Assembly (NCBI GenBank): GCA_020847765.1
Contig: JADLBJ010000129.1
Location: 1 to 52,574 of the forward strand
Source of the DNA: Dehalococcoidia bacterium
Lineage (GTDB): Bacteria; Chloroflexota; Dehalococcoidia; Tepidiformales; Tepidiformaceae
Length of the DNA: 52,574 nt
Direction of reading: 5' to 3'
In this document: positions 1 through 52,574 of the stretch, in pieces
Numbering within the stretch: position 1 is the stretch's first letter
How the letters are laid out: each line of letters begins with the position of its first letter
Translations under genes and position numbers: made by a program
Notes under the pieces: model-generated
The model's database searches: none
What the model was told of the DNA's origin: nothing
What the model saw: the letters and a program-made list of their open reading frames with translations, nothing else

Positions 1-942
1 ATCGAGTACGGCGAGAACCTGATCGTCCACCGCGAAGCTGTGGAGGCGACGCGCTACCTGCCGAACGTCATCGTCTCCACGAGCCCCTACATCCGGCCGA
101 AGGACTACGGCATTCCGGCAAAAAGCGCCGACCCTGACCATCGCGCTGTCCGCAATCTGAAGATGGCGTGGGGCGACGTGAAGAAGACGACGAATCCGCT
201 CTGGGAGCAGGGCTTCCGCTTCCACTTCCTCACCCCAAAGTCCCGCCACAGCACCCACTCCTCCTGGTCGATCACCGACTGGAACTGGATCTGGAACAGC
301 AACTTCGGCGACCCCTACCGCGCGGAGAAGCGGCTGCCGGGTGTCGGTGACGCGCAGCTGCACATCAACCCCGAGGACGCGCACGAGCTGGGCATCGCCG
401 ACGGCGACTACATCTGGATCGACGCCAACCCCGCCGACCGCCCCTACGTCGGTGCGGACAAGGATCCGTCCTTCCTGTCGGTCGCCCGGCTGATGGCGCG
501 CGCCAACTACAATCCGGCCTTCCCCCGGGGCGTGACGATGATGAAGCACGCCTACTACATGTCGACGCCGGGCACCGTGCGCGGGGCGAAGCAGCGGGCC
601 GACGGGCGGGCGCTCGCTCCGGAGACGGGCTACCAGTCGAGCTTCCGGAGCGGCAGCCAGCAGAGCGTGACGCGCGGCTGGGCGCCGCCGATGCACCAGA
701 CGGACTCCCTCTTCCACAAGAAAGGTGGCGGCATTGGCTTTGTCTTCGGCTTCGACGAGGACAACCACGCCGTCAATACAACGCCGAAGGAAACCCTTAT
801 CCGGATCACGAAGGCGGAGGATGGCGGCCTGGGCGGCAAGGGCGCCTGGGCGCCGGGTGCCTCGGGCATGTCACCGGCCGGGGAAGACGACTTCATGAAG
901 ACCTATCTCGCCGGCGGCCTCATCCGGCTGAAGCAGGCGTAG
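1..942 (+). CDS. Type II DMSO-reductase-family molybdopterin oxidoreductase, alpha subunit (C-terminal part)
   Basis: The frame is open from base 1, so the gene starts upstream and only about 313 C-terminal residues are present. They correspond to the molybdopterin-dinucleotide-binding domain of the NarG/EbdA/DdhA/PcrA (type II) catalytic subunits: the segment with SRHSTHSSWS, then INPEDAHELGI, then the C-terminal TPKETLIRITKAEDGG. The Mo ligand and the N-terminal FeS0 motif lie outside the window, so the substrate (nitrate, chlorate, selenate, DMS, hydrocarbon) cannot be told. The matching Fe-S beta subunit and chaperone follow in the same direction, which fits an operon. A GTG at 40 is in frame but is internal, not a plausible start. 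Confidence 0.85.
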   Translation: MEYGENLIVHREAVEATRYLPNVIVSTSPYIRPKDYGIPAKSADPDHRAVRNLKMAWGDVKKTTNPLWEQGFRFHFLTPKSRHSTHSSWSITDWNWIWNSNFGDPYRAEKRLPGVGDAQLHINPEDAHELGIADGDYIWIDANPADRPYVGADKDPSFLSVARLMARANYNPAFPRGVTMMKHAYYMSTPGTVRGAKQRADGRALAPETGYQSSFRSGSQQSVTRGWAPPMHQTDSLFHKKGGGIGFVFGFDEDNHAVNTTPKETLIRITKAEDGGLGGKGAWAPGASGMSPAGEDDFMKTYLAGGLIRLKQA

Positions 943-1008
943 CGACGGCAGCGACGGACGGGCCGCGCCTGCCGCCCGCCCGCCCCCGCCAGACCAGGAG
1001 GAGCACTG

Positions 1009-2241
1009 ATGCCAAAGGTCTACAACTGGCACCTCGGCCGGCAGATGGACTACCGCTTCGAGAACGGCAAGGCGAAGCGTCAGTTCGCCGCCGTCTTCAA
1101 TATCAACCGCTGCATCGCCTGCCAGACCTGCACTATGGCCTGCAAGTCCACCTGGACCTTCTCTCCCGGCCAGGAGCTGATGTGGTGGAACAACGTCGAG
1201 ACAAAGCCCTACGGCGGCTACCCGCAGCACTGGGACGTGAAGATCCTCGCCCTCCAGGAGAAGGCGAACCCGGGCGGGCAGGTGTGGAACACCGGCCAGA
1301 AAGACCCGAAGAGCGCCCCCTACGGCACCTTCGAAGGCAAGACCATCTTCGAAACCGCCGACGGCGTGAACCAGATGGTCACCGGCTACATCCCCGACGA
1401 AGAGGAGTGGAAGGCGCCGAACATCTACGAGGACACGGCCACGCGGGCACCGAAAGAGGGGACCTCCCTGCCCGAGCACAGCGGCTGGTTCTTCTACCTC
1501 CAGCGTATCTGCAACCACTGCACCTACCCCGCCTGCCTCGCCGCCTGCCCCCGTAACGCCATCTACAAGCGCGAAGAGGACGGCATCGTCCTCATCGACG
1601 AGAGCCGCTGCCGCGGCTACCGCAAATGCGTGGAGGCCTGCCCGTACAAGAAGTCCATGTACCGACCGAGCACCCGCACCTCGGAGAAGTGCATTGGCTG
1701 CTTCCCCCGCGTCGAGGGCACCGACCCCCTGACCGAAGGGCTCCCCATGGAGACGCGCTGCATGGCCGCCTGCGTGGGCAAGATACGCCTCCAGGGCCTC
1801 GTGCAGGTCGGCGACGACGGCCAGTGGCTCGAAGACCGCCAGAACCCGCTCTACTACCTCGTGCATGTGGCGAAGGTCGCCTTGCCGCTCTACCCCCAGT
1901 TCGGCACCCAGCCGAACGTCTACTACATCCCGCCCCGCTGGGTCCCGCGCGACTACCTCCACCAGATGTTCGGGCCCGGCGTGGAAGACGCGATCGCCGC
2001 GTACACCAACCCCAGTCGGGAGACGCTCGCTGTCCTCCAGCTCTTCCGCGCCAGCCAGCAGATCGTCTTCAGCTACAAATGGGAGCAGGGGCCGAAGGTC
2101 GGTGAGGTCACCGTCGGCGGCCAAAAGCGCGAGCTCTTCAACGACGCCGTCATCGGCTTCGACCGCGACGGCCGGGAGATCGTGCGTGTCACCGTCCAGG
2201 AGCCGCTCATCGAGCGCCCAGGCCAGCTCAACTCGATCTAG
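1009..2241 (+). CDS. Molybdoenzyme iron-sulfur beta subunit, four-cluster (EbdB/DdhB/NarH-like)
   Basis: 410 residues. It carries electrons from the catalytic subunit through four Fe-S clusters. Cys motifs are clear: C35-x2-C38-x2-C41-x3-C45, C168-x2-C171-x4-C176-x3-C180, a third group C201..C207..C211, and CIGC near residue 230 with later Cys. In the third group the second Cys position is Tyr204 (CRGYRKC); NarH has Trp there and binds a [3Fe-4S] cluster, so an aromatic replacement is family-typical. The CQTCTMACKSTW and NNVETKPYGGYP segments resemble type II beta subunits more than NarH. ATG start with AGGAGGAG about 6-12 nt upstream. It lies 66 nt after the alpha gene and 11 nt before the chaperone. 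Confidence 0.9.
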   Translation: MPKVYNWHLGRQMDYRFENGKAKRQFAAVFNINRCIACQTCTMACKSTWTFSPGQELMWWNNVETKPYGGYPQHWDVKILALQEKANPGGQVWNTGQKDPKSAPYGTFEGKTIFETADGVNQMVTGYIPDEEEWKAPNIYEDTATRAPKEGTSLPEHSGWFFYLQRICNHCTYPACLAACPRNAIYKREEDGIVLIDESRCRGYRKCVEACPYKKSMYRPSTRTSEKCIGCFPRVEGTDPLTEGLPMETRCMAACVGKIRLQGLVQVGDDGQWLEDRQNPLYYLVHVAKVALPLYPQFGTQPNVYYIPPRWVPRDYLHQMFGPGVEDAIAAYTNPSRETLAVLQLFRASQQIVFSYKWEQGPKVGEVTVGGQKRELFNDAVIGFDRDGREIVRVTVQEPLIERPGQLNSI

Positions 2242-2252
2242 GAGGCGACGAG

Positions 2253-2999
2253 ATGTTGACGGCACCGAACGAAACGGGGACGCGCACCGCATGGAGCGCA
2301 GCCATCGACCGCGCAATCGTCTACGGCTTCTTCAGCCGCGCCCTCGCCTACCCCTGGCCGGCGCGCCTCGAGGAGCTGCGCGAGCAGCTCGCCCCGGCCG
2401 TCGCCGGCCTGCTCCAGGCAAGCGTCGTCGCTCCCCCCTCCCTCGCCCCCATCCTCGAAGACCTCGACGAGCCCGTCGAGGCCCTCCAGGCGGCGCACCG
2501 CGTTACCTTTAGCCTCACCGCCTCCAACGACTGCCCGGACTACGAGACCGCCTACAGCGGCGGCGAGATCTTCCAGCAGACGGCGATCATGGCCGACATC
2601 GCCGGCTTCTACCGCGCCCACGGCCTCGAAACGGGCGGCGACGACCGGGAGCGTCCCGACCACGCCTCACCAGAGCTCGAGTTCATGTCGATCGTCTGCC
2701 TGAAGGAGGCGAACGCGCTCGCGGCCGGCGAGAGCGACCGGGCCGAGATCTGCCGCGAAAGCGCCGAGCTCTTCCTGCGCGACCACCTCGCCTGCTGGGC
2801 GCCCGCACTCGGGCGGCGCCTGGCCCTCTGCGCTGAGGGGCTTCCGCTGTACGGCAAGCTCGGCGTCGCCCTCGCCGCTTTCCTGGACGGCGAGTGCGAA
2901 CGGCTCGGCGTCATCCCCGCCCGTTCGTTCGACGCGCCAGCCATCCAGGAACAAGAGCCCGATGACGGCTGCTGCGGGACTGACGCCGACGAGGCCTGA
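2253..2999 (+). CDS. TorD/NarJ-like molybdoenzyme maturation chaperone (delta)
   Basis: 248 residues, all-alpha in character. It matches the TorD/DmsD/NarJ superfamily, cytoplasmic chaperones that bind the apo-catalytic subunit until the molybdenum cofactor is inserted. Family features visible: N-terminal YGFFSRALAYPWP, the central DYETAYSGG segment, and EFMSIVCLKEANALAAGE, similar to the E(F)M..L..KEA motif of DMS and selenate reductase delta chaperones. The ATG has a good ribosome site (GGAGGCGA). The C-terminus ends in an acidic Cys-Cys tail. In ddh and ser operons the order is A-B-D-C; here A-B-D is followed by an unrelated opposite-strand gene. Confidence 0.85.
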   Translation: MLTAPNETGTRTAWSAAIDRAIVYGFFSRALAYPWPARLEELREQLAPAVAGLLQASVVAPPSLAPILEDLDEPVEALQAAHRVTFSLTASNDCPDYETAYSGGEIFQQTAIMADIAGFYRAHGLETGGDDRERPDHASPELEFMSIVCLKEANALAAGESDRAEICRESAELFLRDHLACWAPALGRRLALCAEGLPLYGKLGVALAAFLDGECERLGVIPARSFDAPAIQEQEPDDGCCGTDADEA

Positions 3000-3024
3000 G
3001 AGGGGATCCCAGGCGGCGGCGGCC

Positions 3025-3441
3025 TCAGTCGCGCGTCATGATCGTCTCGCCGCCCTGGCGCACCTCGTCGACGGCGATGAGGACGGCAATGCCGCGGCGC
3101 TCGGGGTCCTGGCGCAGTTCCGCCTCGGGCGTTTGCGCCATGATCTGCTCCCGAAGGTCGCCTGTGCGGATGAGTCGGGCGCGGCCGAAGAGCTTCCAGG
3201 AGAGCCGCCGTCCCGCGTTCCGGAAGTGCACACAGACGTGCGGGTTCTCGGCGATGTTCCGCAGTGTGCGGCCATGGCTACGTTCCCAGAAGGCGAGGTG
3301 CTCGTCGTCCCAGACTATCAGGCTGCCCTTGAAGGCGACGTCGGGCACGCAGGCGGCGGAGGCCGTCGCCAATAGCGCAGGCGCGCCTTCTGCAAGGGCA
3401 TTGGCGAAGGCCTCACGCATCTCCCCCGTTAACCGGATCAC
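3025..3441 (-). CDS. Pyridoxamine 5'-phosphate oxidase-family (FMN-binding split barrel) protein
   Basis: 138 residues from a GTG at 3441, chosen because GGAGGAG lies upstream on this strand and the preceding in-frame sequence (to 3591) is Arg/Pro-rich and uninformative. The protein has the split-barrel pattern: ALLATASAACVPDVAFKGS (first strands), a Trp-rich LAFWERSHGRTLRNI helix and NPHVCVHFRN, ending in a GRARLI strand. Members bind FMN, F420 or heme and reduce varied substrates; which applies here is unknown. It converges on the chaperone gene, with 25 nt between stops and a GAGGCC/GGCCTC inverted repeat (2991-2996 and 3021-3026) around them. Confidence 0.75.
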   Translation of the reverse strand: MIRLTGEMREAFANALAEGAPALLATASAACVPDVAFKGSLIVWDDEHLAFWERSHGRTLRNIAENPHVCVHFRNAGRRLSWKLFGRARLIRTGDLREQIMAQTPEAELRQDPERRGIAVLIAVDEVRQGGETIMTRD

Positions 3442-3641
3442 GGCGGCGCAGGGCTCCTCCTCGAATTTCGTCGGCCGGGCGCCCTGCGGTCGGCGCACTG
3501 GCGGGCGAGGCGCGGCTCGCACGCTGAGTGTAGGCGACTCTCGCCCCCCTGACACCAGCCGGGAGCGCTTTACGATCGTGGCCCGTAGCACGCGGCACGC
3601 GATACTTCGCCTGACAACAACGCTGAATATGGAGGTCGTGG

Positions 3642-5387
3642 GTGGCCATGGGTGAGCGCGTGGTGCCGCTGCTGGACGACCTAACGAGCTGGGACACAGG
3701 GGGGCACCCGGCCTACAACCTTTGGGGCACCGGCAACGTCGAAGAGGTGCTGCCCGGGATCACGCGCCCCCTCTCCGCCGACGTCATCTCCACCTACATG
3801 GAGATCTACGCCCGCCGGCTCGTGAGCGAGGCGGGCCTCGGCGACCAGGTCGTCGTCGCCACCCTCCCCGAGGCGAACATCTTCGGCTTCTTCGGCGGCC
3901 GCTGGGCAGTCAACATCGCCTGGCTCGGCGCCTACGTCGGCTCCTACCAGCCCGAGGAGAGCTCCGACATGCTCGGCCAGTTCATGCGCGGGGGACGGAC
4001 CGCCTCCGGCATCTCGGAGAACACCCGCCGCGCTCTGCGCACGCGGGGGAAGATCGAGCGACTCTGGGCGACGGCCCTCGCCCGTACGCCCCAGCGCGCC
4101 GCTGTCGCCCACCGCGCCCGCCTCGCTGCCCTGCGTGCCGCCCTCCGCCGCGAAAGCGACGCCCGCCTCCTCGAACGAGTTGACCGCACGATCGCGCTCA
4201 CCGGCGGCCTCTTCGTGGACCACGCCTATGTCTCTATTGGCGGCGCCGAACAGCTGGCGCCCCTGTCGTCGCTCCTCGACCGCACCTTCCCGGGCCACCC
4301 GCCCGAGTGGGGAACGGTCCTTACCAGCGCTTTGCGCGACCTGACGAGCGCCGCGCCGGTGGCCGCCATCTGGAAGCTCTCGCGCGCCGCCCGCAAGTCC
4401 GCCGCGGTCGCGAAGGCTATCGAGCACGAACCCGTCGACGTCCTGAGGGAACGGCTGGAGAGCCCGCCCGACGCCGCCTGGCACCGCTTCGCCGCCGCCT
4501 TCGCCGAATTCGACGAGTCGCTCGGTTTTCGCGGCCAGCGCGAAGTCGACCCCTCCGTGCCCGACTGGGGCGAAGACCCCTCCTTCGTCCTCTCCGCCCT
4601 GCGCGCGACGATCTCGCTGCCGGCGACAAAGGACCCGGTTCGCCAGGAAGAGCGCGCGGCACGCGAGCGCGAACGGCTCGAAGCGCGCATCGAGCGTCGC
4701 CTCTCCGAGGAGGATGCAAAGCGCTTCCGCGTCCTGCTCGACGACGCCCAGCGCTACGTCCGCGGCCGTGAGCGCACGAAGGCGACCTGGGCCGAGGCCT
4801 CGCGCGCCTTTCGTCCGCCGTTGCGAGAGCTTGGCCGCCGCCTGGCCGAGCGGGACCTCATCGCCGCGGAAGAAGACGTCTTCTTCCTCCGCCTGGCCGA
4901 GCTGCGCCAAGCCGTGGCCGGCGCCCTGGACGGTGCCACCGCGAAGGAGCGGGTGCGCATCCGCCGCGAGGAGTACGAGCGCCTCCATGCGCTCGAGCTG
5001 CCAGTCACCTTCGAGCTGCCGCTTACCCTGGAGCACACCGCCGCCGTGACCCCCGCCGGTGCTACCCTGACCGGAATGGGCGTGAGTGCGGGCGTCGCCA
5101 CCGGCCGCGCCCGTATCGTCATGAACGCGGAGGCGGGTGACGAGGCGCTGATAGAACCCGGCGAGATCCTCGTCGCCCCGTACACCGACGCCCCCTGGAC
5201 CCCGCTCTTCTGGCCGGCGGCGGGCGTCGTCGTCGAAAGGGGCGGCATGCTCTCTCACGCGTCGACGGTCGCACGGGAGTTCGGCATCCCTGCCGTTGTC
5301 GCCGTCCAGGGTGCCACCACGCTCATCCCTCCGGGCGCTCTCGTCACCGTCGACGGCAACACCGGTACGGTCACCATCCAGGCTTGA
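3642..5387 (+). CDS. PEP-utilizing-enzyme swivel-domain protein, rifampin-phosphotransferase-like, lacking ATP-grasp domain
   Basis: 581 residues. The C-terminal ~90 residues form a phosphohistidine swiveling domain with the catalytic His at about 539 in GGMLSHASTVARE. The helical middle contains GFRGQREVDPSVPDWGEDP, close to the substrate-binding/hinge part of rifampin phosphotransferases. The N-terminal ATP-grasp domain that would phosphorylate the His is absent, so it either acts with a separate ATP-binding subunit (as phenylphosphate synthase does) or has a different role. GTG start at 3642 with GGAGG 6 nt upstream; an ATG two codons on is also possible. A paralog lies at 25615-27291. A terminator follows the gene. 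Confidence 0.8.
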   Translation: MAMGERVVPLLDDLTSWDTGGHPAYNLWGTGNVEEVLPGITRPLSADVISTYMEIYARRLVSEAGLGDQVVVATLPEANIFGFFGGRWAVNIAWLGAYVGSYQPEESSDMLGQFMRGGRTASGISENTRRALRTRGKIERLWATALARTPQRAAVAHRARLAALRAALRRESDARLLERVDRTIALTGGLFVDHAYVSIGGAEQLAPLSSLLDRTFPGHPPEWGTVLTSALRDLTSAAPVAAIWKLSRAARKSAAVAKAIEHEPVDVLRERLESPPDAAWHRFAAAFAEFDESLGFRGQREVDPSVPDWGEDPSFVLSALRATISLPATKDPVRQEERAARERERLEARIERRLSEEDAKRFRVLLDDAQRYVRGRERTKATWAEASRAFRPPLRELGRRLAERDLIAAEEDVFFLRLAELRQAVAGALDGATAKERVRIRREEYERLHALELPVTFELPLTLEHTAAVTPAGATLTGMGVSAGVATGRARIVMNAEAGDEALIEPGEILVAPYTDAPWTPLFWPAAGVVVERGGMLSHASTVAREFGIPAVVAVQGATTLIPPGALVTVDGNTGTVTIQA

Positions 5388-5405
5388 CCTGCGCGTCCGG
5401 CAAAC

Positions 5406-5434
5406 GACCGTGGCCTGCGAGCAGGCGGTCTTTT
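5406..5434 (+). terminator. Rho-independent terminator after the swivel-domain gene
   Basis: Stem GACCG (5406-5410) with CGGTC (5426-5430), continued by CCTG/CAGG after a 3-nt bulge, with a short loop, directly followed by TTTT at 5431-5434. It is 18 nt past the stop codon at 5387. Confidence 0.7.
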
Positions 5435-5513
5435 CGACGGTAAGCGCTCGCCAAAGACGGGCCACTTGTGGCAGCATCGCTCGTCGGCGAGGGACGCTGG
5501 TCAGGAGGCCGCT

Positions 5514-5990
5514 ATGGTATTCGCACTTTCGACGATGCAGCTCACGAGCGACGCCTTCCAGGAAGGGGGTCGCATTCCGACCAGGCACACCGGCGAGGGT
5601 GACGACGTCTCGCCGGCGCTGCGCTGGACCGGCGCCCCGGAGGGCACGCGCGCCTTCGCCGTGGTCTGTCACGACCCCGATGCGCCGGTCGTCGCCAACG
5701 GCTCCTACGGGTTCGTCCACTGGGTCCTCTACAACGTCCCCGCTTCGGTGACGAGCCTGCCCGAGGCCGTCAAGGAGCACACCAACGGCATGACCGGCTT
5801 CGGCAAGGCCGGCTACGGCGGGCCGATGCCACCGCCCGGCCACGGCACCCACCGCTACTACTTCTGGGTGCTCGCCCTCGGCCAGGACGTGCGGCTGGAG
5901 GCAGGCCTGACGCTCGCTCAGCTCCTCACCCGAATCGAGCCCCACGTGCTCGGAATGAACCGGCTGGTAGGCACCTACTCGCGCGGTTGA
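5514..5990 (+). CDS. YbhB/YbcL family Raf-kinase-inhibitor-like (PEBP) protein
   Basis: 158 residues from the ATG at 5514, which is preceded by AGGAGG (5503-5508); an in-frame upstream GTG lacks a site. The phosphatidylethanolamine-binding fold is plain: GDDVSPALRWTGAPEGTRAFAV, then the DPDAP motif, the HWVLYNVP strand, and GYGGPMPPPGHGTHRYYFWV at the ligand pocket. Bacterial members are cytosolic or periplasmic; no signal peptide is seen here. The cellular role is not established for the family in bacteria. It stands alone after a terminator. Confidence 0.9.
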   Translation: MVFALSTMQLTSDAFQEGGRIPTRHTGEGDDVSPALRWTGAPEGTRAFAVVCHDPDAPVVANGSYGFVHWVLYNVPASVTSLPEAVKEHTNGMTGFGKAGYGGPMPPPGHGTHRYYFWVLALGQDVRLEAGLTLAQLLTRIEPHVLGMNRLVGTYSRG

Positions 5991-6089
5991 ACGCGCCGCG
6001 TCAGCCAGCCGCCGGCTAGCGGGCACGCGAGCTTCGACGGTGCGCGCGGCCGGAGAGCGGGCGACTCCCGCGAGTCCCAGGAGGAACGC

Positions 6090-6692
6090 ATGCCCATCCG
6101 TCACGTTGTCTTCGTGAAGTTCCTTGCCAACGCCGACCCGGCGGCAATCGAGCGGTTCATCGCCGAGGTCGACCGCCTGCCGTCGCTCAACACCGAGGTC
6201 CGCAACTGGGTGTCGGGCAGGTCGCCAGAGCCACGGTTCCACAACGGCGACTTCGACTGGGGCCTCTCCTGCGATCTGGACGACTGGGACGCCATGGACC
6301 GCTATATGTGGCACGAAGCCCACCTGCGGACGTCGCCCTTCGTGCCGGACGCAGTGGACTACCTGCTCTCGTTCGACTTCGAGCACCAGTTTGCCGGCCT
6401 CGCCTCACAGCAGGAGCGAACGGCCAGCCCCGAGCCTGTCGCGGCCCCCCCGGACGCAGCGCCACGGGTCCCTTCGTTGAGGGGAAGGCGACCCACGGAG
6501 GCAAGGCAGATCCTGGCTCGCTGCGGACTCACGATGGATGAGGACGTCCGTCCCATTCCGGGGTCCGTATGGGCGCCCGGCAGAGTCGTGGCCGTCGAAC
6601 CGGCGGTCGGGACGCCGTTGCCCCGCGGGACTTCCGTTCGCGTGACCGTGACCGGTGACTGGTGGATGCGCCCGGACCTCGGCCGACCCTAG
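6090..6692 (+). CDS. Dabb-domain protein fused to a C-terminal PASTA domain
   Basis: 200 residues. Residues 1-105 look like a stress-responsive A/B-barrel (Dabb) ferredoxin-like domain: it opens MPIRHVVFVKF, has a WDAMDRYMWHEAH segment and a closing LLSFDFE strand. After an Ala/Pro linker (about 108-128), residues 129-192 form one PASTA repeat: VPSLRGRRPTEARQIL, a central W, VVAVEPAVGTPLPRGTSV and a final VRVTVTG strand. No signal peptide or membrane segment is present, which is odd because PASTA repeats normally sit outside the cell on kinases and PBPs. ATG start with CCAGGAGGA upstream. Function unknown. Confidence 0.7.
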   Translation: MPIRHVVFVKFLANADPAAIERFIAEVDRLPSLNTEVRNWVSGRSPEPRFHNGDFDWGLSCDLDDWDAMDRYMWHEAHLRTSPFVPDAVDYLLSFDFEHQFAGLASQQERTASPEPVAAPPDAAPRVPSLRGRRPTEARQILARCGLTMDEDVRPIPGSVWAPGRVVAVEPAVGTPLPRGTSVRVTVTGDWWMRPDLGRP

Positions 6693-6883
6693 CACGCCGC
6701 GCCCGCCGCGCCGGGATTGGACCGGCGACGCAGAAGCGGCGCGAGGGACGCGCGTACCGGCCGCTGCTACGGACGGATCCGCACGGTCGGACGCATTCCG
6801 CCCCCGGGAGGGGGAGTTCCACTGCCGGGGCGATTGCAACCGCGCGTCGGTTTCACCACAATACCGGGCGATCGGAGGGTCCC

Positions 6884-7741
6884 ATGTGCCGAATGTGCGA
6901 CAGCCTGGGGGGTACGGCGGAACAGCCGTGGTACAAAAACCCGAAGAACTTCAGCAACCGCATGTACAAGCTGCGGGAGCCGGGGAAGGGGCCGCAGATG
7001 GCGGCCGGTGGCAATGCCGAGCCCGACGCCGGCGACCAGCGCGCGTCGCCCTTCGCGCAGGCGGTGGAGGCGAAAGCCAACGGCGACGCGGACACGTTCA
7101 ACAAGATCATCAGCGACATGAACGCGCGCGCCAGCCTGCGCCCCGGCTGCCAGGTGGTGCCGCTCCACGAAGTCCTGGACGTGCTGGACCTGGGCATGCC
7201 CGTCGCGGCGATGCAGTGCATCTGCCGCAAGGAGACGCGCGCCTGCGAGGAATGCTCCCTCAAAGAGTACACGGGCCTTGGCCTCGGCACGGGCATGCTG
7301 AAGTGGGAGCGCTGGCCCGAGCGCTACCGGGGCAAGGTCGAATTCCTCAGCTCCAAGCAGGCGAAGGAGTTCGTCGAGTACTGGGACAAGAAGGGCTTCA
7401 TGCACATGCTGATGCAAGAGGGCGGCGACTTCATCGGTGGCATGTGCAACTGCGACTATCCTGATTGCCTGCCGATCCGCCAGCGCATCGACTACGGCCT
7501 GACAGCGCAACTCCTCAAGAGTGAATACGTCTGCTTCGTCGATTGGGAGAAATGCAACGGCTGCGGGGACTGCCTCGGCCGCTGCGACTTCAACGCGCTC
7601 AAATACGAAGCGACGATGGAGAAGGCACACATCGACCAGTTCCAGTGCTTCGGGTGCGGCCTGTGCGAAACAGCCTGTCCGCGGAACGCCATCGAATACC
7701 GAGACCGAAAGAAGATCTCTGGCCTGGCCAGGGTCTGGTAG
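6884..7741 (+). CDS. Multi-cysteine 2x[4Fe-4S] ferredoxin-type protein
   Basis: 285 residues from the ATG at 6884 (CGGAGGG upstream); in-frame sequence further upstream is not coding-like. The C-terminal third holds two classical motifs, C224-x2-C227-x2-C230-x3-C234 and C255-x2-C258-x2-C261-x3-C265-P. The N-terminal part carries C2-x2-C5, then C112-x-C114-x6-C121-x2-C124, and C188-x-C190-x4-C195, enough for one or two extra metal sites. This layout resembles uncharacterised 4Fe-4S proteins of anaerobes; the partner is unknown. First gene of a coupled operon, 24 nt before a second ferredoxin. Confidence 0.8.
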   Translation: MCRMCDSLGGTAEQPWYKNPKNFSNRMYKLREPGKGPQMAAGGNAEPDAGDQRASPFAQAVEAKANGDADTFNKIISDMNARASLRPGCQVVPLHEVLDVLDLGMPVAAMQCICRKETRACEECSLKEYTGLGLGTGMLKWERWPERYRGKVEFLSSKQAKEFVEYWDKKGFMHMLMQEGGDFIGGMCNCDYPDCLPIRQRIDYGLTAQLLKSEYVCFVDWEKCNGCGDCLGRCDFNALKYEATMEKAHIDQFQCFGCGLCETACPRNAIEYRDRKKISGLARVW

Positions 7742-7765
7742 CAGAAGAAGGTGGGGTAGCGGGTA

Positions 7766-8041
7766 ATGACGCAATGCTATGTCGCGCCGATCATCGAGAT
7801 CGACCGCGAACGGTGCACAACGCCGTTCGCCTGCAAGAAGTGCCTGCAAATCTGTCCGACAGCAGTTTTTGGAGTGCGCGAGACACGCCAGGTGCGTCTC
7901 GAGGAGACGGATAAGTTTGCGCCCGGGTCCTTCCGCCTGCGGGTGGCCTACCGGGACAAGTGCAGCGGCTGCAACCGCTGCGTCGACGTCTGTCCCGAGA
8001 GCGCCCTCACGGTTCGCATGCCAGAGGAGGTGCTCGAGTGA
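7766..8041 (+). CDS. Small two-cluster ferredoxin-like protein
   Basis: 91 residues. The second motif C-x2-C-x2-C-x3-CP (CSGCNRCVDVCP) is a standard [4Fe-4S] site. The first is variant: C17 followed after five residues by CKKCLQICP, so its first interval is longer than usual. Probably a soluble electron carrier for the operon. The stop TGA overlaps the GTG start of the next gene by 4 nt, so translation is likely coupled. Confidence 0.8.
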   Translation: MTQCYVAPIIEIDRERCTTPFACKKCLQICPTAVFGVRETRQVRLEETDKFAPGSFRLRVAYRDKCSGCNRCVDVCPESALTVRMPEEVLE

Positions 8042-8667
8042 CCGGCTCGCTGCATTCGGTCGTGAAGGAGCGCGAACGCGTCGTCTTCCCCAAGGACTGG
8101 ACCTTCGACCTGGCCGAGGAGATGGTCGAGGCCATCGGCGAGGAGTTCTCTCCTTCGGCTGCGGTCGAGGAGCTGGCGCGCCGTGTCGCCGGGAAGCCCC
8201 ACGCCGAGGGGGTCGCGACGGCCGAGGCATACTTCGAAGACTACGGCCGTCGCTGGATGGGACGGACACTGGAGCTCGGCGAGCAATACCGCGACCGCAC
8301 CTACGAGGTGCTGCTGCAGGCTGCCGAGACAACGGGCGGCGACCTTGCCTTCCCCCACGTTCCCGAGCGCTTCGTCGAGATCGCCTATCTGAGCACGCAG
8401 CCGCTCTATTCACTCCCGATCGTCGAGAACACGCGGCACCGCTTCACCTTCAAGATGGTGTTCTGCGACACCTTCAAGGCGCTCGAGGACCAGTGCGGGC
8501 CGGAGATGGCGGCGACGCTGCCCTGCCGAAAGGCCTGCCTGGCTGCCGTCGGCCGCGCCTTCCGGGACAAGGGGTTCGATGTCGAAGTCGTCCAGGACTC
8601 CTCGCTGGCAACCGATGAGTTCTGCCAGTTCAGAACGGAGCGACGAGCGGCGGCGAACGGTGCATGA
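8038..8667 (+). CDS. Uncharacterised protein, weakly ATC-hydrolase-like
   Basis: 209 residues from a GTG overlapping the ferredoxin stop; GAGGAGG lies 8 nt upstream. No family is certain. The central helices, the five Cys (143, 153, 163, 167, 196) and the C-terminal DEFCQFR segment are reminiscent of the L-2-amino-thiazoline-4-carboxylic acid hydrolase-like family, whose members often sit beside ferredoxins and have a Cys near the C-terminus. That is a weak resemblance only. No signal peptide or membrane segment. Its 3' end overlaps the next gene by 8 nt. Confidence 0.65.
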   Translation: MTGSLHSVVKERERVVFPKDWTFDLAEEMVEAIGEEFSPSAAVEELARRVAGKPHAEGVATAEAYFEDYGRRWMGRTLELGEQYRDRTYEVLLQAAETTGGDLAFPHVPERFVEIAYLSTQPLYSLPIVENTRHRFTFKMVFCDTFKALEDQCGPEMAATLPCRKACLAAVGRAFRDKGFDVEVVQDSSLATDEFCQFRTERRAAANGA

Positions 8668-8908
8668 CGGCCACCGCCACGGCAGCTGCGGCGACTGCGT
8701 GAGCTTCGTCATGCCGTTCGCGACGGCAACGCGCATCGCGGCCTGGGGCTACTGCGGCCGGCAGTCGTCGGCACCCGCGCCGCACCTGCTGGCGACCCTG
8801 GAGCAGGCCGCCCTCGCCGGCGACCGTTCGGCGGTGCGCAAGAACACCGCGGGCCTCTTCAAGCCCGAGGAAGACGACTGTTGCGACCTCTACCAGGAGC
8901 GGCGCTAG
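8660..8908 (+). CDS. Small Cys-rich protein, possible Fe-S carrier
   Basis: 82 residues from a GTG at 8660. Cysteines are C10-x2-C13, C32 (in WGYCGRQ) and C74-C75 near the end; the start is His-rich. The C-x2-C, then aromatic-C, then C spacing recalls the small HiPIP-like subunits of benzylsuccinate synthases, but the sequence is not recognisably homologous. It overlaps the preceding gene by 8 nt, and its TAG shares a base with the GTG of the PHP gene, so it is firmly inside the operon. Function unknown. Confidence 0.65.
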   Translation: MHDGHRHGSCGDCVSFVMPFATATRIAAWGYCGRQSSAPAPHLLATLEQAALAGDRSAVRKNTAGLFKPEEDDCCDLYQERR

Positions 8909-9651
8909 TGGAAGCACCGTCGCCGCCTCTCGCCTTTCGCGTCGATCTCCACTGCCACACCGGCTGGGGTTCCGGCGACAGCCATACGGACCCGAACGTA
9001 CTCGTCGCTCAGGCGAAGGCATTTGGGCTGGACGGTATCTGTATCACCGAACATAACCAGCTATGGGACCAGCGGAAGGTCGAACAGCTCTCGGACAAGC
9101 ACGGTTTCCTCGTGATCGGCGGGATCGAAGTCGACACGGACGTCGGACATGTGCTCGTCTATGGGCTGCGCGCGCCGCGGCGATTCATCCGCCTGCCGAC
9201 GATCGAAGAGCTGAGGCGGATGGTGGACGAAGTCGGTGGCGCTATGGTCGTTGCACACCCATTTCGCAAGCGGCAAAAGCCCCCGACCGCTGAGTTCTGC
9301 TCCGGTGTCGGCCTCGAGTTCGTGGAGCGCGCGCTGGAGCTCCCTTTCTTCGACCTCGTCGATGGCGTCGAGGTGCAGAACGGCATCGCCGGGCCTCTCG
9401 AACGGGCGTTCGCGGGCGTCGTCGCCGGCGAGCGCTGCCTGCCGACCACAGGCGGAAGCGACACCCACCGTCACCCCGAAGTGGGCACGACATTCACCGT
9501 CTTCCCGGGAGGGATCCGGAACGAACAGGACCTGATCGACGCGCTGAAGGCGGGCGAGGTGCGGGGTGCTGACTGGGATGCGGAAGGCATCCCCGACCGG
9601 CGCCACGCGTCCATCCTGCCCAGGGATTACACCGGAATAGCGCCAGGGTGA
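8908..9651 (+). CDS. PHP-domain metal-dependent phosphoesterase
   Basis: 247 residues from GTG 8908, with AGGAG 9 nt upstream. PHP metal-binding motifs appear in order: DLHCHTGWGSGD (H15, H17), TEHN, VIGGIEVDT, VVAHPFR and the late GGSDTHRH. Family members hydrolyse phosphoesters such as histidinol phosphate or short nucleotides with a trinuclear metal centre; the substrate here cannot be deduced. It is translationally linked to the Fe-S genes before it, which is an unusual pairing. The AlbA_2-like gene follows after 23 nt. Confidence 0.85.
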   Translation: MEAPSPPLAFRVDLHCHTGWGSGDSHTDPNVLVAQAKAFGLDGICITEHNQLWDQRKVEQLSDKHGFLVIGGIEVDTDVGHVLVYGLRAPRRFIRLPTIEELRRMVDEVGGAMVVAHPFRKRQKPPTAEFCSGVGLEFVERALELPFFDLVDGVEVQNGIAGPLERAFAGVVAGERCLPTTGGSDTHRHPEVGTTFTVFPGGIRNEQDLIDALKAGEVRGADWDAEGIPDRRHASILPRDYTGIAPG

Positions 9652-9674
9652 AGCACTCTGGGAAGGATGCGGCG

Positions 9675-10886
9675 ATGACTGGAACCCACGACAATTCCCT
9701 TTCGAAACCATCCGCAGAACTGACGGCCGCCGCCCTCGAGGCGCTCGTCGGAACCGTGCCGGAACCGCAGCGTTATGCCCTGCTCGCGGCCTGGTCGCGG
9801 GAACGGGCGGCTGCCGAGGCTGCGGCCCTCGCCAACACGGCGGGCGGCCTGCTCCTTGTCGGCGTGGAGGTTGACACCGGCGGCGCCGTCAAAGGGTTCA
9901 CCGACGGCGGCACACAGATGGCGAACGAGATCGGACTGCTCGCGGGAGACCTGGGGCCGGTGGGCAGGCACCTGCTCGCCGCTGCCATCCTCGAAGTGGG
10001 CGGGAAGTCCGTGGGCGTGATCCGGGTCGCCGAAGCACCGGCGCCCCCCGTCATGGTCGAGACGGACGGAGGTGTCTACCGGCGAACCGCGGCGGGTTGT
10101 GTCCGCGTGACCACCCGCGCCGAGCTCGACGCACTCACCGGCAAGGACCGGGCGTCGCGGGAGCGGGCCGAGAAGAACCTGACCGCGATGGTCAGCCGGA
10201 ACGAGCTCGGCAACTACGCCTATGTGACGCTCGCGGTGACGCTAGCGCCGCGAGTGCCGGACGCGGGCCCGTACGCCTGGGCGGCAGCGAACCGGCCTGC
10301 GCTGGTGGCCCACGAGCATGGCCTGGCAGGGCGCTGGCAGTTCGCCTCCGAGAACGTAAGCGCAAGCGCGGGCGAAATCCTCGTGGCGGGATCCGACGAG
10401 GTCACCGGCTTCCTCCGCATCTCGCGCAATGGCACGGTTGCCGCGGGCGAGCATCTGCGCCGGCCACCGGGCGCAGCCTTCCTCCCGGCGGCGGACATGG
10501 CTTCGCGTCTGCGCGACATGGTCGAGCTGGCGACGCTCCCCCTCCGGGCAGTCGGCGGCGGGCAGGTGGTTGCGGCCGTGTCGCTCGAGGGAATGCGCGA
10601 CTTGCGGCTCACCCTCGCCGACGGCCTCAGCCGCCCGGCCAGCAGGGACACGCTCACTTCAATCGTGACGGAACGTCATCTTGCCGACGATGCCGAGCTC
10701 GCCCGCCTCAGCGACGACCTCGTGGCCGCCGCCGGTGTCGTCTTCGCCGCGAACCTCGGCGCGGGAACGGGCGCGCACGCAGGCGACCCCGTGGACCACA
10801 CCGGCGACCCGCGCAGCTGGCACGGCCTGACGAGGCGCACAGAACGGCGCCTCTCCGGTGCCCGCGGGCACGGGAGCGCAGGCTAA
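9675..10886 (+). CDS. AlbA_2-like (Schlafen-type divergent) domain protein
   Basis: 403 residues from ATG 9675 (GGAAGG 8 nt upstream). Residues 40-130 carry the AlbA_2 pattern: AAALANTAGGLLLVGVEVD then GGAVKGF, later VIRVAEAPAPPVMV and GGVYRRTAAG. In other bacteria this domain occurs in transcriptional regulators and in defence-associated proteins. The remaining ~270 residues are not recognised; I see no ATPase or nuclease motif. Last gene of the operon beginning at 6884. It converges on rplL across about 250 nt. Confidence 0.65.
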   Translation: MTGTHDNSLSKPSAELTAAALEALVGTVPEPQRYALLAAWSRERAAAEAAALANTAGGLLLVGVEVDTGGAVKGFTDGGTQMANEIGLLAGDLGPVGRHLLAAAILEVGGKSVGVIRVAEAPAPPVMVETDGGVYRRTAAGCVRVTTRAELDALTGKDRASRERAEKNLTAMVSRNELGNYAYVTLAVTLAPRVPDAGPYAWAAANRPALVAHEHGLAGRWQFASENVSASAGEILVAGSDEVTGFLRISRNGTVAAGEHLRRPPGAAFLPAADMASRLRDMVELATLPLRAVGGGQVVAAVSLEGMRDLRLTLADGLSRPASRDTLTSIVTERHLADDAELARLSDDLVAAAGVVFAANLGAGTGAHAGDPVDHTGDPRSWHGLTRRTERRLSGARGHGSAG

Positions 10887-11082
10887 ACGGCGCCCTTCCC
10901 GAGGTGACCTTCGACGCCGCCGGCGGGCCCGAGAATCTCAGCGCCCGGAGTCCGGCCAGCAGTCCGCGTGCTACAGCGTTCTGGCTTCCCCCGTAACGAA
11001 ACAACCGCCGCGGTAACCCGGGGCGACTTCCACCAGTTGCGCGACAGCGACTGTTCGACCGGTGCCATGTCTGCCGCTCAGA

Positions 11083-11117
11083 GACGAAAGAGGGTGGAGA
11101 CCGTGGCCCCCACCCTC
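11083..11117 (-). terminator. Terminator of the rplJ-rplL operon
   Basis: On the minus strand an 8-bp perfect stem GAGGGTGG/CCACCCTC (11117-11110 with 11097-11090) and a 12-nt loop are followed by TTTCGTC. It lies just past the rplL stop at 11140. The rest of 10887-11139 shows no gene or other clear element. Confidence 0.7.
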
Positions 11118-11139
11118 GTGTTTCCGCCCGAGCAGAGCG

Positions 11140-11529
11140 TCATTCGATGTCGACGGTCGCCCCCGCCTCGGTCAGCTTCGCCTTGATCGACTCCGCCTCG
11201 TCCTTGGCGACGCCTTCCTTCACCTTCGTCGGCGCCGCCTCTACGAGGTCCTTCGCCTCCTTCAGGCCGAGGCCGCTGACGACCTCGCGGATCGCCTTGA
11301 TGACGTTGATCTTGTTGTCGCCGAACGACTTGAGGACGACGTTGAACTCGGTCTTCTCTTCCTCCGGCTCCGGCGCAGCCGCCGCCGCGGCACCCGGGGC
11401 AGCGGCCATCATCATCGGCGCCGCCGCCGTAATGCCGAACTCCTCCTCGATCGCCTTGTTCAGGTCGCGCAGCTCGAGGAGCGTCATCCCCTTGATGATT
11501 TCCAGCGCTTCTTCAATCTTGGTTGCCAT
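11140..11529 (-). CDS. rplL: 50S ribosomal protein L7/L12
   Basis: 129 residues, the usual length. N-terminal dimerisation helices ([19 protein letters not shown]) are followed by the Ala/Gly/Met-rich hinge (about residues 36-58) and the C-terminal factor-binding domain with [34 protein letters not shown] and the final [13 protein letters not shown]. It forms the ribosomal stalk with L10 and recruits translation factors. It lies 79 nt after rplJ, the standard order, and ends the operon at a terminator; rpoB does not follow. Confidence 0.97.
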
Positions 11530-11608
11530 CTGTTTCTTCTCCCTGCTTGGCGTGTGGGGCGAGCGTCTGCCGGTGTCGGACGAAGCTGCCGGCGTTTGCC
11601 TGCCGCCT

Positions 11609-12139
11609 TCAGGCGCCCTGGCCTTCGAGCTGGTTCGCCCGCGCCTCCACGAGGCCGGCGAAGTTGCGGATGCTCGCCTGCAAGAGACCGGCGAGGTTGT
11701 AGAGCGGGCTCTGCAACTTGCCCACCACGTCGGCGATGAGCTGCTCGCGCGACGGCAGCGTGGCGATGCTCTCCACCTCCGCCCGGTTGAGCACGCGCCC
11801 TTCGAGCCAGCCGCCGTGGATCGTCACCTGCATGCGGCGAGCGCGGAGGTGCTCGGTCAGCGCCTTCACGGGCGCCACCGGGTCGCCGAAGCCGAAGGCG
11901 ATCGCCGTCGGCCCTTCCAGGATCTGTTGCATCTCCGGGCGGCCAGCCTGTTCGGCCGCCATCGCGGCGAGCGTGTTCTTGACGACCTTCACCTCGACGT
12001 TGGCCGGGCGCAGGATCCGCCGCAGCTCCGTGAGCTGGGCGACGCTCAGGCCCCGGTAGTCGGCGCTGATCGCGATCGAGGCCCGCTGCATGCGGTCCCT
12101 GATCTCGGCCAGCATCGCCACCTTCCGTGCCGTCGGCAT
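11609..12139 (-). CDS. rplJ: 50S ribosomal protein L10
   Basis: 176 residues. Typical start ([17 protein letters not shown]), the [17 protein letters not shown] rRNA-binding segment, [12 protein letters not shown], and C-terminal helices that bind L7/L12 dimers. The ATG has GGAGGAAG upstream. The transcript begins with an L10 leader (12227-12366) that probably lets L10 repress its own operon. The upstream neighbour is a penicillin-binding protein rather than rplA. Confidence 0.97.
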
Positions 12140-12220
12140 AGGCTTCCTCCGTTCGACTCACGGCCGACATGGCCGCGCCGCTGCCGTTCGCGGTACGACA
12201 GTCCCGCCAGGCCGACATAA

Positions 12221-12249
12221 ACGAAAATCCCTGCAGCCAAGGCAGGGAT
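12221..12249 (-). terminator. Attenuator-like hairpin in the rplJ leader
   Basis: Perfect 8-bp stem ATCCCTGC/GCAGGGAT (12249-12242 with 12234-12227), 7-nt loop, followed on the minus strand by TTTTCGTTT. It lies between the L10-binding leader and the rplJ start and could act as a conditional terminator. Confidence 0.55.
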
Positions 12250-12366
12250 CGCAGTACCCGAACGCATCGCCCGGTTCTGGCTCTCCGCCTCGGCAGGTGC
12301 CTTGCGGCTTATCCCCCCGCCCGGTGGGCGGTTCACACAGGGACCTGCGGTCTTCGGCTCTGGAGT
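12227..12366 (-). promoter_or_regulatory. Ribosomal protein L10 leader (autoregulatory mRNA element)
   Basis: On the minus strand the leader holds GAAGACCGCAGGT (12355-12343), ATAAGCCGCAAGG and then CACCTGCCGAGGCGG (12299-12285). These match the conserved parts of the L10 leader, in which the GCAGGT and ACCTGC arms pair and the CTGCCGAGG strand forms the L10-binding kink turn. It sits directly upstream of rplJ and downstream of a good promoter. Confidence 0.75.
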
Positions 12367-12376
12367 TGTTCTCCCG

Positions 12377-12405
12377 AAGATACCGCGTGCCGCCCCTGTC
12401 CGCAA
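12377..12405 (-). promoter_or_regulatory. Sigma-70-type promoter for rplJ-rplL
   Basis: Minus-strand -35 TTGCGG (12405-12400), 17-nt spacer, -10 TATCTT (12382-12377). Transcription would start near 12370, just before the L10 leader. Confidence 0.6.
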
Positions 12406-12425
12406 AAAGCGCCCGCAGCTGGCCG

Positions 12426-14528
12426 CTAGGGGGAGGCCTTGAGCGCCGCGAGGACGATGTCGCGCGCGATCGGTCCCGCCTCGATCGAGCCCGACTGGCC
12501 CTCGTCCAGGACGACGGCCGCCAGCGCATGCGGGTCGGCCGCCGGTGAAAACGCAACGAACAGGACGTGCTGCTGCGCGCCCACGTCCTCGGCCGTGCCC
12601 GATTTTCCCCCGAAGTCGGTGTAGCCCGCGTTCGCGAAGGCCGCCGACGCCGTCCCGTTCGGACCCGTGACCAGACGCAGACCCAGCTTCAGCGCGGCGG
12701 ACTGCTCTGCCGTCAGCGGTAGCTTGCCGCGCACTGTCGCCTCCTGCCCGGCCAGGATCACCGGTGCGCGCAGGTCGCCGCCGAGGAACGTGCTGTAGGC
12801 GTTGGCGAGCTGCAGCGGCGTCACCAGGAGGTCCCCCTGGCCGATGCCGAGGTTCACCTCGTCGCCCGGGACCCAGAGCTCACCCTTCTTCTCCTTCTTC
12901 CACTGAGCGTCGGGGACGAGGCCGTCCTCTTCGGCGAGCCCGACTACGCCCGTCGGCGCGCCGAGACCGAAGGCGCGCGCCATCTTCGCGAGCAGCCCCG
13001 GCGGCTGCGTGTTGTAGAGCTTCAGCGCGATCTCGTAGAAGACCGGATTGCAGGATCGCATCAGCCCCTGGGCAATGGTCAGCGGTCCCTGGGCGCCCTC
13101 CCAGTTCCGGCGGGGCGGGTCCACTCCCGTCCAGACAGCGCTGCAGTCGAACCGGTCCGACGGCGTGTAGCCGCCGTACACCATGCCGGCGGCGCCGGTG
13201 ATCAGCTTGAACGTCGACCCCGCCGAATAGAGCCCCGTCGTCGCCCGGTTAGCCTGCGGTGAGCCGGATGCGACACTGATCGCCGCCAGCGCGGCCGCGT
13301 CGTTCCGTTCGAAGGCATCCGGGTCGTAGGACGGCGAGCTGTTGAGGGCGAGGATCGCGTTGCTGCGCGGATCGACGACCACGGCCGCCCCCGCCCTTCC
13401 TGCCAGGCGGGCGGCTGTCGCGCGCAGCACGGTCGCGTCGAGGGTCGTTTTCACGTCCCGACCCTGCACGAAGTCGCGCTTCTGCAGCACCTGCACGACG
13501 GCACCCTGCCCATCGACGAGATCGAGCTCGGCACCAGCCTGCCCGGCCAGCACCTTCTCCTGGGAAGCCTCCAACCCCACGGCACCAACGCGGTCGCCCG
13601 GACGGAAGCCCTGTCCCTTGCGCTGGGCCAGCTCTTCGGCGGTGAGCTCGCGCGTATAGCCCACGACGTGCGCGGCGGACGCCCCGAGCGGGTGCACGCG
13701 CTGCGATTCGAAATACAGCAAGACGCCCGAGTAGTCGTGAGCGAGCGCCGCCGCCGCCTCGACATGCTCGTCCGACACGGGACCAACGGCGATGCGCTGG
13801 CTCGGGCCGCCCGCGTTGGCAAAGGCCGCGTCCACCTGCTCCCTGCTGAAGCCGAAGCCCACGAGTGCCGCCGTCACCGCCCCCCGGTCGCTGATCGCCG
13901 CGCGGTTCAGCCCGATGAAGCGCACGTCGCGCGTCACCGCCAGCGGCTCGCCGTTGCGGTCGAGGATGGCACCGCGCGTGGGCCGCTGGATCGTGCTGCG
14001 GAAGCGGTCTCCCCCGGTCAGCTCCGGATGGATGGCCGTCGGCTCCCACGCGACCAGCCAGCGCCCGCCGGCTTGCACCAGGTTAAGGCTGATGGTGTAT
14101 TCAAGATCCCCGAAATAGGCTGTGGTCGCATGGACCGCGAGCCGCGCGCTCCCGCCGTCGACACCCGCCACCGTCGCGGCCAGCTTCGTCAGCGTCGTCT
14201 CGTCTTCGAAGCCCCGGTAGGCGTTGGCAAAGTCGGCCAGCGGGTAGCGCTGCTGCGCGGTCGGGTCAAGGAGCAGATAGAGGGCGTCCGTGTCGTCCCG
14301 TGACCACGCTGCGGCAAAGCGCTCTGCGGTTGCGCCGGCGCTTCCTGCAGGTGCCGTGGCAGTGCCCGGCCTCTGCGCTCCGGCGTCCGGCGCGCCCCCC
14401 GACTCGCGGCTCACTGCCCGCACACCCGCGACCACGCCGCCCACGAGCAACCCCGCCACCACCGCCGCAAGAAACACGCCGCGCATGGACGCCCCCGGCC
14501 GCGCCCGGCCAGCCCCCGTCGCCGCCAT
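12426..14528 (-). CDS. Class B penicillin-binding protein (peptidoglycan transpeptidase) with NTF2-like domain
   Basis: 700 residues. One N-terminal membrane helix (MRGVFLAAVVAGLLVGGVVAGV), an NTF2-like MecA_N-type domain (about 60-180), a PBP dimerisation domain with RPTRGAILDRNG and the transpeptidase. Catalytic motifs: SxxK at Ser438 (STFK), SCN at 492-494 and KSG at 642-644. It cross-links peptidoglycan outside the membrane. ATG 14528 is chosen because AGGAAG lies 9 nt upstream; ATG 14486 is the alternative. Either start overlaps the start of the divergent lipoprotein gene. The C-terminal GTAEDVGAQQHVLFVAF segment is typical of PbpA/PBP2-like proteins. Confidence 0.9.
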   Translation of the reverse strand: MAATGAGRARPGASMRGVFLAAVVAGLLVGGVVAGVRAVSRESGGAPDAGAQRPGTATAPAGSAGATAERFAAAWSRDDTDALYLLLDPTAQQRYPLADFANAYRGFEDETTLTKLAATVAGVDGGSARLAVHATTAYFGDLEYTISLNLVQAGGRWLVAWEPTAIHPELTGGDRFRSTIQRPTRGAILDRNGEPLAVTRDVRFIGLNRAAISDRGAVTAALVGFGFSREQVDAAFANAGGPSQRIAVGPVSDEHVEAAAALAHDYSGVLLYFESQRVHPLGASAAHVVGYTRELTAEELAQRKGQGFRPGDRVGAVGLEASQEKVLAGQAGAELDLVDGQGAVVQVLQKRDFVQGRDVKTTLDATVLRATAARLAGRAGAAVVVDPRSNAILALNSSPSYDPDAFERNDAAALAAISVASGSPQANRATTGLYSAGSTFKLITGAAGMVYGGYTPSDRFDCSAVWTGVDPPRRNWEGAQGPLTIAQGLMRSCNPVFYEIALKLYNTQPPGLLAKMARAFGLGAPTGVVGLAEEDGLVPDAQWKKEKKGELWVPGDEVNLGIGQGDLLVTPLQLANAYSTFLGGDLRAPVILAGQEATVRGKLPLTAEQSAALKLGLRLVTGPNGTASAAFANAGYTDFGGKSGTAEDVGAQQHVLFVAFSPAADPHALAAVVLDEGQSGSIEAGPIARDIVLAALKASP

Positions 14529-15618
14529 TCTAGCTGTCTTCCTGCTAGCGTGGGCGTTCGCCGCCTGCAGCGACGGCGAGGGCGGTTCCGCCGGTGGGCC
14601 CGGACCGACCGTCAACCGGGCGACCCCGGCCGGCGAGTCGCGCTCCGTGCGCCTCGGCTTCAGCAGCCTGCCGCCCCAGCAGACGAGCGACGCCGCTGTG
14701 GGCGCCTTCGCCACAGCCGCCCAGTATGGCGACGTCGTCCTCATCCAGCGCAACGTCCCCTGGGAGGACTTCCTTCCCGGCCACGGCGTCTCGCGGGCGA
14801 CCACCGACACCACCCGCCTCGAGACCCAGCTCCTCGACCAGTACAGCGGCCTCCAGCGTTTCTACGCGATCGACCCCACCGACGGCTTCGTCCTGCGCAG
14901 CCGCGTCGCCAACCTCCCCGCCTCTATCGACCCCCAGCAGGGCTTCGCCGCCCCCGACCTGCGGGAGGCGTTCCTCGCCTATACCGCCTACGTGGTCAAG
15001 AACTACCATCCCGACTACCTGGCACTGGGCGTCGAAATCAACATGCTTTACGAGCGCGCCCCCCGTCAGTTCGAGGCCTTCGTCACCCTCTACAACCAGG
15101 CCTACGACGTGGCTAAGGCTGCTGGCCCCCGAACCAAGGTCTTCCCGACCTTCCAGCTCGAAGACTTGGAGGGCCGCATCGGCGCCATCCATCCGCCCCA
15201 CTGGGAGGTGCTCGACTCCTTCCGCGGGCGAATGGACGCGCTCGCCGTCAGCACATACCCCTTCCTCACCGTCGACTTCCGCAGCGCCGCCGACATCGGT
15301 CCCGACTACTATCGTGAGCTTGCCGCCCACTGGAGCGGAGAGATCCTTATCGCCGACACCGGCTACGCCTCTGCGCCGATCGAAGGCGGCGTGAACGTGG
15401 GCACCGAAGAGGACCAGCGCGCCTACCTCGCGCGCCTCCTCGCCGAGGCGGAGGCGAACGGGTTCTCGCTGGTCGTCTGGTTCGCCGCGCTCGACCCCGC
15501 CTTCGCCCGCGAGGGCGGGGCCTCCGTCTTCCGCGACGTCGGCCTGCGCAAGAGCGACGGCTCGAACAAGCTCGCCTGGCCGGTGTGGGAAGAATGGGCA
15601 CGCCGGCCGCTCCGCTAA
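14485..15618 (+). CDS. Lipoprotein with glycosidase-like TIM-barrel
   Basis: 377 residues. A lipoprotein signal peptide (hydrophobic LAVFLLAWAFAAC with lipobox Cys28) requires the ATG at 14485, since no later start would keep the signal. The mature part reads as a GH53-like or related glycoside-hydrolase barrel: LALGVEINMLYE (candidate acid/base Glu), TKVFPTFQLEDLEG, MDALAVSTYPF, ILIADTGYA (candidate second acid as Asp) and LVVWFAALDP. No substrate can be assigned. Its start lies inside the 5' end of the divergent PBP gene, so both promoters must overlap coding sequence. Confidence 0.7.
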   Translation: MDAPGRARPAPVAAILAVFLLAWAFAACSDGEGGSAGGPGPTVNRATPAGESRSVRLGFSSLPPQQTSDAAVGAFATAAQYGDVVLIQRNVPWEDFLPGHGVSRATTDTTRLETQLLDQYSGLQRFYAIDPTDGFVLRSRVANLPASIDPQQGFAAPDLREAFLAYTAYVVKNYHPDYLALGVEINMLYERAPRQFEAFVTLYNQAYDVAKAAGPRTKVFPTFQLEDLEGRIGAIHPPHWEVLDSFRGRMDALAVSTYPFLTVDFRSAADIGPDYYRELAAHWSGEILIADTGYASAPIEGGVNVGTEEDQRAYLARLLAEAEANGFSLVVWFAALDPAFAREGGASVFRDVGLRKSDGSNKLAWPVWEEWARRPLR

Positions 15619-15639
15619 CGTGCCCCGGAGCGCGCGCCG

Positions 15640-16284
15640 ATGACCGCCCGCCGCGCCCTGCAAGCCTCAGCCCTGCTCGCCCTCGTCGCTGGCCTCCTCT
15701 CGCTCTACGTAGGCCTCGAAGGCGCGCCCCTGACCGGTGACGTCGCCCTCGCCCGCCGTGTCCAGGACGCCAGCGCCCTGCGTGCGAACGCAGACTGGGT
15801 CAACGCCCTGGGCGGCTGGCGCTGGCTGCCGTTCGTCCTCGCCGTCGTCGCCACGGGCTTCGGCCGGTGGCCAGGTGCGCGCGCTCCATCGCCCGCAGTC
15901 AATCGGCCGGAAGCGCTCTGGGGCTTCTTCGCCGGACTGCTCCTCTGGGAAGGAAACACCCTCCTCAAGCTCGCCGTCCGCTCGCCGCGCCCCGTCGCGG
16001 GCCTCGGCCTCGACGTCGATCGCCTGCGCGACAGCTACGGCTTCCCCAGCGGCCACGTCTACGGCGACGCCCTGGTTTACGGCCTGCTTGCGGTCTACGC
16101 CCCCGCCTACCTCCATCCGCGCCTCGTCTTCCCCGTGCGAGCCGTCCTCGTCGCCGTGATCGTCCTGGCCGGTCCCGCACGCGTCGTCGTTGGCGCTCAC
16201 TGGCCGAGCGACGTCCTGGGCGGCTACCTCTGGGGCGGCGCGGCGCTGCTGTTCGCCGTCGCCGTCGGCCGGCGCTTCCGCTGA
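15640..16284 (+). CDS. PAP2-family membrane phosphatase
   Basis: 214 residues with about five to six hydrophobic segments. The three PAP2 motifs are present: KLAVRSPRP, PSGHVYGDAL and VVVGAHWPSDVLGGY, which supply the catalytic Lys, Arg, two His and Asp. Such enzymes dephosphorylate undecaprenyl diphosphate or phosphatidic acid at the outer face of the membrane; the neighbouring PBP makes an envelope role reasonable. ATG start with CGGAG upstream, 21 nt after the lipoprotein stop. Confidence 0.88.
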   Translation: MTARRALQASALLALVAGLLSLYVGLEGAPLTGDVALARRVQDASALRANADWVNALGGWRWLPFVLAVVATGFGRWPGARAPSPAVNRPEALWGFFAGLLLWEGNTLLKLAVRSPRPVAGLGLDVDRLRDSYGFPSGHVYGDALVYGLLAVYAPAYLHPRLVFPVRAVLVAVIVLAGPARVVVGAHWPSDVLGGYLWGGAALLFAVAVGRRFR

Positions 16285-16359
16285 GTTGCGGCTGCGCCTT
16301 CGCGCGGGCCTGCTACGATACGCGCGCGCCCCAATCCCGGCCCCACGACGGAGGCACCG

Positions 16360-17205
16360 ATGCGGTTCGGCATCACCATGTTCCCGACCGACTACGCCAT
16401 CCCCGTGACAGAGCTTGCTCGCGCCGCCGAGGACCTCGGCTTCGAGTCGCTCTTCTTCCCCGAGCACACTCACATCCCCGTTAGCCGGCGCAGCCCCTGG
16501 CCCGGCGGACCGGAACTCCCCCGCGAGTACTCGCACACGCTCGACCCCTTCGTCGCGATGGCGGCCGCCGCCGCCGTCACCTCCACCCTCCGCGTCGGTA
16601 CCGGCGTCTGCCTGATCGTCGAACGGGACCCGATCACTCTGGCCAAAGAGGTGGCCAGCGTCGACCACCTCTCCGGCGGTCGCATCCTCTTTGGGATCGG
16701 CGGCGGCTGGAACTACGAGGAGATGGAGAACCACGGCACCAAGCCCTCGCTCCGCTGGAAGGTCATGCGCGAGCGCGTCCTCGCCATGAAGGCGATCTGG
16801 GCCGACGAGGAAGCCGCCTACCACGGCCAGTTCGTCGATTTCGACCCCCTTTGGGCGTGGCCCAAGCCCGTCCAGCGTCCCCACCCCCCCATCCTCGTCG
16901 GCGGCGACGGGCCCCGCACCTTTGACCGCATCATCGAATACGGCGACGAGTGGATGCCGATCTTCGGTCGCGGCAACAACGACGTTCTGACGCGCGTCGC
17001 CGAGCTCCAGGAACGTGCCGCTGCCGCCGGGCGGGCGCCGATCCCAGTCTCGCTCTTCGGCGTTCCCCCGAACCCCGACGCCATCTCCCCCCTCGCCCGG
17101 GGCGGCGTCAGCCGCGTCGTCTTCGTCCTGCCGCCTACCCCCGCCGAACAGGCGCTCCCTCGCCTGGCGCGCTACGCCGAAGTCGCGGCCTCGTTCCAGG
17201 GCTAG
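16360..17205 (+). CDS. LLM-class F420/FMN-dependent oxidoreductase
   Basis: 281 residues, luciferase-like TIM barrel. MRFGITMFPTDYAIPVTEL, LGFESLFFPEHTHIP, then LRVGTGVCLIVERDPITLAKEVASVDHLSGGR and FGIGGGWNYEEMENHG are characteristic of the F420-dependent LLM group. The later HPPILVGG strand completes the pattern. Substrate unknown. ATG with ACGGAGGC upstream and a TACGAT -10-like box at about 16315. Monocistronic. The 294 nt up to recQ hold no recognisable feature. Confidence 0.88.
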   Translation: MRFGITMFPTDYAIPVTELARAAEDLGFESLFFPEHTHIPVSRRSPWPGGPELPREYSHTLDPFVAMAAAAAVTSTLRVGTGVCLIVERDPITLAKEVASVDHLSGGRILFGIGGGWNYEEMENHGTKPSLRWKVMRERVLAMKAIWADEEAAYHGQFVDFDPLWAWPKPVQRPHPPILVGGDGPRTFDRIIEYGDEWMPIFGRGNNDVLTRVAELQERAAAAGRAPIPVSLFGVPPNPDAISPLARGGVSRVVFVLPPTPAEQALPRLARYAEVAASFQG

Positions 17206-17486
17206 CCCCACCGGCATGTTTGGCGGGCCCCTTCCGCCTGCGCCGGACTCCTCCCACGCGGCCCTCCCGGACGAGTCTCGACGTCCGTCTTCCCGTCGGT
17301 TCGAACCTCTCCAGGGGGCGCCTGCGACGCGCTCAACCGCTCCGAGAGCTTCCGCCGCCCGGGACCTGCGACGGGGAAGGCAGAATCCGGATTGACGACC
17401 GCTACTTCGACGCGATTGCGAAGCCTTTCGAAGCGCGCGGTGTGTCTGCTCGACGCCGCAGCCTCGCTTAAGGCGCTCAAATGTTC

Positions 17487-17492
17487 TAAGCT
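17487..17492 (+). promoter_or_regulatory. -10-like box for a leaderless recQ transcript
   Basis: TAAGCT, 7 nt before the recQ ATG at 17500. No Shine-Dalgarno sequence lies between, so the RNA would begin at or next to the start codon. Confidence 0.4.
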
Positions 17493-17499
17493 GCCGACC

Positions 17500-19602
17500 A
17501 TGAGCGCTCCTCCCCTGTCGCCGCCGCTCGCCGACGCCCGCACGCTCGCGCCGGCGCGCCGCGTCCTCGGCGAAACCTTCGGCTACCACGAGTTCCGGCC
17601 GGGCCAGCCCCAGGTCATCGCTGCCGTCCTCGCACGGCGGGACACCCTGGCCGTCATGCCCACCGGGGGTGGCAAGAGCGCCTGCTTCCAGGTGCCGGCG
17701 TTGCTTGCCGACCGCAGCCTGACTGTCGTCGTCTCACCGCTCCTCGCCCTCATGAAAGACCAGGTCGACGCCCTTCGTCTGGCCGGCGTCGCCGCCGCCG
17801 CCATCAATTCCACCGTCCCGCGCGAGGAGCAGGGGGCGATCCTCGAAGAGGCCGCTGTCGGCCGACTCCGCCTTCTCTATGTCGCCCCTGAACGCTTCGG
17901 CGACGGCGCCTTCATGGCTGCCCTCCGCCGCGTGGACGTCGGCCTGCTCGCCATCGACGAGGCGCACTGCATCTCCCAGTGGGGGCACGACTTCCGCCCC
18001 AGCTACCGCGATCTGGGCGGGGTGCGCGCCCGACTGGGCAACCCGCCAATCGTCGCCCTCACGGCCACCGCCGACCCGCTCGTCCGCGAGGACGTCGTCG
18101 CGCGGCTCGGTCTGCGCGATCCGGTCGTCCACGTCGCTGGCTTCGACCGGCCGAACCTTCGCTTCGACGTGACCCGCGTACGCAACCAGAAGGAGAAGGC
18201 TGACCTCATCGCCGAGAAGCTGCGCAGCCTTGGCGACGAGTCCGCCATCGTCTACTGCGGCACGCGCAAGAAGGTCGAAGCGCTGACCGACGCCCTCCAG
18301 CGCCAGCGCATCCGCTGCGCGCGCTACCACGCCGGCATGGATGACGCCGACCGCCGCCGCATCCAGGACGCCTTCGCCCGCGACACGCTGCGCGTCATTG
18401 TCGCCACCAACGCCTTCGGCATGGGCATCGACAAGCCAGACGTCCGCCTCGTCCTCCATCATGACCTGCCCGACTCACTCGAGTCGTACTACCAGGAGGC
18501 CGGCCGCGCGGGGCGCGACGGCGAATTGGCCGAGTGCGTCCTGTACTTCGCCCCCCGCGACCGCCGCCTGCGCGAGTACTTCATCGACCTGGCCCACCCC
18601 GAGCCCGCGGTCGTCGTTCGCGTCTATCAGCAGCTCGCGGCCAGCCAGGGTCACCGCCTCCACGTCCGCGAGCTGATGGAGAGTGACGACGAGCCGGGCA
18701 TCAACGCCGCCGTTCAGACTCTCGTCGATTCGGGCCTCGTCGCCCGCCAGGGACAGATGGCGTGGGCGCTCGCCCGCGGTGGCGAAACCGACATCGACAC
18801 CGCCAGCCTCGACGCTCACCGCCAGCACGCGCTCGCCAAGCTCGACGCCATGCACCACTACGCGGAGTCGCTCACCTGCCTCCGGCGGCGCATCCTGGAC
18901 TACTTCGGCGAGGACGGCCACGATGCTGCCTGCGCCAACTGCGGCCCCTGTCTCGCGCCCCCAGCGGCCCGCCACGAGGAGGACGCCTTCTCGGACGAGC
19001 TCTTCCAAGCCCTGCGCGTCGTCCGCCGCCGTTTTGCCGAAGAGGCGAACGTCCCGCCCTTCGTCGTCTTCAGCGACGCCACCCTCCATGAGATGGCGCG
19101 GGCCCGACCGCGCACGCGGGCAGAGATGCTCGCCGTCAGCGGCGTCGGGCAGACGAAGTTCGAGCGCTACGGTGAAGCCTTCCTCGCCGTCACGCGGGCT
19201 GCGGCGCCGGCACCCGCGCCTCCGGCCCCATACCCAACGCCCGTGGCCGCCGTGCCACCCGACCTGCCGTTTCGCGCGCGCGATGGGCGCGCCCTCGGCC
19301 AGAGCGTGCGGCGCACCTGGGAGCTCCATCGCGAGGGGCTCTCGATCGCCGAGATCGCCACGCGCCGCGGACTCTCGCCGGCCACGATCACGCAGCACGT
19401 CGCCGACCTGATCAGCGCCGGCGAAATCCCGTCCGTCGCCCAGTGGGTCGACGAGATGACTCTGGCGCGCATCCGGCGGGTGGCGGGCCCGAGTCCGCTC
19501 GGTCCCCTCGCCCCCCTCAAGGAAGCCCTGGGCGAGACGGTCTCCTACGAACAGTTGCACCTTGCCCGCGCCTGGCTGAATCGCGAACGCACCCGCCCCT
19601 GA
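17500..19602 (+). CDS. recQ: ATP-dependent DNA helicase RecQ
   Basis: 700 residues. 3'-5' helicase of recombination and repair. Helicase motifs: MPTGGGKSACFQVPAL (Walker A, about 56-60), DEAH at 153-156 followed by CISQWGHDFRPSY, and motif VI YYQEAGRAGRDG. The Zn-binding Cys are in ACANCGPC with an upstream CLRRRILDYFGE. An HRDC domain (DELFQALRVVRRRFA to LAVSGVGQTKFERYG) and a C-terminal helix-turn-helix (LSIAEIATRRGLSPATITQHV) follow. I start at ATG 17500, the first Met before the core; an in-frame extension to 17392 is low-complexity. The stop is 8 nt from the convergent kinase gene. Confidence 0.95.
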   Translation: MSAPPLSPPLADARTLAPARRVLGETFGYHEFRPGQPQVIAAVLARRDTLAVMPTGGGKSACFQVPALLADRSLTVVVSPLLALMKDQVDALRLAGVAAAAINSTVPREEQGAILEEAAVGRLRLLYVAPERFGDGAFMAALRRVDVGLLAIDEAHCISQWGHDFRPSYRDLGGVRARLGNPPIVALTATADPLVREDVVARLGLRDPVVHVAGFDRPNLRFDVTRVRNQKEKADLIAEKLRSLGDESAIVYCGTRKKVEALTDALQRQRIRCARYHAGMDDADRRRIQDAFARDTLRVIVATNAFGMGIDKPDVRLVLHHDLPDSLESYYQEAGRAGRDGELAECVLYFAPRDRRLREYFIDLAHPEPAVVVRVYQQLAASQGHRLHVRELMESDDEPGINAAVQTLVDSGLVARQGQMAWALARGGETDIDTASLDAHRQHALAKLDAMHHYAESLTCLRRRILDYFGEDGHDAACANCGPCLAPPAARHEEDAFSDELFQALRVVRRRFAEEANVPPFVVFSDATLHEMARARPRTRAEMLAVSGVGQTKFERYGEAFLAVTRAAAPAPAPPAPYPTPVAAVPPDLPFRARDGRALGQSVRRTWELHREGLSIAEIATRRGLSPATITQHVADLISAGEIPSVAQWVDEMTLARIRRVAGPSPLGPLAPLKEALGETVSYEQLHLARAWLNRERTRP

Positions 19603-19610
19603 GGGCCACG

Positions 19611-21023
19611 TCACGACCTGGCTGGCCCACCTGGCGCCTGCACCGGCCCACCCGGCGCCGGCCACATCGTCCCCGACGGAGGGCCCGGCGGCCCGACTCC
19701 GGGCAGCCGCAGGATGAAGTCCGCACCGCCGAGCTCGCTGACGCCGACGTGGAGCGTGCCGCTGTGGAGCTCGGCCACACCGCGACTGATGTAGAGCCCC
19801 AGGCCGGACCCCTGCCCGTGGGATGTCGATCCCCGGCGGAAGCGCTCGAAAACCGCCTCCCGCTCGTCGGACGGCACGCCGCCGCCGCTGTCCTCCACGT
19901 GGAACTCCACGGCGTCCCCCGACCGCAGAATGCGCAGGCGAAACGGTGCCCGCCCGTAACGCAGCGCATTGTCGACCAGGTTGCGCAGGACCAGACGCAG
20001 GCGTTCGTGGTCACCTGAGAGCTTCTGTTCGGGCGGGAGCGCCGACACCACCGGGAACCGCTCCGCCCGCCCGTCGAGCGAGACGTCGCCGACTGCCTCC
20101 TGGGCGAGCCTCGCCGGATCGAGCATCTCGCGCGCCACGGCAAGTGCGCCGAGCTCCACCCGCGCCAGGTCCATCAGCTCGTTGACGAGCTGTGCCACCC
20201 GGTTGGCCGTGGTCGCCACCTGTCGCGCGCTCTCGCCGATGTCGTCGCCGTCCTGCAGGTCCTGCGCTTCGTCCTCGAGCAGCTGCGCGGCGAGCACCAG
20301 GGCTGTCACCGGATTGCGCAGCTCGTGCGACGTGGTCGCCAGCAGCTCCCCGCGCGCCGACGCCAGCTGTTGCTCCCGCTCGAGCTCCTCACGCGTTCGT
20401 CCCAGCTCCAGCGACAGCCGCCGGTGGTGGATTACTCCCGCCGTGACGAGGCCGGCGAACGCGGCGAGCGCGACACCGGCACCCGCGTACAGGGCGTACC
20501 CCTCGGTTTCCCTGCTCTGCCGCGCGTCCTGGCGCACCATGACCGTCGCTCCCAGCCAGGCACTGAGCTGGTCCAGCTCGGCGCGGACGCTCGCGAACTG
20601 GCGCTCCCCCTCCCCGGAAGAGGCCAGCTCTGCCGCGCCATTGCGATCTCCGCCCTCCACGCGGGCAACCTGAACGTCTGCCCAGCGGTGGACGTAGTCA
20701 GCGAAGGCCGAACGCGCGGCCTCGCCTGTCTCCTTAGCCGCCGGCAGGAGCCGCTCGATCTCCTCCAGCGACTGGCCGACGCTGTCGCGGCTGACGGTGT
20801 ACTGCGCCAGCAAGTCCGCGCCGCCGCCGAGGACGTAGCCCCGCATCGCCGCCTGCGCGTCGAGCGCCTGCTGGGTGGCGAGGTCGGCTGCGCGCTGGCC
20901 GGAACGGGCGTCCGCCTCGCCGTCCCGGGCGGTGCGCGCCCGGACAACGCCGATCGCCGGCAGGACGACGATCGCCCCGCCGAGAAGGACCAGGGCTATG
21001 GCCAGGCGAGCACCGGCGATCAT
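19611..21023 (-). CDS. Sensor histidine kinase with CHASE3-like extracytoplasmic domain
   Basis: 470 residues. TM helix 5-26, an extracytoplasmic helical region with the RGYVLGGG signature of CHASE3-type sensors, TM helix about 177-199, then HisKA with phospho-acceptor His233 in [13 protein letters not shown]. The HATPase_c boxes are [13 protein letters not shown] (N box), EDSGGGV (G1) and [12 protein letters not shown] (G2). There is no HAMP domain. The C-terminus is a Pro/Gly-rich tail. No response regulator is adjacent, so it is an orphan in this window. ATG 21023 is the Met just before the first membrane helix. Confidence 0.9.
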
Positions 21024-21174
21024 GCCTCCCCCCGCCGCGTGGCCCTGCTGGGAAGCGCGCAGTCGCCGCGCACCTCCCACAGCCCGCTTGTGTGCATCGT
21101 GCCCCACCGCCGTTCCGCTGCCAACCCCTCGAGTCGCGAACTGCACCCCGACCGCCAGGCGAACATCTGTCCGG

Positions 21175-21180
21175 TATACT
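21175..21180 (+). promoter_or_regulatory. -10-like box for a leaderless ruvB transcript
   Basis: TATACT, 6 nt before the ruvB ATG at 21187, with no Shine-Dalgarno sequence in between. Confidence 0.45.
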
Positions 21181-21186
21181 CCTGCC

Positions 21187-22260
21187 ATGCCCCCTGACGC
21201 CGAACGCCTGCTCGCCGCCACGCTCGGCGACGCCGAGGTCGAGCTAGATCTCTCGCTCCGGCCACGGGTGCTGGCCGAGTTCCCCGGCCAGGAGCGGGTC
21301 AAGGAAAACCTCCTCATCGCCATCGAAGCCGCCCGCCAGCGCGGCGACGCGCTCGACCACATCCTGCTCTACGGCCCTCCCGGCCTTGGCAAGACGACCC
21401 TGGGCAACATCGTCGCTCGCGAGATGGGCGTCGACATCCGCACGACAAGCGGTCCTGCCGTCGAACGCCCCGGCGACCTCGCCTCCATCCTGACTAACCT
21501 GAAGCAGCACGACATCCTCTTTATCGACGAGGTTCACCGCCTCGCTCGTCCCGTCGAGGAAATCCTCTACCCGGCAATGGAGGACTTCGCCCTCGACCTC
21601 GTCATCGGCAAGGGCCCGGGCGCCCGCTCTGTGCGCCTCGCCCTGCCGCAGTTCACGCTTGTCGGCGCGACCACGCGCTACGCCATGATGAGCGCCCCCC
21701 TGCGCGACCGCTTCGGCTCCGTCTACCGCCTCGAGTTCTACGATCCGCCCACCCTCGCCCTCATCGTCCGCCGCTCCGCGCATATCCTTGGCCTCGACCT
21801 GCCCGACGCTGCCGCCGCCGAAATCGCTCGCCGCTCCCGGGGAACCCCGCGCATTGCCAATCGCATCCTCCGCCGCGTGCGCGACTTCGCTCAGGTGCGC
21901 GCAGGCGGCAGCGTCGATCTGGCCGCGACGCGTGCGGCCCTGGAGCTGCTTAACGTCGACGACCTGGGCCTCGACGAGACCGACCGCGCCGTCCTCCGCT
22001 GCGTCGCCGAAAAGTTCGCTGGCGGCCCAGTTGGCCTCGACACGATCGCCGCCTCCATCAGCGAAGAGCCGGACACGATCATGGACGTCTACGAGCCGTT
22101 CCTCCTCCAGCTCGGCTTCCTGCAGCGCACCCCGCGCGGCCGTGTGGTCACTCCCGCCGCATACCGGCACCTCGGCCTCGTTCCCTCGCCGCCGCTTGCC
22201 GACGGCCAGCGCGGATTGTGGGAGGATGAGCGGCGCGGGCAGGAAGGTGGAATCGCATGA
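21187..22260 (+). CDS. ruvB: Holliday junction branch migration ATPase RuvB
   Basis: 357 residues. AAA+ motor that drives branch migration with RuvA. Walker A GPPGLGKT at 63-70, Walker B FIDEVHRL around 113-118, sensor 1 [20 protein letters not shown], and the C-terminal winged helix ([20 protein letters not shown]). Neither ruvA nor ruvC is nearby. The start lacks a ribosome site but has a TATACT box 6 nt upstream. The stop overlaps the ridA start by 4 nt (ATGA). Confidence 0.97.
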
Positions 22261-22643
22261 AGCGCCAGATCGTCTCCTCCGGGGGCCCCTGGGAAGACGT
22301 CGTGGGCTACTCGCGCGCCGTCCGCAGCGGCGCCTTCGTTGCCGTGGCGGGCACCACTGCGGCCCAGCCCGACGGCACCGTCTTCGGCGGGAACGACGCC
22401 TACCTGCAGGCGAAACGCTGCTTCGAGGTCGTCGAGCGCGCACTCGCCGACGCCGGCGTCGCGCTCCAGGACGTGGTTCGCACGCGCATGTTCGTGACAG
22501 ACATCAGCCGCTGGGAGGAGTTCTCGCTTGCCCATGGCGAATTCTTCCGCGACATCCGGCCCGCCTCCACGATGGTCGAGGTACAGCGGCTGATGTCTCC
22601 CGAGATGCTCATCGAAGTCGAGGCCGACGCCGTCGTCCCCTGA
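22257..22643 (+). CDS. RidA family (YjgF) protein
   Basis: 128 residues, a single RidA domain. [55 protein letters not shown] and the final [11 protein letters not shown] are family-typical. The Arg in RTRMFVTD matches the carboxylate-binding Arg of enamine/imine deaminases, so deaminase activity is plausible. The C-terminal substrate-specificity motif of true RidA is modified, so it may belong to another Rid subfamily. Coupled to ruvB by a 4-nt overlap. Confidence 0.88.
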
Positions 22644-22711
22644 CAGACCGCGCGTCGCCGCCGGCGCCTCCGGCGAAGCAGAGCGCAGCGGAAGCTGCCT
22701 CGCACCGCCCG

Positions 22712-23545
22712 CTATTCGCCGACGAAGCGCGGCTCCCGTTTCTCCACGAAGGCGCGCACCGCCTCGCGGCTGTCCCTGCTGACGCCACTCATGCGCATGA
22801 GCAGCGCCTCCTGGTCGAGTACGGCGCGCAGGTCGGCCGTCTCGGCCAGCTCCAGGTTCGCCTTCATGCGCCCATAGCTCGCCGTCGGGCCTGCTGCGAG
22901 CCGGGCGCAGAAAGCCAGCGCCTCGTCGAGCCAGTCCTCGCCCTCGATCACGCGGTTGGCGATGCCCAGCTCCAACGCTTGCCGGGCGTCGACGATCTCC
23001 GCCGTGAAGTAGAGCTCCCGCGCGCGCCCCATGCCCACCAGCCGCTGCAAGAAGTAGCTGCCGCCGAAGTCCCCGCTCAAGCCCACGTTCCGGAAGGCGG
23101 TCCCGAACTTCGCGTTCGCCGAGCAGAGCCGGATGTCACAGGCGAGCGCGAGACTGAACCCAGCGCCGACGGCGTGGCCGTTGACCAGCGCCACCGTCGG
23201 CTTCCCCATGCGATGGAGGCGCAGCGCCGTCGCGTCGTGCGAGGCGCGCAGCTCGCGGACGCCCGCCTCCAGGATGGTGATCGGATTCGGCGGCTCGGCT
23301 GCCTTCGCCGCCTCTTGCTGGCTGTCGTTCCGGCGTTGCATGTTGCGCACGTCGCCCCCCGCGCAGAACGCTCGCCCCGCCCCCGTCACCGCCACGCAGC
23401 GGACCGCCGGGTCGGCCTCGCAGTCAGCCAGGTGCTGGCCTAGCAGCGGCACGAGGTCGCCACCCATCGCGTTCAGGCTCTCCGGCCGGTTGAGGGTGAC
23501 CAGCGCGACCCCATTGGGGCGCTTCTCGAGCAGGGCGTCGGGCAT
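22712..23545 (-). CDS. Enoyl-CoA hydratase/isomerase family protein
   Basis: 277 residues from ATG 23545, with GGAGGAG just upstream. Crotonase fold: ALVTLNRPESLNAMG, GAGRAFCAGGDVRNM (oxyanion-hole loop 1), VNGHAVGAGFSLALACDIRLCS, and the catalytic-region FRNVGLSGDFGGSYFLQRLVG, where other 2-enoyl-CoA hydratases have Glu. It acts on acyl-CoAs in beta-oxidation or related pathways. It is divergent from a second crotonase at 23653; the two differ in the loop-1 region and are not recent duplicates. Confidence 0.9.
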   Translation of the reverse strand: MPDALLEKRPNGVALVTLNRPESLNAMGGDLVPLLGQHLADCEADPAVRCVAVTGAGRAFCAGGDVRNMQRRNDSQQEAAKAAEPPNPITILEAGVRELRASHDATALRLHRMGKPTVALVNGHAVGAGFSLALACDIRLCSANAKFGTAFRNVGLSGDFGGSYFLQRLVGMGRARELYFTAEIVDARQALELGIANRVIEGEDWLDEALAFCARLAAGPTASYGRMKANLELAETADLRAVLDQEALLMRMSGVSRDSREAVRAFVEKREPRFVGE

Positions 23546-23652
23546 CGTCGCTCCTCCGCACGGTGTGCCCGTCATCCTACCCCGCTCGCCCCGGCTGCGC
23601 CCCCGCCGCCCCGGTTGTACAGTGCGACGGCATGCCCCTCTGGAGGTCTTCG

Positions 23653-24450
23653 ATGGGATTCACCGACATTCGCTATGAAACCGGCGGCGGCCTCGCCCGG
23701 CTGACGTTGAACAAGCCCGACCGCCTGAACGCACTCTCCTGGGGAACCTGGGCCGAGATCGAGAGCGCGATCCACCGGGCCGACCACGACGACGAGGTCA
23801 AATGCGTCGTCCTCACCGGCGAGGGCCGCGGCTTCTCCGCCGGCACCGACCTCACCGTCCAGGGCGACGGCAGCTCCTGGCCCGACCGTCCCGTCCGCGG
23901 GCGCCAGGCGAAGTACCGCTCACGCTATCTGGGGGCCGCCACGGTCTACCACTGCGGCAAGCCCACCGTCGCCGCTGTCAACGGGGTCGCCGTCGGTGCC
24001 GGCTTCTCCCTCGCCCTCGCCTGCGATATCCGCGTCGCCTCCGAGGCCGCCCGCTTCAGCGCCATCTTCGTCAAGCGCGCTATCGTCGCCGACACCGGCT
24101 GCACTTGGTTCCTCCCGCGCCTGGTGGGTATGGAACGCGCGCTCGAGCTCATGTACACGGGCCGCATGGTGAGTGCCGAGGAGGCCTTGCGAATCGGGCT
24201 CGTCAGCGAAGTCGTCCCGCCGGACCAGCTCCAGGCGCGCGTCACGGCCCTGGCGACGGAGATCGCCCGCGGCCCCTCGCTCGCCGTCGAGCTGAACAAG
24301 CGCCTGGCTCACGAGGGGCTCACCCGCGGGCTCGACGAGCAGATCGAGCTCGAACAGTTCCTCCAGCAGGTCACCCTCACCTCCGAGGACGCCGCCGAAG
24401 GACGCCGCTCTTTCCTCGAAAAGCGCGACCCGGTGTTCCAGGGCCGCTGA
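23653..24450 (+). CDS. Enoyl-CoA hydratase/isomerase family protein
   Basis: 265 residues from ATG 23653, which has TGGAGG 7 nt upstream; ATG 23632 is in frame 8 nt after a TACAGT box and could be a leaderless start. Crotonase motifs: LARLTLNKPDRLNALS, GEGRGFSAGTDLTVQG, VNGVAVGAGFSLALACDIRVAS and FVKRAIVADTGCTWFLPRLVG. The FSAGTDL loop and the Asp in VADTG resemble PaaG-like isomerases/hydratases. Its stop faces the folE stop across 7 nt, and both stops lie in a small hairpin. Confidence 0.9.
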   Translation: MGFTDIRYETGGGLARLTLNKPDRLNALSWGTWAEIESAIHRADHDDEVKCVVLTGEGRGFSAGTDLTVQGDGSSWPDRPVRGRQAKYRSRYLGAATVYHCGKPTVAAVNGVAVGAGFSLALACDIRVASEAARFSAIFVKRAIVADTGCTWFLPRLVGMERALELMYTGRMVSAEEALRIGLVSEVVPPDQLQARVTALATEIARGPSLAVELNKRLAHEGLTRGLDEQIELEQFLQQVTLTSEDAAEGRRSFLEKRDPVFQGR

Positions 24451-24463
24451 CCGGCCCTCAGCG
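24441..24463. terminator. Bidirectional hairpin spanning both convergent stop codons
   Basis: CGCTGA (24445-24450) pairs with TCAGCG (24458-24463) across CCGGCCC; the stem contains the TGA of the hydratase on one strand and of folE on the other. There is no T-run, so the terminator role is uncertain. Confidence 0.3.
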
Positions 24464-25045
24464 CGGATTGCCCACCAGCGCGAGGAACTCCGCCCGCGTC
24501 ACGCTCGACTGGCGGAACTGCCCGCGCATCGCGCTCGTGATCATCCGGCTGCCGGGCTTCTGCACGCCGCGCATCGTCATGCACAGGTGCTCCGCCTCGA
24601 TCACCACAGCGACCCCGTCCGGCTGAAGCGCCGCCATGATCGCCTCGGCAATCTGCGTCGTCAGCTGCTCCTGGATCTGCGGCCGCCGGGCGAACGCCTC
24701 CACCACCCGCGCTACCTTGCTGATCCCGACGACGCGCCCGTCCGGCACGTAGCCGACGTGCGCCCGCCCGTGGAAGGGCAGGAAGTGGTGCTCGCACATG
24801 CTGTAGAACGGGATGTCGCGCAGGATCACCATTTCGTCATGGGCGACTTCGAACCCGACCGCGAGGTACTCCAACGGATCGACCGTCAGCCCGCTGAAGA
24901 TCTCCGCGTACATCTTGGCGATCCGCCGGGGCGTATCGCGCAGTCCCTCGCGCGCCGGATCCTCGCCGATCGCCTCCAGCAGTTCCGCCACAACGGCGCG
25001 CACCCGCTCGGTGTCGAAGGAGGTCGATGTCCCGGTGGATTGCAT
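24458..25045 (-). CDS. folE: GTP cyclohydrolase I
   Basis: 195 residues. Converts GTP to dihydroneopterin triphosphate, the first step of folate synthesis. Zn ligands are Cys84 and His87 in [11 protein letters not shown] and Cys155 in [19 protein letters not shown] and RPQIQEQLT complete the signature. ATG 25045 gives the usual length; upstream in-frame sequence is basic and not conserved-looking. folP lies about 23 kb away at 48381, so the folate genes are dispersed. Confidence 0.96.
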
Positions 25046-25134
25046 GCAGCCCCGCGTCCTGTCCGCCGGTCGGGGCGGACGCCTCGTCGATCGTAGGCCC
25101 AAACGGTGGCCGCCCGCCACAGACCAGCCGTTGC

Positions 25135-25545
25135 TCAGGTGCGTGTCTCGTCAGCCCGGCGGGCGGCTGCCAGCCGGCGCGCCTCCTCCCGCGCCTCCGC
25201 CGCAGAGAGCGCGGCGTCGAAGCGGTCCCGCGGCACCGCCGCCAGCAGCACGAGGATCGCGATCGTGATCACCAGCGCGTCGTCCAGCTGGCCGGCGACC
25301 GGGATGAAGTCGGGGACCAGGTCGAACGGCAGGGCGAGGTAGCCAACGAGGGCGACGATCACGACCTTGGCCAACAGCGGGACGCCCCGGTCGCCCAGCA
25401 GAACCTGGCCGAATCGGAGCTTCCCGCGCATGCCCAGGGCGAGAAAGCGGCGCCCGCGCCTGCTCAGGCGCAGGACGCGCAACCCCAGAACGACCAGCGC
25501 GACGAAGCCGCCGAGCGACAGAACCAGCCAGCCGTACCAGGGCAT
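25135..25545 (-). CDS. DUF1232 (YkvA-like) membrane protein
   Basis: 136 residues. N-terminal membrane helix ([17 protein letters not shown]), then the DUF1232 core with [21 protein letters not shown], a second hydrophobic segment ([15 protein letters not shown]) and a charged C-terminal tail. The family's role is unknown. ATG with CTGGAGAC upstream. The gap to folE (about 90 nt) is featureless. Confidence 0.85.
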
Positions 25546-25614
25546 GTCTCCAGCATGCCCGCCCGGGCGCCGCTCCTCCAGCCCGCGTTGGCGCCCCGGC
25601 CCGGCGCGCGCCTG

Positions 25615-27291
25615 TCAGTCGAGCAGGCGCACCAGCCCGTGGTCGCCGTCCACCTCGATCTGCTGCCCGTCGCGGATGACGGCAGTCGCGCAGCCTGTGC
25701 CCACGACTGCCGGGATGCCATACTCGCGGGCGACGATTGCGCAGTGGCTGAGAGCACCGCCCGTGTCCGTGACGATGCCGCCGGCAATAGCGAAGAGCGG
25801 CGTCCACGGCGGCGAGGTCGTTGCCGTCACGAGGATCTCGCCGGGCTGCAACCGCCCCGCCTCGGCGATTGTGATGATTACCCGCGCTGTCCCGCGCAAC
25901 CGCCCGGCGGAGCCCGCGTTGCCCCGGACCTCCGTCGGCGTCGGCAACTCCACCGGCCCTCCGAAGAAGCGGTCCAGCGCGCGGCTGACCGGATTTTCCG
26001 GCGGCGGGCCATAGTCTGTCCCGATGTACTTCGGCGCCGGCACCCGCTCCCAGCGTGCCATCTCGTCCCGCCCCGCGGCGATTAGGGCCGGCGCCGACGG
26101 CAGGCGCCCACCGACGAGGGCCGCCAATTCCGCCCCTGTGAGGCACAGCACGTCTTCCGCACGGGCGATGACGCGCGCCTCCGAAAGCCGCCTTCCGATT
26201 TCCAGGCAGAGCGTCCGCACCTCATGCAGGGTGCGCTGGTCGATCCAGTAGTTGTGGTCCTCCTGCACGAAGGAGCACTGCTGCGCCGCCTCGAGCAGGA
26301 ACTCGAACTGCCCGCGCAACTCCTCCGGCTGCCCGGCCAGCCGTTCGCGCACGGCGGCAAGCAGGCGCTCCCGCTCGGCGGCGAGGCGCCGGTGGGTCGT
26401 GTCGGGGTCCTCGTCCTGGCGCAGATACGCTTTCAGCGCGTCGAACATCGGCGTCGGGTTCTCGACCCAGCTCGGGTCGGAAAGCTCCTGGACGGTGTCG
26501 CTCCGCTTCCCCCATTCGGCAAGGTAAGCGTCGACGTCGGCGCGGAAGGCGCCCCCGGCCGGGGAGTCACCCAGCGCCCTGTAGAGAACGTTCGACGGGA
26601 CCGACTCCACCACCGCCTGCAGGGCGGGGTTCGCCCTCACCTTGCGGCTGAGCGCCCAGAGGCCGCGCCCCGCCCGCAGGCTCATGTTGTCGAAACCCTG
26701 CAGGAGCCGCAGCGGTTCCAGCGCTGTGCCGCCCAGCACCTCGTGGTAGAGGTCGCTGAAGAGCGTGAAGCCAACCATCGCCGGGACGAGCAGCAGGAAG
26801 TGGATCTCCCAGAGTCGCCGGTAGACGTCCTCCATCCGCTCCATACGGCCCATCAGCTCCGAGAGCGTTGCCTGGGATGTGTTGAATGCTTCCCAATCCC
26901 GCCAGGTTTCCTGGATCTCCGGCAGCCACTCCTTCTCCCAGCGCCCCGCGAACGTCGCCAACCCCTGTCTGATCGCCTCCTGCGCCCGCGCCTCGGCCAC
27001 TGGCATCTCCTCCGGCGGGAGGATCGGATGGGGTGCCATGAAGTAGTAGGTGTTGAAGCGTCCGACCGCCAGGCGCATCGGCAGGTCGTAGCCCGCAAGC
27101 CCGGCGTTGAAGCCGTCCTCGAAACGCTGTGCCCACCAGAAAGACATGGGTGCCATCGGCCGGGGCGCATGCTGGCGGTCCTGCATCCACGTGAACGCGG
27201 CCTCCTCGGCGTTGCGGAACGTCACAGGGAATTCTGTTGGCAGCGGAATGGGGCTCGGCGCCGGCGGGGCCGGCCTGGGCTCGACGGTCAT
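25615..27291 (-). CDS. PEP-utilizing-enzyme swivel-domain protein (second copy)
   Basis: 558 residues. The C-terminal swivel domain has the phospho-accepting His at about 516 in GGALSHCAIVARE, preceded by PGEILVTATTSPPWTPLFA. The N-terminal 460 residues are helical and largely unlike the paralog at 3642-5387, apart from general layout (EDVLCLTGAELAALVGGR compares with EDVFFLRLAELRQAVAG). No ATP-grasp domain is present. It may work with a separate kinase-like subunit or modify a small molecule. It is divergent from the purE operon across 300 nt. Confidence 0.8.
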   Translation of the reverse strand: MTVEPRPAPPAPSPIPLPTEFPVTFRNAEEAAFTWMQDRQHAPRPMAPMSFWWAQRFEDGFNAGLAGYDLPMRLAVGRFNTYYFMAPHPILPPEEMPVAEARAQEAIRQGLATFAGRWEKEWLPEIQETWRDWEAFNTSQATLSELMGRMERMEDVYRRLWEIHFLLLVPAMVGFTLFSDLYHEVLGGTALEPLRLLQGFDNMSLRAGRGLWALSRKVRANPALQAVVESVPSNVLYRALGDSPAGGAFRADVDAYLAEWGKRSDTVQELSDPSWVENPTPMFDALKAYLRQDEDPDTTHRRLAAERERLLAAVRERLAGQPEELRGQFEFLLEAAQQCSFVQEDHNYWIDQRTLHEVRTLCLEIGRRLSEARVIARAEDVLCLTGAELAALVGGRLPSAPALIAAGRDEMARWERVPAPKYIGTDYGPPPENPVSRALDRFFGGPVELPTPTEVRGNAGSAGRLRGTARVIITIAEAGRLQPGEILVTATTSPPWTPLFAIAGGIVTDTGGALSHCAIVAREYGIPAVVGTGCATAVIRDGQQIEVDGDHGLVRLLD

Positions 27292-27410
27292 GGTGTTTCC
27301 CCCCAGGAGCTGCGGGGCTTCCGTCTACCTCGCGCGGGTCGTCTCCGCCCGGACGATGGGTGATGTTCGGCCCCCGCGCTCAAGGATGCAATGCCTAAGT
27401 GTGCTTCTAC

Positions 27411-27426
27411 AGTGAACCTTTTCACT
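27411..27426. repeat. Inverted repeat in the intergenic region (possible operator)
   Basis: AGTGAA, 4-nt spacer, TTCACT: a perfect 6-bp palindrome in an AT-richer stretch between the divergent swivel-protein gene and the winged-helix gene. The rest of 27292-27591 shows only a second inverted repeat (27510-27549). Confidence 0.4.
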
Positions 27427-27509
27427 TCTGAGAGCTTGACCTAAGCCCATCCGCGTCCGGCTCGCCTGCTGAAACCCCACCCGTTATCGTGTGACCCGCT
27501 TCCGTCGAT

Positions 27510-27549
27510 ACTGACGATGCGAGAGTCGTAGCTTGCGAGTCACGTCAGT
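27510..27549. repeat. 7-bp inverted repeat upstream of the regulator-purE unit
   Basis: ACTGACG (27510-27516) and CGTCAGT (27543-27549) flank 26 nt that contain the direct repeat TGCGAG twice. It could be a leader stem-loop or a protein site. Confidence 0.3.
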
Positions 27550-27591
27550 GAAAGGGGATGAGCCGGCGGCCCAGCAGCCGGGACCACGACC

Positions 27592-27897
27592 ATGGAGCAG
27601 TGGACTTTCCTCACCAACCATGCTCACGTTTTCCTCTGCATCGCGCGCGACCCCGCCGTCCGCCTGCGTGACGTTGCCGCCCTCGTCGGCATCACCGAAC
27701 GCGCCACGCAACGCATCGTCGCCGACCTCGTGCGCGAGGGCTATCTCGCCCGTGCGCGCGTCGGCCGGCGCAATCAGTACGAGTTGAACCCCAGCCTCTC
27801 CTTCCGCCATCCGGTCGAAAGCGGCCGGCCGATCGGCCTGCTCCTCCGCATCCTGACCCCCGGCGAAGGGCCCGAGAGAGGAGTGCGCCATGACTGA
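27592..27897 (+). CDS. Small winged helix-turn-helix transcriptional regulator
   Basis: 101 residues, a MarR/ArsR-type winged helix: [42 protein letters not shown] (split over helices 1-3), with a wing in [17 protein letters not shown]. No ligand domain is visible. Related small wHTH proteins are common in Actinobacteria and Chloroflexota. It overlaps purE by 8 nt, so the two are co-expressed; it may regulate its own operon through the upstream repeats, but this is inference. Confidence 0.8.
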
Positions 27898-28408
27898 CCC
27901 CAACCGGCCGCTCGTCGGCGTTGTCATGGGCAGCGATTCAGACCTCGCCATCATGCGCGGCGCCGCCGACGCCCTCGCCGAATTCGACGTCGCCTGCGAG
28001 GTGCGCGTCAGCTCCGCCCACCGCGCCCTGCGCATGACTCTCGACTATGCGGTTACCGCCGAAAGCCGCGGCTTGCGCGCCATCATCGCCGGTGCGGGCG
28101 GTGCCGCCCATTTGCCCGGCGTCATTGCCGCCGCCACCCCGCTTCCGGTCATCGGCGTCCCCATCCCCACGCAGCAGACGGCAGGGCTCGATTCGCTGCT
28201 CAGCATCGTCCAGATGCCCGCGGGTGTGCCCGTGGCGACAGTCGGCATCGGCGCCGCCCGGAACGCCGGCCTCCTCGCCGTCCGCATCCTCGCTGCGTCC
28301 GACCCAACCTTGCGCGCCCGCCTGGTCCGCTTCCAGGCCCAGCTCGAAGCTTCGGTCCGCGAAAAGGACGCCAAGGTTCAGGCCGAGCTCCGCCGCGCCG
28401 ACGCCTGA
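27890..28408 (+). CDS. purE: N5-carboxyaminoimidazole ribonucleotide mutase
   Basis: 172 residues. Purine synthesis step that moves the carboxylate of N5-CAIR to form CAIR. Diagnostic: [37 protein letters not shown] and [36 protein letters not shown]. It is class I-like, with the SSAHR His. purK is not adjacent. ATG with GAGAGGAG upstream inside the regulator gene. The last 31 nt overlap the 3' end of the convergent methyltransferase gene. Confidence 0.95.
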
Positions 28409-29295
28409 TCCTCGGCCGAGGACGGCTTTCTCGCAGCCACCGCGTACATCAAGGGTAGTGTCGGAACGCCCTCCGGCGGCCAGGCGCGCCTCCCCTCGTC
28501 CATCCGCATGTCCGCGAGGCCCTTCCAGCCATTGGCGAAGGGGTACTCCCGGAACGCCTCGATCACGAGCCCTGCGCCGAGAAGCGCACCGATCACGTCC
28601 GCCGTTCCCCAAGCGAACTCGTAGACGGGCTCCGGGTTGCGGAAGCCGACGACACCTGTCTCGTACGTCGTCAGCGCGAGCCCCTCACCCGACTGGGCGA
28701 CGTAGTCCCCCACGCCCTCACTCCAGGGAATCGCCCCGCCCCCAAAGTACGGCCAGCGCAGCAACCAGCCCTCGTCCAGCATCCCCAGCAGCGGGTGGAA
28801 CTCGACCATGACGAACCGGCCAGCCGGTCGGAGCACGGCTGCGAGGCCCTGCGCCCAGGTCGTCAGGTCGGAAAGCCAGCACACGGCACCGTAGGAGCAG
28901 AACACCACGTCCCAGCGCTCCGGCCCGCGCGCGGCTTCCTCCAGCCAGTCGTAGGCGTCGGCCCGGTCGAAACGCGCCGGCACCCCCGAATCGGCCGAGA
29001 GCTTCCGCGTGAAGGCGATCGCCTCGTCGCTGATGTCCACGCCCGTGACGACCGCACCGAGCTGCGCCAGGCTCAGGCTGTCCTGCCCGGAGTTGCACTG
29101 AAGGTGGAGAACGCGCTTGCCGGCGACGTCCCCCAGCAGTTCCCGCTCCTCCCGGTAGAGCTTGTTGCCGCCTTCGCGAAAGAAGCGCGCCTGGTCGCCC
29201 TTATGGCTGTTATGCGCCTTCGTCGCCTGGTTCCAGGAGCGCCGGTTCTGCTCATGCAGGGCTTGCCGGTCGGACGGCGTCGTCACAGCCGTCAC
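28378..29295 (-). CDS. SAM-dependent class I methyltransferase
   Basis: 305 residues from GTG 29295 (CGGAG 10 nt upstream; GTG 29286 is an alternative). Rossmann motif I is [19 protein letters not shown], motif [16 protein letters not shown], with [15 protein letters not shown] as post-motif. This subtype (QCNSGQD in place of GxGxG, Trp-rich C-terminal half) is frequent in Actinobacteria and Chloroflexota and its substrate is unknown. The 3' end overlaps purE on the other strand by 31 nt. Confidence 0.85.
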
Positions 29296-29334
29296 CGTAC
29301 CCGATCTCCGGATCGCGAGCAGCGCGCCGCCCGC

Positions 29335-29340
29335 TACAAT
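29335..29340 (+). promoter_or_regulatory. -10-like box for the CoA-transferase gene
   Basis: TACAAT, 26 nt before the ATG at 29367, with TGGAGG between. No clear -35 element. Confidence 0.4.
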
Positions 29341-29366
29341 CTGGCCACGCACCTGGAGGGAAACAC

Positions 29367-30575
29367 ATGGCTGCACCATTGGACGGTATCCGCGTGCTCG
29401 AAGTCGCCAACTGGCTGGCCGCGCCGGCCGCCACCGCCCTCATGGCCGACCTCGGTGCCGACGTCATCAAGGTCGAGCCGCCGCCCGGCGACATCTACCG
29501 CGGCTTCATCCTTCGCTCCATGGGCTACGACCACGACTTCGCGACGAATTACGCCTTCGAGCTCGACAATCGCGGCAAGCGCTCCGTCACCGTCGATTTG
29601 GACAAGCCGGGTGGCCCGGAGCTCGTCCGCCGGATCTCCGCCAGCTGCGACGTCTTCGTCACCAACCTCGTGCAGCGGCGGCGGCTTCGCTACGGCCTCG
29701 CTGAGCCCGACGTCCGTGCCGTCAACGAGCGCGCCGTCTACACGTCCTTCAGCGGCTACGGTACTCACGGCCCCGACGAAGACCGGCCGGGCTTCGACTA
29801 CGCCGCCTTCTGGGCGCGCTCTGGCATCATGGGCCTGCTCGCCGAGCCCGGTGCACCGCCACCACTCTGCCGGGGCGGCCAGGGAGACCACTCCACCGCC
29901 CTCAACATCCTTGCCGCCGTGCTCGCCGCACTGCGCATGCGCGACCGCACGGGCGAGGGCCAGCATGTCGAGGTCACCCTCCAGGCGAGCGGCATGTGGA
30001 CCATTGCCGGGGATTTCGCCGCCGCCCTCGTGGCGAAACAGCAGCCGCCGCGCATCAGCCGCAAGAGCCCCGTCAACCCAATCTGGAACTCCTACCGCAC
30101 GCGCGACAACCGCTGGGTCCTCCTCGTCAACCCGGTCCCCTTCCCAAACGCCTGGCCGGCCTTTTGCCGCCTGGCCGAACGGCCCGACTGGGCGGAGCAC
30201 TACCGCGACCTCGCCGGTCTTCGCGCCGACACCGCGAGGCTGACCGCCGAGATTGACGCCGTCTTTGCCGCGCGCGACTACGCTCGCCTCGCCCGCGAGC
30301 TCGACGAGCACGCGCTCGTCTGGGCCCCCGTCGCCACCATGCCCGAGATGATCGCCGACCCCCAGGTTCGCGAGATGGGCTGGTTCACCACGATCGACAG
30401 CCCACAGCACGGCCGCTTCGAGACGCTCGACACGCCGTTCAAGCTCTACGGCAGCGACACCGGCGCGCGCGGGCCCGCTCCCCGGCCCGGCGAGCACACC
30501 TTCGCCGTCCTCTCCGAACTGGGCGTCGAAGACGACGCCATGGAGCGCCTCGCCACCGACGGCGTCCTCGGCTGA
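29367..30575 (+). CDS. CaiB/BaiF family CoA-transferase
   Basis: 402 residues, class III CoA-transferase. N-terminal GIRVLEVANWLAAPAATALMADLGADVIKVEPP, GKRSVTVDLDKPGG, then GGQGDHSTALNILAAVLAAL, where the Asp matches the catalytic Asp that forms the glutamyl/aspartyl-CoA intermediate, and RDRTGEGQHVEV. It transfers CoA between carboxylic acids; the acids are unknown. ATG with TGGAGGG upstream. It converges on the RodZ-like gene with 6 nt between stops. Confidence 0.9.
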   Translation: MAAPLDGIRVLEVANWLAAPAATALMADLGADVIKVEPPPGDIYRGFILRSMGYDHDFATNYAFELDNRGKRSVTVDLDKPGGPELVRRISASCDVFVTNLVQRRRLRYGLAEPDVRAVNERAVYTSFSGYGTHGPDEDRPGFDYAAFWARSGIMGLLAEPGAPPPLCRGGQGDHSTALNILAAVLAALRMRDRTGEGQHVEVTLQASGMWTIAGDFAAALVAKQQPPRISRKSPVNPIWNSYRTRDNRWVLLVNPVPFPNAWPAFCRLAERPDWAEHYRDLAGLRADTARLTAEIDAVFAARDYARLARELDEHALVWAPVATMPEMIADPQVREMGWFTTIDSPQHGRFETLDTPFKLYGSDTGARGPAPRPGEHTFAVLSELGVEDDAMERLATDGVLG

Positions 30576-30581
30576 GCCGCC

Positions 30582-31748
30582 CTAGCCGCAGGCGCCCGGT
30601 GCCAGGCTCAGCCGATCGACGCTGGTCACCGTCCACCCGTACGTGCTGGCCGGGAACGTGCGCGGCTTGTCCAGGAACCAGCCGTCCGGCGCACAGACGA
30701 TCCGATAGGGCGGGTCGCCACAGTTGTCCCTGCCCGTGCACAGTTCGTACGCGAACGGGTGCGCAACGATGGGCGTCGGCGTCGGCGTGGGCGGCCGCGG
30801 TGTGGGGGTGGCCGTGGGGATCGGCGTCGCGGTGGCCGTCGGCGGCACGGTCGGCGTCGCCGTCGGCGTGTTCGAAACCGGTGTGGGCGTCTCGCCGGGG
30901 AGCGGCGTTGGCGTCGGCGCCCCGGGGGTCCCGACGGGTGTGGCCGTGCCAGGAGCCGGCGTCGTCGTTGTAGCCGGTGTGCCCACACCAGGCGTTGCGC
31001 TGGTCGTTCCGCTCGCCGTCGGTCGGACCGTGGCGGTGCCCACGGATACGACGGTGCGCGGGCTGGCCGTCGCCGTCGACCCTGTGCCAGCGGCGCTCTT
31101 CTTCTCGCCGCCGCCCCCGCTGAGGGCGACTGCCGCGACGATGCCCCCGATCAGAACGACGAAGGCGACCGCTGCGAGCACCAGCAGGCGCGCGGTGCGG
31201 CTGCCGCCCCCGCCCGCCGGAGGCCGTTCGGTCAGCATCCCGCTCACGCGCCGCGACCGGTAAGGTTCCTGCTCTCCCGGATAGGGTCCCGGCACCGTGC
31301 CACCGCGTGCGTCAGGTCCGCGCGCTGCAGCGATTGCCACGGCGGCGGGCGCCTCCCACCCCTCGTCTTCGTCCTCAGGAGTCGCCTCGTCGTCGGCCGG
31401 CAAGGGCGGCGCAACGGGCGGTGGCGGCGGCGAGCGCCGGAACGGGTCGGAGCGGCCCCCGCGCATCGGCGCCTGCCGCGGGCCCCCGACAAAAGCGTCG
31501 GGTCCGCTCACCGGCGCGCCCCGCTCGGAGGCGAGGGCGCCCAGCAGCGGCTCCGGATCGACTCGCAGGTAGTTGGCGTAGGACCGCAGGAAACCGCGCA
31601 CGTATACGGGTGCGGGCAGCTCGTCGAAGCTCTCGCTTTCCAGCGCCTCGAGGAAGCGCGCGGAGATGCGCGTGTCATGAGCGGCCTGGTCGATAGTCAG
31701 GCCACGCTGAAGGCGAGCGTCGCGTAATGTCCTGCCGATGAGCGCCAC
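30582..31748 (-). CDS. RodZ-like HTH membrane protein with Thr/Pro-rich linker
   Basis: 388 residues. The N-terminal HTH_25 domain (IGRTLRDARLQRGLTIDQAA to PAPVYVRGFLRSYANYL) is the cytoplasmic MreB-binding type of RodZ. A Pro/acidic linker follows, then one membrane helix (about 187-209) and a Thr/Pro/Val-rich low-complexity stretch of about 110 residues outside. It ends in a small domain with four Cys (ELCTGRDNCGD, VCAPDGWF, APGACG). GTG start. RodZ normally supports cell elongation; the Cys-containing tail is not standard. It heads the envelope cluster. Confidence 0.8.
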   Translation of the reverse strand: MALIGRTLRDARLQRGLTIDQAAHDTRISARFLEALESESFDELPAPVYVRGFLRSYANYLRVDPEPLLGALASERGAPVSGPDAFVGGPRQAPMRGGRSDPFRRSPPPPPVAPPLPADDEATPEDEDEGWEAPAAVAIAAARGPDARGGTVPGPYPGEQEPYRSRRVSGMLTERPPAGGGGSRTARLLVLAAVAFVVLIGGIVAAVALSGGGGEKKSAAGTGSTATASPRTVVSVGTATVRPTASGTTSATPGVGTPATTTTPAPGTATPVGTPGAPTPTPLPGETPTPVSNTPTATPTVPPTATATPIPTATPTPRPPTPTPTPIVAHPFAYELCTGRDNCGDPPYRIVCAPDGWFLDKPRTFPASTYGWTVTSVDRLSLAPGACG

Positions 31749-31900
31749 GTGTCCGTCCGTCCGCGGGGTCCGACATAAGGTATGCGGGAAACGTGAAACA
31801 AACCACCAGCCGCGGTCATGACCGCCCGTGATCGCTCTTTTCGCCTCATTCAGTCCGTCAGGTAGGATGGGGCCGGGGCCCGCTCTGGCCCCACCACGGA

Positions 31901-32608
31901 ATGCGCGTGCGATTCGTCTTCTTCCTTTTCGCTGTCGCCGGCGTGGCGACCGTCGTTCAGCCGGCGGGCGCTCAGCCCCAGATCCCGGCGACCTACTTCG
32001 GCTCCGCCAGCCTCGACGGCGCGCCCCCGCCGGAGGGGAGCGCCGTCCGCGGCTACGTGGACGGACTCGACTGCACCCAGCCCGGTGCCCTCGGAACCGT
32101 CGTGGATGGCGGCGTTGGCGCCTACGTCATCGAGGTGATGCACGAGTCGCAGAAGCCCGGCTGCGGCAAGCCCGGCAAGACAGCGACCTTCACCGTCGCC
32201 GGCCGGCTCGCCGGACAGCAGGCTGCCTGGCAGGCGGGACCCAACCGCCTCGACCTCAACGCCGGCCGCGGCGCACCCGTCCCCCTGCCGACGCCCGCCG
32301 CCACAGCTGCTCCAGCAGTGGGAGCGACCACCACTTCCCTCGGCGGGACGGCGACTGCCGCGGTCGGGGCCGTCACGCCGCTGCCGCGCCCGAGCGTCCT
32401 CCCCACAGACGACGTCCGGCTGCCACTCACCCCGCGCCCCCCGGGGTTCGGGTCCGTCTCACGCGCTCCAGCAGCAGACCAGGGGGGAGACTTTCCTGCC
32501 TGGGCAGTCGTCGTCCTGGCGTTCGGCGGCGTGGCCCTCGGCGGCGGTGTCTCCGGCTACTGGCTGAGCCGGCGCCGCCGGCCACCACGACCTCCCACCC
32601 CGCCTTAA
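31901..32608 (+). CDS. Secreted surface protein with C-terminal membrane anchor, possible sortase substrate
   Basis: 235 residues. Signal peptide with likely cleavage after PAGAQ (about residue 25), a beta-rich domain (about 30-122: TYFGSASLDG, SAVRGYVDGLDC, TATFTVAGR) typical of Chloroflexi surface proteins, and a Thr/Ala/Pro linker. LPLTP lies at 174-178, a membrane helix at about 200-222 and an Arg-rich tail at 224-230. This is the order of a sortase substrate, but the motif ends in Pro rather than Gly and lies 21 residues before the helix. Two sortase genes follow directly. Function unknown. Confidence 0.7.
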   Translation: MRVRFVFFLFAVAGVATVVQPAGAQPQIPATYFGSASLDGAPPPEGSAVRGYVDGLDCTQPGALGTVVDGGVGAYVIEVMHESQKPGCGKPGKTATFTVAGRLAGQQAAWQAGPNRLDLNAGRGAPVPLPTPAATAAPAVGATTTSLGGTATAAVGAVTPLPRPSVLPTDDVRLPLTPRPPGFGSVSRAPAADQGGDFPAWAVVVLAFGGVALGGGVSGYWLSRRRRPPRPPTPP

Positions 32609-32685
32609 TCGGCGCTTGAGCGGTCGTCGTATAAGCTAGTCCTCGGGGTAACCGGGGCAAGAGGGCAGGGAACCCGCGCGCAGCC

Positions 32686-33387
32686 ATGAAGATCCTTCGC
32701 GTCCTGGCCATTCTCAGCTTCGTCGCCGGCGTCGCCTTGCTCGTCGTCGGCTTCACCCGCTCCGGCGGCGGCCCCCGGCCCTCCACGCAGTCGGGCCCTA
32801 TTCAGGAATTCGACCTTCGCACCCCGGCGCCCGAGTCGCCCTCCCCATCGCCGACGCCGACCGATGCCGCCACGCCGACCGACGCCGCCACGCCGACCCC
32901 CACGCCGGCTCCCTTCGACGGCGCCGTCGCACGCCTTGAGATCCCCCGTTTCAAGGTCGACGCGCCGGTCGAGGCCATCAGCTTCGTTCCCGGCACCAAC
33001 CAGCTTGCGACGCCCTCCGATCCCCACGACGCCGGCTGGTACGACCAGTACGACAAGCCCGGCTTCGGTGGCAACGCCGTCTTCGCCGGGCACGTCGACT
33101 ACTGGCCCGACATCATTGGCCCGTTCAACAAGCTCTCCCAGCTCGCCGGCGGCGACGAGGTCCTCGTCCACATGAAGGACGGCCCGACCTACCGCTACCA
33201 AGTCGTCGCCGTTCACCGCTACCCGGAGGCGACGATTCCGATGGGCGACCTCATCTGGCCGAAGGACCGACCTGCCGCCCAGGAGTGGATCACTCTCATC
33301 ACCTGCGGCGGCCGTTTCGACGGACCCCCCGGCGGCCCTGGGCAATACCTTGACCGGGACGTGGTCGTCGCCCAGCGTGTGCAGTAG
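32686..33387 (+). CDS. Class F sortase, membrane-anchored
   Basis: 233 residues. N-terminal membrane helix (about 5-23), a Ser/Thr/Pro linker with the tandem repeat TPTDAATPTDAATPTPTP, and a sortase barrel. Catalytic residues: His136 in AGHVDYW, Cys207 in LITCGG and Arg224 in YLDRDVVV. Class F-like features are the short barrel and TCGGRFD. It would link substrate proteins to the envelope. ATG start; a TATAAG box is at about 32630. A second sortase lies 27 nt downstream. Confidence 0.88.
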   Translation: MKILRVLAILSFVAGVALLVVGFTRSGGGPRPSTQSGPIQEFDLRTPAPESPSPSPTPTDAATPTDAATPTPTPAPFDGAVARLEIPRFKVDAPVEAISFVPGTNQLATPSDPHDAGWYDQYDKPGFGGNAVFAGHVDYWPDIIGPFNKLSQLAGGDEVLVHMKDGPTYRYQVVAVHRYPEATIPMGDLIWPKDRPAAQEWITLITCGGRFDGPPGGPGQYLDRDVVVAQRVQ

Positions 33388-33414
33388 CGCCATTTCTCGC
33401 CAAGGAGTGCCCGC

Positions 33415-34080
33415 TTGCGTTTTGCCCGCCTGCTCAGCCTCTTCGCCTTCGTCATCGGCCTCGTCGCGCTGACCGCGGCCCTGGCCTGCGGTGGGGGCGG
33501 CAAGAGCCAACAAGCGACCGCGGCCGCCACCGCCTCGCCGACCGAGACCGCGACGGCCACTGCCACCTCGACGCGCACGCCCACACCGACCTCCACCGCC
33601 ACGCCGACCCCAACCCCCTTCGACGGCAACGTGGCGCGCATGGTCATCCCACGCTTCAGCGTCGACGCCCCCATCGAGGAGCTCGGCCTCACCCCTGACA
33701 ACGTGATGGAAACGCCCCGGCGCGAAAACACCGACGTCGGCTGGTACCACATCTGGACGAAACCCGGCTGGTCCGGGAATGCCGTCTTCTCCGCTCATAT
33801 CTACTACCACAGCATTCCCGCGCCATTTCGCCATCTCCAGGAAGCGAAGGCCGGCGACGACGTAAGCGTGGTCATGGAAGACGGAACCCAGTACCACTAC
33901 AAGGTGATATCGAACAAGAACTACAACCGCGACACGATCCCTATGGGCGACATCATTTGGCCGCCCAACCAGCCACCCGACAAGCAGTGGATTACGCTCA
34001 TCTCCTGCGGCGGCCAGCTCGACTCCACCGGGCAGGAATACATCGACCGCGTTGTCGTGGTGGCCGAACGCGTCTCCTGA
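33415..34080 (+). CDS. Class F sortase, lipoprotein-type
   Basis: 221 residues from a TTG at 33415 (AAGGAG 7 nt upstream). The leader ends in a lipobox (LTAALAC, Cys25), so this sortase may be lipid-anchored where its neighbour uses a helix. After a Thr/Pro linker the barrel has His128 in FSAHIYYHS, Cys198 in LISCGG and Arg212 in YIDRVVVV. It is about half identical to the upstream sortase in the core by eye (PMGDLIWP and PMGDIIWP, GNAVF), which suggests tandem duplication. Lipoprotein sortases are uncommon. Confidence 0.85.
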   Translation: MRFARLLSLFAFVIGLVALTAALACGGGGKSQQATAAATASPTETATATATSTRTPTPTSTATPTPTPFDGNVARMVIPRFSVDAPIEELGLTPDNVMETPRRENTDVGWYHIWTKPGWSGNAVFSAHIYYHSIPAPFRHLQEAKAGDDVSVVMEDGTQYHYKVISNKNYNRDTIPMGDIIWPPNQPPDKQWITLISCGGQLDSTGQEYIDRVVVVAERVS

Positions 34081-34208
34081 TCAGGCGCCGTTGTGCGTCC
34101 TTCATCAGTAAGTCCTATACGGGCATCGGATGAACGCGCGCCTTTGCCGTTGACGCAATGGCATGACGCGAGCGGACAATTGAATCAGCCCGTTGCCAGG
34201 AGACAGCC

Positions 34209-34385
34209 GTGATCGAACAGTTCATCGCCTATGCGCGCGAAGCCGAGCTCGAGGCCAACGCCGAAGTCATCAACCAGCGCCGCGAATGGCATCAGCTTCA
34301 GGCCATCGAGCGCCTCGAACTGGCCCTCAACCGCGCCCGCACCCGCCTGGCCCGCGCCGCCAACCGCGTCGCCGTCACCGGCTGA
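34209..34385 (+). CDS. Small hypothetical helical protein (58 aa)
   Basis: A short reading frame from GTG 34209 to TGA 34383-34385, preceded by CCAGGAGA (7 nt spacing). Third codon positions are almost all G/C, as in its neighbours. The product (start IEQFIAYAREAELEANAEV) is Glu/Ala/Arg-rich with no Cys or Pro and should form one or two amphipathic helices, perhaps a coiled coil. No family recognised. It lies between the sortases and the convergent hydrolase gene. Confidence 0.6.
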   Translation: MIEQFIAYAREAELEANAEVINQRREWHQLQAIERLELALNRARTRLARAANRVAVTG

Positions 34386-34412
34386 GTCTGCCGGCCCATC
34401 AGTGGTCAGTCC

Positions 34413-35351
34413 TCAAGCGAGGCAGCGCAGCGGTTGGCCGCCGTTGAATGCGAGCATCTCGTCGAAGATCTGGCCGTAGTCGAGGCGAGTGCCCAGCGGT
34501 TCCCCGCGCAGCTCCGAGTACACGCGGTGGATGTTCGCCACGAGCCGCTCGCGGTCATGCCAGTGCGCGAACGCCCCGAGTCCGGCGCCGCGGGCCACTT
34601 GCAGGGGCGGCTGACCCGCTTCGAAACCGCGGTGCGCCACCTCCTCCACGAAGCGGAGGTATGCCTCCACGTCGTCCAGCACGGCGGGGCCCGCCACCGG
34701 CCCGTGGCCCGGCACGATCGTGTCGGCACCCAGCGACCGCAGCCGTGCGATCGCCTCCAGCCACCCGGCGACCGACCCGGCCAGCGCGAACGGCGTTCCC
34801 CCGTTGAATACCAGGTCCCCCGCGAACAGCACGCCCCGTTCCGGGATCCAGGCGACGACGTCATTGGTCGTGTGGGCCGGCGCCATGACGGTCAACTCGA
34901 TTCGCAGGTCGCCCGCGTAGACATTGAGGCGGTCCTCGAACGTGACGAAAGGCGGGGTGACGGGGATATTCCCCCAATCGACGCCGGGAAAGAGGGCCAG
35001 GGTGGAATGGCCCGCGGCTATCATCTCCCGGCGGCACCGCTCGCTCGCGATGATGGCTGTTGCCGGCGCGAAGAGGACGTTGCCGTGCGTGTGGTCGCCG
35101 TGGCTGTGTGTGTTGATCAGCGCCGCCGGCGGCCGGTCGGTCACCTTCCGGATCGTTTCAACGAAAGCACGCGACCGCCGCTCCGTGAAGCAGGTGTCGA
35201 CCACCGTCACGGCATCCGGCCCGACGACGAAGCCAGTGTTGTTCAGCCCCCAGCTGCCGTCCGGCTGCAGATAGGCGAAGACCCCCGGGCTCACCTCTTC
35301 CAGCACCGGCACCGGCAGCTCCGTCCGGTCGTCGAGCCGTGCGCTCGTCAT
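34413..35351 (-). CDS. MBL-fold metallo-hydrolase
   Basis: 312 residues. The metal motif NTHSHGDHTHG (His82, His84, Asp86, His87), the second His in MAPAHTTNDV, the Asp in LFAGDLVFNGG and the His in IVPGHGPV are all present, so a binuclear zinc site is complete. Resembles SoxH/quinoprotein-relay-type and lactonase-like members; no substrate assigned. ATG with GGGAGGTG upstream and a TATACT box at about 35390 on the minus strand. No signal peptide seen. Confidence 0.88.
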   Translation of the reverse strand: MTSARLDDRTELPVPVLEEVSPGVFAYLQPDGSWGLNNTGFVVGPDAVTVVDTCFTERRSRAFVETIRKVTDRPPAALINTHSHGDHTHGNVLFAPATAIIASERCRREMIAAGHSTLALFPGVDWGNIPVTPPFVTFEDRLNVYAGDLRIELTVMAPAHTTNDVVAWIPERGVLFAGDLVFNGGTPFALAGSVAGWLEAIARLRSLGADTIVPGHGPVAGPAVLDDVEAYLRFVEEVAHRGFEAGQPPLQVARGAGLGAFAHWHDRERLVANIHRVYSELRGEPLGTRLDYGQIFDEMLAFNGGQPLRCLA

Positions 35352-35405
35352 GGCGACACCTCCCGGTCGGCGAGAGGCGGCCAGTATAGCCGATCCGGGG
35401 GCGCG

Positions 35406-36575
35406 CTAGCCGCGCGGCAGTCCGAGCCCCCGCGTCGCGATAATGCCCCGCTGGATTTCGCTCGTGCCCGCGGCGATGGTTGCCGAGGCCGCCTGCAGAT
35501 AGCTCGTCGCCTGGTCCAGCACCTCGTCCTTCGAGCCGTCGCGTAGCTGGCCCGCGAGACCGAGCAGGTGCATGCCCGTCAGGGCGATGCGCTGGCTCAT
35601 CTCGCTGCCGAAGACCTTGCTGGCGCTCGCTTCGTGGTTGGGCAGGAGCCCTTTCGCCTGCATCGTCGCCACGCGGTAGGCGAGGAATGTGCCGGCCCTG
35701 ACCTCTATCGCCCTCTCTGCCAGCTCGGTGCGCACGCCCGGCCGTTGCGCCACAAGCGCTGGCCGCTCCTTCGCCACCCGCACGAGCCGCTCCACTGCGC
35801 GACGGCCGCCCGCGAACGCCTGGATGCCGCTCCGTTCGAAATCGAGCGCCACGGCCATGTGGTACCAGCCGCGATTCACCTCACCAACCACCTGCGTCGC
35901 CGGCACGCGCACGTCCTCGAAGAAGATCTCGTTGAAGCCGTGTCGGTCGGCGATGTTGATCAGCGGCCGCACCGTCACCCCCGGCGACTTCATGTCGAGC
36001 AGGAACATGGTGATGCCCTTGTGCTTCGGCGCCTCCGGGTCCGTGCGCGCTGCCAGCCACCCCCAATCCGCGAGGTGCCCCCCGGTGGTCCAGATCTTCT
36101 GGCCGTTGATGACGTAGTCGTCGCCGTCGCGTACCGCCCGCGTCTGCATCGCGGCGAGGTCGCTCCCCGCGCCTGGCTCGCTGTAGAGCGTGCACCACCA
36201 GTCGTCCGCCCCCGCGATGCGGGGAATGAACCGCTGCTTCTGCGCCTCCGTCCCATAGAGCATCAGGCTGGGCCCGACCCAGGCGATCCCCATGTTCATC
36301 GAGGGTGCGCCGGCGTAGGCCATCTCCTCGTTGTAGACGAGCTGGCGCATGTGCGAGGCGCCGCCGCCGCCGTACTCCTTCGGCCAGGCCATCGCCAGCC
36401 AGCCGCGCGCCGCGAGCTTCTTCTGGAAGCCCATCGTGTAGTCGTACTCATCCTCCTTGCTCGCAAAGAGGCGGCCGCGGCCGGCGTCCGTCTCGCACTC
36501 CGGGTACTCGGCCGTCAGGAACTGCTTGACCTCGCGGCGGAACTCTTCCACGTCCGCGTTGAAAGCGAACTGCAT
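35406..36575 (-). CDS. Acyl-CoA dehydrogenase
   Basis: 389 residues from ATG 36575 (GAGGTG upstream). FAD-dependent: TLYSEPGAGSDLAAM and DDYVINGQKIWTTGGHLADW are the FAD/substrate signatures, and the C-terminal QRIALTGMHLLG and TSEIQRGIIATRGLGLPRG close the FAD site. It fits the FadE-type group used for branched or steroid-chain acyl-CoAs. The Glu base cannot be placed with certainty by eye. It lies 91 nt after the MFS gene on the same strand. Confidence 0.92.
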   Translation of the reverse strand: MQFAFNADVEEFRREVKQFLTAEYPECETDAGRGRLFASKEDEYDYTMGFQKKLAARGWLAMAWPKEYGGGGASHMRQLVYNEEMAYAGAPSMNMGIAWVGPSLMLYGTEAQKQRFIPRIAGADDWWCTLYSEPGAGSDLAAMQTRAVRDGDDYVINGQKIWTTGGHLADWGWLAARTDPEAPKHKGITMFLLDMKSPGVTVRPLINIADRHGFNEIFFEDVRVPATQVVGEVNRGWYHMAVALDFERSGIQAFAGGRRAVERLVRVAKERPALVAQRPGVRTELAERAIEVRAGTFLAYRVATMQAKGLLPNHEASASKVFGSEMSQRIALTGMHLLGLAGQLRDGSKDEVLDQATSYLQAASATIAAGTSEIQRGIIATRGLGLPRG

Positions 36576-36666
36576 CACAACACCTCGGGCACGATCTCGC
36601 GTGCGCGGAGCATAACAGATTGCGTCTGCCCGGCCGCCCCTCCTCCACGATCTTCGACACGGTTCC

Positions 36667-37962
36667 TCAGTCGGCGCCGCTCCGCGCGAGGTCCTCACCC
36701 CGCTCCGCGGTGCCCGTCTCTGCCCCGGACGTCAGGGCCGAGTGGGCCACGATCCGATAGGCGCGCAGCTCCGGCATCTTCGCCGCCACGAGCCCGAACA
36801 CGGCCAGGCAGCCGGCGCCGCCGCTGACGACGGCGAAGGTGGCGCTCGTCGCTGCCGCCACGAACCCGGACTCCACCGCCCCCAGCCGGTTCGAGGCGCC
36901 GATGAAGAGCATGTTCACCGCGCTCACTCGGCCGCGCAGCGCGTCCGGCGTCGCCAGCTGGATCGTCGTCTGCCGCATCACGACCGACACCTGGTCGGCC
37001 ATGCCAACCGCCATGTAGGCCGCCAGCGACAGCGGAAATGATCGGGACACGCCGAAGAGCATCGTCGCCAGCCCGAAACAGGCGACGGCGATCAGCAGCG
37101 CCCGCCCCGTCCGCTTCACCGGCGGCAGGAAGACAAGCCCGAACGACATGAGCACCGCACCCAGGTCGAGCGACGCCGCGAGCAAGCCGTAACCACGCGC
37201 GCCAACATGCGGAATGTCCTTCGCGTAGACCGGCAGCAGCGCGCTCGCCCCGCCGAAGATGACCGCGAACATGTCCAGTGTCATCGCCCCGAGCAGCACC
37301 TGCCGCCGCCAGACGAATTGCACGCCCTCCTTGATCGACCCGAGAGTCACCCCCCGCCGAGACCGTCCGTCCGGTCGCGGCCTCAGCAGTGAGACGGCCG
37401 CCAGGGAGCCGGCTGTCAGGATCGAAGCGAGCAGGTAAGCCGCCGCCACCCCTCGCAGCGAGATGAGCAGGCCCGCCAGCGCCGGCCCGCTGACGAAGCC
37501 GAGCTGCTGGATCGTCGAGCTCGTCGTGATCGCGTGCGGGAACGTCTCCGCCGTCACGAGCGAAGGCACCAGCGCCTGTCGCGCTGGCGTCTCGAAGGCA
37601 CTCGCCAGCGCCACACCCAGGACGAGCGCGTAGACGGCCGGCAGCCCCGGTGGCCCGCCCGCACTCACCACCGTCAGCGTCGTGATCGCCGCCAGCAGCC
37701 CTCCCTTCGCCAGCAGCACGACCCGCTTGCGGTCGTAACTGTCGGCCACGGCGCCGGCGACGAGCGTCATGAAGAGCGAGGGTGCGAACTGCACCAGCCC
37801 CAGCACGCCGAGCTGCAGGGTCGATCGGGAGACGTCGTACACCTGCCAGGCGACGGCCGCCTGAAGCGACGTCGCCCCGACGCTCGAGAGGACGAGGCTG
37901 AGCGCGTAGAGCGCAAAGTTCGGCTGGCGAACGGCGGAGAACGGGTCGTGGCGGCGGGTCAC
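36667..37962 (-). CDS. MFS transporter
   Basis: 431 residues from GTG 37962, the first start before the first membrane helix (FALYALSLVLSSVGATSLQ). About 12 hydrophobic segments; the loop 2-3 motif is present as GAVADSYDRKRVVLLA. It belongs to the MFS_3/enterobactin-exporter-like group of small-molecule exporters. The Gly/Ala-rich in-frame sequence upstream of 37962 belongs to the opposite strand's SDR gene. Substrate unknown. Confidence 0.9.
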   Translation of the reverse strand: MTRRHDPFSAVRQPNFALYALSLVLSSVGATSLQAAVAWQVYDVSRSTLQLGVLGLVQFAPSLFMTLVAGAVADSYDRKRVVLLAKGGLLAAITTLTVVSAGGPPGLPAVYALVLGVALASAFETPARQALVPSLVTAETFPHAITTSSTIQQLGFVSGPALAGLLISLRGVAAAYLLASILTAGSLAAVSLLRPRPDGRSRRGVTLGSIKEGVQFVWRRQVLLGAMTLDMFAVIFGGASALLPVYAKDIPHVGARGYGLLAASLDLGAVLMSFGLVFLPPVKRTGRALLIAVACFGLATMLFGVSRSFPLSLAAYMAVGMADQVSVVMRQTTIQLATPDALRGRVSAVNMLFIGASNRLGAVESGFVAAATSATFAVVSGGAGCLAVFGLVAAKMPELRAYRIVAHSALTSGAETGTAERGEDLARSGAD

Positions 37963-38112
37963 GTGCTGTCCAGGCCCAGGGCGGCCCCCTAACCGCCATC
38001 CTACCAGCCCCGCCAGCTTCGCCCGATGCGCCAGTCCCGCCCCCTGCCGATGCCTCGCCTCCTGGCGTAGCATGGCGCCCACGGCCGGCCCTGACCGGCA
38101 AGGAGTACGGCA

Positions 38113-38922
38113 ATGGACGAGCTGACAGGTCGAGTGGCGGTCATCACCGGCGGCGCGAGCGGCATCGGCCTGGCCACTGCCAGGGCCCTGGCGAAAGAGG
38201 GCATGAAGATCGTCCTCGCCGACGTCGAACAGGCCGCTCTGGATCGCGCCGTTGCCGATCTCGCCGCCGGCGGCGCCCAGGTCTTCGGCGTTCGTACCGA
38301 CGTCACCCAGCGCGCGGATCTCTTCGCCCTGGCCGACCGTACCTGGGATCGCTTCGGCGGCTGCCACGTGCTCTTCAACAACGCTGGCGTGGCCATCCAT
38401 GGCCCCATCGCCGAGATGACCGAAAACGACTGGAAGTGGGTCCTGGACGTCGACCTCTGGGGCCCCATCTACGGCGTGCAGGCGTTCCTCCCCCGCATGA
38501 TCGCCCAGGGAGAGGGGGGCCACGTCGTCAGCACGGCCTCCTTCGCCGGGCTCGTCGCCAACGAAGGGCTGGGGGTCTATTGCGTCGCCAAGTACGGCGT
38601 CGTCGCCATGATGGAGGTGTTGCAGCGCGAGCTCCGGCCACATCGCATCGGCTCGTCCGTGCTCTGCCCCATGCGCGTGGAGACGAACATCGGCACCTCC
38701 GAGCGCAATCGCCCGACCTCGCTCGGCGGTGGCGCGGCCGCTGTGGCCTCGGAAGAGGCAGGAGAGCCGCGGCCTCAGGCCGGCAGCGTCATCACCGTCG
38801 ACGAGGTTGCGCCCATGGTCGTGCGCGCCATCAAGGAAGACCGCCTCTACATTCTCACGCACCCCGAAAGCCGTGGCTTCATTCAGAACCGCTTCCGCCG
38901 CATCGAGCGTCACTTCGACTGA
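38113..38922 (+). CDS. SDR-family oxidoreductase
   Basis: 269 residues. Classical short-chain dehydrogenase: TGGASGIG (13-20), Asp in VLADVEQ suggesting NAD(H) preference, NNAGVA, Ser in STASFAG, and YCVAKYG with the catalytic Tyr/Lys. The C-terminal part (RFRRIERHFD) is like steroid or alcohol dehydrogenases of fatty-acid-degrading bacteria. ATG with AAGGAG upstream. Divergent from the MFS gene. Confidence 0.93.
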   Translation: MDELTGRVAVITGGASGIGLATARALAKEGMKIVLADVEQAALDRAVADLAAGGAQVFGVRTDVTQRADLFALADRTWDRFGGCHVLFNNAGVAIHGPIAEMTENDWKWVLDVDLWGPIYGVQAFLPRMIAQGEGGHVVSTASFAGLVANEGLGVYCVAKYGVVAMMEVLQRELRPHRIGSSVLCPMRVETNIGTSERNRPTSLGGGAAAVASEEAGEPRPQAGSVITVDEVAPMVVRAIKEDRLYILTHPESRGFIQNRFRRIERHFD

Positions 38923-39008
38923 GCGGCGGGCGGCGGTGATAGCCATAGTCCGTCGTCGCCCGTACAGTTCGTTGCGCCCAACTTCTCATCTCCTCGAGGT
39001 GAACAGTC

Positions 39009-39662
39009 ATGACCGGCACCCAAAGTGGCACGAATGACCTCTGGGAGGCGCTCTACACCCAGAACGCAATGCGCTACTTCCGCCCCGACCCCGTGCCCGA
39101 CGAGCTCGTCTGGAAGGTGATCGACGCGGCCATCCGGGCGCCGAGCGGCACAAATCTCCAGCCCTGGGGATTTGTCGTCGTGCGCGACGACGCGCTGCGC
39201 AGCCACGTCGCCGCCTGCGTGCGCGAACGGCTCCTGGGCACCGAGCAGATGCGCGGCTTCATCCAGCAGGGAGCGCAGTCGAAAGACCGCACCACGCGTC
39301 TGCTGATGACGGGCGTCAACCACATCGCCGAACACTTCGACTCGGCTCCGGTCTTCATCGTCCCCTGCCTGCACAACGTCACCTCACCCGCCCGCGAAGG
39401 CCTGCTCGCCGGGAGCTCCATCTACCAGGCAGTGCAGAACCTGCTCCTCGCGGCCCGCGGCCTCGGTCTCGGCACCCTCATGACCACGCTTCAGGTCACC
39501 GTCCCCGACCTCGCCGAGCGTCTGAAGCTGCCGGAGAACACGACTCCCGTCGCGCTCATCCCGCTCGGCTATCCCGCGCGCAACTTCGCCCCCGTCAAGC
39601 GCAAGCCGGCCGAAGAGGTGACCCACTGGGAGACCTGGGGGAGCGCACGCACCCGCGCCTGA
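39009..39662 (+). CDS. Nitroreductase-family protein
   Basis: 217 residues. FMN-binding fold: MRYFRPDPVPDELVWKVIDAAIRAPSGTNLQPW at the N-terminus (the SGTNLQPW phosphate-binding segment), SSIYQAVQNLLLAARGLGLGTLMTT in the middle, and IPLGYPARNFAPVKRKPAEEV at the end. NAD(P)H-dependent reduction of an unknown substrate. ATG with GAGGTGA upstream and TACAGT at about 38965. It converges on the ROK kinase gene, 7 nt apart. Confidence 0.92.
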   Translation: MTGTQSGTNDLWEALYTQNAMRYFRPDPVPDELVWKVIDAAIRAPSGTNLQPWGFVVVRDDALRSHVAACVRERLLGTEQMRGFIQQGAQSKDRTTRLLMTGVNHIAEHFDSAPVFIVPCLHNVTSPAREGLLAGSSIYQAVQNLLLAARGLGLGTLMTTLQVTVPDLAERLKLPENTTPVALIPLGYPARNFAPVKRKPAEEVTHWETWGSARTRA

Positions 39663-39669
39663 GCGACGC

Positions 39670-40620
39670 TCAGCCGCGCAGACGCTCGAAGGCGACGGCT
39701 GCCGCGCCGAGGAGGCCGGCGTCGTCGCCCAGCTCGCTCAGCCGGACGATCGTGCCGGAGGACGGTCCGTAGGCGATCGAGTACATCGCTTCGCGCATCG
39801 GCCCGAGGAGCGTCTCGCCCATCCCAAGAAGCCCGCCGCTGAGTGTGACCGCCTCCGGATTGAGGACGTTGATGAGTCCCCCGAGCGCGAGCCCGAGCAG
39901 GTGCCCCCCATTGCGGATCTCGGCCTCGCACTTGCGGTCGCCGGCTTCGGCCGCTCGCTGCAGGTCGGTCGCTGTCGGCTCGCGGTAGCCCACCAGTTCC
40001 TGCAGGACCGGCGAGGCGCCCGCCGCGAGCAGGCGGCGGGCTCGTTCGGCGAAAGCGACGCCGCTCACGAGCGCTTCCAGGCAGCCCCGTGACCCGCAGT
40101 TGCAGCGCGGCCCCGCCGGGTCGAGGACGACGTGCCCGATCTCGCCGGCCAGCCCCTTCGCCCCGCGGTACAGTTTGCCGTCGATCACGATCCCACCACC
40201 GATGCCGGTCCCCAGCGTCGCGTGCAGCAGATGGCGGGTGCCGCGCCCAGCGCCGAAGCGATGCTCGCCCAACGCCGCCGCGCTGGCGTCGTTCTCGATG
40301 AACGTCGGGATGCCGAGCGCCTGTCCGACCGGCGCCGTGAGATCCAGGTTCCGAAAACCGGGAATGTTCGGCGCCAGGATCACGGTGCCGGCATCCGCGT
40401 CTATCAGCCCGGCGACCGCGAGGCACAGGCCCGCCGGCCTTTCCGGGCTCGCGTCGGTAGTGACATGCAGGAGCCGGCCAATCTCCGCCAGGATGACGTC
40501 GGGCGCGGCTCCCTGCGGCGTGGGATCGACCCGTCGGGCGAGGATCTGCCCGGCCTCGTCGACGATAGCCGCGCGCAGGTTCGTGCCACCGAAATCTGCC
40601 GCAACCACAACGGGGGACAT
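39670..40620 (-). CDS. ROK-family sugar kinase (glucokinase-like)
   Basis: 316 residues. ADFGGTNLRAAIVDE is the phosphate-1 loop; ENDASAAALGEHRFGAG has the catalytic Asp; GTGIGGGIVIDGKLYRG is the ROK signature; HVVLDPAGPRCNCGSRGCLEAL carries the Zn-binding His/Cys set of ROK kinases. No HTH is present, so it is an enzyme rather than an NagC/XylR-type repressor. Glucose or another hexose is the likely substrate. The ATG lacks a clear ribosome site and has TACACT 6 nt upstream. Confidence 0.93.
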   Translation of the reverse strand: MSPVVVAADFGGTNLRAAIVDEAGQILARRVDPTPQGAAPDVILAEIGRLLHVTTDASPERPAGLCLAVAGLIDADAGTVILAPNIPGFRNLDLTAPVGQALGIPTFIENDASAAALGEHRFGAGRGTRHLLHATLGTGIGGGIVIDGKLYRGAKGLAGEIGHVVLDPAGPRCNCGSRGCLEALVSGVAFAERARRLLAAGASPVLQELVGYREPTATDLQRAAEAGDRKCEAEIRNGGHLLGLALGGLINVLNPEAVTLSGGLLGMGETLLGPMREAMYSIAYGPSSGTIVRLSELGDDAGLLGAAAVAFERLRG

Positions 40621-40626
40621 GCTCCG

Positions 40627-40632
40627 AGTGTA
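40627..40632 (-). promoter_or_regulatory. -10-like box for a leaderless ROK kinase transcript
   Basis: TACACT on the minus strand, 6 nt before the ATG at 40620. Confidence 0.4.
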
Positions 40633-40707
40633 CGCGACGCCGCTCGGCCCATGCGACGGAGAATGAGTGAATGCGGCGTCTCGCTTCCTCGCCGCGCTGT
40701 TGCGGCT

Positions 40708-41604
40708 TCAGGGGAAGGGCAGCGGGAGGCCGGCCAGGTCGACGCCCACGCCGATGTAGCTTTCGCCCGGCGCGACCACCGTCAGCGTCTGGACGTAGGC
40801 CGGCAGCCCCGGTCCGAAGTGGCGCCATTCGTCCGCGACCTGGTCCCACCGATAGACCATCATCAAACCGGGACCGGTGAGGAGGCTCTCGACTGCGGCC
40901 GCCTCCGCCTGCACCGGCCAGGAGAAACGGCTGCCAGCCGCAGACGTCGGCAGCGGCACGGGCCGGAAAGATGCCTCGCCGACGGAATCGGTCGCGGCGT
41001 TGACCGCCGAGGGTGCTGCCGGCGCCGTTGTCGCTTCGGCCGACGAGGCGGCTGCCGCCAACGGCAGCGGCTCAAGGGCCGCGCCGTCGTCCGTCGTCCC
41101 GAACTCCGTCGCCCAGTACCATCCATATTTCGACCCCGGCGCGAACACGCGGGCGACGCCCATCTGGCGGTAGTCCGGGCCGAGCATGTTCTCATTGTGC
41201 GAAGGTGAAGACTGGAACAGCGCGAAGGCTGCCGCCGCTGTCCCCTGGTTCGTGCCTGCCGCCAGGTTCTCGCCCGCCGGAATCGGGTAGCCGCAGTCCA
41301 CCGAACGCGTCCACGGGTCCCGGCCCAGCGAGTCGGTGTGGCCGAAGTAGCTATTGCGCGGCATGTCGTTCGCCATCCACTCCGCCTCGCGGTTCAGGTT
41401 GGCGGAAAGCGTCAGCCGCCGCAGGCCGTGGCCGGCACGATAGTCGTTGATGATGCCAAGGAAGGCCGTCTCCTCGCTGTCCATGCTCACGTTGTCGATC
41501 GCGCAGTTTCGCCCGGCAGTCGCCGGACGCGCTCCGCCGAACAGCAGCGGCGCCACCAGGACGCCGAGCACGGCCGTCAGTGCGAGGAATGCCCGGTGCG
41601 TCAT
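40708..41604 (-). CDS. Secreted CAP-superfamily (SCP/PR1) protein
   Basis: 298 residues from ATG 41604 (GGAGAG upstream). Signal peptide (AFLALTAVLGVLVAPLLFGG), then a CAP domain: FLGIINDYRAGHGLRRL, AEWMANDMPRNSYFGHTD, GENLAAG, SPSHNENMLGPDYRQMGVARVF. The His and Glu of the CAP site are present. A C-terminal domain of about 90 residues (VYRWDQVADEWRHFGPG) is like beta-rich units in Chloroflexi exported proteins. Bacterial CAP proteins are of uncertain function. Confidence 0.88.
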   Translation of the reverse strand: MTHRAFLALTAVLGVLVAPLLFGGARPATAGRNCAIDNVSMDSEETAFLGIINDYRAGHGLRRLTLSANLNREAEWMANDMPRNSYFGHTDSLGRDPWTRSVDCGYPIPAGENLAAGTNQGTAAAAFALFQSSPSHNENMLGPDYRQMGVARVFAPGSKYGWYWATEFGTTDDGAALEPLPLAAAASSAEATTAPAAPSAVNAATDSVGEASFRPVPLPTSAAGSRFSWPVQAEAAAVESLLTGPGLMMVYRWDQVADEWRHFGPGLPAYVQTLTVVAPGESYIGVGVDLAGLPLPFP

Positions 41605-41882
41605 CGCGTGGAACTCTCCGAAGAGCGACCCCCAGACTACCGCGTCTTTGCGATGAAATCGCCACATTCATAGCAAATCCCTGCAAAAACTGCCCAGGAA
41701 CGTAAAGGGCATAGTCGGGCAGACAGCATTCTGCGTCTCGGGTCCCTGCGGCACCGTCGCGCGCTTGCCAGACGGTTGCCCGGGATCGACCTCGGTGCCG
41801 CACCAGCTTCGAACGTGAGCGGCCCGTCGAGGCGAGGGCCTGCCCTCCCGTCCGGCCCGCTGGACCGGGCGAGGCCGCCTGC

Positions 41883-41888
41883 TAGAGT
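41883..41888 (+). promoter_or_regulatory. -10-like box for a leaderless double CoA-transferase transcript
   Basis: TAGAGT, 8 nt before the ATG at 41897, with no ribosome site. The 292 nt between this gene and the CAP gene hold no other clear element. Confidence 0.4.
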
Positions 41889-41896
41889 AGCGTCCC

Positions 41897-44332
41897 ATGC
41901 CGGGAGCGCTTGCACCCTATCGCGTCCTCGACCTGACCGACGAACGCGGCCTCACCTGTGGCCTCCTCCTCGCCGACCTCGGGGCCGAGGTCATCGCCGT
42001 CGAACCGCCCGGTGGCTCGCTTGCCCGCCGCCTTGGCCCCCGGGCGCACGGCTCCGACGACCCGGAAAGCTCACTCTGGTGGTGGGCCTACGCGCGCGGC
42101 CGCCGCAGCGTCGTGGCCGATCTCGAGACCGAGGCCGGACGTGAACGCCTCCGCAGTCTCGTGCGCGACGCCGACGTCCTCGTCGAATCCTTCCCCCCGG
42201 GGCACCTTGCCGCGCACGGCCTCGGCTATGAGGACCTCGCTGCCGTCAATCCGCGGCTGGTGGTCGTTTCCATCACGCCGTTTGGCCAGACGGGACCTAA
42301 GGCCCGCTGGGCGGCGAGCGACCTGACCGTCATGGCCTCGTCCGGCCAGCTCCTCTTCACCGGGGATACCGACCGCCCGCCCGTGCGCACCTCCGTCCCC
42401 CAGGCCTTCCTCCATGCAGGTGTCGAGGGTGCCGTTGGCGCCCTCGTCGCGCTCAGCGCACGCGAGCGCAACGGCGTTGGCCAGCACGTCGACGTCGCCG
42501 CCCAGACGTCGATCATGATCACCACCCAGGCGCAGATCCTCTCGCACGGCTGGGGCGAGCTCCCCGCGCAGCGCATGGCTGGCGGTGCGAAGCTCGGGCC
42601 CGTAACCATGCGCTTCGTCTACGAGTGCAAGGACGGCTACGTCTGCGCCACCTTTCTCTTTGGCAACCTCATCGGCCCCTTCACCGCCCGCCTCGTCAAG
42701 CGGATGGCCGAAGAAGGCTTTGCCGACGAGAAGATGGTGAACCGCGACTGGATCGGCTTCGGCGCCGCGCTCATGTCCGGGGCGGAGCCGATGAGCGAGC
42801 TCGTCCGTTGCATGGACATGTTCGAGCAGTTCACCCGTGCGCACACGAAAGCCGAGCTGTTCGCCGAAGCGCAGCGCCTCGGCCTCCTCATGGTGCCCGT
42901 CACCACCACGGCCGACGTCGTCGCCTCCGAGCAGCTCGTGGCTCGGGGCTTCTGGCGTGAAGAGACGGCCCCGGACGGCTGCAGCTACACATTCCCGGGG
43001 CCCCTGGCAGCCGTGTCCACGCCGCCCACCGGCCCCCTCCTCCCCGCCCCGCGCGTCGGCGAGCATGACCGCCTGCTCCCTGAGCGGCGGCCGCTCCCGC
43101 CGGCACGCGCCTCGTCCTCGCCGACCCTGCCGTTCGCCGGCCTGAAGGTCCTCGACTTCACCTGGGTGGTGGTCGGTCCCTCGGCCGTGCGCTACCTCGC
43201 CGACTACGGTGCCACGGTCGTGCGCGTCGAAAGTTCCACCCGCATCGACGCCGCCAGGACCTTCGGGCCCTTTAAGGACAGCCTCGCCGGCCCCGAGCGC
43301 AGCGGGCAGTATGCGAACTGGAACGCCGGCAAGCTCGGAATCACCCTCAACCCGGGCACGCCGGAAGGCCGCGAGATCGCGCTCGAGCTGGCCCGCTGGG
43401 CCGACATCGTCTTCGAGAACTATTCACCTCGCGCTATGCGCGCCTGGGGACTCGACTACGAGGCGCTCCGCCAGGTCAACCCGAACATCATCATGGTGAG
43501 CGCCAGCCTCAACGGCCAGACCGGTCCCCAGGCGATGCTCGGCGGCTTCGGTACTATGGCCGCCGCCCTCTCTGGCTTCTACGAGCTGACGGGCTGGCCC
43601 GACAGGCCGCCGGCCGGTCCTTTCCTCGCCTACACCGACTACGTCGCCCCACGCATGATCGCCGCCGCGGCGATGGCCGCGATCGACCATCGCCGCCGCA
43701 CCGGCGAGGGCCAGTACCTCGACCTCTCACAGTCCGAGTGCACCCTCCCCTTCATCGCACCGGCGATTCTGGACTACACCGTCAACGGCCACCTGCAGAG
43801 CCGCGACGGCAACCGCTCGCCCCAGCATTCGCCGCACGGCGTCTTCCCCTGCCGCGGCGAAGACCGCTGGGTCGCCGTTGCCGTCGAGACGGCGGAGGAG
43901 TGGGCTGCCTTCTGCCATGCGACCAGTCACGACGACTGTCTGGCCGACCCTCGCTTCGCCACGCTCGCCGACCGCAAGGCGAACGAAGACGCGCTCGAGG
44001 CCCTCGTCTCCGCCTGGACCGCCGCGCGGACGGTCGACGAGGTCGAGGATTGCCTCCAGGCGGCCCGCGTCCCCGTCCACCGCTGCACCGGCAGCGCCGA
44101 CGCCTTCACCGACCCGCAGGTCCTTCACCGTGGTCACTTCATCACGGTCGATCATCCGGAGCTCGGCCCCGTGCCGATCGAGGCCTCCCGCGTCCGGCTC
44201 TCCACGACGCCTGCCCGCCACCCGTCGGCGGCTCCCACCTTTGGCCAGCACAACCACTACGTCCTCGCCGAGATCCTTGGCCTGAGCGAAAAGCGCATCG
44301 CCTCCCTCGCCGCCGCCGGCGTCCTCGAGTAG
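41897..44332 (+). CDS. Double-domain CaiB/BaiF (class III) CoA-transferase
   Basis: 811 residues, two full class III CoA-transferase domains in tandem (about 1-390 and 410-811). Domain 1 opens YRVLDLTDERGLTCGLLLADLGAEVIAVEPP; domain 2 opens GLKVLDFTWVVVGPSAVRYLADYGATVVRVE. By alignment to the family pattern (aD-l-x-a-G), the catalytic Asp of domain 1 is replaced by Phe171 (VPQAFLHAG), while domain 2 keeps Asp581 (AYTDYVAPR). One half may be structural, since the family works as interlocked dimers, and the fusion could be an obligate pseudo-heterodimer. Substrate unknown. A terminator-like hairpin follows. Confidence 0.92.
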   Translation: MPGALAPYRVLDLTDERGLTCGLLLADLGAEVIAVEPPGGSLARRLGPRAHGSDDPESSLWWWAYARGRRSVVADLETEAGRERLRSLVRDADVLVESFPPGHLAAHGLGYEDLAAVNPRLVVVSITPFGQTGPKARWAASDLTVMASSGQLLFTGDTDRPPVRTSVPQAFLHAGVEGAVGALVALSARERNGVGQHVDVAAQTSIMITTQAQILSHGWGELPAQRMAGGAKLGPVTMRFVYECKDGYVCATFLFGNLIGPFTARLVKRMAEEGFADEKMVNRDWIGFGAALMSGAEPMSELVRCMDMFEQFTRAHTKAELFAEAQRLGLLMVPVTTTADVVASEQLVARGFWREETAPDGCSYTFPGPLAAVSTPPTGPLLPAPRVGEHDRLLPERRPLPPARASSSPTLPFAGLKVLDFTWVVVGPSAVRYLADYGATVVRVESSTRIDAARTFGPFKDSLAGPERSGQYANWNAGKLGITLNPGTPEGREIALELARWADIVFENYSPRAMRAWGLDYEALRQVNPNIIMVSASLNGQTGPQAMLGGFGTMAAALSGFYELTGWPDRPPAGPFLAYTDYVAPRMIAAAAMAAIDHRRRTGEGQYLDLSQSECTLPFIAPAILDYTVNGHLQSRDGNRSPQHSPHGVFPCRGEDRWVAVAVETAEEWAAFCHATSHDDCLADPRFATLADRKANEDALEALVSAWTAARTVDEVEDCLQAARVPVHRCTGSADAFTDPQVLHRGHFITVDHPELGPVPIEASRVRLSTTPARHPSAAPTFGQHNHYVLAEILGLSEKRIASLAAAGVLE

Positions 44333-44389
44333 TCGGTCAGACACGGCGTCCCGGTCGCCGCGACCCGGGCCCGTTGGTCGCGATCCTTC

Positions 44390-44406
44390 GGGCCGTTCGG
44401 CCCTTT
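44390..44406 (+). terminator. Short terminator-like hairpin after the double CoA-transferase
   Basis: GGGCC (44390-44394), loop GTTC, GGCCC (44399-44403), then TTT. The stem is only 5 bp. Confidence 0.45.
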
Positions 44407-44538
44407 GCAGGCGTCGGCGGGGCAGTGTTCATGCGAGAGGGTCGCGATATGCAGTCGTCACGTCTCGCATTGGCAATCTGGTGAGGCAGAGCAATCTCCA
44501 TAAGCTTCGCTCGCAAGAGTTCGGCGCGAACCGCTCTC

Positions 44539-45294
44539 ATGGGCGCCCTTTTTTCGGGCGCCGTCGGCCTTGCCGCCTGGGGGCTCGTCCAGAACAGCCG
44601 ATCCCAGGCGCCGCCCCCGGAGCCGACGATCGCCCCCGGGGTGATGCCCCAGCCCACCCCCAGCCTCTTGCGCAGCGTGCCGACCATCGCCGAAGGGAAG
44701 GCCGCGCTGGCGTCGACCGCACCCGGCGCCGCCGAGATCGTCGCCCTCGTCGAGGGCGTGCAGGTTGCCGCGCTTCTCGACCGCATGCTCTGGCAGTCCG
44801 GGTCGTGCGAGCAGTATGTCGCCCGGGGGAAGGATAGATGCGAAGCATGGGGGGTCGCACCCGGCGTCGTCGTCGAGTGGCTGCGGCCGCGCCCGGAGTT
44901 TGCCGTACAGCTCCTGCGCGCCGCCGCCGCGGCTGAGCTGTCGTACCTCCTCGAGGGCCGGCACCCGCGGCTGCAGGTGCTCGCCCGCCGCGACGACGGG
45001 GCTTACCTGCTCTCATTTGCGGTGGATCCCAAGCCGGGGCTCATGTTCCCGGGCGCCTTACCGGAGGGCGGCACCCCCGTCGGCACCTCGTACCTCCATA
45101 CCGACCCCAAGGACGCCGCGAAAATAGCAGGTTACGGCTCGTTTTCCGTCTCTACGCCACCCCTCGAGTTCGCCCGCTATGACGCGTTCCACGGCATCCA
45201 CCAGTATGAGCTGCTGGCGGCGAGCGACGAGTTTTACAAGGCCGAGCAGGCGAGCCACGACGAGATCGAGGCCGGAAGGAAGCAGAAGCCGTAG
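44539..45294 (+). CDS. Hypothetical membrane-anchored or secreted protein
   Basis: 251 residues. A short hydrophobic N-terminus (ALFSGAVGLAAWGLV) is followed by a Pro-rich stretch (QAPPPEPTIAPGVMPQPTP), so the protein is probably exported. The rest is a mixed alpha/beta region with EWLRPRPEFAVQLLRAAAAAELSYLLEG and LEFARYDAFHGIHQYELLA, and no known motif. ATG 44539 is the first start after an in-frame TGA; the ribosome site is weak. It converges on the PIG-L gene. Not recognised. Confidence 0.65.
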   Translation: MGALFSGAVGLAAWGLVQNSRSQAPPPEPTIAPGVMPQPTPSLLRSVPTIAEGKAALASTAPGAAEIVALVEGVQVAALLDRMLWQSGSCEQYVARGKDRCEAWGVAPGVVVEWLRPRPEFAVQLLRAAAAAELSYLLEGRHPRLQVLARRDDGAYLLSFAVDPKPGLMFPGALPEGGTPVGTSYLHTDPKDAAKIAGYGSFSVSTPPLEFARYDAFHGIHQYELLAASDEFYKAEQASHDEIEAGRKQKP

Positions 45295-45369
45295 CGCGGC
45301 AGCCCGGTAATCCTCCCGAGCCTTCCGTTGCTGCTGATCGCGTCGCCGGGCGGCACATTCAGCCCCCGC

Positions 45370-46098
45370 TCAATCCTGCGGAAAGACGTCCATCACGATC
45401 CGCCGGAACGACTCTGCGTACTCGAAGGGTTGACCCGCGGCCATCATCCGACCGAGGCCGATGGCGAAGTCGGCCACCTCGGGCCCAAGCTGACTCGGGT
45501 GGCAGAGCAGCGCCTGCTTCTTCAGCTCTAGCACGTCGCTGATGTCGACCCACGTGTCCGGCTGGGTGGGGGAGCCGAGCCACAGCTGGCTCACCTTGTG
45601 CGGCTCCAGGCCGTCCGCCAGCAACTCCGGGAACGTCAGCCGGTCGCGCGCGCTGGGGAACATCGCGTCGACGGCGGCGTCGCCCGCGGCGCGATGATCG
45701 GGATGGTTCGGATAGAAGCCGCCCAGGAAACGGGCCGTCGGGTCGAACGTCAGCAGGACCTCTGGCCGGTGCAGGCGGATCTGACGCGTCAGGTCGCGCC
45801 GCAGCTCGAGGGTAGGCTGCAGGTAGCCGTCCTCGTATCCGAGGAACGCATAGTTGCGCACGCCAAGGAGCGCACCGGCCGCCCGCTGCTCCTCCTCGCG
45901 AATGACTGTCAGGCGGGAGGGCGTCATCTCAGGATCCTCGCTCCCCTTGTCGCCCTTCGTCACGACGACGTACGTAACTTCGGCTCCGGCGCGCGCCCAG
46001 CGGGCGACGGTGCCCGCCACCAGGAACTCGGCGTCGTCCGGGTGCGCCACGATCACCATGGCCGAGGCCGGTACATACTCCTGGACGTCGGCTGCCAT
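45370..46098 (-). CDS. PIG-L family (LmbE-like) deacetylase
   Basis: 242 residues. Zn-binding AHPDDAEF (His19, Asp22) and the later NHPDHRAAGDAAVDAMFP supply the metal ligands of N-acetylglucosaminyl deacetylases of the MshB/BshB type; VTYVVVTKGDKGSEDPEM is also typical. The substrate could be an N-acetyl-sugar conjugate or a thiol precursor; nothing nearby decides. ATG with CGGAGGAA upstream and a TACGCT box at about 46130 (minus). Confidence 0.92.
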   Translation of the reverse strand: MAADVQEYVPASAMVIVAHPDDAEFLVAGTVARWARAGAEVTYVVVTKGDKGSEDPEMTPSRLTVIREEEQRAAGALLGVRNYAFLGYEDGYLQPTLELRRDLTRQIRLHRPEVLLTFDPTARFLGGFYPNHPDHRAAGDAAVDAMFPSARDRLTFPELLADGLEPHKVSQLWLGSPTQPDTWVDISDVLELKKQALLCHPSQLGPEVADFAIGLGRMMAAGQPFEYAESFRRIVMDVFPQD

Positions 46099-46148
46099 CG
46101 TTCCTCCGTGCCCTCAGGGGCTCGGAAGAAGCGTAGCAGGGCGAGGGT

Positions 46149-46610
46149 TCAGGCGGCGGAGCAGGTGGGCCAGTCCCGGCGCGGCAGCGCCCGCGCCGCT
46201 GTGGGACCGACGAACGAGCGCACCGCGTCGCGCAGCTCGAAGGGGCGTACCGGCTTTGAGAGCAATCCCGCGACGCCCAGGCGGTAGCACGTCAACACCT
46301 GGCGGTCGTCCAGCTCCCCGCCCATCAGTGCCACCGCAACGCGGTCGAAGCGGTGGCGCGCGCGCAGCTCGCCAAGCAGCTCCAACCCGCTGCCGCCTGG
46401 CAGGTCGAAAGCCGCGAAAACCATCGCGGGCACCGCCGTGCCGGCGTCGAGCAGGCCAAGTGCGGCCTCGGCGCTAGCGGCAACGATCACTGCCCTCCCC
46501 GGCGCGGCTGCTCGCAGCTCGCGCGCGACGAATGCCGCGTCGCCTTCGCAGGGTTCGATGACGAGGAAGCCGCCGTTCATCGCGCCACCATCCCGGTCCT
46601 TCTTTCCCAT
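46149..46610 (-). CDS. Degenerate response-regulator receiver domain
   Basis: 153 residues, a single CheY-like domain: FLVIEPCEGD, AMVFAAFDLPGGSGLELLGELR, VAVALMGGELD, and GLLSKPVRPFELRDAV with the conserved Lys119. The phospho-acceptor Asp position is Ala67 (VFAAFDLPGG), with an Asp two residues later, and the usual acidic pair near the N-terminus is Glu-Pro-Cys-Glu. Phosphorylation at the normal site is therefore unlikely. No output domain. ATG 46610, or ATG 46580 ten codons in. No kinase is adjacent. Confidence 0.8.
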   Translation of the reverse strand: MGKKDRDGGAMNGGFLVIEPCEGDAAFVARELRAAAPGRAVIVAASAEAALGLLDAGTAVPAMVFAAFDLPGGSGLELLGELRARHRFDRVAVALMGGELDDRQVLTCYRLGVAGLLSKPVRPFELRDAVRSFVGPTAARALPRRDWPTCSAA

Positions 46611-46650
46611 GGTATCGGCGGGCGCGGGGCGCAGCTTGAGCCCAGCCTCG

Positions 46651-47100
46651 CTAGACCGGCCGAAACTGGACCAGCGTCACCTCCGGCGTGACATCCTGGT
46701 AGACCGCCTCGACCGCCATCCCGATGCGCACGCTGTCGGGGTCGCACTCGACGATGTTCGCCATCATGTGCGGCCCCTCCTCCAGCTCGACGATAGCTAT
46801 CACATAGGGCACGTCGCTCGCCCACTGGGGCGCCGTCGGGCGTCGCGCCACCGTGTACGAGTAGACCTGCCCGCGACCGGCGACTTCCACCCATTCCAGC
46901 TCGTCGTCCACGCCGAAGGGCGAGACGGCGCGCGGGTAGTAGACATAGCGGCCCGTCTTGCGCGAGCGCTGCAGGCAGAGCCGATGCTCGCGCGCCGCGT
47001 CCCAGAACGGCTGCGACACCACGGTCGGCTCGGGCAGCGGCTTTGTGTACGCCTCTGCGCGGTGGGCGGCCATCGTCTCCGTCGCCCGGTCCCCTTCCAT
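46651..47100 (-). CDS. DUF35 OB-fold domain protein, partner of the thiolase-like protein
   Basis: 149 residues. N-terminal helix with PEPTVVSQPFWDAAREHRLCLQRS and a C-terminal OB fold (ELEWVEVAGRGQVYSYTVARRP, PYVIAIVELEEGPHMMANI). Members normally have a rubredoxin-like zinc ribbon of four Cys; here only one Cys remains (LCLQRSRKTGRYVYYPRAVSP), so no zinc is expected. DUF35 proteins bind acyl-CoA chains next to thiolase-fold partners, as in ChsH2-Ltp2. ATG with GGGAGGAA 8 nt upstream; it overlaps the thiolase stop. Confidence 0.88.
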   Translation of the reverse strand: MEGDRATETMAAHRAEAYTKPLPEPTVVSQPFWDAAREHRLCLQRSRKTGRYVYYPRAVSPFGVDDELEWVEVAGRGQVYSYTVARRPTAPQWASDVPYVIAIVELEEGPHMMANIVECDPDSVRIGMAVEAVYQDVTPEVTLVQFRPV

Positions 47101-48293
47101 CAGCGGTTCCTCCCGAGGATGAGCGACACCTGGTCGCTCATGATGCCGCCGTTGCCGTTCACGAACGCCAGCTCGCAGCGCTTGACCTGCCGGCCGGGCG
47201 CGCGGCCCATCACCTGGCGCGCCGCCTCCGTGACATGCGACATCCCGCCCGCCGTGCCCGCCTGCCCGAACGAGAGCTGACCACCATGCGGGTTTAACGG
47301 GAAGTCGCCGTCGAACTGCAGGTTGTGATCGTCGACGAATTTCCCGCCACGTCCCTTCTTCGCGAAGCCGGCGTCCTCCAGCGAGATGAGCACGGTAATC
47401 GTGTAGCAGTCGTACACGCTCGCGACGTCGATCTCCTTGCGCCGGACGCCCGCCATCGCGAAAGCGGCGTCGGCCGCCGCCCGGATCGCGCTGTCCGTCA
47501 GGCTCGGCGCGAAGGCGATGCTCTTGTGCGTCGTCTGCTCGCCGGCGCCGAGGATGTACGCGGGCGGATGCGCCAGCTTCGCCGCGCGCTTCGCCCCCGT
47601 CACGACCACGGCCGCCGCGCCTGCCACCGGCATGACAATCTCGAGCAGGTGCAGCGGATCGACCACAACAGGTGAGCTGAGCACCTCCTCGACGGTGATC
47701 GGCTGCCCGAAGAAGAGAGCGTCCGGGTTGTGGCAGGCGTTGTACCGCTGGGCCACCGCGATCTTCGCCAGCTGTTCCGGCCGCAGTCCGTGTTCGTACA
47801 TATAGCGGTTCGCGATCATGGCGTAACCGTAGTTCGCACCGATCGCGCCGTACGGTGTCTCGAACTCGGACGTTGGCGTCCTGTCGATCCGGCGGCCGGC
47901 GAAGCCGCTCTGGGCGCTCCGCTTGGGCCCCTCCGTCGTGCGCCGCTCCCGCCGCGTTGCTGTCGTGCAGACGACCGTCGAGCAAAGGCCGGCCGCGATC
48001 GCCGCCGCCGCGCGCGAGACCATGCCCGCACCCGTCGCCCCGCCCAGGTCCACCACGTCGGCGAAGCGAGCGCGCATCCCCAGGTACTCCACCACGGTGG
48101 AAGGCGCCATAAAGGGCGCCTCCGCGAAGCTCTCGACGATCACGCCGTCGACCTCGCCCAGCTCCATGCCCGCGTCGGCTATCGCGTCTCGAGCGACGGT
48201 CGCGAGCATGCCCAGCGTCGTCTGGCCTTCCGTGTAGCGCGAAGGCCGGAACTCGGCGATTCCCGCAATAGCGGTCTTTCCGCGGAGCGACAT
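47100..48293 (-). CDS. Thiolase-like lipid-transfer/aldolase-type protein (SCP-x family)
   Basis: 397 residues from ATG 48293. Thiolase fold (KTAIAGIAEFRPSRYTEGQTT, FANVD-type second half with FVNGNGGIMSDQVSLIL), but at the nucleophile position the sequence is VDLGGATGAGMVSRA, with no Cys, and the C-terminal Cys is replaced too (NGNGGIM). This fits the non-thiolytic group that includes Ltp2-type retro-aldolases, which pair with a DUF35 protein, as here. A role in side-chain or acyl-CoA cleavage is inference. GTG 48302 is an alternative start. Confidence 0.88.
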   Translation of the reverse strand: MSLRGKTAIAGIAEFRPSRYTEGQTTLGMLATVARDAIADAGMELGEVDGVIVESFAEAPFMAPSTVVEYLGMRARFADVVDLGGATGAGMVSRAAAAIAAGLCSTVVCTTATRRERRTTEGPKRSAQSGFAGRRIDRTPTSEFETPYGAIGANYGYAMIANRYMYEHGLRPEQLAKIAVAQRYNACHNPDALFFGQPITVEEVLSSPVVVDPLHLLEIVMPVAGAAAVVVTGAKRAAKLAHPPAYILGAGEQTTHKSIAFAPSLTDSAIRAAADAAFAMAGVRRKEIDVASVYDCYTITVLISLEDAGFAKKGRGGKFVDDHNLQFDGDFPLNPHGGQLSFGQAGTAGGMSHVTEAARQVMGRAPGRQVKRCELAFVNGNGGIMSDQVSLILGRNR

Positions 48294-48380
48294 CGCTCCC
48301 ACCTCCGGTCGGTTTTCCCGGCGCCAAGCGTAGCCCGGATCGCCGCCCCGCGCCCGCTGCCCCGAGGAGGCTGCGATCTC

Positions 48381-49586
48381 CTACCAGCGCTGACCAGGTG
48401 GTGGTAGCCGGTCGGGCGCCAGCCGGGTCATATGCGTTGCCACCGCACCTGCTCGCCAGGGCCAGCTCTCGGCCCCCGGAGCGAAGGCTCCCGGGGGGGC
48501 CGACACGATCGCCGCCGCGAGCTCCAGGGCGCGCCTCGCCCCGGCGACGTCGTGCACCCGGAAGACGCGCGCTCCCTGGGCATAGGCGAGCGCGGCCGCC
48601 ACCTGCGTTTCCAGGTCTCGGCCTTCCGGCGGCAGCCCCGAAACGCTGGCGATGAAGTTCTTGCGTGAATGCGCCAGCATTAGCGGCAGGCCCGGGCTCG
48701 TGTATTCGCCCAGCCGCCTGAGGACCTGCAGGTCTTCATCGTGGCTCTTCCCGAACGCGACGCCCGGGTCGATCGCCACCTGGCCCGCCGCCACCCACTC
48801 CGCCGGCAATCGCGCCAGCCTCGCGAACAGCCACCCCAGGGTCTCGGCCACGACGTCGATATACACTGGTGGGGAGGGCGGGCGCTGTTTCGGTACGCTG
48901 TAGCTGTAGTTCAGGACGTAGCCGGCCCGCGCCTCGGCGGCCACCACTGCCGCCTCGCCGCCGAGGGTCAGACCGCTGATGTCGTTCACCGCCTCCGCGC
49001 CAGCGGCCAGCGCTGCCCGCGCGACGTCCGGCTTGTAGGTGTCGACGCTGCAGAGATGGCCCTCTCTGACCAGTGCCGCCACCGCTGCCGCCACCGCGGG
49101 CGCCTCCTCGGCCGCGTCCAGAGCGGGACGGTCGGCCCTGGCCGTCTCAGCGCCCACGTCGACGACGGCCGCTCCTGCCTTCCGCAGCTGCTCGGCTCGC
49201 CGAAGCGCGGCCGGCAGGCTTCGGCCAACCCCGTCGCCCGAGAACGAGTCCTCGGTAAGGTTCACGATACCCATGACCACGGGGCGATCGAGCGGCAGGC
49301 TGCGCGTCCGCAGTCGCCAGGCAGGGGCCGGTCGCAGGTAGCGTTGCAGTCGCGCTCCCGCCTCCAGGCCGGCTTCTGTGAGCCGCGCGGCGAGCAGGGC
49401 GAGCCCTTCGCGTCCCGCCACCACCCGTCCCAGCTCCCCGTCCCCCGCCGCAGGTAGCCCCAGCGCGGTGGCCGTCGCGACCACTGCTGTCACGTCGACC
49501 CCAAAAAGGCCCACGGCCGGCGCCCCGCTGTCCGCGGCCAGTTGCCCGGGCGCCGGCGGGATGACCCGCAGCGGCGGGACGGTCAC
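48381..49586 (-). CDS. folP: Dihydropteroate synthase with N-terminal extension
   Basis: 401 residues from a GTG that overlaps the upstream dinB-like stop by 4 nt. Joins dihydropterin pyrophosphate to p-aminobenzoate. Core motifs: VMGIVNLTEDSFSGDG, VDVGAETAR, SVDTYKPDVARAAL, VNDISG, DPGVAFGKSHDEDL, SRKNFI and FRVHDV. About 100 residues precede the core (usual enzymes are about 280 aa) and a 40-residue tail follows; neither is recognised. The other folate gene, folE, is far away at 24458. Confidence 0.93.
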   Translation of the reverse strand: MTVPPLRVIPPAPGQLAADSGAPAVGLFGVDVTAVVATATALGLPAAGDGELGRVVAGREGLALLAARLTEAGLEAGARLQRYLRPAPAWRLRTRSLPLDRPVVMGIVNLTEDSFSGDGVGRSLPAALRRAEQLRKAGAAVVDVGAETARADRPALDAAEEAPAVAAAVAALVREGHLCSVDTYKPDVARAALAAGAEAVNDISGLTLGGEAAVVAAEARAGYVLNYSYSVPKQRPPSPPVYIDVVAETLGWLFARLARLPAEWVAAGQVAIDPGVAFGKSHDEDLQVLRRLGEYTSPGLPLMLAHSRKNFIASVSGLPPEGRDLETQVAAALAYAQGARVFRVHDVAGARRALELAAAIVSAPPGAFAPGAESWPWRAGAVATHMTRLAPDRLPPPGQRW

Positions 49587-50101
49587 CGCGCGGCGGACCC
49601 GAGGCCCTCGACCATCCGGCGTGCCTGCCAGAGGTGACCAAGGTCGTGCTGGTAGAGCTCGCGCGCGATCTCGAGCAGGGTGACGCGCCCTCGGTACGGG
49701 TGGCGTCCGCCGCGCTTCCACTCCCGCTCGGAGATGTCCCAGAGGACGTAGGTCGTGTGGCGCCGCAGGTAGTGGAACTCGTCCAGCAAGGTGTCTTCGT
49801 CTTCGCGCCGGCAGTCGTCGAGCAGCGGGATGTCGTCGAGATCGACCGCAGCCAGCTCCGGCTCGCGCGACCCGAGGATCGCTTCCACCTGGCCGAGCAC
49901 GCCCCGTTCCGTGTTCCGCAGGTGGGCCGCCAGCGCCAGCAGGCACCAGCCGTCGTCTGGTGGCCCCACTTCCTTCAGCAGCCAGGCCCGGCGGAGCCCG
50001 AAGAACGCCTGCCGCAGCTCGCCCGACGCTTCGCCGAGGGCCTTGATGAGGAAGGCGGGATCTGTCGCGGCCGTCGTCTCGGTCCGGCGCAGCTCACGCA
50101 T
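49583..50101 (-). CDS. DinB-like (metal-binding four-helix) protein
   Basis: 172 residues from ATG 50101, 7 nt after a TACAAT box. DinB/YfiT four-helix layout, with His in LLALAAHLRNTERGVLGQ, and His pairs in YLRRHTTYVLWD and YQHDLGHLWQARRMVEG, which could hold the family's metal. The DHLGHLWQ-type end is typical of DinB_2. Such proteins include thiol transferases; activity here is unknown. Translationally coupled to folP (GTGA overlap). Confidence 0.85.
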   Translation of the reverse strand: MRELRRTETTAATDPAFLIKALGEASGELRQAFFGLRRAWLLKEVGPPDDGWCLLALAAHLRNTERGVLGQVEAILGSREPELAAVDLDDIPLLDDCRREDEDTLLDEFHYLRRHTTYVLWDISEREWKRGGRHPYRGRVTLLEIARELYQHDLGHLWQARRMVEGLGSAAR

Positions 50102-50108
50102 AGGGACG

Positions 50109-50114
50109 ATTGTA
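50109..50114 (-). promoter_or_regulatory. -10-like box for a leaderless dinB-like/folP transcript
   Basis: TACAAT on the minus strand, 7 nt before the ATG at 50101. Confidence 0.45.
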
Positions 50115-50162
50115 CGCCCGCCCGCGCGCCTTTCGACCAAAGAAAAGAACCGTGCGGCGCGC

Positions 50163-50720
50163 CTACGTCACGATCACGGGTACGCCGCCGCGGCAGAGAG
50201 CGCACTCGGTCGGCGCCCACGACGCGATGTTGAGGGAGAGGCAGGCGAAGAATGGAACCCCGAAGTCAAGCTTCCCGCCCGTCCGATCGACGAGCACGCC
50301 CACCCCCGCCAGCTCGGCGCCGCGCTCTGCCACCGCCGCGGCCACCTCGCGTACGCTGCCGCCGGTCGTCAGCACGTCGTCGACCCCGAGGACGCGGTCG
50401 CCGGGGCCGATCTCGAAGCCGCGCCGGAACTCCCGGCCCGGGCCGTCGTCACGCCGCTCGGCCACGAGCGAGCGGAGGCCGAGATGGAGCGCAGTCGCGA
50501 AGGAGAGGATGACGCCCCCGGTCGTCGGCCCGGCCACGAGGTTAGCCTGGCCGCGGAAGCGATCGGCGATCAGCCGGCACAGCTCGGTCGTCAGGTCTGG
50601 CCATTGCAGGATGCGAAATTTCTCGATGTAGGTGTCGGCGTGGCGGCCACTTGCGAGCTCAAAATGGCCGTGCAGCACCGCGCCGCGCGCCTCGAGCTCC
50701 GCGAGAGGGTCACCTGTCAC
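50163..50720 (-). CDS. pyrE: Orotate phosphoribosyltransferase
   Basis: 185 residues from a GTG. Makes OMP from orotate and PRPP in pyrimidine synthesis. GHFELASGRHADTYIEKFR, VAGPTTGGVILSFATA and the PRPP motif RVLGVDDVLTTGGSV are diagnostic. The C-terminus contains Cys residues (FACLSLNIASWAPTECALC) as in the PyrE subtype of archaea and Thermus, which ends in a Cys-rich tail. A TACGCT box lies 6 nt upstream of the start. Confidence 0.93.
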   Translation of the reverse strand: MTGDPLAELEARGAVLHGHFELASGRHADTYIEKFRILQWPDLTTELCRLIADRFRGQANLVAGPTTGGVILSFATALHLGLRSLVAERRDDGPGREFRRGFEIGPGDRVLGVDDVLTTGGSVREVAAAVAERGAELAGVGVLVDRTGGKLDFGVPFFACLSLNIASWAPTECALCRGGVPVIVT

Positions 50721-50726
50721 GGGCCG

Positions 50727-50732
50727 AGCGTA
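50727..50732 (-). promoter_or_regulatory. -10-like box for a leaderless pyrE transcript
   Basis: TACGCT on the minus strand, 6 nt before the GTG at 50720. Confidence 0.35.
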
Positions 50733-50752
50733 GCGCCCGAGGCACCTTGCCG

Positions 50753-52574
50753 CTATCGCGCCGCCGCCGGGTCGAGCCGCAGCGTCGTCAGCGTTGGCTT
50801 CTCTTCCAGCTTCGGTGTCGCGTTCGGCGCGAGCCCAAACTCGCTCAGCGGCCAGTAGGAGAGCATGGCTTTGCCGATTATCATCTCCCGGGGCACGAGC
50901 CCCACCTGCGGGCTGCGACTGTCCAGGCTGTTGTCCCGGTTGTCCCCCATCACGAAATACTCGCCCGGCGGGATGACCTGCTTCGGCTTGTCGAAGTGCC
51001 AGGGGCTCTTGATGTACGGCTCCTCCAGGTAGCGGCCGTTGATATAGACCTTCCCCTGCACGATCTCGAGCGCCTCCCCCGGCAAGCCGATCACTCGCTT
51101 GATCAGATCGGTATCCGGGCGTTTCGGATCCTTCAAGACGACGATGTCGCCGCGTTCCGGCCCGTGGAAGACGTCCCTCTTCGGCGTGTCGCCGGGCTCA
51201 ACGAAGGGCAGGTAGCGGCTCAGCTTCTCGAGGTCGACCTGCGAGTACACCAGCTTGTTCACGATCAGGAACTGGCCGTTCTGGAGCGTCGGGTACATCG
51301 AGGTGCCGTCGACCTTGAAGTTCTGGAAGCTCGCCCGCACCGCCAGGAAGACGAGCAGCGCCAGCAATCCTGTCTCCACCAGCTCGCGCACCAGCGTGCG
51401 GCCGCGCGAACGGTCGCCGGCGATGCCGCCCGCGTCGTCCCCCGATCCGTCATAGCCCGCCTCGGTCTCCCAGGGGGGCCGCGGCTCCCCGCCGCCATCC
51501 TCCTCAGGCCCCCATTCGTCCTCGTTCTCGAACCCGGGGCGCCCGCCCGTCGGCGCCGTCGGCGGCATCCAGGTCAACGACCCCTCGCCTGAAGGCGACT
51601 GCTGCGGCGCTATCCCGCGGCTCGTCAGGAAGCCCACGCTCGGGCGCTCGCTCACCTCGTCCACGAGGTCGGCCGCATCCCGCCCGAGCAGCTCGGAGAA
51701 CCCGCCGTCCTGCTCGTCGGTCGGCGTCTGGCGCAGGCTCCGCTTCTCTTCGACGGTGGACGAGGCGTGCGCTTCGAACGCCCGGAGCACGATGTCCTGG
51801 TCGTTTGCGAAGTCCCAGGCGGCGTCCGCCGGCCGCGAGCGATGGGCGTCATCGCGGGCACTCGACGAAGGCGGCGCCATCGTCGGTGGCCTGACGACCG
51901 CGGCTGGATCGGTGGGTGGCGACGGAACCGGGACCTCGCCGCTGTTGCGGTACTGCCGGCCGCGATAGACCCCGACGTCCGCTCCACTCTCGTCGTACCC
52001 GCTTGCTGCGGCCACAGCGCTCCAGGGGTCGTCCTCACGTCCCTCGTCGGGCTGCTCCTTGTGATTCTCGTCAGCCGGCGCGACGTTCGTTGTCCAGTGG
52101 CTCGCCGCGCCGGGGTTCGCGGCCACTGGAGAAGCGAAAGGGACCGGTCCGTCACTTTCGCGACGTGCGGCGATAAAGGCTGCCCACGGGTCGTCGGTCG
52201 ACTCTTCGCTGTCGGCGTCGATGGCCGCCATGACGTCGCCCGGCTCCGCGTGGCCGGGTGGCGAGGCGTCGCGCGCCTCCGGCAACGGCTCGGCCGAGCT
52301 CACGGGCGTAGGCCAGAGCCCGTGCACCTGCGTGACCTGCGTCGCGACGTCGTCTGGTTCCTCGTCCCGCCAGTCGTTCGGGATGGCTGCTTCGGCGACG
52401 GGCTCCCCGTCTGCGTGCGTCTCCGCCATCGCCGGCGCGGGCGACCACGCCCACGGTGCCGCCTCCGCCTCTTCCGCGGGCTCCTCCGGGAGGTCGTCCC
52501 AGGCGTCGGACGCCGCCGCTTCGGCGACGGGCTCCCCGTCTGGGTGCGTCTCCGTCATCGCCGGCGCGGGCGAC
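50753..52574 (-). CDS. lepB: Signal peptidase I with long acidic repetitive N-terminal extension (5' end outside window)
   Basis: At least 607 residues; the frame is open to the window end, so the start is missing. The C-terminal ~190 residues are a complete signal peptidase I: membrane helix (TGLLALLVFLAVRASFQNF), catalytic Ser in VDGTSMYPTL, catalytic Lys in LIKRVIGLPGE, and VMGDNRDNSLDSRSPQVG. It cleaves signal peptides of exported proteins. The preceding ~400 residues are acidic, Pro/Ala/Asp-rich and probably disordered, with a 19-residue near-repeat (SPAPAM-ETH-DGEPVAEAA). An ATG at 52558 lies inside a repeat copy and is unlikely to be the true start. Confidence 0.88.
   Translation of the reverse strand, partial: SPAPAMTETHPDGEPVAEAAASDAWDDLPEEPAEEAEAAPWAWSPAPAMAETHADGEPVAEAAIPNDWRDEEPDDVATQVTQVHGLWPTPVSSAEPLPEARDASPPGHAEPGDVMAAIDADSEESTDDPWAAFIAARRESDGPVPFASPVAANPGAASHWTTNVAPADENHKEQPDEGREDDPWSAVAAASGYDESGADVGVYRGRQYRNSGEVPVPSPPTDPAAVVRPPTMAPPSSSARDDAHRSRPADAAWDFANDQDIVLRAFEAHASSTVEEKRSLRQTPTDEQDGGFSELLGRDAADLVDEVSERPSVGFLTSRGIAPQQSPSGEGSLTWMPPTAPTGGRPGFENEDEWGPEEDGGGEPRPPWETEAGYDGSGDDAGGIAGDRSRGRTLVRELVETGLLALLVFLAVRASFQNFKVDGTSMYPTLQNGQFLIVNKLVYSQVDLEKLSRYLPFVEPGDTPKRDVFHGPERGDIVVLKDPKRPDTDLIKRVIGLPGEALEIVQGKVYINGRYLEEPYIKSPWHFDKPKQVIPPGEYFVMGDNRDNSLDSRSPQVGLVPREMIIGKAMLSYWPLSEFGLAPNATPKLEEKPTLTTLRLDPAAAR
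52389..52574. repeat. Two 57-bp near-identical direct repeats inside the signal peptidase gene
   Basis: Copies at 52389-52445 and 52518-52574 differ at two bases and are spaced 129 nt (43 codons), so they keep frame. The second ends exactly at the window edge, so more copies may follow. Confidence 0.85.

Follow-up and report, generated by a model that had tools for sequence, protein, structure and literature searches.

What is the function of a run of overlapping genes for cysteine-rich proteins in a bacterium of the Dehalococcoidia? The genes lie at positions 6884–8908 of the window, that is the whole stretch of DNA analysed, which is 52,574 nt in length. A sequence-only reading had taken them as a set of four whose products are made together, probably as a complex, and could name no described system with this set.

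The operon and its cysteine-rich proteins

The open reading frames are intact, with overlaps of 4 nt between P2 and P3 and of 8 nt between P3 and P4, as had been read. Because homologues keep both the frames and the gene order, P1 to P4 are real genes and not chance open reading frames. The operon extends past 8908, since the coupled gene of a PHP-domain protein overlaps the stop of P4; its GTG start sits inside that stop (TAGTG), giving an overlap of one base. The features are as follows.

6884–7741, + strand: P1, Fe–S protein of 285 aa, ATG start with a Shine–Dalgarno-like GGAGGG upstream; N-terminal CxxC (C2, C5), middle IsrA-type Cys-rich domain and C-terminal 2x[4Fe-4S] ferredoxin domain
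7139–7534, + strand: P1 middle domain, residues 86–217, with C112-x-C114 and C188-x-C190-x4-C195, assigned from IsrA-like homology and Cys conservation
7535–7696, + strand: P1 ferredoxin domain, residues 218–271, two canonical [4Fe-4S] motifs, Pfam Fer4/Fer4_7 above cut-off
7766–8041, + strand: P2, ferredoxin of 91 aa, ATG start; first motif C-x5-C-x2-C-x3-C, second motif canonical
8038–8667, + strand: P3, 209 aa, GTG start, five Cys including C143, C163, C167 and C196; predicted V4R/Bet3/H-NOX-type fold
8660–8908, + strand: P4, Cys-rich accessory protein of 82 aa, GTG start, five Cys; motifs CxxC and WG[YF]C plus one late Cys
8908–9651, + strand: PHP gene, 247 aa, GTG start, metal-dependent phosphoesterase family, Pfam PHP and PHP_C above cut-off
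9648–10886, + strand: possible sixth gene, Schlafen AlbA_2 domain protein, overlapping the PHP stop

The AlbA_2 reading frame follows the PHP gene only in close relatives of the window. The sizes and cysteine contents of P3 and P4 agree with those first given for them, and so does the account of P1 as a protein with two [4Fe-4S] motifs and extra groups of cysteines. The canonical CxxCxxCxxxC motifs of P1 are located at C224–C234 and C255–C265, and there are 11 further cysteines, at positions 2, 5, 89, 112, 114, 121, 124, 188, 190, 195 and 217. The ferredoxin cysteines are invariant in the 65 P1 proteins compared, as are C112, C114, C188, C190 and C195, while C2 and C5 are kept in 60/65. C131 is present in 62/65. 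The window P1 has glycine at this position, with C121 and C124 nearby; it is one of three close relatives that lack C131, all of which carry C124 and two of which also carry C121. This pattern points to a possible exchange of one ligand for another. The structural model of P1 is fair (pLDDT 85.8), and its Foldseek matches in the PDB centre on, and are essentially confined to, the ferredoxin domain.

By their cluster motifs and Pfam Fer4 scores both P2 and the C-terminal domain of P1 classify as [4Fe-4S] ferredoxins. The unusual cluster interval noted earlier in P2 is C17-x5-C23-x2-C26-x3-C30. It is kept in nearly all of ~80 relatives and, on the alignment, is a hallmark of the P2 family.

Three other regions of the window were annotated. 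Positions 1–2999 hold the end of a molybdopterin oxidoreductase together with an Fe–S subunit and a chaperone of the nitrate reductase delta type, forming a Nar-like respiratory operon. At 3642–5387 there is a 581-aa protein in which a PEP-utiliser mobile domain is the sole recognised part, the remainder matching no Pfam family, and 6090–6692 encodes an unusual combination, a stress-responsive Dabb barrel joined to a PASTA domain.

Conservation and neighbourhood of the triad

A scan with P1-specific peptides, taking one genome per species, gave 80 loci, or 81 with the window. The complete triad of P1, P2 and P3 is present at 75 of these 81. Of the remaining six, five are truncated where the contig ends; in the sixth (L023) P2–P3–P4 sit on a separate contig (L215) of the genome. 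The bacterial hosts comprise Dehalococcoidia and other Chloroflexota, Desulfosporosinus and other Clostridia, delta-proteobacterial MAGs, Nitrospinota, Hydrogenedentota, Poribacteria and one Pseudomonadales MAG, and the archaeal hosts Bathyarchaeota, Methanolliviera and others. When the search was started from P3 (61 relatives), P1 and P2 adjoined every P3 locus found. In a class-level genome sample P3 is present in all 28 genomes that have a triad-type P1 (Fisher p = 5e-35); four more genomes have P3 with no P1 detected, two of them at contig edges and two with degenerate-looking fragments (L211 and L212, from one genus) that were left out of use. The distance matrices of P1 and P3 are correlated (r = 0.91, reached by 0/2000 permutations), a value to which the shared ancestry of the species contributes. 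In one locus (L074) P2 and P3 are naturally fused as a single continuous reading frame. Tandem duplications within the operon were seen as P2–P3–P1–P2–P3 in L027 and as P1–P1–P2–P3 in L065.

Occurrence is patchy: one search detected P3 in 2/400 genomes sampled from the phylum, and another in 32/289 genomes of the class. A plasmid search with P1 returned partial, weak matches only, and relatives were not found in a viral collection. The locus is a genuine redox operon with a wide but thin distribution.

P4 was found in only about a dozen loci, every one in a triad-bearing genome, so that the proposal of a four-gene system is rejected; the coupled redox operon stands, and its widely conserved unit is P1–P2–P3, with P4 and the PHP protein as accessories. 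The expectation that the products are made together fares well in so far as the triad proteins probably act together; that they form a complex is a suggestion strengthened by the P2–P3 fusion. Paralogues of P1 also occur alone, which for P1 tells in part against the sequence-only reading. In the P4 family the CxxC, the WG[YF]C and the late Cys are invariant, and P4 gave no match in Pfam or the PDB. At 23 loci a PHP gene lies beside the triad, on its downstream side in most lineages but on its upstream side in Desulfosporosinus. An interpretation of the PHP protein as a nucleotide (pAp) phosphatase was set aside, PHP being absent beside most copies.

At 13 loci the gene before P1 encodes an NfnB/GltD-like flavoprotein. 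SDR genes are likewise found near 13 loci, and genes for a MinD/CooC-like ATPase near nine. Genes for enzymes of acyl-CoA metabolism recur (SDR, enoyl-CoA hydratase, MaoC, AbfD-like, acyl-CoA dehydrogenase, CaiB and HGD-D, several assigned by eye), those for MaoC, AbfD-like protein and enoyl-CoA hydratase being located close to the copies in Desulfosporosinus and to a small number of others. Such neighbours are commonest in this one genus and there are none within the window operon; because 18 loci come from one genus, the acyl-CoA context amounts to only a few independent observations. A DUF3786 protein and a familyless protein of 100–120 aa flank the triad in one group of Chloroflexota (L065 7046–7360, L092 8332–8937), and a 195-aa family with no Pfam match comes after SDR in 10 loci (e.g. 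L029 13146–13733).

P1, IsrA and the predicted fold of P3

IsrA is a putative isoprene reductase of Acetobacterium wieringae, with a proposed Cys6 site to which two CxC motifs belong (C180/C182 and C254/C256). Next come a ferredoxin, a DPYD-II and a FAD/NAD(P)H domain, and HypA/HypB are often encoded nearby (PMC10134865). In our comparison authentic IsrA was represented by an IsrA-like protein that shares this architecture, from a Subdoligranulum record (L248); HypB- and HypA-like genes adjoin it, as described for the IsrA family. The P1 profile matches this protein with 52 bits over the Cys domain CxCR..C..CNCxxxxC. The middle domain without the ferredoxin part still scores 36.6 bits, whereas the highest score among 2000 shuffles was 9.5. 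The six family cysteines of P1, all present in the 62 proteins that have C131, line up with those of the IsrA-like protein, and the two CxC pairs are spaced by 76 in P1 and by 74 in both published IsrA and L248. Judged from these alignments, the middle domain of P1 is homologous to the proposed active-site domain of IsrA. A further A. noterae hit (H1) was rejected as an IsrA relative, being a MinD-like Fe–S ATPase.

The remainder of IsrA has a counterpart too. The NfnB-like neighbour of P1 in the 13 loci matches residues 382–870 of the IsrA-like protein of L248 with 34–36% identity; P1 and this neighbour match the two halves of IsrA and so correspond to IsrA split over two chains. The fused FAD/NAD(P)H half (PF14691 + PF07992), which belongs to the ~900 aa alignment of IsrA clade 9, is absent from the 285-aa P1. 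In the window the first chain, P1, is in the operon and the flavin half is not adjacent to it; homologues of the second chain are encoded elsewhere in the genome, one of them adjoining genes that, judged by eye from their sequences, resemble those for CaiB, MaoC and 3-hydroxyacyl-CoA dehydrogenase. HypA/HypB genes were absent near P1 in the loci examined. HypA was not found in the source genome, which is 79% complete, and a nickel route via HypA is unsupported there.

The same Cys-rich domain occurs in very many other proteins, often alone or with a P2-like ferredoxin, and therefore homology alone leaves the reaction of P1 unfixed. A stand-alone P1 paralogue (MCxFCHQHGEG...) with no P2 or P3 was seen in single-contig Dehalococcoidia genomes (L146, L147, L148). 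A 365-aa P1 relative is encoded with a MinD/CooC-like Fe–S ATPase, in divergent orientation to the triad (L160 7853–9886, L063 7664–9697).

P3 is modelled with confidence by AlphaFold (pLDDT 91.6). Its best Foldseek matches are Bet3/TRAPPC3, H-NOX and the phenol sensor MopR (E ~1e-3, probability up to 1.0, TM ~0.3–0.6), and the listed PDB structural matches belong to the V4R/H-NOX/Bet3 superfamily; matches from a PDB sequence search were discarded as chance. C143, C163 and C196 are invariant, as is E114, and C167 is present in 65/67. These four cysteines, in the C-terminal half, would probably hold a [4Fe-4S] cluster or a zinc ion. Zinc is held by three Cys and one Glu in V4R phenol sensors (PMC10715001), and the invariance of E114 and three cysteines, with the fourth nearly so, makes a structural zinc site that takes no part in electron transfer a realistic possibility, if somewhat on the doubtful side. 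The near-obligate co-occurrence with ferredoxins and the one fusion favour a redox role, yet they are compatible with zinc, which would in turn be compatible with any of the functions considered below.

The window P3 matches nothing in Pfam, ATC_hydrolase (PF14196) included. Within the family, weak matches to ATC_hydrolase were obtained for 14/67 members (best E 4e-5) and matches to DUF6125 for 10; in the alignment with the ATC_hydrolase profile the first and last conserved cysteines are paired, with a weak profile–profile score. These similarities could mean that P3 is a distant enzyme of this kind, a thiazoline or C–N hydrolase, with the Fe–S proteins merely as redox partners. Given the weak score, the unmatched window P3 and the ferredoxins, which would be superfluous for a hydrolase, this is very improbable.

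Possible function and comparison with known systems

Because P1 carries the unusual Cys-rich domain of IsrA, the triad probably acts as a reductase that is so far uncharacterised, or as the module that delivers electrons to one. Our leading proposal, held tentatively, is that P1–P2–P3 form an Fe–S oxidoreductase complex related to IsrA, with a V4R-like subunit for binding the substrate. Electrons would enter from ferredoxin or, in lineages that encode it beside P1, from the NfnB-like FAD/NAD(P)H protein, which is likely to be the point of entry for NAD(P)H. They would travel by way of P1's ferredoxin domain and of P2 to a non-canonical multi-Cys cluster in the middle domain of P1, the counterpart of the Cys6 site at which IsrA is proposed to reduce its substrate. 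P3 may bind a small organic substrate or acyl-CoA next to this cluster, and the likely reaction would be reduction of an unsaturated substrate, probably CoA-bound or hydrophobic, with P4 and the PHP protein assisting. Besides the aligned cysteines and the split-IsrA arrangement, this proposal is favoured by the co-inheritance and fusion within the triad, the predicted fold of P3 and the recurrence of acyl-CoA enzymes. It is weakened by the putative status of IsrA itself, the breadth of the domain family with its many solitary members, the glycine at position 131, the lack of HypA/HypB in the regions examined and of HypA in the incomplete genome, Foldseek E-values for P3 of only ~1e-3, and an acyl-CoA context drawn mostly from Desulfosporosinus. 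The wider idea, that there is a class of hydrogenating multi-subunit Fe–S (perhaps Ni–Fe–S) reductases in bacteria and archaea, built from an IsrA-type cluster protein and a V4R-fold substrate subunit with a Cys4 cluster, is doubtful.

The chief rival to a reductase is a module with no substrate of its own, which would feed low-potential electrons to a separate enzyme, e.g. a radical dehydratase, or build its metal centre. Two ferredoxin-like subunits and the NfnB-like neighbour would suit such a role, as would the MinD/CooC-like ATPases near nine loci, the AbfD-like or HGD-D enzymes near some and the P1 relatives that stand alone. Yet no single client enzyme goes with the triad across lineages, and the ligand-binding-type fold of P3 would be unusual in a pure carrier, making this account rather unlikely. 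Taking the resemblance of P3 to H-NOX and MopR at face value, the triad might instead be a sensor of redox state or ligand, in which P3 acts like a V4R/H-NOX sensor domain and the Fe–S proteins signal. There are sigma-54 activators near the Desulfosporosinus copies and the AlbA_2 protein downstream in the window family, but these regulators are lineage-specific, P1–P4 contain no output domain, and ~15 conserved cysteines in P1 alone exceed the need of a sensor; a sensor is thus improbable.

Anaerobes appear to have many proteins with Cys-rich domains of the IsrA type, for which the biological hydrogenation of unactivated double bonds, perhaps involving nickel, is so far a putative chemistry. 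Being compact and co-inherited, and having the same domain, a separate small carrier and a probable ligand-binding subunit, the triad would offer a tractable system in which to study what the domain does, and it is present in culturable Desulfosporosinus. The operon also lends a functional context to the nameless families of P3, P4 and the P1 domain.

P2 has the overall design of two-cluster bacterial ferredoxins such as HgcB and FdxN, and differs from them in its conserved first motif. The recurrent partner of P1 belongs with NAD(P)H:acceptor flavoproteins of the NfnB/GltD/DPYD type, although it is absent from the window operon. P3 shares with the V4R/H-NOX/Bet3 superfamily (MopR sensor domain, TRAPPC3) the predicted fold and a C-x-F motif at the last strand, and is set apart by its C-x19-C-x3-C-x28-C pattern, the genetic tie to ferredoxins and the lack of an effector domain. 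Some members also resemble ATC_hydrolase and DUF6125 (PF19620) weakly in the Cys-bearing C-terminal part, but the N-terminal half is different and P3 has one Cys more. The closest relationship is that to IsrA and its clade 9 homologues, in which a ferredoxin motif likewise follows a Cys-rich domain that has two CxC motifs and is homologous to that of P1. P1 differs in being a stand-alone chain with an N-terminal CxxC, a two-cluster ferredoxin tail and no fused flavin part, and the triad in having P2 and P3 as extra subunits and no HypA/HypB; the window P1 is in addition one short of the six cysteines. In the open-access papers searched, the gene combination was not found described as a set, nor did those on DUF3786, DUF169, DUF6125 or ATC hydrolase contain anything about this operon. 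Because of the homology between the P1 middle domain and the Cys6 domain of IsrA, the set has a described relative: P1–P2–P3 is a variant of the IsrA-type Fe–S systems.
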